Positions 1 through 35,231 of a stretch of DNA of 35,231 nucleotides are shown here, piece by piece. Source of the stretch: a virus; IMG/VR virus record IMGVR_UViG_3300043137_000334, positions 1 through 35,231 of that record. One strand, 5' to 3'. Position numbers and translations under genes: made by a program. The notes beneath the pieces were generated by a model. It saw nothing but the letters and a program-made list of their open reading frames with translations, was not told the DNA's origin and did not search any database. Numbering within the stretch: the stretch's first letter is position 1; each line of letters opens with the position of its first letter.

Positions 1-127
1 TCGTCGAACACTTGACCGAGGCCCTTGCCGTCGAGCCGTGCGGGTGTGGCTGTCACGCCGAGCACGCGGGCTTGCGGATACTGCGAGAGGACGGAGGCCC
101 ATGCGCCTGCGGTGGCGTGGTGCGCCT
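1..127. repeat. Terminal direct repeat, left copy
   Basis: These 127 bases are identical to 35105-35231, and the helicase frame continues across the join, so the two ends are the same place on a circular or circularly permuted genome. A 127-base overlap equals a k-mer size commonly used by short-read assemblers, so I read it as an assembly overlap rather than a physical terminal repeat. The unique genome is then 35,104 bp. Confidence 0.95.
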
Positions 128-479
128 CGTCGATGACGATAAGGTCGGGAGGGATGACGCGGTCGAACCGGCGGACGAGCGTCTGCACGCTGGCAACCTG
201 CGTCAGCTGCGAGCGGTCGGGCGTGAGCCCTGCGGCGATGAGGCCATGCGGCACTTGCATGGAGTCGAGGGAGCGGTGGCACTGCTCCAGGAGCTCGGCA
301 CGGTGGACGAGGATGAGCGTGCGGTTGCCCTTGGCAGCAGCTGAGGCCGTCACGAAAGAGAAGATGACGGTCTTCCCGGAGCCTGTAGGGGCGACGAGCA
401 GGGGGCGGCGACGGCCTGCCCGGAAGGAGTCGCGGACGCCATCGACGGCGGCCTGTTGGTATGGACGAAGGTCGAACAC
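1..479 (-). CDS. DEAD/DEAH-box SF2 helicase, N-terminal part (joins 34210-35231)
   Basis: This is the 5' part of a superfamily 2 helicase gene that crosses the window ends; joined through the 127-bp repeat it encodes 457 aa. The N-terminus reads MFDLRPYQQAAVD, typical of restriction-type/phage SF2 helicases. Walker A APTGSGKT lies near residues 30-37, DEAH near 117-120, and motif III TAT near 143. The start is GTG at 479. An in-frame TAG lies eight codons upstream (about 501-503) with no ATG in between, so GTG is the only usual start. No Shine-Dalgarno sequence is visible. It is the first leftward gene after the 480-588 spacer. It probably unwinds or remodels phage DNA during replication or recombination; the exact role is inferred. 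Confidence 0.93.
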   Translation of the reverse strand, partial: MFDLRPYQQAAVDGVRDSFRAGRRRPLLVAPTGSGKTVIFSFVTASAAAKGNRTLILVHRAELLEQCHRSLDSMQVPHGLIAAGLTPDRSQLTQVASVQTLVRRFDRVIPPDLIVIDEAHHATAGAWASVLSQYPQARVLGVTATPARLDGKGLGQVFD

Positions 480-588
480 GTGCGGGAGACCAGCACGCTA
501 GGGTCATTCCAATTAGTTGCGAGGATTATAACGCTTTGTGGTTTACAGCGGAAGACAGCCGCCCAGTGTGACCGAGCAATCCCGCACT
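480..588. promoter_or_regulatory. Divergent intergenic region between leftward helicase and rightward small genes
   Basis: No gene fits here. On the minus strand a consensus -10 box TATAAT lies at 530-525, about 45 bases before the helicase GTG at 479. The matching -35 region is poor, which suggests an activator-dependent or host-specific promoter. On the plus strand TTGCGA (517-522) could be a -35, with only weak -10 candidates near 540-547. The plus-strand leader ends in CCCGCACTATG, the C/A-rich leader type seen before several other starts in this genome. Confidence 0.45.
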
Positions 589-696
589 ATGAAACTACTC
601 GCCATCCTGTTCTGGGCCACGCTTGCCGCGTATGCCCTCGCCACCTTCCTCGACCCCGAGTTCCCGGGCATCTTGGAAATCATCAACCGCTTCTGA
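589..696 (+). CDS. Small membrane peptide (35 aa)
   Basis: The frame ATG 589 to TGA 694-696 encodes 35 residues. An N-terminal hydrophobic segment (about residues 3-19, LLAILFWATLAAYALAT) is followed by a short polar tail ending IINRF. It is the first gene of the rightward cluster, and the next gene starts four bases after its stop. One membrane helix with the C-terminus outside or in the periplasm is the simplest model. No family is recognised. The start is preceded by CCCGCACT and has no Shine-Dalgarno sequence. Being so short, it could be a chance frame, but its fit in the cluster supports it. Confidence 0.6.
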   Translation: MKLLAILFWATLAAYALATFLDPEFPGILEIINRF

Positions 697-700
697 TCCC

Positions 701-1009
701 ATGGCCAAGAAACCCACCACCCCCAACTCCCAGCCGCGTCACCGCGACGACCTCGGACGCAACGCCCTGGTCAACCTGCTGGAGAACATCGACGGCGCCC
801 AGCAGATGAAGGACGCAGGCAAGCCGCAGGAGGAGGTCATCGGCTACGTCGAGACCGCCATCGCGGACTTCAAGGCCACGCCCGGCATCTCCTGCGACGG
901 CGGCGCCATCTTCTTCGGCATCACCCTCGGACGCATCACGCTCGACGTGACCTTCAGCGACGAGTCCGGCGAAATGTCCATCACCTACATGGCCAAGCGC
1001 CGTGGCTAA
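701..1009 (+). CDS. Hypothetical protein, 102 aa
   Basis: The ATG at 701 follows TGATCCC. The protein begins with a basic, proline-rich tail (MAKKPTTPNSQPRHRDDLG), then a helical segment with NALVNLLENID, and ends in a beta-rich segment (FFGITLGRITLDVTF). No known domain is recognised. It overlaps a possible GTG start of the next frame but not the preferred ATG at 1020. Position in the rightward cluster suggests a small accessory function. An upstream in-frame extension to 623 would cover the 35-aa peptide gene and is not favoured. Confidence 0.7.
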   Translation: MAKKPTTPNSQPRHRDDLGRNALVNLLENIDGAQQMKDAGKPQEEVIGYVETAIADFKATPGISCDGGAIFFGITLGRITLDVTFSDESGEMSITYMAKRRG

Positions 1010-1019
1010 TCTCCCGCAC

Positions 1020-1331
1020 ATGAACCACAGACCTGTCAGCATCACCGACCCTGTCCGCCTTGAAGCGGCCAAGGAACTCATCCTCAAACACCGGGCAAAG
1101 GCCGGAGCCAAGGCGACCTACGAGCTCTACGGCTTCCTCTTCGGCCTTCGCGTCCAGATTGACCGCGTAGACCACGCCCCCACGTCGGGCGACTTCGCCT
1201 CCATGATCGGGAAGAAGCGCATCGCCTCGCTGTTCACGGCCTACGACCTGGTCGTTGAGTTCCGTGGCAACTGGAAGACCGACGCCGATGCCAAGGTCGT
1301 CGCATGGGAGGCCGCCGCCACCAATGCCTGA
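1020..1331 (+). CDS. Hypothetical protein, 103 aa
   Basis: I prefer ATG 1020, preceded by TAATCTCCCGCAC, over the in-frame GTG at 1002 that overlaps the previous stop. The same leader, with one extra C, occurs before the recE-like gene at 10111 on the other strand, which supports this choice. The protein is a compact alpha/beta sequence with a basic helix near residues 18-35 (AKELILKHRAKAGAKATYEL) and no membrane segment. No family is recognised. Confidence 0.7.
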   Translation: MNHRPVSITDPVRLEAAKELILKHRAKAGAKATYELYGFLFGLRVQIDRVDHAPTSGDFASMIGKKRIASLFTAYDLVVEFRGNWKTDADAKVVAWEAAATNA

Positions 1332-1353
1332 CCCCCTCTCACACCATCCCGCC

Positions 1354-1707
1354 ATGCTCATCGTCAAACCCGACTCCCTCCCCCGCTTCTGGTGGCTGTT
1401 CCCCTGGACAGTCTGCCGTCAGCTGCACAAGAACGCCGTGGCCCTCAAGGCTCTGGCCGACAGGCAGGACGACCTGCTCAAGGACAAGGCCGCTCCTCGC
1501 CCGCGCTGGTCCATCTGGATCAGTGGCCTGCCCGGTCCTGACAGAAAGTATCTGTTCAAGGACAACGACGCTACAGTGAAAGTCCCTAATACTGGAATCA
1601 CTGTTGGCACTGCCATTCACTTTCACGGCGATGCTTGGACTGTTATGAAGAACGCCGAGGACGCCATCGTCTTCTGCGACCGACTCAACAAGGGGGAAAT
1701 CAAATGA
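1354..1707 (+). CDS. Hypothetical protein, 117 aa
   Basis: The ATG at 1354 follows the leader CCCTCTCACACCATCCCGCC. The 13-mer CCCTCTCACACCA recurs before the SPFH gene start at 9301. The N-terminus MLIVKPDSLPRFWWLFPWTV is hydrophobic and aromatic and may be a membrane anchor or amphipathic helix. A basic, lysine-rich middle follows, then a beta-rich C-terminal half. The stop overlaps the next start as ATGA. No family is recognised. Confidence 0.7.
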   Translation: MLIVKPDSLPRFWWLFPWTVCRQLHKNAVALKALADRQDDLLKDKAAPRPRWSIWISGLPGPDRKYLFKDNDATVKVPNTGITVGTAIHFHGDAWTVMKNAEDAIVFCDRLNKGEIK

Positions 1708-1910
1708 ACCTCACCCACCACCAGCTAGCAACCCGGCACATGGCTACCGAGGTCGAGCACATCAACCGCCTGATCTACACGAAGGACCTCTCCGTGGCCA
1801 AGGCTAAGCTGATGCTCGCCGAGGCCGCCCACGCCGCCAAGCAGCACTGCCCCGGATGCACCATTAAGTTTGGCATCAACGCTGGGAGGGCTTGGTTCAA
1901 CGTGCTATGA
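1704..1910 (+). CDS. Hypothetical protein, 68 aa
   Basis: ATG 1704 overlaps the previous TGA (ATGA) and has one of the few good Shine-Dalgarno sequences in the window, AGGGGG about eight bases upstream. The protein is mostly helical (HQLATRHMATEVEHINRL), with a CPGC pair in the C-terminal third that could bind metal or form a disulfide. No family is recognised. Confidence 0.7.
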   Translation: MNLTHHQLATRHMATEVEHINRLIYTKDLSVAKAKLMLAEAAHAAKQHCPGCTIKFGINAGRAWFNVL

Positions 1911-2155
1911 GCCGAATGATTCCCCTCAAACTCGCCGACCAGGCGGTTGCCAACTGCGAGGCCGAGATCCAGAAGCTCCGCGAGCAGCTCTACCAGCTGA
2001 ACCTCAAGGGGCAGGCCCTCGCCGGATACGTCCAGGCGCTGGCCGCCATGCCGGAGGTCAAGGACGGCGGCGAACTTCAGCGTCTCCTCATCAAGGCCGT
2101 GGCCGAATGGGACGAGACCGCGAACAAGGGCGGCTGGAAGCCTATGAACCGATGA
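1907..2155 (+). CDS. Coiled-coil hypothetical protein, 82 aa
   Basis: The ATG at 1907 overlaps the preceding TGA (ATGA). A heptad-like helix runs over about residues 8-40 (ANCEAEIQKLREQLYQLN), consistent with a short coiled coil. The C-terminus is tryptophan- and lysine-containing (WDETANKGGWKP). There is no signal peptide or catalytic motif. It is one of four coiled-coil proteins in this cluster, which suggests partner binding or oligomerisation. Confidence 0.7.
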   Translation: MSRMIPLKLADQAVANCEAEIQKLREQLYQLNLKGQALAGYVQALAAMPEVKDGGELQRLLIKAVAEWDETANKGGWKPMNR

Positions 2156-2601
2156 GCCATCCCCTACGATTCAAGCCGGTCAACCCTGCCCACGACATGG
2201 TCTTCAGCGCCGACGGCGGCTGGGTCGCCTACGAGGACTACGCCCGGATCAAGTCTCTCTGCGATAACCTTGGCATGGGCGGCAAGCATACCATCACGCA
2301 AATCGACGACGAGAACGCCCGCCTCAAGGCCGAGGTCGAAAAATGGAAGTCTTGGGCTGAGGCCGAAAACGCAGAGAAGAAAGTTATCAAAGCCGAGGTC
2401 GAGCGGCTGACCTTCGTTGACGACTTTATTGTCATCACGAGGGCATCAATCAAGCAACTCATCGAAGAAGGTGTGCAAAATAAATCTGGCGAATACGAAG
2501 AACGATACCTTATCCGAGTGAACAAAGATGAATATATTAAGGTGCTTAAACATATGAGCGAGTTCTGGAACGCCGCCAAGGAGGGCAAGGAGTCCAAATG
2601 A
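2152..2601 (+). CDS. Coiled-coil protein, paralogue of the 2894-3313 product (149 aa)
   Basis: ATG 2152 overlaps the upstream stop as ATGA. The N-terminal block ends in GGWVAYEDYARIK, followed by a coiled coil with repeated RLKAEVE units (about residues 60-95). The protein ends in FWNAAKEGKESK. The gene at 2894 has the same order of parts (VDYDDYARLK, then RLKAEVE repeats, then LWNAAKQGK), so the two are paralogues. The stretch 2440-2540 is clearly more AT-rich than the surrounding genes. Function is unknown. Confidence 0.75.
   Translation: MSHPLRFKPVNPAHDMVFSADGGWVAYEDYARIKSLCDNLGMGGKHTITQIDDENARLKAEVEKWKSWAEAENAEKKVIKAEVERLTFVDDFIVITRASIKQLIEEGVQNKSGEYEERYLIRVNKDEYIKVLKHMSEFWNAAKEGKESK
2569..2601 (+). 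repeat. Shared 3'-end repeat, copy 1
   Basis: This 33-base segment, which includes the stop codon, encodes NAAKEGKESK. It matches 2865-2897 at 31 of 33 positions, and the first 21 bases match 3281-3301 at 20 of 21. All three copies are the last codons of consecutive genes. Confidence 0.85.
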
Positions 2602-2897
2602 AACGCCTGCTCTTTTGGATTAGTGTCGTTCGTGTCGGCAGGTCGCTCTATCCTGCTCCATACATAATGTGGATTTTGATGCTTCTTCCGTTTCATGTCA
2701 TGGGATTCATCGCCCTATGCGTTGGCAATCTGCTCACATGGATTGCTGATGGGTGGCGTGAAGCGGCTGTCGGGTGGAAGACTGGATTCTTTCTGCACAT
2801 ACTCGGAATGAAGTCTAGACGCTCATGGTTCAGAAAGGTGAGGCTTGCCCATGCGATTGCCTACCACGCCGCCAAGGAGGGCAAGCAGTCCAAATGA
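2598..2897 (+). CDS. Membrane protein with grafted C-terminal tail, 99 aa
   Basis: ATG 2598 overlaps the previous stop (ATGA). One or two hydrophobic segments span about residues 22-50 (YIMWILMLLPFHVMGFIALC), and the C-terminal third is basic. The last residues, HAAKEGKQSK, are encoded by the 33-base repeat shared with the coiled-coil genes on both sides, although the rest of the protein is unrelated to them. The gene looks inserted between two paralogues, or made by recombination that kept the common 3' end. Its base composition is more AT-rich than its neighbours. Confidence 0.72.
   Translation: MKRLLFWISVVRVGRSLYPAPYIMWILMLLPFHVMGFIALCVGNLLTWIADGWREAAVGWKTGFFLHILGMKSRRSWFRKVRLAHAIAYHAAKEGKQSK
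2865..2897 (+). repeat. Shared 3'-end repeat, copy 2
   Basis: This copy ends the membrane-protein gene and differs from copy 1 at only two positions. It carries the ATGA overlap with the next gene, so the repeat also supplies the translational coupling site. Confidence 0.85.
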
Positions 2898-3313
2898 GTG
2901 AGCCTAAGCGATACTTCCTGAAACTATCGGACACCTTCCGTGGGGTGCGACCCGATGTTTATGAACACAAAGACGGAATGTTCGTCGATTACGACGACTA
3001 TGCCCGACTCAAGGCCGAGGTCGAGGCGTGGAAAGACATGGTTGCCGACAGCGGCGTGGCTTGCAACGAGCGAGCCAGAGAGAACCAAGACCTTGAGAAT
3101 CAGATTAAACGCCTCAAGGCCGAGGTCGAGCGACTGACCGCCTTCACCACCCGCACCATCATCCCTAACGAGGAACTAAAAGCACAGGTCGAGCGGCTGA
3201 CCAAGGCCGGGGATGCGATGTCTCGGGAAGTTGACCCTTATGTCACTTCAGAAGATTTGATGAATAAAGTCAGACTCTGGAACGCCGCCAAGCAGGGCAA
3301 GCCCCATGCCTAA
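2894..3313 (+). CDS. Coiled-coil protein, paralogue of the 2152-2601 product (139 aa)
   Basis: ATG 2894 overlaps TGA 2895-2897. The protein has DDYARLKAEVEAWK, then two further coiled-coil units (IKRLKAEVERLT and LKAQVERLTKAG), and ends LWNAAKQGKPHA. The repeated codons for RLKAEVE are nearly identical at DNA level (around 3005, 3112 and 3187), which points to internal duplication. There is no catalytic motif or signal peptide. It is probably a rod-like adaptor; the partner is unknown. Confidence 0.75.
   Translation: MSEPKRYFLKLSDTFRGVRPDVYEHKDGMFVDYDDYARLKAEVEAWKDMVADSGVACNERARENQDLENQIKRLKAEVERLTAFTTRTIIPNEELKAQVERLTKAGDAMSREVDPYVTSEDLMNKVRLWNAAKQGKPHA
3281..3313 (+). repeat. Shared 3'-end repeat, copy 3 (diverged)
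   Basis: The first 21 bases are almost identical to copies 1 and 2. The last 12 differ and end in TAA. It encodes NAAKQGKPHA. Confidence 0.7.
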
Positions 3314-3458
3314 GCAGAAACGCCGCCCGGAGCGTAGCCGTCCAGGCCTCAAGGCTCTCACCCCTGCCGAGCGCAAGGTCGTCGAGGAGCGTCTCGCCGA
3401 GCACCGCAAGCGCTGGGAATATCTCTTCAGCCTTAACGTCTTCAAGCCTACCCGATGA
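3306..3458 (+). CDS. Small basic protein, 50 aa
   Basis: ATG 3306 lies inside the end of the previous gene (8-base overlap), and the TGA at 3456-3458 overlaps the next ATG. The product is very basic at the N-terminus (MPKQKRRPERSRPG), followed by an amphipathic helix (LTPAERKVVEERLAEHRKRW). Nucleic-acid binding is plausible from charge only. The tight overlaps on both sides support a real gene. Confidence 0.65.
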   Translation: MPKQKRRPERSRPGLKALTPAERKVVEERLAEHRKRWEYLFSLNVFKPTR

Positions 3459-3808
3459 CCACTCCCTACACCGCACGCTCTAACATCAACGAGCTGCACG
3501 ACATGATCGATAAGCACGTGCCCGCCCGGGAAGCCGCCTTGCAGGAGCATTACCAGAAGGCCGCCGAGACCAGGGCGATGCTCAAGGCGCTCGGCTGCTG
3601 GCCGACCGACAAGCGCAAGCCTGTCGAGACGAGGGGAAAGAAGCCCAAGCACGGCAAGACCGCCAGCGAGCGAGGCCGAGAGGCTTACGAATGGGCGCTC
3701 GCCAATAACTCCACGTACACAGAGGCCGCCGAACGCTTCCGCATCGACGTTAACTCAATCCACTCCTACCGCCAATACCGCAAACTCCCTAAACTGAGAA
3801 CCAAATGA
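3455..3808 (+). CDS. Putative DNA-binding protein with C-terminal helix-turn-helix, 117 aa
   Basis: The start is coupled by ATGA. The N-terminal half is helical. A basic linker follows (KRKPVETRGKKPKHGKT), then a helix-turn-helix-like block at about residues 84-112 (TYTEAAERFRIDVNSIHSYR), the pattern of a resolvase/transposase-type HTH in which alanine-rich helix 2 precedes a recognition helix. There is no catalytic domain, so a small regulator or DNA-architecture protein is likely. The target is unknown. Confidence 0.65.
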   Translation: MTTPYTARSNINELHDMIDKHVPAREAALQEHYQKAAETRAMLKALGCWPTDKRKPVETRGKKPKHGKTASERGREAYEWALANNSTYTEAAERFRIDVNSIHSYRQYRKLPKLRTK

Positions 3809-4251
3809 ACGACTATAACCAGAACTACGAAGACGAACTAACCCGCCTCCGGCTCCGCCTTGCCGAGGTCGAACTCCAGCGCGACGCCTTCAAGGCGACA
3901 CTCCACAAGGAGGTGCTTGCCGTCGTCCGCGAGACGATCATCAAAGAAATCAGCGCCGCCAGCGATGAACTATCACGCCAGGTGAAGGCCCGTCCGCCGA
4001 GCTTCATCGCAGACTTGGGCAACGGCGTCGAGATGCACGACTTGGTCCATCGATTCCAAGCGCCCGCCAAGGAAGGAGCCGCACAGCCTAACACAAGCAC
4101 GGTCGATGAGCAGCTCAATGCTCTCCGGAAAGATACCCTTTCCATCTCGGAGCGCCTTGCGACCCAATACAACGCCGACGAAGACCTGTTCAGAAAGATA
4201 AACCAGCTGGACGCTCGCATCAAGCGGCTGGAGGCCGAGTCCAATGGCTGA
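3805..4251 (+). CDS. Coiled-coil protein, 148 aa
   Basis: The start is coupled by ATGA. A long helix at residues 8-60 (LTRLRLRLAEVELQRDAFKA) and a second at about 105-145 (INQLDARIKRLEAES) flank a proline-containing middle. No known domain is seen. It resembles the other coiled-coil products of the cluster in style but not closely in sequence. Confidence 0.7.
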   Translation: MNDYNQNYEDELTRLRLRLAEVELQRDAFKATLHKEVLAVVRETIIKEISAASDELSRQVKARPPSFIADLGNGVEMHDLVHRFQAPAKEGAAQPNTSTVDEQLNALRKDTLSISERLATQYNADEDLFRKINQLDARIKRLEAESNG

Positions 4252-4501
4252 GTACGAACTGACGGTCAAGCACCGCAAGCATGAGTACCAGGTCATCCTC
4301 GACGGCGATGCCGTGTACGTGGACGACTCCTTCGACCATGCCTTCGGCACCGAGAAGCGCGGCCACTGGGAGCTCGACTGGGAGTCCACCGACATCGTCG
4401 CGGTGTTCGACCTGGACGGAGATGAGATTGACCCCGACGACGTGCCCGGTCTTACCAACGCCATCAAGCAGGCTTCCTATGACCTCGAAATCGAAGGCTA
4501 A
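4244..4501 (+). CDS. Acidic hypothetical protein, 85 aa
   Basis: ATG 4244 overlaps the previous gene by eight bases. The product is strongly acidic (VFDLDGDEIDPDDVPG) with alternating beta-strand-like segments at the N-terminus (YELTVKHRKHEYQVILDG). Small acidic phage proteins can mimic DNA or inhibit DNA-binding enzymes, but nothing here beyond charge supports that. The function is unknown. Confidence 0.7.
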   Translation: MAEYELTVKHRKHEYQVILDGDAVYVDDSFDHAFGTEKRGHWELDWESTDIVAVFDLDGDEIDPDDVPGLTNAIKQASYDLEIEG

Positions 4502-4811
4502 ATACGGAGCCGTCAAAGACGCGGCGATCGCCACGGCCCATCCGTTCCTGACCGCCCAGATGGTGGCCGACCTTACCGGGCATAACCTCCGCTCGGTCCG
4601 TTACGCCATCAAGCAGCTCGGTCTGCCGTGCCTGCGTGAGCGCCGCGTGAAGGGTTCGGTCAAGGACCTCGTCCTATCCGCCCATGCCCATGGGTTGAGC
4701 GTCCCGCAGCTCGCCGAGACCAGCGGGGTCTCTAGGCACACCCTGTACGCGACCTACCGCCGCCTCAATCTGACCCCCTCCGTGGCCCGCCAAGGCCGCC
4801 CGCCCCTATGA
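4479..4811 (+). CDS. Helix-turn-helix DNA-binding protein, 110 aa
   Basis: ATG 4479 lies 23 bases inside the previous gene in another frame. Two HTH-like segments are visible: residues about 23-45 (LTAQMVADLTGHNLRSVRYA) and about 70-97 (LSVPQLAETSGVSRHTLYAT). The second has the classic A-E-x-x-G-V-S pattern. It probably regulates the adjacent lysozyme gene or the divergent promoter region; that role is inferred from position. Confidence 0.68.
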   Translation: MTSKSKAKYGAVKDAAIATAHPFLTAQMVADLTGHNLRSVRYAIKQLGLPCLRERRVKGSVKDLVLSAHAHGLSVPQLAETSGVSRHTLYATYRRLNLTPSVARQGRPPL

Positions 4812-5281
4812 CCCTAGTCCTAGCCCTCTCCGCCGCCCTGCTGACCTCTGAGGCCGTCCCAGAGCCCATCGTCCAAGCCGTCGAACAGGTCGAGTCCTCT
4901 GGCCGTGGGGCCAAGACCCCCGATGGGGACGGCGGCCTAGCCAAGGGCCCCCTACAGTGGCACTCCGTGGCGTGGCGCGATTGCTCCGCCATCAGGCGCA
5001 AGGCTGGCCTCCCGGTCTACCCCTATGCCGACGCGGCCATCCCCGCCAAGGCAAGGGAGTATGCCCGAACCTGGCTGACCGTGCTCAAGGTACGGCTCGC
5101 GGATCGCATCGGCCGGCAGCCGTTCCCCGGGGAGATATGGCTGGCGTGGAATCTCGGCTGGACGGGGTTCGCTCGGTACGGTTTCCAATGGGCGGAGGTT
5201 CCTGCTGCCAAGTTCGACAAGGCGCGGCAGGTCAACACGCTGGCTTGGGGCTTGCCAAAACGCCCTGCCGTCGCAAGGTAA
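4808..5281 (+). CDS. Endolysin, lysozyme/transglycosylase-like, with signal peptide (157 aa)
   Basis: This is the last gene of the rightward cluster; its start overlaps TGA as ATGA. The N-terminus MTLVLALSAALLTSEA looks like a signal peptide or signal-anchor. The next part, EQVESSGRGAKTPDGDGGLA followed by KGPLQ, matches the catalytic-Glu motif (Glu29) of lysozyme-fold enzymes that cleave the glycan strands of peptidoglycan. A later AWNLGWTGFARYG fits the conserved aromatic segment. If exported by Sec, it would act in the periplasm and not depend wholly on a holin. The holin and spanin candidate are on the other strand at 11346-12394. Confidence 0.78.
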   Translation: MTLVLALSAALLTSEAVPEPIVQAVEQVESSGRGAKTPDGDGGLAKGPLQWHSVAWRDCSAIRRKAGLPVYPYADAAIPAKAREYARTWLTVLKVRLADRIGRQPFPGEIWLAWNLGWTGFARYGFQWAEVPAAKFDKARQVNTLAWGLPKRPAVAR

Positions 5282-5341
5282 CAGGCGAGGCCCGGACAAT
5301 ATCAATTGTGCGGGATCGCAACTGAGGGCAGTTCGGGCTTC

Positions 5342-5363
5342 GGGCCATCCGCAAGGGTGGCCC
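5342..5363. terminator. Hairpin terminator between convergent genes
   Basis: A 9-bp stem (5342-5350 with 5355-5363, one G-T pair) closes a GCAA tetraloop, a GNRA loop. It sits between the endolysin stop (5281) and the stop of the leftward gene at 5364. Only a weak T-run follows on either strand, so it may act in both directions inefficiently or stabilise RNA ends. Confidence 0.6.
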
Positions 5364-5867
5364 TTACCGTTTGCGCATGGCGCGGTCGAGGTCGGCCTTC
5401 TTGTAGAAAGCGTTGAGGTGCAGGCCGATGATACCGCGAGGGGTCTTCCAGTACTTAGGCTTCAGTCCTGCCCGGGCGACGCGGCCACGGATGGCGACGT
5501 CGGACACGTTGGCGGCGTGGGCATAGTCCACGATACGGACCCAGCCCTTCGGCACCTTGTCGGCGCGGTGGTCGAACAGGCGCTCGCTGGCCTCACGGAT
5601 GGAGACGTAGGGCGGGACCGGGCGGTAGATGTAAGCCTTATGGCACTGGCCTGTCTTGGCCTTGAACTGATGGGGCTGGCGTTCGAGCATCCCTCGGCGG
5701 TACAGGTCGTAAGCCCTGGTCGAAGCGTTGCGGGTATGGGCCATGCGCAGCTCGTCCCTGATCTGCTCGACGGTGGACCAGCCCTTCGGCGGAGAGTAGT
5801 CGCGGGCGGACGGTTCGGCGCTGAGCTCGCGCATGAGGACGGCGAGCAGTTTGCTGGTCTCGGTCAT
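5364..5867 (-). CDS. Winged-helix/HTH-like DNA-binding protein, 167 aa
   Basis: This is the last gene of the leftward unit; ATG 5867 overlaps the phosphoesterase TGA (ATGA). The N-terminal half (STVEQIRDELRMAHTRNAST, then AYDLYRRGMLERQ) reads as a winged helix. The C-terminal half (VRIVDYAHAANVSDVAIRGR with VARAGLKPKYW) resembles a MerR/excisionase-type helix-turn-helix. No recombinase is present nearby, so it is more likely a regulator or DNA-architecture protein. An upstream in-frame GTG would add five residues. Confidence 0.65.
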   Translation of the reverse strand: MTETSKLLAVLMRELSAEPSARDYSPPKGWSTVEQIRDELRMAHTRNASTRAYDLYRRGMLERQPHQFKAKTGQCHKAYIYRPVPPYVSIREASERLFDHRADKVPKGWVRIVDYAHAANVSDVAIRGRVARAGLKPKYWKTPRGIIGLHLNAFYKKADLDRAMRKR

Positions 5868-6622
5868 ACGTTGATGCGCCACGGCTGGCCTGCCAATTCC
5901 TGCGGGTGGACGTAGAGGGTGGGCACGATGAGGTCGTCAGAGTACTCGCCGTAGCAGATGGCCTGCCCCCACGAGAACGTTTTTCTCCGGGTGTTGGCGT
6001 AGTCCATGCAACCCATGCGCGTGAGCGTTCCGACGTTGATGCCAAGGGGAGAGTCGTCGCGGCGACCCTTGGCGATGCCAGGGGAATGGGTATGACCGAA
6101 GATGACCACGGAGACGCCGCCCTTGCAGTACATCTCGGCCATGTCTCGGCAGGCGTTCTCGTTGTAGATGGAGCCGTGCGTGATCAGGCCGTTGCCGATG
6201 CGCGAGCCTTCCCAGATGCCGTTGTAGGGAATCTGCTTGGCCTTCAGCTTGAGGCAGTGCTGTTGAATCTGGACGAGCAGCAGGCGGGCGCACTCGGCGA
6301 TTACCTGGTTGGATGACTGGGAGAGACGGCGCAGGCGGACCTCATGGTTGCCGTCATGGATGACGAGCTCGAGGTCCTTGTATGCTTTCAGCTGCTCAAG
6401 GAAGGCGAGCCCCTCCTCGACATCCGGGCCGAGCGGGTCGCCGTCGCCCTTGCCTCCGCCCATCATGGGAGAGAGGTCGGTGTAGTCCCCGGCGTGGTCG
6501 AAGCGGTGAGGCTTGAAAGCCTTGATGAAATCCGTGACGGCCTTGCCTGCCGCCGGGTCGATGAGATGCCCATGCGAGCAACTGACGACCGCGAACCGCT
6601 TCCACTTCCGGGTGATGTTCAT
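5864..6622 (-). CDS. Calcineurin-like metallophosphoesterase, 252 aa
   Basis: The metallophosphoesterase motifs are visible in order: SCSHGH (14-19), HAGDYTD (43-49), GNHEVR (91-96), ITHG (147-150) and FGHTH (175-179). The family uses two metal ions to hydrolyse phosphate esters; phage members include DNA-end processing nucleases and phosphatases. In the first motif the usual Asp of D-x-H appears to be Cys or Ser. The start ATG 6622 overlaps the dNMP kinase stop. The neighbours suggest nucleotide or DNA metabolism. The substrate cannot be read from sequence. Confidence 0.85.
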   Translation of the reverse strand: MNITRKWKRFAVVSCSHGHLIDPAAGKAVTDFIKAFKPHRFDHAGDYTDLSPMMGGGKGDGDPLGPDVEEGLAFLEQLKAYKDLELVIHDGNHEVRLRRLSQSSNQVIAECARLLLVQIQQHCLKLKAKQIPYNGIWEGSRIGNGLITHGSIYNENACRDMAEMYCKGGVSVVIFGHTHSPGIAKGRRDDSPLGINVGTLTRMGCMDYANTRRKTFSWGQAICYGEYSDDLIVPTLYVHPQELAGQPWRINV

Positions 6623-7239
6623 CGGTAGAGGCTCATGGACTGGGTGAACTTGCGAGCCCACTGGCGGATGGCCTCGACCGAGTTATCCGGGAAGCAGACC
6701 TGCAGGGCGTTGTCGCGGCTGAAGCAACCGTGGGCGGCCATCATCCCGATGGAGTCGGCCTCGGCGTTGTTGGCAGGCAGGTTGCCTTCGCGCTCGATGT
6801 AGATCGGGACGAAGACCCAGCCCTTCTTGACGCAGATGGACTCGAGCTTGCGGTACTCGTTGAGATAGCGGAGGTCTGGGATGAGGATGACCGAGCCCAT
6901 GGACCCTGACTCGGCGATGGTCTCTTCCGTCCAGGTGTCGATATGCTCGATGACCTTATCGACCCATACGTTCTGGTTCTGGCCTCGGCAGTACTCACCG
7001 TAGGCGACGAGCAGAGGACGGAGGGCGGCCTTCTTCTTGGTGTCCTCGGTGAAGACATCGATCTTCACGCCCGCCTCGTCGAGCGAGAGCTGCAGGGACT
7101 CTTTCAGCGCGTCGGCGAACTTGAGGACGATGCAGGAATACTCCGGCTCGTCTTGTTCGAGCAGCTCGAAGATTGCGTCGGCGAGGGAGTCCTTGCCACT
7201 CCTTGCGAATCCTGCGATGGGTATGAGCACGTGTTTCAT
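6619..7239 (-). CDS. Deoxynucleoside monophosphate kinase-like P-loop protein, 206 aa
   Basis: The P-loop GFARSGKD (10-17) follows the N-terminal beta strand KHVLIPIA. The length and the later segments (VILIPDLRYLNEY, FVPIYIEREGN) fit phage dNMP kinases, which raise dNDP supply for replication. ATG 7239 overlaps the upstream TGA as ATGA; an in-frame extension to 7326 would run into the metallopeptidase gene. Another P-loop kinase class remains possible. Confidence 0.75.
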   Translation of the reverse strand: MKHVLIPIAGFARSGKDSLADAIFELLEQDEPEYSCIVLKFADALKESLQLSLDEAGVKIDVFTEDTKKKAALRPLLVAYGEYCRGQNQNVWVDKVIEHIDTWTEETIAESGSMGSVILIPDLRYLNEYRKLESICVKKGWVFVPIYIEREGNLPANNAEADSIGMMAAHGCFSRDNALQVCFPDNSVEAIRQWARKFTQSMSLYR

Positions 7240-7490
7240 AGGGAGATGCGTCGATAGCCTTGTTTCCAGAGGACGTCCGCGATGAGTCGCGAGATGCGGT
7301 CCACCTTCTTTTCTGGCAGGGACCACTCCCCGAGGTGAAGGGCCTCATGCACGGTCACGCGCAGGCGTTCGCGTTCCGTGGCGATGTTCGGATCTATCTC
7401 GATGGTGTTGTCCTTCTTGCAAGCAAGGCCCGCCGTGTCGCCCGGTAACGGACGGACGATGACCTTCGGCACCTTGGGCTTGCGTCCCAT
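7236..7490 (-). CDS. Minimal zinc metallopeptidase-like protein, 84 aa
   Basis: A HEALH motif in VTVHEALHLGEWSLPEKKVD (about residues 47-66) matches the HExxH zinc site, with an acidic residue (Glu54) shortly after. The C-terminal helix RISRLIADVLWKQGY resembles small phage proteins of this type. At 84 aa it is near the minimum for a catalytic fold, so it could be an active peptidase or a zinc-binding remnant. The start ATG follows CATCCACCC with no Shine-Dalgarno sequence. It lies downstream of the recT terminator and begins a four-gene ATGA-linked unit. Confidence 0.7.
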   Translation of the reverse strand: MGRKPKVPKVIVRPLPGDTAGLACKKDNTIEIDPNIATERERLRVTVHEALHLGEWSLPEKKVDRISRLIADVLWKQGYRRISL

Positions 7491-7523
7491 GGGTGGATGT
7501 TCTGACCAGCAAGACGGTCACCC

Positions 7524-7560
7524 GCAAACAATAAGGGCGACCCCCTTGCGAGAGTCGCCC
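7524..7560 (-). terminator. Rho-independent terminator after recT
   Basis: A 7-bp GC stem (7535-7541 with 7554-7560) with a 12-base loop is followed on the minus strand by TTATTGTTTG. It lies 27 bases past the recT stop and separates the recombination genes from the metallopeptidase-kinase unit. Confidence 0.75.
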
Positions 7561-7586
7561 CGGCTACACGGCACTCCTGCGTCAGC

Positions 7587-8375
7587 CTAAATGTCGATGG
7601 GCTCTTCGCCCTGCGGCGCGGCCTCGGTCGTCTCGACGGCCTTGGCCTTCTTGACGGCCTCCTTCACGGCTTCGGCGGCGGGCTGGACCGGCTGGCCTTC
7701 GACCGTGCGCTGACCGTACTCGGCCTCGTTGTCCTTGCGGATGGCCTCCTGGACGTCACGCGGCAGGCGGGGGAGCCACTTGGCGAGGCGCTTGAAGGCG
7801 GTCTTCTTCCACATCTCCATGGGGTAGGTGGCCCACGGACCAGAGGAGCCGGAGCGGCTTGCCTTGCGGATGGCCTCGACCTCGGCCTTGCTCATCTGAA
7901 TTGCGGCGGTCTCGCCGTCCTTGAAGCGGACCATGGCGTAGACGGCGTAGGCTTCGCCCCGGTCCTTGGACAGGTCAACGACGTGCTCCTCGACCTTGCC
8001 CAGGTTGAAGCGATACTTGTCATTCTGGCAGACGATGTCGGCGTGGATGTGGGCGACTTCGCCCGATCGCATGACGAGCGCAAGGATGCCCTTGTAGTCG
8101 AACTGCAGGGTCGCGTCGTTTCCGTAGGGGATGAGGTGGGCGTGGTGGCCGTCCGGCATCAGACCCCACTGGGCGGCCTGCAGGATGACCGAGGCGACGG
8201 ACTCCTTGGTGCAGTCCCAGAGTTTGGGGTTCTTGTTGCAGGCGGTGATGACGCAGCGCATGAAGCGGCTGGCGTCTTCGCCGTGGGGCAGGGCCTTGGC
8301 GACCTGCTCCTGGAGTCCGGCGGAGCGGACGAGCTCGATGGTGTTCTTAGGGGGGAGTGCGGGTGTGTTGCTCAT
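7587..8375 (-). CDS. recT: RecT-family single-strand annealing protein, 262 aa
   Basis: RecT proteins coat single-stranded DNA and anneal it to its complement; they pair with a 5'-3' exonuclease. Family features visible are CNKNPKLWDCTKESVASVIL (about 48-67), the block AQWGLMPDGHHAHLIPYGND (about 70-89), LQFDYKGILALVMRSGEVAH, and a WKKTAFKRLAKWLP helix. The C-terminal 50 residues are a charged, alanine-rich tail. ATG 8375 follows TAATCTCCC with no Shine-Dalgarno sequence. The RecE-like partner is at 9320-10111, separated by an SPFH gene and a tiny membrane gene. Confidence 0.93.
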   Translation of the reverse strand: MSNTPALPPKNTIELVRSAGLQEQVAKALPHGEDASRFMRCVITACNKNPKLWDCTKESVASVILQAAQWGLMPDGHHAHLIPYGNDATLQFDYKGILALVMRSGEVAHIHADIVCQNDKYRFNLGKVEEHVVDLSKDRGEAYAVYAMVRFKDGETAAIQMSKAEVEAIRKASRSGSSGPWATYPMEMWKKTAFKRLAKWLPRLPRDVQEAIRKDNEAEYGQRTVEGQPVQPAAEAVKEAVKKAKAVETTEAAPQGEEPIDI

Positions 8376-8381
8376 GGGAGA

Positions 8382-8474
8382 TTAGCGGAGAATGTAGATG
8401 ATGAAGGCGAGGAAAGCCAGAAAGGATACGACGATGACAGTCTGACAGATTGAGTTGATGTCTTCGGAGGTCAT
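8382..8474 (-). CDS. Membrane peptide, 30 aa
   Basis: ATG 8474 shares its A with the TGA of the SPFH gene (TGATG), and the stop TAA lies six bases before the recT start. After a polar N-terminus (MTSEDINSICQ) a single hydrophobic helix fills the rest (TVIVVSFLAFLAFIIYILR). It is likely co-translated with the SPFH protein and might be its membrane partner. No family is recognised. Confidence 0.6.
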   Translation of the reverse strand: MTSEDINSICQTVIVVSFLAFLAFIIYILR

Positions 8475-9301
8475 CAGCGGGAAACATCCACGGTCGGGGT
8501 GACGGAGCCGTTGGGCAGGACAAGGGACTGGGGGGCTTTGCCGTCCCATTTCTTGACGGCCTCCATCAGCGTAACGTTGGGGGACTTGGCCAAGGCTTCT
8601 CCGGTGATGCGGATTGCCTCGGCTTCACCCTTGGCCTTTTCAATGGAAATCTCAGCGTCCTTCTTTGCGGAGACGAGATCGTACTCCTTGGCCAGCGCCT
8701 TCTGCTCGGCGACCTGTTTCCCTTCGATGGCCTTCTCGAGCATTTCGGTCAAGTCGATGTTCGTGATTGGGAGGTCGGATACGATGACCAGTCCTTCGAG
8801 CTGCTTTCGGACTTCGGCAAGGGCGGATGCCTTGACCATCTCGCGCTGCTTGACGATGGCTTCGGCTGTAAGCGTGGCCGATGCAAGCTTGATGGCTTCC
8901 TCGATTCTTGGGACGACAAGTGATTCGTAGGGGTTGCCGGAGTACTTCTGGAATAGGTCGAGCACCTTGCTCTCTGGGATTGAGTACATGCAGGAATAGG
9001 TTACATTGACCGTCTGTAGATCCTTGGAGAAACACTCGGTCTTGCCAATCATAGTCGTCTGCTTGATGGCAACGCGTTTAACCCTAGCCCATGGGGCGTT
9101 GAAATGTACGCCCTCTCCGAGCACGTCCTTAGACATAGTGCCGAGGTTGACGACGACGCCACGCTCGCCTGGCTCGATGACCGAGCAGGACGAGATTATC
9201 AGGACGACGAGCGCAAGGCCTGCGATGATGCCGCCGGCAATAAGTAGGGTGCGGTCGGGTCGGCCTTCGGTTTCCATTCCTGTATGCATATAATCCTTCA
9301 T
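8474..9301 (-). CDS. SPFH/band-7 (prohibitin/HflC-like) membrane protein, 275 aa
   Basis: One membrane helix at about 19-37 (LLIAGGIIAGLALVVLIIS) is followed by EPGERGVVVNLGTM, the hallmark start of the SPFH domain. A long alanine/glutamate-rich coiled coil covers about 170-245 (EKAKGEAEAIRITGEALAKS). SPFH proteins form membrane-bound rings or cages and modulate partners such as the FtsH protease. The likely start is ATG 9301 with the C/A-rich leader CCCTCTCACACCA. An internal ATG at residue 5 has AAGGA just upstream and is an alternative. It lies between recE and recT. Phage versions exist, but their role is not clear. Confidence 0.85.
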   Translation of the reverse strand: MKDYMHTGMETEGRPDRTLLIAGGIIAGLALVVLIISSCSVIEPGERGVVVNLGTMSKDVLGEGVHFNAPWARVKRVAIKQTTMIGKTECFSKDLQTVNVTYSCMYSIPESKVLDLFQKYSGNPYESLVVPRIEEAIKLASATLTAEAIVKQREMVKASALAEVRKQLEGLVIVSDLPITNIDLTEMLEKAIEGKQVAEQKALAKEYDLVSAKKDAEISIEKAKGEAEAIRITGEALAKSPNVTLMEAVKKWDGKAPQSLVLPNGSVTPTVDVSR

Positions 9302-9319
9302 GATGTTGGTGTGAGAGGG

Positions 9320-10111
9320 TTAGCGGATGTAAGCGGGTTGTTCGATGTCGATGACGCCATCGGTGAGTTTAGTGGGCCAGAGGGCGGGGTCGTCGCCGTA
9401 CTTGTCTTGGATAGCCCTCATCTTCTGCAAGCCTTCGTTGTAATGACGGCGCCCGGTCTCGATGACGTAGGCAGGAACAGCGAAGCACTGGACGAAGATT
9501 TCGGGGGCCTCGTCTCCTGCGATCACCACGTAGACGGTCTGGCTAGGCTGGGTGCCGAGGTTGGCCTCGATGCCGTCGCCGTACATGGCTGACTGACGAT
9601 GGTAGCCAAGGTCGAAGAAGGTAGAGTTGAACTTGCGCGGGTTGATGGATGCTGACGTTTTCAAGTCTCCGAGGATGCCGTCGGGTCGGAGGAAGTCGGG
9701 GCGGCAGCGCAGTTCGTAGCCGGTGGGCTGGTGCCTCCAGAAGTAGGACTGCTCGATGACGTTGCCCTTGTCGGACAGCAGGGCACCGGCGAACTCGTCG
9801 GCATAGACCGCGTCACGGATCGCGACGAGGGACTCGTACTCCTCATGCTTCACGACCTCCTTGCCAGCGGAGTCCAGGGCGAACTGCTCCTTGCGCTCCT
9901 TGGCGCCTTTGCCCTTGTCGAGACCCTCGGGCATGACGGCCCAGTCGGTGGTGACGAGCTGAGGCTCCAGCAGGAAGGTGTGGACGAGGGTGCCCCAGCG
10001 CATCGACGGCGTCTGCTTGATGGGCGTTCGCGTGAGGCGGGGGGACTGGAGGAAGCGGGACAGCGTGGAGTTGCTGACCCCGATGTGGGCGTGGTATTCT
10101 GCGTTGTTCAT
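9320..10111 (-). CDS. RecE-like PD-(D/E)XK exonuclease, 263 aa
   Basis: The N-terminal part, YHAHIGVSNSTLSRF with MRWGTLVHTFLLEP (His44), and the catalytic run CRPDF (Asp139), GDLKT (Asp149, Lys151), with Glu120 upstream, match the RecE/ExoVIII-type nuclease family. The enzyme would degrade 5' strands to load the RecT protein. Its length suits the nuclease core only, unlike the large E. coli RecE. ATG 10111 follows TAATCTCCCCCGCAC. It is in the same leftward unit as ligase and recT. Confidence 0.88.
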   Translation of the reverse strand: MNNAEYHAHIGVSNSTLSRFLQSPRLTRTPIKQTPSMRWGTLVHTFLLEPQLVTTDWAVMPEGLDKGKGAKERKEQFALDSAGKEVVKHEEYESLVAIRDAVYADEFAGALLSDKGNVIEQSYFWRHQPTGYELRCRPDFLRPDGILGDLKTSASINPRKFNSTFFDLGYHRQSAMYGDGIEANLGTQPSQTVYVVIAGDEAPEIFVQCFAVPAYVIETGRRHYNEGLQKMRAIQDKYGDDPALWPTKLTDGVIDIEQPAYIR

Positions 10112-10123
10112 GTGCGGGGGAGA

Positions 10124-10354
10124 TTAGGAGAGGACGTCTAGGAGACCGCCGACCAGCATACAAAGGACGATGAGCATGAAGATGCAGAAGTGGACGCGGT
10201 GTTTGATGGAGTTTGGTTTTCCGTAGTGCTCCTCCATTTCGTCGCAGGTCTTGGACGCATCCCATGCGCACCAGATACTGACGCCGACCGCCAACGCTAC
10301 GAATGAGCAAGCAGGGATAACAAACATCAAGTGACCGATTTCCTTAGTAGTCAT
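10124..10354 (-). CDS. Two-helix membrane protein, 76 aa
   Basis: Two hydrophobic segments, about 9-30 (LMFVIPACSFVALAVGVSIW) and about 53-75 (FCIFMLIVLCMLVGGLLDVL), are joined by a polar, charged loop. The start ATG 10354 lies four bases past the ligase stop, with GGAG about 14 bases upstream. No family is recognised. A holin-like or antiholin-like role is possible from topology only. Confidence 0.7.
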   Translation of the reverse strand: MTTKEIGHLMFVIPACSFVALAVGVSIWCAWDASKTCDEMEEHYGKPNSIKHRVHFCIFMLIVLCMLVGGLLDVLS

Positions 10355-10358
10355 AGTC

Positions 10359-11237
10359 TTACTTGTCTCCTCGGATGCGGGGGTGGCGCATCGAGCCGTC
10401 GGGCGTCTTGGACTGGAAGGTGACTTCGAGGTAGGAACCGATGACGGTGTCGCGGTTCGCCCAGATCGTGGCGCGCTGCTCGTCGGTGAAACCGCCGCCG
10501 ACGCGGACGAGGCGTCCGTTGTTCTCGACGACGACGTAGCCCATGGTGCCAGCCAGACGGCCTTGGCCTTCATGGACGGAGACGACCGGGCAATCCTCGG
10601 CGTCCACGGCCTTGACTTTCAACCAGGCGTTGGAGCGCTTGCCCTGCGAGTAGGGAGCGTCGGCGTCCTTGACCATGGCGCCCTCGAAACCCTGCGAGAC
10701 GAAGCGACGGAAGGCGTCGTTCGGGTTAAGACCCATGAAGGACTCGACGAGGCGGATGCTGTCAGTGAAGCAGAACTTGGACATCAAAGCGCGGCGTTCG
10801 CGGTAGGTGCCGACGTCGTCGGGCAGGTCGAGGAGCCAGAGGAAGGCGTCCTTGGCGGGCTCGTTGGAGCGGATGTCGCCGACGGAGTCGTAGAAGTCCT
10901 CGCCGGAGATAGCCTCGCAGTCGAAGGTGAATACGCCGTGATGCTGGGCGGCATCGACGAACCAGTAGCCAAGGTGGGCAAGGGACGGAAGCGGGTTGCC
11001 GTTGCGGGTCTTCATGGCCACGGCAAGGGTCTGGCGGCAGACTTCCACGATCACGCGGACGCCGTCAATCTTCGGCTCAACTGCGAAGGACTCGGGGAGG
11101 ATGCCCTTGTAGGGCTTGGCCAGCATGGCCGGGGAGAGCGGCGCCTTGGCAGGCTTGCGAGCGCCGACGCGGAAGTGCGGCTGGCTCTCAATCATGTTGA
11201 AAATGAAGGAATAGAGGTCGGAGTTAGGGTCGGTCAT
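10359..11237 (-). CDS. ATP-dependent DNA ligase, 292 aa
   Basis: The enzyme seals nicks using ATP through a lysyl-AMP intermediate. Motif I EPKIDGVR puts the catalytic Lys at about 56. Motif III FTFDCEA is at about 103-109, motif IV EGAMVK at 185-190 and motif V WLKVK at 205-209. A C-terminal OB-fold ends TPDGSMRHPRIRGDK. The start MTDPNSD at 11237 is preceded by CCCGCACAACC. A longer in-frame form would begin at 11273 inside the control region. Confidence 0.93.
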   Translation of the reverse strand: MTDPNSDLYSFIFNMIESQPHFRVGARKPAKAPLSPAMLAKPYKGILPESFAVEPKIDGVRVIVEVCRQTLAVAMKTRNGNPLPSLAHLGYWFVDAAQHHGVFTFDCEAISGEDFYDSVGDIRSNEPAKDAFLWLLDLPDDVGTYRERRALMSKFCFTDSIRLVESFMGLNPNDAFRRFVSQGFEGAMVKDADAPYSQGKRSNAWLKVKAVDAEDCPVVSVHEGQGRLAGTMGYVVVENNGRLVRVGGGFTDEQRATIWANRDTVIGSYLEVTFQSKTPDGSMRHPRIRGDK

Positions 11238-11257
11238 GGTTGTGCGGGATAGGCAAA

Positions 11258-11286
11258 GGTATGCCCTCCCCACCCCCCGCCGTCAA
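11258..11286 (-). promoter_or_regulatory. Candidate promoter for the ligase-recE-SPFH-recT unit
   Basis: TTGACG (11286-11281) matches five of six -35 bases. After a 17-base spacer lies CATACC (11263-11258), a weak -10. The expected start of transcription is about a dozen bases before the ligase ATG. The -35 overlaps one arm of an inverted repeat (11285-11318), which could be an operator. Confidence 0.4.
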
Positions 11287-11349
11287 GCCCCGACTAGGAT
11301 GCCCTAGGAAGGGGGCTTCTACCCGAGTGGGTATACTGACCTAGGTCAG
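11285..11349. promoter_or_regulatory. Cluster of three inverted repeats upstream of ligase
   Basis: Within 65 bases are three inverted repeats. A perfect 14-base palindrome CTGACCTAGGTCAG (11336-11349) overlaps the holin stop. A TACCC/GGGTA hairpin with a GAGT loop covers 11320-11333. A nested repeat has AAGCCCC (11285-11291) pairing with GGGGCTT (11312-11318), enclosing CTAGG/CCTAG. None has a T-run, so an operator or processing site is at least as likely as a terminator. Confidence 0.5.
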
Positions 11350-11663
11350 CCCTTGGAACGCCAGCCACGGACCGCCAAGAGCCCTTTGCGGACGAGTTCA
11401 GGGCTGGCGAACCCAGCCATTCCAGCGACCGCCAGATGAAAAGTACCCTGTGCCTCCGTAAACCAGCCCTTCGAGGCCATGCCGACAAGGACCGAAACCA
11501 GCCCAGCCATGACCGTCTGGACGGCCAAGGCGGACTTGCTCTCACGCTTATCGGCGCAAAGGGCACGGATCAGGAAGGCGACCACGCCCATGCCAGCGGC
11601 AAGGCCAGCGTCGCGGACTTCGGGCGGGATGCTGGAGGTGGGCTCGGGAAGGGCGGCGCTCAT
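11346..11663 (-). CDS. Putative holin, 105 aa
   Basis: Three membrane segments are likely: about 17-35 (DAGLAAGMGVVAFLIRALCA), 44-64 (LAVQTVMAGLVSVLVGMASK) and 74-92 (FHLAVAGMAGFASPELV). Between them is the charged loop CADKRESKS. This arrangement resembles LydA/holin-3-type holins, which open the inner membrane at lysis. ATG 11663 overlaps the stop of the lipoprotein gene (ATGA). The family match is judged by eye. Confidence 0.62.
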   Translation of the reverse strand: MSAALPEPTSSIPPEVRDAGLAAGMGVVAFLIRALCADKRESKSALAVQTVMAGLVSVLVGMASKGWFTEAQGTFHLAVAGMAGFASPELVRKGLLAVRGWRSKG

Positions 11664-12394
11664 TCGTCCTTGGTGATTTCCTGTTCGTCCTTCTTGTCCT
11701 GGACGGCGTCATGCACCTTGTCCCATAGCCACCAGAGGCCGAGGCCGGCGGCGATGGCAGCCGTGCCGATGGCGACCCAAAGGAAGTAGGGCGAGTCGAT
11801 GATGTGCGGGACGGCTCCGCAGAAGGCGCCGCAGAGGAGCAGCGGGACGCCGACGCGAGGGCCACCACCGAAGGCAAAGGCCAGCGCACCGATTACGGCG
11901 AGCCCAGCCCCGGTCAGCGTCCAGATGTTCTTCGAGGCTTCCTGCTTCACGCGCTCGACCTCGGCGGTGAGTTCCTTGATGCGGGCGTCCTTCAGCTGGG
12001 AGACGCGGAGGCTTTCCTTCTGCTGGGCTTCGACCTTCGCCCAGTCGGCATCGATCTTCGCCAGCAGTTTCTTTCCGTACTCGACCGCGTCGCCGTAAGC
12101 CTTCTGGTCGGCGGGGTTGTTCGCACGTTGGCGGGCGAGGGCGAGTTCCTCCGGGCTTGCGGGGGGCAGGAAGGACAACGCCACGGTGGTCTCGCCGCGG
12201 ACGACGTCGGGCTTGTCGGCCATCTCGCGGGCGATGGTGATTGAGGCGGCGACCTTCTGGTCGGCCTTGTCCCATTCCTTGCCGAGGGTCTGGACGACGG
12301 CCTCGGAGGTCGGGGCGTTCGGCTGCTCGGGGATGGGCGGGCGGGACGCGTCGCACCCGGTCAGGCAAAGGGCGATGACCAGGAGCGAGCGCAC
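11660..12394 (-). CDS. Lipobox protein with C-terminal membrane helices; spanin candidate, 244 aa
   Basis: The start is GTG 12394. A lipoprotein signal (SLLVIALCLTGC) puts the lipidated Cys near residue 14. A proline-rich linker is followed by a long charged coiled coil (about 95-155). Three hydrophobic segments come next (about 157-176, 178-197 and 203-222), then a charged tail. An outer-membrane lipid anchor plus C-terminal inner-membrane helix is the plan of a unimolecular spanin, although those have only one helix. It abuts the holin. An alternative is a structural or exclusion lipoprotein. Confidence 0.65.
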   Translation of the reverse strand: MRSLLVIALCLTGCDASRPPIPEQPNAPTSEAVVQTLGKEWDKADQKVAASITIAREMADKPDVVRGETTVALSFLPPASPEELALARQRANNPADQKAYGDAVEYGKKLLAKIDADWAKVEAQQKESLRVSQLKDARIKELTAEVERVKQEASKNIWTLTGAGLAVIGALAFAFGGGPRVGVPLLLCGAFCGAVPHIIDSPYFLWVAIGTAAIAAGLGLWWLWDKVHDAVQDKKDEQEITKDE

Positions 12395-12398
12395 GGCC

Positions 12399-12521
12399 TT
12401 ACTTGCCCTTCAGCGCGTCGAGGATGGACTTGGCCTTCTCGACCTTGGAGGACGAGGCGTTCTTCAGGCCAGCGTAGAACCCACCGGCGAAACCGAGGGC
12501 GATGCAGAGGAGGTAGATCAT
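12399..12521 (-). CDS. Small membrane protein, 40 aa
   Basis: ATG 12521 follows the stop of the upstream gene by one base (TAACATG). A hydrophobic N-terminal helix (MIYLLCIALGFAGGFYAGL) precedes a lysine-rich helix (KVEKAKSILDALKGK). Being next to the spanin candidate and holin, it may belong to the lysis block, for example as an antiholin or inner-membrane spanin partner; this is inference from position. Confidence 0.6.
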   Translation of the reverse strand: MIYLLCIALGFAGGFYAGLKNASSSKVEKAKSILDALKGK

Positions 12522-12522
12522 G

Positions 12523-12747
12523 TTAGGAAAGTTTGGAGAGTAGGGCTTTGACCTGTGCTTCGAGCTCGGCGATGCGGTCGGCATCGGTCTTCTCGACTGG
12601 AGCAGGGACATAGGTCTGCTCGATTGAGGCCAGCACCTGCTCGTCGTTGGCGGCAGGGTTGACGATGAGGCGGCCACCAGTCGAGGAAGTCCAAAGCGAG
12701 CGGTCTTCGCTCGGCGTCCAAGTGATGTCGTGAGAGTCGATGATCAT
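12523..12747 (-). CDS. Hypothetical protein following the tail fibre, 74 aa
   Basis: ATG 12747 lies just after the fibre stop (TAATCACATG). The N-terminal half is beta-like and tryptophan-containing (HDITWTPSEDRSLWTSSTGG); the C-terminus is a short coiled coil (DADRIAELEAQVKALLSKL). Position directly after a fibre gene is typical for fibre chaperones or small fibre-associated proteins, but there is no sequence match to a known family. The longer frame to 13125 is only the antisense-like shadow of glycine codons in the fibre gene. Confidence 0.65.
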   Translation of the reverse strand: MIIDSHDITWTPSEDRSLWTSSTGGRLIVNPAANDEQVLASIEQTYVPAPVEKTDADRIAELEAQVKALLSKLS

Positions 12748-12751
12748 GTGA

Positions 12752-15700
12752 TTAGCAGTAGGTGATGATGATTGCCAAGCCGCCGCCCCCTGCGCCACCA
12801 GCGCCAGAGGCAAAGCCGTTGTCGGAAGCAGAGCCGCCGCCGCCACCGCCGCCGGGGAATCCTCCGACTGCGCCAGCCATTCCGGCGATAGCCGTGCGAT
12901 AGGCTCCGCCGCCGCCGCCAGTACCGCCGCCAGAGGCTCCGCCTGCGACTCCAGCCGTAGGAGGAACGCCAGCGGTTGTTCCGCCGGTGCCACCAGCAAA
13001 AGCAGGTAGACCGGAAGCCGTAGTTGCCGTTTTTCCTCCACCATTACCACCTGTGGTAGAAATAGCAGACGTAGACTGGCCAGCGCCTCCGCCTCCTCCA
13101 GTTGCCGCGAAGGCGCTGGTCGCAAGAATAGGTGCTGCGTTACTTCCGCCGGTCACTGCGCCGTTGGCGCCAACACCGGATGTGACAGCGGTTGAGCCAG
13201 GAACCCAACCTTGCTTATTTGTTCCAGCCGTTCCAGCTGTGGTAGAGCCACCTGATCCCAAATTACCTCCGGCTGCCGTGAAGATAGAAAAAGTAGTATT
13301 GCCTCCGGCGCCTCCGTTGCCTCCCGCCGTGGTATCAGCCGAGGCGCTTGCACCACCTGTGCCTCCGGCGCCAACAACAACGGTTTCAGTAGCTCCAAGC
13401 GTAGATGCGGGAACGCGCGCAAGCAAAAAGGCAGCACCACCAGCTCCGCCTCCGCCAGATCGGTTCGTAGAAACCGCATATCGGCCGCCTGCTCCGCCGC
13501 CGCCGCCGCCGCCGAACATGACAATTTCAACCCACTTGGCGTTGGCAGGCTTCGTCCATGTGAACGTGCCATCGGTCGTGAAAGCCTGATAGTCGGTCGA
13601 GGAGCCGCCGCCAGAGACAGTCGTCCATGTCGTGTTGTAGTTCGTGCCGTCCACCTTGGAGAGCACCTGCCCCGTCGTGCCACCAGTCGGCAGCGGGTTC
13701 GCGTGGACGTGATCAGCGCGGGCGTAGCGCAGCGAAGTGCCGACTGCGGCAGTTCCGTCAGCCAAGGGAGTCGTGGAGGATGCCTGACCGACGACGAACG
13801 CCGTGGTCGCAAGTTCCGTGTTGTTGGTATCGACCGCTTCCGTCACGCCGTTGGTCGTGCCCTGGAGCGTGGTCGTCGAGGTGCCGGTGGTCGAACCGAT
13901 GGCGATGTTCGTCGTCGAGCCAGCCACGCCGTTCGTGCCGATGTTGACGGCCTTGGTCGAGCCAGAGGCAGTCGCCCCTGTGCCTAGATTATAGGTAGCC
14001 GTTGCAGTAGACGTGCCGAGGTGAAGATTCTGGCCGTTCAGCGTAACCGTGCCACCATTGAAAATGACGTTATTATAAATGGTAACTACGCCAGCCCCGC
14101 CACCGTTCGTTCCGATGTTGATGTTACTGGTAGAGCCTGAGACAGAATTAGACCCGATGTTAATCGTGCGAGTCGAGCCAGATACTGTCGCACCCGTGCC
14201 GATGTTTACGGTCGAGTTGCCAGTATTGCTGCCAAACGTAAGGTCGGCCGCAGAAAATGTCTTCTGGCCGGTGATACCCTGAGTTGTAGTTCCGTCCACA
14301 AGCCATCGACTACTACCGCCGATTTGCACATAAAGTGCAGCGGTCGTCGTCCAAACGTCTCCGTTGACAGGGCTGGTCGGAGCGGCAGTGGCGTGCGGGA
14401 CGTTGAAGCCTGCATTGGTCGTCGTGCTAGCGATGGTGTTGACCTTGCCGTTCTGGTCGATGGCCACGAAGGACGTGTCCGAAGCCTGGTCATGCAGGGT
14501 CAGGATGTTGCCCGTGCCAGCCTGCTGGATGAAGAGCGCCGCGCCTCCCGAGTTCGTCGTGATCGTGACGTTGCCGGTCAGGGCAGGGCTGGCAAGCGGT
14601 GCAAGGCCAGAGATGTCAGCCGAGACGAGGAACGAGGAAGGGTTACCAGTCAGCGGGTAGTAGGACGAGGCCGCGGTCGCAGCAGAGATGCCGGCCGATG
14701 TCTGTACACTCGCGTCGCTGAAGGTGATGCCGACAGGCGGGATCAGTACTTCGGTATCGTAGAAGCGCGCAATCGGTACATTCGACGCATCACGGATTAG
14801 GACGCCCTTATTAGACAGGTTGTTGGAAACCGTGTAAATGCCACCGACAGGGAACGCGATAGACGCGTTATTGTTCATCGTGCCTCCGCTCTTCGACAAG
14901 TACGTCGAGGCCGCGTCGCTGGTGGTCAGCAAGCCGAGCGCGCTGAAGGTCTTGTTCTTCCAGAGGTCGGTCGAGGACTCGTAAGCCAGGAGGTCGTTGT
15001 TGGCCAGCGTGCCGATCGCCACGTCGTGCAGCTCGTTCAGCTCGTAGCCGTTCTGGACAGCCACGAGAATCTTGCCCTGCGTGGGGTGCGCGCGGACCAC
15101 GATGCCGACGTAAACGAGGTGCTGCGGGGCGGACGGCTTGGTGGTCGTGTAACCACCGGCTACCGTCGGAGAGAGGTAAAGTTGAACGCCTTCGGTCAGC
15201 GCCGAGGTGTCGATGTTCTCCAGATCGCCTCGGACGATGACATAGCCGAAGCCGTTGTTCGCGATGGCCTCCCTGACGAAGCCGATGGTCTGGGCGGAGT
15301 TCGCGTCATTGTTGGCCTGAGCCAGCGAGATGAGGGGCGTATTGCCGGTAGCGCCGGAGATGTAGACGATGGAGCCGGCAGGGACGGACGAGCCGGTCTG
15401 GTTACGGACGTAGACCTCGAGGTTCTTGGCGACAGCCGTGCCGCCTGCAAGAGCAGCCTGGACGAAAGCCGTGGTCGCGATGGAGGTGTCGTTATCGCCG
15501 AAGGTGGGGGTGACCGCCCGAGCGTCGCCGGTGAAAAGCGGGCTGGAAAGCGGCGCGTAGGCCGACAGGTCAATCGTCAGGTTTCCGGTCGTGACCGACA
15601 GGGGAGACGAGACGCTGGAGATGTAGTCCGCACCAGCCGAGACCACATCCCAAGCGCCGTTCTTACGCGCATACTGCGAGCCGTCCGAGGGGGCGTCATT

Positions 15701-16579
15701 GACGACGGCCAAGGTGCCGAGGCCAAGGTTGGTCCGGGCCGTCGAGGTCGAGGCGAGGCCGGACAGATTGCCAGCCTTGGATAGATAGTCCGACATACCC
15801 GACAGGGTCTGGTAGGTCGAGGCCGCAGCCGAAGTCGTCAGGTACGACGACATGCCAGACAGAGTCTGGTAAGTGGAGGCCGCCGTTGCGCTGGTCAGGT
15901 AGGGCGTCAGCGCCGAGGCCGTGATGAAGCCCGAAGGGTTGCTGGTGCTGTACTTGCCATTCAGCGCCGTCTGCAGATCGGTCTGGTTGGAAAGGGTGCC
16001 GGCGATAGTGCCCCACGTCGTCGCACCTGCAGGGCCAGGATAGGCGGTCGTCTGGACGGTCAGATCGGGAAAGGTGATGCCGGAAGATGCGACGATGACG
16101 GTCTCGCTCGTCGAAGTGTCCCAGACCTGAAGGCCGTTGCTGGCATCGACCTGGGCATGGGCGGTACCGTTGTCCATGAACACCGAATAAAACTCGGCTT
16201 CGGCGTTCGTCCCAAGGTTGATGTTTTCGCGGGCAATATTGACATCAGCCAGCCCGGACAGATTCCCAGCCTTGGTCAGGTAGCCCGTAAGCGCCGCAGA
16301 GGTAATGAATCCGTCCGGGTTGCTGGTAGAGTACTTACCGTTGAGCGCCGTCTGCAGGTCCGTTTGAGCGGACAGGGTGCCCGTAATGGTACCCCACGTC
16401 GAGCCGGGTCCAGGAGGGCCGGGCTCGCCCTGCGGGCCTTGAATCCCCTGCTGGCCTTGACTGCCCTGCGGGCCGGGGACGCCGACGCTCCCAGAGAGGG
16501 TTCCGGCCACCGTGCCAGACAAGGCGCCGTTGACCGTGCCGAAGGTGTTCTCCGTCGAGGTGATGGTTCCGTAGGGCAT
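12752..16579 (-). CDS. Tail fibre / receptor-binding protein with collagen-like and glycine-rich domains, 1275 aa
   Basis: A collagen-like run of G-x-y triplets lies at about residues 33-58. It is followed by duplicated modules (TDLQTALNGKYSTSNP with GFIT and KAGNLSGLA), and fibre signatures DNDTSIATTAFV and NNTELATTAFV. A block of NIGTGAT/INIGSN repeats (about 790-920) looks like beta-helix or intertwined stem. The C-terminal ~230 residues start WVEIVMFGGGGGGG and are full of glycine runs, like the glycine-rich receptor-binding tips of known fibres and adhesins. It should form a trimeric fibre binding the host surface. ATG 16579 follows TAATTT. Confidence 0.9.
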   Translation of the reverse strand: MPYGTITSTENTFGTVNGALSGTVAGTLSGSVGVPGPQGSQGQQGIQGPQGEPGPPGPGSTWGTITGTLSAQTDLQTALNGKYSTSNPDGFITSAALTGYLTKAGNLSGLADVNIARENINLGTNAEAEFYSVFMDNGTAHAQVDASNGLQVWDTSTSETVIVASSGITFPDLTVQTTAYPGPAGATTWGTIAGTLSNQTDLQTALNGKYSTSNPSGFITASALTPYLTSATAASTYQTLSGMSSYLTTSAAASTYQTLSGMSDYLSKAGNLSGLASTSTARTNLGLGTLAVVNDAPSDGSQYARKNGAWDVVSAGADYISSVSSPLSVTTGNLTIDLSAYAPLSSPLFTGDARAVTPTFGDNDTSIATTAFVQAALAGGTAVAKNLEVYVRNQTGSSVPAGSIVYISGATGNTPLISLAQANNDANSAQTIGFVREAIANNGFGYVIVRGDLENIDTSALTEGVQLYLSPTVAGGYTTTKPSAPQHLVYVGIVVRAHPTQGKILVAVQNGYELNELHDVAIGTLANNDLLAYESSTDLWKNKTFSALGLLTTSDAASTYLSKSGGTMNNNASIAFPVGGIYTVSNNLSNKGVLIRDASNVPIARFYDTEVLIPPVGITFSDASVQTSAGISAATAASSYYPLTGNPSSFLVSADISGLAPLASPALTGNVTITTNSGGAALFIQQAGTGNILTLHDQASDTSFVAIDQNGKVNTIASTTTNAGFNVPHATAAPTSPVNGDVWTTTAALYVQIGGSSRWLVDGTTTQGITGQKTFSAADLTFGSNTGNSTVNIGTGATVSGSTRTINIGSNSVSGSTSNINIGTNGGGAGVVTIYNNVIFNGGTVTLNGQNLHLGTSTATATYNLGTGATASGSTKAVNIGTNGVAGSTTNIAIGSTTGTSTTTLQGTTNGVTEAVDTNNTELATTAFVVGQASSTTPLADGTAAVGTSLRYARADHVHANPLPTGGTTGQVLSKVDGTNYNTTWTTVSGGGSSTDYQAFTTDGTFTWTKPANAKWVEIVMFGGGGGGGAGGRYAVSTNRSGGGGAGGAAFLLARVPASTLGATETVVVGAGGTGGASASADTTAGGNGGAGGNTTFSIFTAAGGNLGSGGSTTAGTAGTNKQGWVPGSTAVTSGVGANGAVTGGSNAAPILATSAFAATGGGGGAGQSTSAISTTGGNGGGKTATTASGLPAFAGGTGGTTAGVPPTAGVAGGASGGGTGGGGGAYRTAIAGMAGAVGGFPGGGGGGGSASDNGFASGAGGAGGGGLAIIITYC
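15909..16020 (-). repeat. Fibre module repeat, copy 2
   Basis: This segment is about four-fifths identical by eye to 16292-16401 and encodes the same GTI-GTLS-TDLQTALNGKYSTSNP-GFIT unit. It shows that the fibre shaft grew by internal duplication. Confidence 0.75.
16292..16401 (-). repeat. Fibre module repeat, copy 1
   Basis: This copy lies just after the collagen-like segment and is paired with 15909-16020. Differences are mostly at third codon positions, so the protein unit is under selection. Confidence 0.75.
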
Positions 16580-16582
16580 AAA

Positions 16583-16897
16583 TTAGACGGTGACGGAGTC
16601 GATGATCTGCACGCGGAACACCTCGGTGCGGGAGATGCTCTCGCCCGGGAATACGAACTTGATATCCCACCTGCCAAGGCCAAGCGACCAGTTGGCGGTC
16701 GAGCCCGGATAGGAGCAGGTAAACGACAGGCCGTCCACGGCCTTCGTGATCGTGAGCTCGTACAGGTTGCCGCACTTGTCTTCCACCGTAGAGGTGAGGG
16801 TCGTCGCCAGCAGGTTCGCGGGGCCGGTTGTGCCAGGAGTCCAGACGAAATTGGCGGCAAAGGTGTTGCCCTGCGAGAGCGTGACGGTGTCGGACAT
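16583..16897 (-). CDS. Putative small tail protein (beta-rich), 104 aa
   Basis: The protein starts MSDTVTLSQGNTFAANFVW and is rich in beta-strand patterns, with two Cys (DKCGNLYELT, FTCSYPG). It resembles the small immunoglobulin-like or baseplate-edge proteins found before fibre genes, but no precise family is claimed. ATG 16897 follows ACAATAAGTAAG. An in-frame extension with a TTG start to 16963 would add 22 residues and cannot be excluded. It ends just before the fibre start. Confidence 0.68.
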   Translation of the reverse strand: MSDTVTLSQGNTFAANFVWTPGTTGPANLLATTLTSTVEDKCGNLYELTITKAVDGLSFTCSYPGSTANWSLGLGRWDIKFVFPGESISRTEVFRVQIIDSVTV

Positions 16898-16938
16898 CTT
16901 ACTTATTGTCCGAATTGGAAGGTTTACGGCGTAGCCGG

Positions 16939-16972
16939 GGGTTAACCCTGCCGAGATTGGCAAGGGGCAGGG
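16939..16972. promoter_or_regulatory. Inverted repeats in the gap before the small tail gene
   Basis: GGGTTAACCC (16939-16948) is a perfect 10-base palindrome. CCCTGCC (16946-16952) pairs with GGCAGGG (16966-16972). No T-run follows, so a terminator is unlikely; an operator or an RNA structure near the translation start is possible. The segment could also be coding if the upstream TTG start of the next gene is used. Confidence 0.3.
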
Positions 16973-16992
16973 GTGCGGATGCGCTTTCCTTA

Positions 16993-17472
16993 TCAGAATG
17001 CCGCGAACTTCCCGATGGAGTTCAAGGTGCCTTTATCTACGGAGCCGTCGCTAATCACCAAATATCCAGGCGTAGTCAAAAGCGGGGCGGTGATAGTTGC
17101 GCTGCCGTTCGTCAAAACAATCTCTTCTCCGACCAGCTCGGTGACTAGTTCAACCGTAGCCTTGCCGATGAAATTCAACTGGTTTCGGCCTGGCCTTGGG
17201 AATGGATCAGGAGGCTCAATCTTTGACTGGTAGAAATTCCAAATAGAAGGCTGCTGGATGAAGGATGATTCAGCCCTAAGCCTTGGGTTTCGGATAAGTC
17301 CGCTACCTGCGGCCGCCGCCCTTATTCCATCGGTCCCCATAAGGTATGTGATATTATAAGCAGACCACTCGTAACCAGATTCCCCTGATTCTTTTTGATC
17401 ATTCAGAATCCAGACGCAACGGAACTTGCCCCAAGTGGAGCAAGTGTAGCTGCTGCCGAGTAAGGTGCCCAT
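16993..17472 (-). CDS. Putative tail-tip protein, 159 aa
   Basis: The start overlaps the upstream stop as TAATG at 17472. The protein is beta-rich with aromatic residues and two Cys near the N-terminus (SSYTCSTWGKFRCVWI). A strand-rich C-terminal domain follows (VLTNGSATITAPLLTTPGYL, then VISDGSVDKGTL). No enzyme motif was seen. Position between the 763-aa tail protein and the fibre suggests a tail-tip or fibre-attachment role. Confidence 0.68.
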   Translation of the reverse strand: MGTLLGSSYTCSTWGKFRCVWILNDQKESGESGYEWSAYNITYLMGTDGIRAAAAGSGLIRNPRLRAESSFIQQPSIWNFYQSKIEPPDPFPRPGRNQLNFIGKATVELVTELVGEEIVLTNGSATITAPLLTTPGYLVISDGSVDKGTLNSIGKFAAF

Positions 17473-19763
17473 TAGACCTTCGCGAAGTAATAGGTTGCGA
17501 CACTTTCGCCGAACTTGATTCGGTCGGACCAAAGCGAACCGTTGACGAGCTGCACGATCTGTCCGTCCACGAGCTGCGCGATTGCGATATGGCCGGCGAT
17601 ATCCGTATCGTCCGGGACATCTGCGTCCGAGTCCGCAGTAACTTCCGAAGGGTAGACGGATGCGCCCGAAGTCGTGGTAGCGCAGATAAGGTAGATGTAA
17701 TCGTTGTTGGAAAGCGTGAACGTCGTCGTTCCGGTGAGCATGACGTTGTTGACCATGCCAAGGCACACGGAGTAGGAGTCCCCGGACTTCTTGACCTGGA
17801 ACGAGAATTCGCAGGTATTGTTGCAGCCGTCTTCCATGAAGTAGATATCGTAGAAGTCCTTGCGCGTATAAGCCGCCGGCGTCTCGTTGCTCACGATCCG
17901 CATGGGAGGATTGCTCAAGAATTGAGCTCCTGAGATGGTAAAAGCAGGGTCGCTTTTGTTGACCACCTGCTCCCATCCGCTGTTCTTGTTGATGTAGAAA
18001 GGGTCTTCAGACTCCTTCCAGCCTTCCTTGCTCAAGAGCTGGGTTCCGTTGAACTGCAGGGGAATCATCATCTCGAGCGACCCGGCATGATACTGCTCGA
18101 TTTCGTATTTCTTATCGAACCATGTAAGCTCGTTAGTATCGACTTCCAGTTTGTACTCACCGTCGTCGAGGTCGGTTCCCCAGTACTCGCGCATCTGCAG
18201 ATGGTTGATGTAGGTGACGTAGAAGGTGTAATTATCCACCTGTGACACCAAGATGTTGCGCTTGAGTTTGGGGATTTCCTGAAGGGCGAGATAAAGCTGC
18301 CGTGCATATTGGTCCTGCTGCGGATAAAAGTACGCCGACTTATCGCCGCTTGTGACGTCGTTATCGAATTTGAACCTGATGCCGCCGCCCTTCACTTCGC
18401 CGTTGAAAGTGATGATGTCGATGCGGTTGCGGGTGCCGTCGGCTTCCTGCAGCTTCTCGATGGTAACGGTTCCTGGCTCAACAGGAACGGCGGTAATCTT
18501 TGCGATCTTCTTGGCCGCGAAGCCGAACTTCATGGGGTTGAAGTAAGTCGTGTGACAGAAGCCCCAGTCCTTGCCCTCGAACTTGTTGGCATAACCGTCC
18601 ATGCGCTTGATGTTCGTAAGGTTGTAGTAATAGCCTGGGCCTGTCTCCTTGAAGCAGGGCGGAGCGTTGTCGGAATTAATCAGGCAAAGCACAGGGTATC
18701 CCCTGACGGCATCTCCTCCGCCAGAGTAAGTTGCCGGGTCCAAGTCCCAATACACCGCAAAGAGGGAATATTCAGATCCTCCTGCGGCGGGTAGGTCATA
18801 GCCTCCGCCGAGCATCCAATGGCTCGTTTCCACGTCGGCGTCGTTGTCGGTCTTGCCCGTGCCCGGTACGAAAGCCGTACAGCCTTCGTAGTATGCCTGG
18901 TACTGGTTGCTGATGGCACCCAGCTTGATTTCTGGCATATTGCTTACCGAGTAAGAAATCGAGCCCTTTCCAATCTTGAGGCACCAGAAATCCTCCTGTC
19001 CTACCACGACGCGGCCTTGGCTGCATTGGAACGGAGCAGGGGTCGCCTCCGGGGCCGGATACCATGTGGGAATCTGCGGGCCGGTCTTGACGGGCTCGAC
19101 CATCGTCAGCGTCCCGATGGCGCTTTGGTCAATGATCCATTGTTTGCTGATCGGGGCGAAGGAGATGGTGCCGATGGTGATCAGGTCGTACGCTGGGTAC
19201 TCATTCAGGCCGAGGTCGTCTTTGTCGATTACGGTATCAGGAATGACCGTCGGCAGCTTGTACATCCATTCGACGAAATCTTCGTCCGCATTGGCGATGA
19301 AGATGATAGGGTTGAAGTCCGTCTTCTGGTTATTGATTTGGACAAGGTAAATGCCGTACTTGCAGTAGGCGCCGGCCTCTCCTTTGTTATAGGGTAGCTG
19401 GTATCCTCCGGGGCCGTTTGGATTCGCCGTGCCGGACTCGCAATTGATGAAGGTCGATTCATCCGTGCCGACGATTCCGATTACTTCAGACGGAGGGATG
19501 CAAGATTTCGTGAACTTGCTCACCCAAACCTCATTCGCGCCGACGAGGTCCGTACAAAGCATGTTGCCTTGGACTACGGACAGCATGGTCTTGGTAGACT
19601 TCTCTTCTCCCTCGCCTACGGTGATGGTATTAAGGACAAGCTGGAACTGCTGCAGGGGAGCGCTTCCGCCTCCTTCCCATTCGCTCCATGGCTTCTCGAT
19701 GTTGAAATTAGTACCAAGGCTCGAGGAGGTGAATGTATAGCCTGTTCCCGGTTGAATCGTCAT
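17472..19763 (-). CDS. Large tail/tail-tip protein of unknown family, 763 aa
   Basis: This is the largest product of the tail block after the fibre. It has many aromatic and glycine residues and beta-strand patterns, several Cys (for example DGCNNTCEFSF near 665) and no membrane segment. I see no peptidase, lysozyme or known tail-hub motif. By order (tail completion, tube, tape measure candidate, 275-aa protein, this one, fibre) it should form the distal tail or hub. The C-terminal part (FSLAYL-free, ends SVATYYFAKV) gives no further clue. ATG 19763 lies four bases from the previous stop. Confidence 0.7.
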   Translation of the reverse strand: MTIQPGTGYTFTSSSLGTNFNIEKPWSEWEGGGSAPLQQFQLVLNTITVGEGEEKSTKTMLSVVQGNMLCTDLVGANEVWVSKFTKSCIPPSEVIGIVGTDESTFINCESGTANPNGPGGYQLPYNKGEAGAYCKYGIYLVQINNQKTDFNPIIFIANADEDFVEWMYKLPTVIPDTVIDKDDLGLNEYPAYDLITIGTISFAPISKQWIIDQSAIGTLTMVEPVKTGPQIPTWYPAPEATPAPFQCSQGRVVVGQEDFWCLKIGKGSISYSVSNMPEIKLGAISNQYQAYYEGCTAFVPGTGKTDNDADVETSHWMLGGGYDLPAAGGSEYSLFAVYWDLDPATYSGGGDAVRGYPVLCLINSDNAPPCFKETGPGYYYNLTNIKRMDGYANKFEGKDWGFCHTTYFNPMKFGFAAKKIAKITAVPVEPGTVTIEKLQEADGTRNRIDIITFNGEVKGGGIRFKFDNDVTSGDKSAYFYPQQDQYARQLYLALQEIPKLKRNILVSQVDNYTFYVTYINHLQMREYWGTDLDDGEYKLEVDTNELTWFDKKYEIEQYHAGSLEMMIPLQFNGTQLLSKEGWKESEDPFYINKNSGWEQVVNKSDPAFTISGAQFLSNPPMRIVSNETPAAYTRKDFYDIYFMEDGCNNTCEFSFQVKKSGDSYSVCLGMVNNVMLTGTTTFTLSNNDYIYLICATTTSGASVYPSEVTADSDADVPDDTDIAGHIAIAQLVDGQIVQLVNGSLWSDRIKFGESVATYYFAKV

Positions 19764-19766
19764 GGC

Positions 19767-20594
19767 TCAGATGTTTTTGTAAACGTCTACATCCCATCCG
19801 CGCTCGGCATAGCGGATTTCATAAGACACTTTGTAAAGCGTACCATAGGACTCCACGTTGACCTGAGAGAGAAGATTTCGATTTCCGACTCCTGGAGCAG
19901 TTCCCACTATAGCCCAGTCTGGAAGAATCTCCCAAGCCCCCCAAGAAGTACCAGCCGTCGCCGTATTCAGGTAGCCAAGAATATCGGAAACGAAAGCCAT
20001 TTCTGAGACGTAGATGGTTCCAGAATATGTAGTCGTCGTGGCGAGATACTGCGTCTTACCGTAAAACTGCTTATAACTTGGGTCGACGAAACCGATGAAG
20101 CGGCCGCCGTTCTCTTTCTCAAAACACGATCCGTTGAGACCGAGATAGGCCGGCGAGCCGTTCACGTTCGGAGCCAGGTTATCAGGACTGTCTTTAGTGT
20201 AAGGAGCAGGGCCTGCGATTGCTCCGAGGTATCCTGCTTGCCCGGTGAAAAAATTAGGATGCGAAGTAATGTTATCGGCGGTCAGTCCGTTAGCCCCGGA
20301 AGTGTTCGGATTGCTGAATGCCCCGCCGTTCACTTCCGGATTGATGCCGACGTAGTCGATACGCATCGTGGCCATGCCAAGATCGTCATAACTGATGCTG
20401 GACTTGTGCGCCTTCATGTAAGCGAAGGCAGACTTCGGGAACGCCTGGCCACGTACGTCAACGTCTGGAGCGTCGGAAGCGTTTACCTTGTAGGTGGCCG
20501 AACAGGTGTTCAAGCCGAAGCCATCTGACTGGATTGTCCATCCAGGCTGAAGTAGCTTGCTGCTGAGTTCTGATCCTTTATCTGATCGTGCCAT
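19767..20594 (-). CDS. Putative distal tail protein, 275 aa
   Basis: ATG 20594 follows TAATTT, the same leader as the fibre gene. The sequence is rich in Gly, Ser, Asn and Tyr with beta patterns (YLATTTTYSGTIYVSEMAFV) and ends in strands VESYGTLYKVSYEIRYAE. No domain is recognised. Its place right after the tape measure candidate is that of distal tail (Dit-like) proteins, but this is a positional inference. Confidence 0.65.
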   Translation of the reverse strand: MARSDKGSELSSKLLQPGWTIQSDGFGLNTCSATYKVNASDAPDVDVRGQAFPKSAFAYMKAHKSSISYDDLGMATMRIDYVGINPEVNGGAFSNPNTSGANGLTADNITSHPNFFTGQAGYLGAIAGPAPYTKDSPDNLAPNVNGSPAYLGLNGSCFEKENGGRFIGFVDPSYKQFYGKTQYLATTTTYSGTIYVSEMAFVSDILGYLNTATAGTSWGAWEILPDWAIVGTAPGVGNRNLLSQVNVESYGTLYKVSYEIRYAERGWDVDVYKNI

Positions 20595-20597
20595 AAA

Positions 20598-21347
20598 TTA
20601 GGATAGGGTTCGGATGTCGATTGGGTTCTTTGTGAAATCAACATCGGTGATACCAGAGCGAGACTGAGGGGTACGGATATAGTCAAGAATCTGCTGTTGG
20701 ATATCGGTCTGACGTGTGAGACTCTCAAGCACCGGGTTGGCTCCGACGCCGACGACGTTTGAGAAGCCCTCTGGCCCACGGAATGTAGTGTCCTTGCCCT
20801 GCATGGCTCCGGCCGCAGGGTTCGTCTTGATGTCTTCGGCGATCATGGCTTGGACTTGCTCTTGTGTGCCTTTATCTTTTGCAAGTGCCCTGACAATAGA
20901 AAGAGCGTCTGCGCCTGCATATGTTAAATGCTTTTTAACCATTTCTCGACCACGTGGATCTGTATCTAAAAACTGGCGAGTTGTAGTCTCACGCTGCGTC
21001 TTTGATTCTTCGGTTGTTTCCCTGGCGTTCTTCTCGTTGTTTCGCTTGTTCGCCCAGTACTTGTCCTCGGCTGACATCAGCTTGTTGGTTCCGTCGATGG
21101 CGGCCTGATTGGCCTCTTCCTGCTTACGTTGGTTATCTGCAATCATCTTGCCAATTAACGCCATGGCCGTGCTAAGCAGCGCCATGGGACCAAGGAAAGA
21201 AAGGAAGATGTCCTTGAAACCTGAGCCGAACCTTTTGCCGATTCCGTCCATCTGCTTGTCGAGACCTGCAACGGCGGCCTTAGCCCGCCCGGCTACCTGT
21301 TCGGCGTTGGTGTCGCCAGTGATGCTGAATTGTACGACGTTGCTCAT
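20598..21347 (-). CDS. Short tape-measure candidate, 249 aa
   Basis: The N-terminus VVQFSITGDTNAEQVAGRAK resembles the start of tape measure proteins. A GKRFGSGFKDIFLSFLGPMA segment and a hydrophobic helix (about 48-66) follow, then a long charged helical middle (about 75-130). It is far shorter than usual tape measures, so either the tail is short or this is only one part of the function. ATG 21347 overlaps the upstream gene as ATGA. Confidence 0.55.
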   Translation of the reverse strand: MSNVVQFSITGDTNAEQVAGRAKAAVAGLDKQMDGIGKRFGSGFKDIFLSFLGPMALLSTAMALIGKMIADNQRKQEEANQAAIDGTNKLMSAEDKYWANKRNNEKNARETTEESKTQRETTTRQFLDTDPRGREMVKKHLTYAGADALSIVRALAKDKGTQEQVQAMIAEDIKTNPAAGAMQGKDTTFRGPEGFSNVVGVGANPVLESLTRQTDIQQQILDYIRTPQSRSGITDVDFTKNPIDIRTLS

Positions 21348-21880
21348 TCGTTTTCGAGTTTTGAGATCATGTCTTCGTCTTCCTTGGTGAGCACCTTGAT
21401 ATCAGCGCCGTTACCGATTGCAAAGGAAGAGTGCAGCCAGATGGCCTGAGACTCCGGCATGGTCCAGGCACGCTCCTCTGACACGCCGTGACGCATGAGA
21501 TTGCAGACAACAGCAAGGACCCAAGGCATCCCGCTGGAATCGTTGTTCTTGGTCTTACGGTCCCAGAACTTAGGCCAAGCGTCGATGAGGACATACTCGG
21601 AGAAGCGGGACATTTGCTTGACGAAGTAATGCTCGGAGGCGCTCAGGCGTCCGAGGTAGTAATGGTCTTTCAAGCTCAGCTTGCCGATTGGCTCACCGGC
21701 GCAGATCTTCACCGCGATGAGCAGGTCGAGCGCACGAACCTCGCTTTTTTCCATGACGAACGGAGATTCAACCGCTTCCAGTTGAACGCGCCGAAGCAGG
21801 GAGAACGGTGAAACGAAACGGCCCAGCATCCTGATGCGAGGCGCTGGGTCCGTAAACGCGCTTATGAAGCGCGGGTCCAT
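21344..21880 (-). CDS. Putative tail assembly protein, 178 aa
   Basis: This is a mostly helical protein between the tail tube and tape measure candidates, where tail assembly chaperones sit. It contains LKDHYYLGRLSASEHYFVKQ and MPWVLAVVCNLMRHGVSEER with AWTMPESQAIWLH. I see no second frame giving a frameshifted G-GT-type extension, because the tape measure candidate begins inside its last codons. The family is not certain. Confidence 0.55.
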   Translation of the reverse strand: MDPRFISAFTDPAPRIRMLGRFVSPFSLLRRVQLEAVESPFVMEKSEVRALDLLIAVKICAGEPIGKLSLKDHYYLGRLSASEHYFVKQMSRFSEYVLIDAWPKFWDRKTKNNDSSGMPWVLAVVCNLMRHGVSEERAWTMPESQAIWLHSSFAIGNGADIKVLTKEDEDMISKLENE

Positions 21881-21883
21881 CCG

Positions 21884-22264
21884 TTAGATAATGGCCTCGT
21901 AACCGACGGCAGTGACCGTCACGGCAGAGAAGGATTTGTTCGAGCCCTTATCCGAAACCTTGGTCACCCAGCCCGAGAACGAAGTAGAAGGGCTGCTGGA
22001 GCCGTAGGCAGAAGCCGTGTTGACCGTCACGGAAAAAGACGAACCAAGCACCGGAACGCTCGCCGATTTCGCGATGAGGTCCACGGAAATCTGGGTCTTC
22101 CTATCGTCGCCCCTCCAGGTAACGGTCACGCCGTCTTCATTGACGATGGTGGCCTCGTTGTTGAACTCGCCGTCGTTGGTGTAACCTTGCACGATGGCGT
22201 TAGAGACGGTGGTACTTCCCACGCCATAGATGGCACTAACCCCCTGGACGATTGCGGCACACAT
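21884..22264 (-). CDS. Putative major tail tube protein, 126 aa
   Basis: This small beta-rich protein (VTVTWRGDDRKTQISVDLIA, SFSVTVNTASAYG) has alternating strands and few charged helices, as expected for tube proteins. It sits after the tail terminator candidate and before the assembly protein. The start ATG 22264 is preceded by CAATAGGTATACC. The tube identity is inferred from size, strand pattern and gene order. Confidence 0.6.
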   Translation of the reverse strand: MCAAIVQGVSAIYGVGSTTVSNAIVQGYTNDGEFNNEATIVNEDGVTVTWRGDDRKTQISVDLIAKSASVPVLGSSFSVTVNTASAYGSSSPSTSFSGWVTKVSDKGSNKSFSAVTVTAVGYEAII

Positions 22265-22291
22265 GGTATACCTATTGTTTCAGGGGTAAGG

Positions 22292-22729
22292 TTAAGCCTG
22301 CGGGTTTACAACCACTAGCACGTCGTAACCAAGGACCGAAGCCCAGGAGCGCTCGTTGACCCCTTCGTCCTCGGAGATAGGGGTGACGTCGTAGCAGGTG
22401 GCATCGCCCCCGGCTACGAACGCGGCCTTGATGGCAGACAGGTCCTGCATGGCTCCGGCGATCGCGGCAACCCGGGCACGATGCTCCGTCAATGTGGTAT
22501 CGTCGGCAGAGTCGAACATGGTAGCGCGGATGCTGCATGAGTAATTACCGAGGCCCTGGGGAATGTCGTTGGGCGTCCTAGCCGTATCGCATAGGACGAT
22601 GAGCTTGGGCAGGACATTGGTATCGGCCGAGTCGCCCCGGTAGATGGAGACGCCAGCCAGTTCGGTCTGGGCGGCGAGGTAGGTAGCCAGGACGGCTTCT
22701 ACGATATGACGTGCGGATTTGGTTCCCAT
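22292..22729 (-). CDS. Putative tail terminator/completion protein, 145 aa
   Basis: The N-terminal helix SARHIVEAVLATYLAAQTEL, then strands with VSIYRGDSADTNVLPKLIVL and a C-terminal strand VLGYDVLVVVNP, match the pattern of small tail-terminator or minor tail proteins. ATG 22729 follows TAACTTT. A 51-base in-frame extension upstream would overlap the neighbouring gene and is not favoured. Confidence 0.6.
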   Translation of the reverse strand: MGTKSARHIVEAVLATYLAAQTELAGVSIYRGDSADTNVLPKLIVLCDTARTPNDIPQGLGNYSCSIRATMFDSADDTTLTEHRARVAAIAGAMQDLSAIKAAFVAGGDATCYDVTPISEDEGVNERSWASVLGYDVLVVVNPQA

Positions 22730-22733
22730 AAAG

Positions 22734-23699
22734 TTATTTTCGGCGGTTGGCGTAGTATACCGTAGGGTTAGTGCGCTCAAGGATGGCTGCTTGCATCTGC
22801 TTGACGCGGTTACCGTAGACGATGTTCCGCGTGTCTGCGTCGTCTGCCACGGCGTTGATGTTGCCGATCAGGTTAGTGATTGTCATGGCAACATTCTGGC
22901 CAGAACGCACGGCGGAGAACTGACCCATTGAAGAGCGGTGAGCATCAACCCATGGAGCGTCGTATACGCCACGGTTATATGGTTTGCCGCGCTTGTTCAC
23001 TGGTAGAGGTACTAGACTCTGAGCCATCGCCCAGCCAGCCTTAACGCGCCCGACCTTGTACTGTCGTTCGGCGATGTAGGCTTCCAGCTGCATAGCCGTG
23101 CCGACCATGTACTGAGGCCCGCCGATAGGGGCTTTCTTAGGCCAGCGTCCGCCGACCTTGTTTTTGTACTTATCGTGGATGCTTCGCAGGTCGCTGGTAG
23201 GTCCTTCGAGAGGACGAACCGACCCATCTGCCCGGGCCTTGTTCAGGTAGTTGCTGGCCTTGGCAAAGGCACGACGAGGGTCTTGGTCCTGCATGATTTT
23301 GCGGAGGACCGGGGAAAGGCCTTTGATTTTATCCTCAGTCGGCTGGAGATGGATGAAGTCCATCCAGGACTTACCGCTTGGCCCGGTGCCCTTGACTGCC
23401 GCGATGATCTGACGAAGGAATACGGCCTTCCCCCTGACAGGCTGGTCCATGGGGATGAATATGCGCCTGATGTCGTTACCTGTCTTATTATCGCCTGCCT
23501 TCTTCGCACCAGGGGTTAGGCCACGGCCCCCGCCCTTAGGCATCGGGGGGGTGAAGGTCATGGCGTCACGGCACATCAGCCTGATCTGCTCGCGGGTAAT
23601 CATCTCGACATTCGTGCCCATCTCCTCGGCAAACAGCTTCATCGTAGCATTGAATTCCTCAAGGCTCTTAGGCTCGATGCGACTGTCTTTCTTGGCCAT
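22734..23699 (-). CDS. Putative head-tail connector/tail completion protein, 321 aa
   Basis: The start overlaps the upstream TAA (TAATG). The N-terminal helix (EEFNATMKLFAEEMG) is followed by TREQIRLMCRDAMTFTPPMP, which resembles the start of HK97-gp10-type tail completion proteins, but this product is about twice as long, with a basic middle (about 130-210). The C-terminal part contains RGVYDAPWVDAHRSSMGQFS. The family assignment is tentative. Confidence 0.55.
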   Translation of the reverse strand: MAKKDSRIEPKSLEEFNATMKLFAEEMGTNVEMITREQIRLMCRDAMTFTPPMPKGGGRGLTPGAKKAGDNKTGNDIRRIFIPMDQPVRGKAVFLRQIIAAVKGTGPSGKSWMDFIHLQPTEDKIKGLSPVLRKIMQDQDPRRAFAKASNYLNKARADGSVRPLEGPTSDLRSIHDKYKNKVGGRWPKKAPIGGPQYMVGTAMQLEAYIAERQYKVGRVKAGWAMAQSLVPLPVNKRGKPYNRGVYDAPWVDAHRSSMGQFSAVRSGQNVAMTITNLIGNINAVADDADTRNIVYGNRVKQMQAAILERTNPTVYYANRRK

Positions 23700-24073
23700 T
23701 ACTGGTTATCGTCGATGCACTGCAGCTCGATGACGGCGCTGGCCTGCTTGTAGGACTGGCCTTTGACCCGGAGGACCTGACCGTTGACCGTCAGTTTCTT
23801 CCCGGCGCCTAGGGCGGCAATAGGGACGCCCGAGGCCAAGGTGGCGACCTGACCCCCAACCCGACCGTCAGAAGCCGTCCAAGGGGCCGTAGCGGCGGCG
23901 AAACGCACCGTCCACATCTTCTGCTCGGTAAAGCCGCCAGCATCAAACTTGGGGGTGTCCATGGGGGTGGACAGGCCGACGAGGAACAGGTTGGCCCCGA
24001 CCGTGGCCGGGACGCCGATGTCTGCCAGGATGGATTGGAAGTCGGAGTTAAAGGTCGAACCGTAGAGGGACAT
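23699..24073 (-). CDS. Putative head-tail joining protein, 124 aa
   Basis: This is a small beta-rich protein with DFQSILADIGVPATVG near the N-terminus and a strand-rich end (KKLTVNGQVLRVKGQSY), the pattern of FII-like head-tail joining proteins. ATG 24073 is preceded by CACACCT, the same ten bases including ATG as before the coat gene. It is the first gene after the coat terminator. Confidence 0.58.
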   Translation of the reverse strand: MSLYGSTFNSDFQSILADIGVPATVGANLFLVGLSTPMDTPKFDAGGFTEQKMWTVRFAAATAPWTASDGRVGGQVATLASGVPIAALGAGKKLTVNGQVLRVKGQSYKQASAVIELQCIDDNQ

Positions 24074-24097
24074 AGGTGTGGGTAGGGATTTGGGGAT

Positions 24098-24124
24098 ACA
24101 AAAAAGCCCCCATTGCTGGGGGCT
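24098..24124 (-). terminator. Strong rho-independent terminator after the coat gene
   Basis: An 8-bp stem (24105-24112 with 24117-24124) with a four-base loop is followed on the minus strand by six T. It lies 21 bases past the coat stop, so most transcripts that supply coat protein would end here, with read-through feeding the tail genes. Confidence 0.88.
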
Positions 24125-24144
24125 GTTTCAGGACTCAGCCCCGA

Positions 24145-24999
24145 TTAGGGGTTATAGACCGAGGCGAGCGTGCCAGTCGTGATCGCCTTGTTCGCGCCGA
24201 ACATCAGTTCCATGGAACCGACGAGGTTTCGGGTGCTCTTGTCAGCCCAGACGTTGTAGTAGACCGAGATGCCGAGACCTTCGATCGGGACCACTTCGCG
24301 GACGAGGAAGTCGTTGCCGACGGAGTCGAGGTCCGGGGCAGCGGCGGCCATCGCCAGGGCTTCGCTGGAAACCGCGAAACCAGCCAGTTTAGTTTCCGAG
24401 GGGAAGAGGGAAGCGTAGAACACGCCACCGTCGAAGCCGTAGGCGCCAGCGGAGAGCGGGAGGGAGGTCGTGCTGGTCGGGATGAGCTGGGAGTAGATGC
24501 CCGGGTTCACGATGAGGGTCTTGCGACCGGCCTTGGAGACGCCAGCCCAGAGAGCCTTCAGCTGAGCGGAGCCAGGGGTGACGGCGGAGTCAGCGGCGGT
24601 GACCGTGGCGGCGCCGAAGTTGGCGACGGTGATCGGGGCGGTGGCGGCGGCCCAGATGGAGTCGGCCAGCTTGTCCATGTTGATCTTCAGAATCTTCTCG
24701 AGCTTGATGCCGTTCTGGATGTCGGCGTAGGAGAGACCGAAGGGCTGGTAGAGGTGGTTCAGGGAGACGGCGGTGGCACCGAGGGTGCTGTCGCCGATGA
24801 CGTTGAACGCGGTCGGGTTGGTCAGCGTGGTGCTGCCAGCGGTGGAGAGAGCCACCTGGACGACGTCCTTCGGGCGCTTCACGTCCGAGGAGAAGTCGGA
24901 GGCGAAGTTGCCGAGGGCCGCGAGGCGGTTCGAGAGGGAGGTGAGGCTGAGCTCGGCGACGGTATCGACGATCAGAGCGCTGTTGATGGTGTTAGCCAT
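24145..24999 (-). CDS. Major capsid (coat) protein, 284 aa
   Basis: The position after portal, protease and scaffold, the length, and segments such as KLEKILKINMDKLADSIWAA, TLIVNPGIYSQLIPT and FAVSSEALAMAAAAPD identify a HK97-fold-type coat protein. It has a low share of charged residues and codes for the most abundant virion part. ATG 24999 follows CACACCT with no Shine-Dalgarno sequence, which is notable for a very highly made protein. The terminator at 24098-24124 follows. Confidence 0.85.
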   Translation of the reverse strand: MANTINSALIVDTVAELSLTSLSNRLAALGNFASDFSSDVKRPKDVVQVALSTAGSTTLTNPTAFNVIGDSTLGATAVSLNHLYQPFGLSYADIQNGIKLEKILKINMDKLADSIWAAATAPITVANFGAATVTAADSAVTPGSAQLKALWAGVSKAGRKTLIVNPGIYSQLIPTSTTSLPLSAGAYGFDGGVFYASLFPSETKLAGFAVSSEALAMAAAAPDLDSVGNDFLVREVVPIEGLGISVYYNVWADKSTRNLVGSMELMFGANKAITTGTLASVYNP

Positions 25000-25030
25000 A
25001 GGTGTGTATTAGTGGGTGAGGGGTGAGAAA

Positions 25031-25432
25031 TTATTTGCCAGCGAAGAGGACGGCCTTGTGCTTCTTAAGGAAGGCACGGCGCTCAGGACCGGCAGGCATC
25101 GCGGCGTACTGCTCGGCGATGGAACCGACGGCGGCGGCGGCGACCGGGGCGGCGACAGGCTCGACACCAGAGGCGGCGAGGATGTTGGCGGCCTCGACGG
25201 AGGCGGTGGCCTTGGAGGCTTCGAGCTCGACGATCTTGGCGTTGGCCTCGGCGAGAGCGGCTTCCAGTTCCTGAACCTTCTGGTCCTTGGCGGCGGCTTC
25301 GACCTTAACCTGGTCGAGTTCGGCGGAGACGTTGACGACGGACGCTTCGACGGTCTTGCGCAGATCGTCGCGTTCGGCGGTGAGGGAGACGACAGCGGCC
25401 TCGGCGGCCTTGAAGCGTTCTTCGATGGTCAT
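25031..25432 (-). CDS. Capsid scaffold-like protein, 133 aa
   Basis: Almost the whole first 80 residues are a coiled coil (TERFK-type start, then LTAERDDLRKTVEASV and QKVQELEAALAEANAKIVEL). An alanine/proline linker and a basic C-terminal helix (ERRAFLKKHKAVLFAG) follow; scaffolds bind coat protein through such a helix. It lies between protease and coat. ATG 25432 is preceded by CGCAATAGTAT, the same leader as the gpW-like gene. Confidence 0.78.
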   Translation of the reverse strand: MTIEERFKAAEAAVVSLTAERDDLRKTVEASVVNVSAELDQVKVEAAAKDQKVQELEAALAEANAKIVELEASKATASVEAANILAASGVEPVAAPVAAAAVGSIAEQYAAMPAGPERRAFLKKHKAVLFAGK

Positions 25433-25455
25433 ATACTATTGCGAGTCGGGTAAGG

Positions 25456-26259
25456 TTAGGCGACCTGCTCGAAAGCCGCGAGGGCTTCGGCGAAGGACGA
25501 GGCCAGCCCGGTGACGAGGTTCTTTGCGGCGGCTTCTCGGCCGGTGAAGACTTGGCCTTCCATGTCCTCACGGCGGGCGAGCGAACGCTTGCGCAGCACG
25601 GTATCCTTGAACTCCTCGTGCATGGCTTCGACGGTCTTCTGCTCCATGTCGCGCATTTCGTCGGTGTAGCCTTCGCCGGCGATGTTCGGGGCCTTGTACT
25701 TGCCAGCACGGAAGACCTCGACCTTGAGCCCCATGTTCTTGAACGCCTCGTCATAGGACTCGTCCACGCTGATAACGCCAATCGAGCCCACCATAGCAGA
25801 GGGGCTGGCGATGACGTAGTCAGTCTGGCTGGATGTGTAATATGCCCCGGAGGCCATGAGCTTCTTGGCGTAGGACATCGTCGGCAGTGGGATGCTGGCA
25901 ATCTTATCGGCGAGTTCGGGCGTGCCGACCACGGTGCCGCCAGGGGAATCGACCTCAAAGGCGATGCGCTTGACAGCAGGGTTGGCGAGCATCTCGTCGA
26001 TGGCGTCGCCGACTTCTGTCATATCCATGGCCCCAGTGAGTTTCTCGAACTTGGTCAGGCCGACACCGAGGAAACCCTGGAGCGGGATGACCGCCGTTCC
26101 GCCCTGCGTGACGTAGGGCTTGGCGACAGGGTTGAAGAACATATCGAGCACGCCGTCCACGACGCCGTACTTCTCGGCGTACTTCATGTGGTTGGCGGCT
26201 TTGATAGGGTCGCAAAGCATAGGCTCGCGGCCCGAGAGGCCGTTGATAAGGCACTTCAT
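25456..26259 (-). CDS. S49 (SppA-like) prohead protease, 267 aa
   Basis: Peptidase S49 signatures are present: FEVDSPGGTV (102-110), the nucleophile Ser near 137 in MASGAYYTSS, MVGSIGV (157-162), and the general-base Lys near 189 in AGKYKAP. These enzymes cleave scaffold and other head proteins during capsid maturation, as lambda C does. The N-terminal extension of 50 residues is usual. ATG 26259 overlaps the portal stop (ATGA). Confidence 0.92.
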   Translation of the reverse strand: MKCLINGLSGREPMLCDPIKAANHMKYAEKYGVVDGVLDMFFNPVAKPYVTQGGTAVIPLQGFLGVGLTKFEKLTGAMDMTEVGDAIDEMLANPAVKRIAFEVDSPGGTVVGTPELADKIASIPLPTMSYAKKLMASGAYYTSSQTDYVIASPSAMVGSIGVISVDESYDEAFKNMGLKVEVFRAGKYKAPNIAGEGYTDEMRDMEQKTVEAMHEEFKDTVLRKRSLARREDMEGQVFTGREAAAKNLVTGLASSFAEALAAFEQVA

Positions 26260-27728
26260 TTGGTAGAGGGTTCGGGGGGGGGAGGGAGGTCGAGATTTTC
26301 GGCGACAGCGTCTGGCGTTTGGCTAGACGTCTGACCCTGCTGCAGCCAGTTGAACTGCGACTGATAAAGCATCCAAAGCGGGAGGTTGCGCTCCTTGGCC
26401 TTCTGGATGCGCTTCTCGGCTTCGACCGCGAGTTGCTCGAGCGTCTCGTCGTACGTCTCGCCCTTCTTGCCGAGGATGGCCTGCGAGGTGGTGAGACCCA
26501 TCTGCAGGTCGGCACGGTCCTGGGCGGCTTCGCGGCCTGCGTCCACGGTGACGTCGCGGGGCGTGATCCACGTCTTGCGGTTGAAGTCCGGGTCGTCTGG
26601 CACCTTGCCCTTGGCGATGGCGTCCGCGATGACGTAGTCGTACACGCGGTCGAGGCTGTCGATGATGATGCTCTGCCACTTGTTAGCCCATCGTGACACG
26701 CGGCCAGCGACTAGGCGGACCGAGGAACCACCAAGGACTCCTGGCGTGACCTGGTACTCGTAAGGCAGGAGGCGGACGATGTCGCGCTCGATGGCTGTCA
26801 TCATCCCGATCCACGCTTGAGAGGGGCGGGTCTGCGTCAGCTGAGAGAGGTCCTCGTTGGTATCGACGACGAGCATCTTGCCTCCCATCTGACTGGCCAT
26901 CTTCTCGCAGGAATTGTAGTCGCCGGAGAACTTGGATGCCGGGTCGTCTTGCAAAACGCCGCCCTGCTTCTTCAGGATTAAAGTATGGTCCGCCCCATCG
27001 CGGGCTGCGCGAACCTCGAGGGAGAACACTTCGAGGTGATCACGGACCGAGTTGAGGCTAGACTGCAGCACTGGGTACCCACGCACGGCAGAGGGGCGCT
27101 CGAACTCCATCACCTGCAGCATGGACTGCGTCGGGACGTAGCGGTCCTTCTTCTCGCCGTCGGTGTAGACGTTCCAGCCAGTAATCTCGCCGTAGGTTCC
27201 GAGGTAGGCGCCGTCCACGTTGTTCGGGTCGAACTTGTCGGACGGAGAGCCGACGCGGTGGCTTTCGAGGACTTGGATTTTCGGGACGCCGGTCTTCGGG
27301 TCGTTGGTAAGGATGCCAAAACTATCACCATCTACCAGAGCACCCGACATCCACATGGCCTGAATCTGGCCGAGGTTGTAGCGGTTCGTGAGGTCACAAC
27401 GGACGGACCAGTCGCGGAAGTACTTCTGATGGGCGACGGCAACCTTCGGGTCCTTCGCCTTGGACTGCACCATGAGGCCGTCACCGATGGAGATGAGCAC
27501 GGCCTCGTCGATGCACTGCTTATAGATCGGGCTGTTGCGGACCGCCCAGCGGGACGTGCCGACCATGGACAGCCGCGTGCCGGACGTGACCTCCTTGCGC
27601 TGGTCGCTCACCGCGCCGATGAACAGCATACGCCGACCGCCCGACTGGGTCGTGCTGGCGAACTGCGAGTAGGAAGCGGTCGCTCCCTTCTTCTGTGCCT
27701 TGGTCGATGGGTTGGTTTTCTTACGCAT
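26256..27728 (-). CDS. Portal protein, lambda-B type, 490 aa
   Basis: This forms the dodecameric DNA entry ring at one capsid vertex. Visible family features include RWAVRNSPIYKQCIDEAVL near residue 60, LVDGDSFGIL near 132, a middle VLQSSLNSVRDHLEVFSLEV, and the C-terminal TWITPRDVTVDAGREAAQDR. The length suits the lambda-B portal family. The start overlaps the upstream stop as TGATG at 27728. The C-terminus is glutamine/proline-rich. Confidence 0.92.
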   Translation of the reverse strand: MRKKTNPSTKAQKKGATASYSQFASTTQSGGRRMLFIGAVSDQRKEVTSGTRLSMVGTSRWAVRNSPIYKQCIDEAVLISIGDGLMVQSKAKDPKVAVAHQKYFRDWSVRCDLTNRYNLGQIQAMWMSGALVDGDSFGILTNDPKTGVPKIQVLESHRVGSPSDKFDPNNVDGAYLGTYGEITGWNVYTDGEKKDRYVPTQSMLQVMEFERPSAVRGYPVLQSSLNSVRDHLEVFSLEVRAARDGADHTLILKKQGGVLQDDPASKFSGDYNSCEKMASQMGGKMLVVDTNEDLSQLTQTRPSQAWIGMMTAIERDIVRLLPYEYQVTPGVLGGSSVRLVAGRVSRWANKWQSIIIDSLDRVYDYVIADAIAKGKVPDDPDFNRKTWITPRDVTVDAGREAAQDRADLQMGLTTSQAILGKKGETYDETLEQLAVEAEKRIQKAKERNLPLWMLYQSQFNWLQQGQTSSQTPDAVAENLDLPPPPEPSTK

Positions 27729-27976
27729 CAGAGGTCAACCCGCATATCCCAGTTAATCTGAACGGAGGTATGAGCACCGCCGTATTTCTTCGGGTCGATG
27801 CGGGACAAAGCGTAGTTGATCTCTTGCAGGCGCTGCGCGGGAGGCATCCCGAACTGCTTGTTCACACTCGTTCCGGAGTCAGAGTAGGACGTGACGGCTT
27901 TGCCAAGGTCGCCATAGGCGTCCTGCCTGTATTGCAGGAGGATGTCTTCGGGTACGCCTACGTAGATGCCGAGCAT
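27728..27976 (-). CDS. gpW-like head-tail joining protein, 82 aa
   Basis: It lies between large terminase and portal, the place of lambda gpW, with the same small size. The sequence has LLQYRQDAYGDLGKAVTSYS and QRLQEINYALSRIDPKKY, which fits short helices around a small sheet. gpW-like proteins plug the portal after packaging. ATG 27976 follows the TerL stop, with leader CGCAATAGTAT. Confidence 0.72.
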   Translation of the reverse strand: MLGIYVGVPEDILLQYRQDAYGDLGKAVTSYSDSGTSVNKQFGMPPAQRLQEINYALSRIDPKKYGGAHTSVQINWDMRVDL

Positions 27977-27979
27977 ATA

Positions 27980-29812
27980 CTATTGCGGGCTTTGTAAGGT
28001 TTGGGTCTCGTCCCGACCGAGCAGACCCCAGCGGGCCGCGATGAGCATCCCGAGAAGCTCGCAGTCGAACGCATGGTTATCGCGGACGCCCTGCCTCCGC
28101 TTCCAGATGGCCTTGCCAGCTTCCTTTACGCGGACCTCACTGTTCAATTGTTCCACGTAGGAGGGGTCGGCATCCCGCGCATAGGAGAAGACCTTTCTCG
28201 CCTTCATGCCCGCGAAGAGGTCCTTGCCGCTCAGATTCGACCACACCACCAAGGCCGTCGGCGTACGCACGCCAGGGACATGGATGGCGGTCGGCGTGTT
28301 GTAGAACCGCCGCACCGTGTCGCCCGACTTCGTCTTGATGTTGAAGTACTCCTGGCCAGAACCCTTGGCGCAGTACCAGCCACGGATCGCGCACTGCTTG
28401 TAGACCTCCTGCGTGGACTTGCCGTCGCCGGAGTCCACCATGACGAGCTGAGGGTGCACGCCGTGCTTGGCCGCCAGAGCGTCCAGCCCGCTCCAGTCCG
28501 TCAGGCCGTCGGTGCTGTTGACCTTGCCGAAGTGGACCAAGCGGCTGTGCCCGGTGCGAGCCCACTGCCGCACCACCGTCCAGAAGTGGTCGCCTTGGCA
28601 GTCAACTTGCAGGGTCTGGAACTTGACCGAACTGTCCGGCGCGTCGGCCTTGTCCACGATCTGGCCGCGAGGCCCGATGTAGCAGACCGCGTCCCAAGGG
28701 TCGGCCATGGCGTAGTCGGACGACTCAAGGCTCACCACCATCGAGCCCTGGTCATCCGCCCAAGGGAGCGCGAGGTACTGCTGCTTAAACAGGATACGCG
28801 GGGTCTGGTCGCCGATGACGTCAGCCACCTCCTTCGCCTTGATCATGTCCACGGCCAGCGAGCCCCAGCTCGTCGATGCCAATGCGTTGACGTGGAGCCC
28901 GACGTACCCGGCCTTCTCAGCCTTGGCCGTAGGCTCGAACCCGGCGCCACGCTCGACCTCGTTGCAGATGCTCCGCACCTCGTCGTTATCCTCGAAACGA
29001 TCGCGGCACTTGGAGCACTCGTAGGTCGTCCCCTTCTGCACGGCCTCAAGGTCCCAGCCGTCCGTCATCTTCGCCCCCTCTGGGAACCTAATGTAGTCCC
29101 ACAAAAACGGCTGCCGATGGCGGCACGCCTCGTTGGGGCAGACGAACATCCACTCCCGCTGGTCGGTCATCAGATAGAACTTCCAGAACTCCGCCCCCTG
29201 TCCTTCGACGTTCCCGGGCTGGCTCTCGTAGATCGCCTTGCTCGCGAACGCCGCCGCCTTCAGTCGGCTGAGGCTCATGGCGATGGCGCCGTTCGGCCAC
29301 TGCCAGCACTCCGAGCCGAACACGTAGCGGACGTGCAGGGACTGCAGGTGCTTCTCCGTCGAGGCCGAGCGGTTATGAATCAGCGAGCCGTCCGCGAACC
29401 GCAACGTGCCAGACTTGTCGTTGTCGTCCGCGCTCATCTGCGCCCGGATGTCCGGCACCTGGTCGAACAGCGGCCGCAGCTCGTTAAGCGTGAACCCCTT
29501 CGCCTTGTCCTGCGAGTCGAGGTAGATGGCCATCGACGCCCGACGGTTCGCCATCAGGTACGCCGCGTTCAGCTTCAGCGTCAGCGTCTTCCCGCAACCG
29601 ATGGCCCACGGCATGAACATCCGCGACGTCGTCGGCTGGTTGAAGATGCGGATGGCCTCCGCGATCCACGGCCAGCGCTTCGGATTGTACCCGCCGTCGA
29701 ACACGCCCGCAGGAATCTTCTTCACGTTCTCCTTCAGGTACGCGACAGGGTCCGACAACGCCGACGGCCTGACCACCGCCAAGCCCTCCTGGAAAAGTTC
29801 CTCGGCGTTCAC
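27980..29812 (-). CDS. Terminase large subunit, GpA type, 610 aa
   Basis: This is the packaging ATPase and nuclease. Walker A is PWAIGCGKT (about 68-76). A zinc ribbon has CPNEAC (225-230) and CSKC (266-269), typical of GpA. Nuclease acids are VDCQGDHFW (Asp404), VMVDSGDGKS (Asp460) and RDNHAFDCE (Asp578, Asp583). In Walker B the usual Asp-Glu is Ser-Glu (VRYVFGSECWQWP, Glu168). The start is GTG 29812, overlapping the small-subunit stop as GTGA. The type suggests cos-like packaging as in lambda; the cleavage site itself was not found. Confidence 0.93.
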   Translation of the reverse strand: MNAEELFQEGLAVVRPSALSDPVAYLKENVKKIPAGVFDGGYNPKRWPWIAEAIRIFNQPTTSRMFMPWAIGCGKTLTLKLNAAYLMANRRASMAIYLDSQDKAKGFTLNELRPLFDQVPDIRAQMSADDNDKSGTLRFADGSLIHNRSASTEKHLQSLHVRYVFGSECWQWPNGAIAMSLSRLKAAAFASKAIYESQPGNVEGQGAEFWKFYLMTDQREWMFVCPNEACRHRQPFLWDYIRFPEGAKMTDGWDLEAVQKGTTYECSKCRDRFEDNDEVRSICNEVERGAGFEPTAKAEKAGYVGLHVNALASTSWGSLAVDMIKAKEVADVIGDQTPRILFKQQYLALPWADDQGSMVVSLESSDYAMADPWDAVCYIGPRGQIVDKADAPDSSVKFQTLQVDCQGDHFWTVVRQWARTGHSRLVHFGKVNSTDGLTDWSGLDALAAKHGVHPQLVMVDSGDGKSTQEVYKQCAIRGWYCAKGSGQEYFNIKTKSGDTVRRFYNTPTAIHVPGVRTPTALVVWSNLSGKDLFAGMKARKVFSYARDADPSYVEQLNSEVRVKEAGKAIWKRRQGVRDNHAFDCELLGMLIAARWGLLGRDETQTLQSPQ

Positions 29813-30312
29813 GGCTTGGGCTCCTCGAAGACTCCGGCCACGCGCGCCACTTTCTCCCGCGTCTCCCTCGCCCATTCGGTCAGCACGCCGATGGCCTTGA
29901 TCGGGTCCTTCGGGTTGCAGTTCTCGCCACACTCCGAGCCAAGCGCATCCATCCGCTCGACGATGAGACCAGCCAGACGCAACATCGCCTCACGCGCTTC
30001 CACCGCCTTGATGTGCTCCCGGGCGAACACGCTCCTACGCTCGGCCTCTTCCCGCAGGGCGACCGCTTGCTTCAACGACTGGTTGTACGTGACCTGAGCG
30101 TACCGAGCCTCCGCATCACCGGCACGGAGCAGCCGTTCGTACTTCTCACGCGATAGCACGACCAGGCGCTCATGCTTCTCGATCGTCTGCTCGAAGCTCG
30201 CGTCGGGAATTCCCTCCACGTCCAAAGGCGGCCTTTCTTTCTTCGGTCGCCCCGGCTTGCGCGGTTCAGCCGAACCAGAATCTTCGGTTTTTTGATGGTT
30301 TTCAAAATCCAT
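29809..30312 (-). CDS. Putative terminase small subunit with AT-hook-like tail, 167 aa
   Basis: It lies directly upstream of and overlaps the large subunit. The N-terminal segment PRKPGRPKKERPP contains a GRP core flanked by basic residues, like an AT-hook, which would bind the minor groove at the packaging site. A long helical region follows (EKHERLVVLSREKYERLLRA to REAMLRLAGLIVERMD). No classic small-terminase HTH is evident. ATG 30312 follows a T-rich leader. Role by position and DNA-binding motif. Confidence 0.7.
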   Translation of the reverse strand: MDFENHQKTEDSGSAEPRKPGRPKKERPPLDVEGIPDASFEQTIEKHERLVVLSREKYERLLRAGDAEARYAQVTYNQSLKQAVALREEAERRSVFAREHIKAVEAREAMLRLAGLIVERMDALGSECGENCNPKDPIKAIGVLTEWARETREKVARVAGVFEEPKP

Positions 30313-30314
30313 GT

Positions 30315-30348
30315 TTAAAAAAACAAAGGGGTGGCCAGCCACGCGGCC
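30315..30348 (-). terminator. Possible terminator/leader hairpin before the terminase genes
   Basis: GTGGCCAGCCAC (30331-30342) can fold into a short hairpin and is followed on the minus strand by CCCC, TTTG and seven T (30323-30317). It sits between the HTH gene stop (30401) and the small-terminase ATG (30312). If it works, it attenuates transcription into the virion genes; the hairpin is short, so confidence is low. Confidence 0.35.
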
Positions 30349-30400
30349 TTAGGGGGGGTGCCTAAAAGATTCCTTTTGGCCCTGTTTCCACGGTGTGCGC

Positions 30401-30865
30401 TCATTCGCTGCGGACGCGGCGTAGACCGGCCTCCATGCGCCCCTTGAAGGCAGATACCTGCTGCATCGCGCCTTCGCGTGAGCATCCGAGTAACTTTCCG
30501 ATCTGGTTCATCGTGAGCTTACTGCCTATCCCTAGGCCGATGCGTACCACCTCGGCTTGGCCTCTGAGCTTGGCGCAGCGCTTACGTCCGATTGCGTCCA
30601 GGACAACGGCGAGGATGGCCAGCACCTCTGCCCGGTCGAAGGACTGACGGCGTACGGTCGCGTCCTCTCCCTGCTCCTGGCGTAGACGGTGACACGCCTT
30701 GGCTTCGTCTAGCTCGAAGACGTTGTCGCCGGACTTGGGCAGTTCGCGGTAGGGCTTGAAGCCTGATCGTCTGGCCTTGGCTTGAGCGGCCTTGGACATG
30801 GAGTCGAAGTGAGCATCGACGGCGCGTTGATGCTCTGGCGGGATGTTGTCCTGAGTCTCGACCAC
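30401..30865 (-). CDS. Helix-turn-helix regulator (sigma region 4-like), 154 aa
   Basis: The C-terminal part, LTMNQIGKLLGCSREGAMQQ then VSAFKGRMEAGLRRVR (about 116-151), reads as a helix-turn-helix of sigma-region-4 style. The N-terminal half is charged with SKAAQAKARRSGFKPYRELP. The start is GTG 30865 with AAGG a few bases upstream. It lies directly downstream of the GTTTGCA array and directly upstream of the packaging genes. A late-gene activator or autoregulated repressor is the best guess; no known family was matched. Confidence 0.65.
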   Translation of the reverse strand: MVETQDNIPPEHQRAVDAHFDSMSKAAQAKARRSGFKPYRELPKSGDNVFELDEAKACHRLRQEQGEDATVRRQSFDRAEVLAILAVVLDAIGRKRCAKLRGQAEVVRIGLGIGSKLTMNQIGKLLGCSREGAMQQVSAFKGRMEAGLRRVRSE

Positions 30866-31193
30866 TTGCCTTGGTTGTAGGGTCGTTGATGGCTTAAAGT
30901 GAAACTATAACCCAACAGGCTTGTTTGCATCCGTTTGCTGGCGTTTGCAGGACTTGCAAACACGATAAGCCGTTGATGGTCAGCATACTTGCAGACGCAT
31001 ACTACTACTACCTACAACTATATAGATAGATATATATTAAGAGAGGGAAGAGAGGAGGGGAGAGGAGGGACATCCCTATAAAGGGGGCTATAGCGTGGGA
31101 AAGTTGCAAACAGCCGATGGCGTACGCAAAGCGTTGCCACTACAAACACTTAATGCGTTTGCAGAGTTCCCTCTCGGGGTTGCAACAAAGGGA
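30866..31193. promoter_or_regulatory. Long non-coding region: GTTTGCA box array, AT-rich tract, purine tract; candidate origin/control region
   Basis: No gene is supported here; it is the longest gap in the genome. GTTTGCA boxes occur at 30923, 30933 (last base T) and 30943, spaced exactly 10 bp, with inverted TGCAAAC at 30955 and 31105. GCGTTTGCAG at 31155-31164 repeats 30941-30950, and GTTGCAAC lies at 31179. Between the clusters are an AT-rich stretch (about 31008-31040) and 32 unbroken purines (31039-31070). A minus-strand -10 TATAGT (30909-30904) precedes the HTH gene, with the boxes over its -35 area. It lies downstream of the primase gene. Origin function and regulator binding are both inferred. 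Confidence 0.6.
30923..30961. repeat. Phased GTTTGCA array (three direct, one inverted)
   Basis: Three boxes start at 30923, 30933 and 30943, one helical turn apart, and TGCAAAC at 30955-30961 faces them. The spacing puts all sites on one face of the DNA, as expected for cooperative protein binding. Confidence 0.8.
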
Positions 31194-33833
31194 TTAGGAG
31201 CCGAAGGCCGTACGCGGAATCCGTACCGCTCGGTGGATGGAGGCGCCGAATCTGACCCCAGCGACGTGGGCGGCACCCGGTACTCTTGCAAACTGATCCT
31301 TCCACTTATCCGCCCAGGACGTGTCCATGAACAGGGTACGAAGGGCGGGGTGGTGGTTGGAGATGGCGACGGTGTCATCCTCCAGTCGGATGCCGGAGCG
31401 CATGAGGTTCTGGCGCAGGTTGTCGGCCTCGTCCACGGTGACCTCGGTGGAGTAGTAAGCCTGTACGAGCTCGCCGATGGATCGGGTATAGGTGTGGTCG
31501 CCCTGCTCGAAGCGGATGGACTTGTCGAGGAGCCAAGCGAGGGCTCGGACTTCGTCCTGGTCGGCCTCGTCGGGCATGAAGCCGTGCCAGTTCTGCTTAT
31601 CGACCCAAGCGGTGGCGTCCTCAAGGGAGAGCACCCGCGTCGAGGTCAGGGAGAAGGCCCCGGATAGGAGAGCGCCGAGCTGGTCGCCGATGCGCTGGTC
31701 TCCCAGCTTGATGGCCACGGCCTTGGCGAAGGTGCGGGCGTTGGCGGTGATGGAGAGGGCGTTAGCCAGGGAGCGTGAGCGGATGCCCTCGGCGTACTCG
31801 GGGCGGGCCACGGTCTCGGCCCAGAGGGCTTTGAGCTGCTCGAAGCGTTCGCGGCCTCCGTCGGTGTTGTCCTTGCAGAGTTCGAGCGAGGTGATGCGTG
31901 AGGTGTCGGCGCGCTGGTGAGCGGCCACGCCGATGGAGGCGAAGGCGAAGCAGGACCTGATCTGGTACTCATGGGCCTTGCCGGAGGCGGAGCCCTTGCC
32001 GATGCCAGCGCCGGTCTCGGCGGAGGCGGCGCGTGCGAGTTCGAGGATGGACTGCATCCGCATCTGGCCGCGCTTGTCCTCGGACTCGGCCTCGTCGAAC
32101 ACGACAGGCAGGGCGTCGGACTTGAGGCGCTGACGGATGTAAGCCTCGGTCGTGGCGGACTGGACGGAGAGGGCTAGGCGACCGACGAGCGGGTCGAGGA
32201 TGTTGTTGAGGAGCCAGGTCTTGCCGGAGCCTGACGGACCGTTGACCCAGATATGGGGACGCCATCCGAGCACGCCGCAGATGGGGGCGATGACGCACCA
32301 GCCCGCGAAGAACTTGGAGAAGATGGGCTCCTTCCAGTTCATCATGTCGGTCAGCTGCATGAGGCGGGCGGCCTCGGCGTTGGAGATGGGCTCGGCTTGG
32401 TCGGCCTCAAGGCGCTGGCCTTGGGTGTAGATCCACTTCGACTGCCAAGAGGGGATGGTGCGCTCCTGGTTGCCGATGAGGAGGCGGTCGCCCGCATGGA
32501 ACAGGACCTGCTCGCCATCGACCCAACAGCCACGGCCACGGACTCGGCGGGGGGCGAAGATGCCCTCGCGGTGGCTGGCTTGGATGAGGGCGTTGGCGGC
32601 GGCCTTCCAGTCGGCGCCTTCGCGTCCGGGGAAGTGAGTCTCCCACCAGTTAGCACCGGCGAGGCGGAGGAACGGCAGGTGCTTGTGGTCGCTGGCGGTG
32701 AGAGAGACGATCTGCTGGCTGGAGTCGGGCAGGTAGAAGTAGACGCCCTCGTCATGGCCTAGGACGCGGAACGGCCACGGCTCTTCGGTGACCGGGTCGG
32801 GCTCATGGAGGGGAGCGGCGTCGAGGTTGGCGTAGTCGATGGCCTCGAGGACTTCGGGCGGGGGAGGGGTCGGTTCGGCCGGCTGGGCTGGAGCGGTAGG
32901 CTCGCCCTTGATGTGAGCGCGGACGCGGTCGGTGTCCCATCCCTCGGCCTCGGCGTCGGCGAGGTCCCAGCCTTCGGCCACGCCGGTGGGCGGGGTGACG
33001 ATGCGGACGTTGGGCAGTTGCTTGCGGATGAGCTCGATGCACTTGCGTCCGGGCTCATCGGCATCGGGCCAGAACAGCACCTTACGCTCGGCGAGGGGCG
33101 ACCAGTCGGCGAGGCTGACGGCCTTGGAGCCGCCCGACCAGGTCGTGACGGCGAGGTGAGGCATGAGGCGCTGCGCTGCGTCGGCGGTCTTCTCGCCCTC
33201 GACGATAAGGACCCAGCCGGTGGAGGCTACGACGCGAGGCAGGGCATAGAGCGGGCGGGGCTTGGCGAAGGAGCGCCAGCGCCAGCCCTCGCGGCCAGAG
33301 ACGTGCTTGCACCAGGTGATGGGGAGGACTTCCTTGGAGCCGTCGGCGAGGTTAAACCTGCAGATCAGACCGACGCGGTGCCCTTCGGCGGTGTGATAGG
33401 TCCAAGTGGCGACAGGCTGGCCGTGCTTGTAGTGGTTGAGGTCGGGCTCATGGCAGCCGTCGGGAGCGTGGGGCATGGGCTCCCACTCGGACGCGGCTGA
33501 CGGCTTTGACTCGTACTCGGCGCGGGGAGCGGTGGCCGTGAGGTTGCCGAGGTTGAGGCGCTCGGTCAGTTCGCGGGCGGCCTCGCCCTGTTTGCATCCA
33601 CGGATGGCGGCGAGGAGGCTGATCGGGTCGGAGCCCTTGTCGTCCCCGGCGAAGTCGCACCACTTGCCGGTGGTGAGGTTGATGGAGAGGCTGGAGCCGG
33701 GCTCGCCCCTTACGGAGCCGACCTTGAACTCATGGCCGTCCTTCTTGCCTGCTGGGAACCATTCGCAGCAGAGGGATTCGAGGGAGCCGAGCGCGGCGTT
33801 GTTGATGGAAGCGAAGTCAAGACGAGGTGCCAT
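31194..33833 (-). CDS. Toprim primase-helicase, 879 aa
   Basis: The N-terminal segment TGKWCDFAGDDKGSDPISLL (about 55-74) matches the fold of phage/plasmid primase N-domains. A Toprim domain carries WVLIVEGEKTAD (Glu212) and VLFWPDADEPG (Asp257, Asp259). A proline-rich linker (about 312-328) leads to the helicase half with Walker A NGPSGSGKT (531-539) and Walker B LPVVFDEAE (575-583). It should prime and unwind DNA for phage replication. ATG 33833 follows CCCGCACCCT. The non-coding array region lies just past its stop. Confidence 0.9.
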   Translation of the reverse strand: MAPRLDFASINNAALGSLESLCCEWFPAGKKDGHEFKVGSVRGEPGSSLSINLTTGKWCDFAGDDKGSDPISLLAAIRGCKQGEAARELTERLNLGNLTATAPRAEYESKPSAASEWEPMPHAPDGCHEPDLNHYKHGQPVATWTYHTAEGHRVGLICRFNLADGSKEVLPITWCKHVSGREGWRWRSFAKPRPLYALPRVVASTGWVLIVEGEKTADAAQRLMPHLAVTTWSGGSKAVSLADWSPLAERKVLFWPDADEPGRKCIELIRKQLPNVRIVTPPTGVAEGWDLADAEAEGWDTDRVRAHIKGEPTAPAQPAEPTPPPPEVLEAIDYANLDAAPLHEPDPVTEEPWPFRVLGHDEGVYFYLPDSSQQIVSLTASDHKHLPFLRLAGANWWETHFPGREGADWKAAANALIQASHREGIFAPRRVRGRGCWVDGEQVLFHAGDRLLIGNQERTIPSWQSKWIYTQGQRLEADQAEPISNAEAARLMQLTDMMNWKEPIFSKFFAGWCVIAPICGVLGWRPHIWVNGPSGSGKTWLLNNILDPLVGRLALSVQSATTEAYIRQRLKSDALPVVFDEAESEDKRGQMRMQSILELARAASAETGAGIGKGSASGKAHEYQIRSCFAFASIGVAAHQRADTSRITSLELCKDNTDGGRERFEQLKALWAETVARPEYAEGIRSRSLANALSITANARTFAKAVAIKLGDQRIGDQLGALLSGAFSLTSTRVLSLEDATAWVDKQNWHGFMPDEADQDEVRALAWLLDKSIRFEQGDHTYTRSIGELVQAYYSTEVTVDEADNLRQNLMRSGIRLEDDTVAISNHHPALRTLFMDTSWADKWKDQFARVPGAAHVAGVRFGASIHRAVRIPRTAFGS

Positions 33834-33871
33834 AGGGTGCGGGATGGCACAAGGTGTCGCCGTGGTGGCGG

Positions 33872-34213
33872 TCAGGCAACCAGAAAACGAACGTCCTCGA
33901 CCGAGCGGGCCACGATGGCGATGCCCCCGGCCTTGAGGACAGCCGCCCGCCAGGTCTCCTGTTCTGGGGATAGGCGGCCTGTAGGGGTCTTGACCTCGAT
34001 GGATAGGAAGCGGGCGAAGCGTTGGCCGACCATGTCGGGGGTGATGGTGACCGTCTGCCAGCCGATCAGGTCAGCCGAGCCGGTGGCTAGGCCGTAGCGG
34101 ACGAGGCGGTTGTTGCGGTCCTTGATGGCGCCGACGTTGTTGCGGAACGTCCTGATGCCCGGATGCTGCCCCAGGGCGAGTCGGATGTCCTGCTGGATGG
34201 CGGTCTCGCTCAT
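33872..34213 (-). CDS. VRR-NUC domain nuclease, 113 aa
   Basis: This is a stand-alone VRR-NUC protein with IQQDIRLALGQHPGIRTFRN, the core GSADLIGWQ, and FLSIEVKTPTGRLSPEQ with E-x-K. The family (PD-(D/E)XK fold) cuts branched or flapped DNA; phages often encode it beside helicases. ATG 34213 overlaps the helicase stop (ATGA). It probably works with the helicase in resolving replication or recombination intermediates. Confidence 0.9.
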   Translation of the reverse strand: MSETAIQQDIRLALGQHPGIRTFRNNVGAIKDRNNRLVRYGLATGSADLIGWQTVTITPDMVGQRFARFLSIEVKTPTGRLSPEQETWRAAVLKAGGIAIVARSVEDVRFLVA

Positions 34214-35231
34214 TTCTTCTGCCGTGCCTTGAACACGTTGTGAGCCCAGCCGTAGGGGTTCTTCATGCCGCGAGCCTTGCCGACCTTGATGAGGTCCTCA
34301 AGCGTCTGGGCGGTGCCCTGCTCCCGCTTGCGCTGCTTGACGGCCTCGCGGGCCTTCAGCTCTTCGAGCTCGCCCTCGACCACGTCGGGGATGCGGTCCT
34401 TGATTTCGTAGACGTGCAGGCACTGCGGACAGGTCGGGCTCGGCGTATGCACGGCGAAGCACTCCGGGCATTGGCGGGTGTCGGCTACGTCGTCCTGCGG
34501 GCCACGCTTGGCTCGGCGCTTGATGCCGTCGAGCGACCAGTCGCGGACCTCTTCGGCTAGGCCGTGCCGCCTGCAGTTGCCTACGTGGTCCAGGATGACG
34601 GCGCGGGGCTTGTTGGCGGCAGGGCGGAGCACTCGCCCGATCTGCTGGAGGTGCAAAGATAGGGAGGCGGTCGGCCTGAGCAAGATGGCGGCGGAGACGC
34701 AGGGCAGGTCGAAGCCCTCTGAAACGATGTCCACGGAGACGAGGCCGTTGAGGTTGCCGGACGACAGGTCGAGGACGCGCTTGGCTCGCTCCTCCTTGGA
34801 GAGCGTGCCGTCGATGACCTTGAAGCGGTAGCCTGATGCGTTGAACGCCTGGGCGACGTGCTCGGCGTGCTTGATGCCTGTGCAGAAGACCACGCAAGGC
34901 TGGCCGTCGCAGTACTTGCGGTAGTGGGTGACCGCGTCGCCGGTGATGGTCGGCTTATCCATGCGCTCGGCGACCTCGGCGCGGTTGAAGTCTCCGGCTA
35001 CGGTGCGGACGCCGTCCATGCTTACGGTCTTGGGTGCGTAGTAGACAGGGCGGGCGAGGAAGCCCTTGTCGATGAGGTCGGACACTTCGGGCCCACGGAT
35101 CAGGTCGTCGAACACTTGACCGAGGCCCTTGCCGTCGAGCCGTGCGGGTGTGGCTGTCACGCCGAGCACGCGGGCTTGCGGATACTGCGAGAGGACGGAG
35201 GCCCATGCGCCTGCGGTGGCGTGGTGCGCCT
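34210..35231 (-). CDS. SF2 helicase, C-terminal part (joins 1-479)
   Basis: This continues the gene begun at 479; the window end interrupts it, and 35105-35231 duplicates 1-127. It contains ARVLGVTATPARLDGKGLG, the motif V-like segment SVDIVSEGFDLPCV, and motif VI QQIGRVLRPA. A four-Cys zinc ribbon follows (CPEC and CPQC, spaced by about ten residues), then a charged helical tail. The zinc ribbon near the C-terminus is common in phage DEAD helicases of this type. Confidence 0.93.
   Translation of the reverse strand, partial: AHHATAGAWASVLSQYPQARVLGVTATPARLDGKGLGQVFDDLIRGPEVSDLIDKGFLARPVYYAPKTVSMDGVRTVAGDFNRAEVAERMDKPTITGDAVTHYRKYCDGQPCVVFCTGIKHAEHVAQAFNASGYRFKVIDGTLSKEERAKRVLDLSSGNLNGLVSVDIVSEGFDLPCVSAAILLRPTASLSLHLQQIGRVLRPAANKPRAVILDHVGNCRRHGLAEEVRDWSLDGIKRRAKRGPQDDVADTRQCPECFAVHTPSPTCPQCLHVYEIKDRIPDVVEGELEELKAREAVKQRKREQGTAQTLEDLIKVGKARGMKNPYGWAHNVFKARQKK
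35105..35231. repeat. Terminal direct repeat, right copy
   Basis: This is an exact copy of 1-127; see the left copy. Coding here is the same helicase stretch counted twice. Confidence 0.95.

Follow-up and report, generated by a model that had tools for sequence, protein, structure and literature searches.

What is the function of the 328-bp gap (30866–31193) that separates the replication genes from the late genes in this phage? The window, i.e., the whole 35,231-nucleotide stretch of DNA that was analysed, has a 127-bp end overlap, with 35104 bp unique. On the minus strand, the genes at its replication end are ordered helicase, VRR-NUC, primase-helicase (31194–33833), the gap, and a gene for an HTH-like 154-aa protein without a family match (30401–30865), beyond which lie cos, TerS, TerL, portal, prohead protease, and more late-region genes. 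Rfam and tRNA scans gave no matches, a direct DNA search of phage records returned none either, and none of the scanned proteins was recognised as a phage DNA polymerase. As far as can be judged from sequence, the gap very probably serves as a replication origin: it lies directly 3′ of the primase-helicase gene, its position is syntenic in close relatives, and comparable arrays occupy the same position in distant ones.

The first-pass annotation had described three GTTTGC(A/T) boxes exactly 10 bp apart with an inverted one beside them, and all are present as cluster 1: GTTTGCA (30923–30929), GTTTGCT (30933–30939), and GTTTGCA (30943–30949) on the plus strand, followed by the inverted box on the minus strand (30955–30961). 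Cluster 2 comprises a minus-strand box (31105–31111) and three plus-strand sites: a degenerate, half-conserved TACAAAC (31141–31147), GTTTGCA (31157–31163), and a degenerate TTGCAACA (31180–31187) that adjoins the primase stop codon. The exact copy reported to be shared by the clusters is GCGTTTGCAG, identical at 30941–30950 and 31155–31164. The gap has 6 copies of GCAAAC/GTTTGC, whereas 5000 dinucleotide shuffles of it averaged 0.24 and never gave more than 3, and in a set of 2000 shuffles no hexamer at all was as frequent. Nowhere else in the 35-kb window do the boxes cluster. The clusters lie 150 bp apart, and the DNA between them has an AT fraction of 0.56 (0.78 in the best 40 bp) versus 0.39 for the genome. 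The AT-rich stretch (31000–31045), a candidate melting site, reaches 75–78% AT in 40 bp, with the maximum of the gap (75%) near 31006–31045. It meets a run of exactly 32 purines on the plus strand (31039–31070), so that the AT-rich and polypurine DNA noted earlier between the clusters is indeed there; a long purine/pyrimidine tract is kept in close relatives and not in distant ones. Also between the clusters is TATAAAGGGGGCTATA (31077–31092, plus strand), which the alignment of relatives shows to be one of the best-conserved segments of the region; some of the distant arrays have C-runs resembling it. The DnaA box TTATNCACA is absent from the gap.

The first-pass annotation had proposed looking for conserved boxes in related phages. 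In 18 IMG/VR contigs with an 87–96% identical primase, the gap is syntenic and the boxes are in register, including the three GTTTGC(A/T) boxes of cluster 1 and the GTTTGCA of cluster 2, with their positions and the gap length (~327 bp) kept. Three lineages (L007/L009, L011, and L016) have switched boxes in both clusters, with TGCA(T/C)ACA in place of TGCAAACG. The switch affects 7 of 7 boxes in L007/L009, 7 of 7 in L011, and 6 of 7 in L016, which read TGCATACA or TGCACACA, with some TGCATTCA in L016. The inverted box of cluster 1 reads GTATGCA in all of these, and the minus-strand box of cluster 2 changes together with cluster 1. The degenerate box next to the stop codon is TGTATGCACG in L007/L009/L011 and is unswitched in L016, and the half-conserved TACAAAC is unswitched in the variant lineages. 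A further GTTTGCA at 31287, inside the primase gene, is unswitched in L007, L009, and L016 and is therefore considered coding sequence and not a box. Because cluster 1 and cluster 2 change in concert, one sequence-reading protein appears to serve both, and selection on such a shared reader is the simple explanation. Two other features were seen among the contigs. In L061, an insertion of ~650 bp (1509–2159) interrupts the primase gene; it may be an intron or a different mobile insert. The contig of L001 (L022–L023; circular length 33967 bp) overlaps itself by ~1.2 kb with sequence differences, which suggests two co-occurring variants.

More distant homologues were collected with a profile built from the last 400 aa of the primase-helicase, which yielded 69 further loci at 38–60% identity. 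Many of these carry 6–13 copies of a different hexamer directly 3′ of the primase-helicase gene, and at other loci a comparable array lies 0.6–3 kb further on. Arrays of at least 8 copies were found in 13 of 59 downstream windows, versus 14 of 2910 control windows (Fisher p 3e-16, odds ~58-fold), with near-duplicate contigs only roughly removed. Roughly two in three distant homologues lack a strong array in the 420 bp that follow the gene, and for some no array was found at all; PBb001, Jeremy, and ZRG1 are among those with none found directly 3′ of the primase-helicase gene. The oriented consensus boxes of the distant lineages include TGTCAACA, TTGTAACG, TTGAAACA, TGCAGACT, CGCTGACA, TGCGGACG, TGGTAACG, TTGCAACA, TGCACACC, CGGGAACG, TGCCTACA, and TGCTAACA, and nearly all lineage boxes fit T(G/T)NNNAC(A/G), or TGNNNACR in short form. 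Box spacings of about 9, 12, 52, and 100 recur across arrays, and in most arrays (not in L118) the widest gap between boxes has a higher AT content than the locus as a whole. The genes that follow the arrays differ, and thus the primase-helicase is the common partner. The arrangement of primase and array is present in S-H1 too, and the linear genome of KLER1-1 has primase and array at its end and TerS at its start. Scanning viral contigs for the DNA pattern turned up one more array locus (L076), hits in the remaining non-relatives looking like chance matches, and a scan of genome contigs gave one remote match only.

An inflection of GC skew had also been proposed as a check. A local cumulative minimum does lie nearby, at 30677; the global extremes sit elsewhere, at points where gene orientation switches, and for this reason GC skew alone is not decisive. 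A change in third-position skew between primase and TerS is conserved in relatives. Along the same-strand genes from 27980 to 33833, third-position GC skew is strongly negative in primase, turns positive in TerS, and reverts in portal, a pattern seen in every relative that has these genes.

If one protein reads both clusters, the primase-helicase is the better candidate, compared with the HTH-like protein, although there are no binding data. It combines a Toprim-type N-terminal part, an AAA+/SF3-like helicase, and a C-terminal winged-helix-like domain (aa about 755–879; 31197–31571, minus strand), the last being the proposed box reader. Only two residues of the primase-helicase separate the box types, and one of these, A823 (codon 31365–31367; T in L010), is the only residue of the C-terminal domain that tracks them, being S or C where the boxes are switched. 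The evidence from close relatives for A823 as a putative specificity determinant is thin. An AlphaFold model of the helicase and C-terminal region built with 50 homologues (pLDDT 90.6) places residue 823 in a beta strand (model residues 343–347) of a winged-helix-like fold; the single-sequence model was useless (pLDDT 38). The best Foldseek match in the PDB was the SaPI PriRep1-dsDNA structure 7pds (E 6e-5, TM about 0.4, 11–12% identity), ahead of MCM and AAV Rep40. A sequence-profile search of the PDB with the C-terminal region gave mostly P-loop matches and nothing informative on the C-terminal domain. Across lineages, box distance follows C-terminal-domain distance when corrected for helicase-domain distance (r 0.145, p 0.008), whereas the reverse correction gives p 0.34. 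This coevolution signal is modest and the boxes were partly called by hand; an analysis by column yielded no clean set of specificity residues. One further protein was considered as a reader, the product of a small, conserved, early ORF of 102–109 aa (1002–1331), whose alleles (AGAKAT vs SGKQSQ) go with box type wherever a lineage has the ORF. It was set aside because L016 has switched boxes without a detectable homologue, and because it has no Pfam or convincing PHROG match.

The first-pass annotation had named the HTH-like protein (30401–30865) as another possible binder, and such a protein could act on the boxes as an autoregulator or an initiator. Its gene is adjacent to the gap, and cluster 1 lies in its own upstream region. 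However, its putative recognition helix differs widely among phages with identical boxes (SREGAMQQ, SRVSVVQQ, and SAVSSVHEQ), while the lineages with variant boxes share SREAAMGQ, which is close to the helix of the window phage. Furthermore, no homologue is encoded downstream of the primase at any of 19 distant array loci, and a scan of viral contigs for the HTH protein found none. On present evidence it is not the box reader, and this explanation is very improbable. Even less credit can be given to the boxes being a packaging element bound by terminase near the genome end. Three independent contigs (L006, L008, and L011) start with GTGRCNAGCCAC and end with GTGRCNAGCCA, from which a cos with 11-nt cohesive ends is inferred at 30331–30341, between the HTH gene and TerS, and this is only ~580 bp from cluster 1. 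Nevertheless, TerS has no residue that segregates with box type, and in several distant phages gene modules other than terminase follow the array. Beside the inferred cos, AAAAGATTCCTT (30364–30375) is conserved in all relatives and is possibly a site for terminase or a host factor.

A more serious, though still unlikely, alternative is that the array serves purely to control late transcription, an activator or repressor on the phased boxes acting upstream of TATAGT on the HTH gene and, across the joined cos, on the terminase and structural genes. The region does divide replication genes from late genes, and the -10-like TATAGT (30904–30909, minus strand), within GTTATAGTTTCACTT, adjoins cluster 1 and is conserved in close relatives, its promoter function being predicted only. 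Against this, phages with unrelated downstream genes also carry the array 3′ of the primase-helicase gene, and in KLER1-1 only the genome end follows it. Nearly 200 bp or more separate cluster 2 from the -10, and two sets with boxes on both sides of AT-rich DNA are the layout of published origins. The conserved -10 would also suit a promoter, and a promoter may coexist with an origin. Since this element lies beside cluster 1, the earlier suggestion that replication and late transcription share a control remains possible, and is unproven.

The origin reading of the first-pass annotation is thus retained, and it is well supported by the observed conservation and concerted switch of the boxes, their statistics within the gap, the arrays associated with diverged homologues, the two sets around AT-rich DNA, the resemblance to PriRep1, and the parallels with SaPI/PICI origins and P4 crr. 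With no binding or replication data available, we hold it highly likely that the 328-bp gap is the phage replication origin and that its initiator is the primase-helicase encoded just upstream, with the C-terminal domain binding the boxes. The steps of the proposed mechanism, from this binding to melting, helicase loading, and priming, are all inferred. The winged-helix-like domain would bind the TGCAAACG boxes in both clusters, probably as oligomers on each side, and the bound initiator would open the AT-rich stretch between them. The primase-helicase would then load as helicase and prime synthesis, after which a host polymerase would take over. If a promoter of the HTH gene and late genes overlaps cluster 1, the bound initiator may co-regulate it.

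A broader proposal can be offered only tentatively: that a large group of tailed phages has one origin design in which the C-terminal domain of the initiator and the box (TGNNNACR, with a fast-changing centre) diversify together, possibly keeping satellites, co-infecting phages, or defence systems from using or targeting a foreign origin. If this is true, the concerted switch within the close group would represent a recent step of that diversification. The natural series of initiator/box pairs, which includes close phages with switched boxes, offers a route to how the domain reads DNA, and bears on whether origin specificity shapes competition between phages and satellites and among phages.

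Among known replicons, PICI origins lie directly 3′ of rep and always have an AT-rich region between two iteron sets, and the rep-ori segment of an E. coli PICI has been shown to replicate (PMC6092414). Similarly, the gap of the window phage and of 18 relatives directly follows the primase-helicase stop codon, and two iteron sets flank an AT-rich region. In both SaPI Rep and SCCmec Cch2, it is the C-terminal domain that recognises the iterons (PMC7581432). The SaPI initiator is a helicase with an iteron-reading C-terminal domain; the window-phage initiator matches PriRep1 (7pds) in fold, and its DNA binding is inferred. In contrast to SaPIs and PICIs, the initiator has a Toprim-type primase part and only ~11–12% identity to PriRep1 over the aligned structure, and the boxes vary by lineage around TGNNNACR. 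The window phage is a full-size tailed phage and not a PICI satellite, since it encodes terminase, portal, prohead protease, and further late-region genes. An origin design in full-size phages with PriRep1 as the closest solved relative in this search bears on the descent of satellite replicons.

Cch2 is likewise an initiator helicase that binds direct repeats, at a putative origin just downstream of its own gene, via its C-terminal domain, but it belongs to another type of element, with five-base iterons (AAGTG) and a separate CCPol-MP primase. Iterons with an AT-rich element are also found with lambda O and in iteron plasmids, from which the present gap differs in having no DnaA box and a proposed initiator that is itself a helicase. 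In lambda, the array lies inside the initiator gene, whereas in the window phage it is outside.

The alpha protein of P4 is stated to bind its own repeats with a winged-helix domain (PMC4234260), and it shares with the window-phage protein a Toprim-type primase fused to a helicase. The P4 crr (4291–4590) lies directly 3′ of alpha (4636–6969) with two sets of five repeats, and its type 1 octamers, TGTGAACA/GGTGAACA, have the same form as the boxes, TGTGAACA fitting TGNNNACR. However, the hhalign alignment is confined to 32 columns around Walker A, with no homology to alpha found beyond these, and P4 has a separate ori ~4.5 kb away, while the 35-kb window has no second box cluster. By analogy, and in the absence of binding or replication data, the present system may work like the SaPI/PICI, Cch2, and P4 systems without being a PICI; a layout known from phage satellites (SaPI/PICI and P4) would then occur here in full-size phages, each lineage with its own site sequence.
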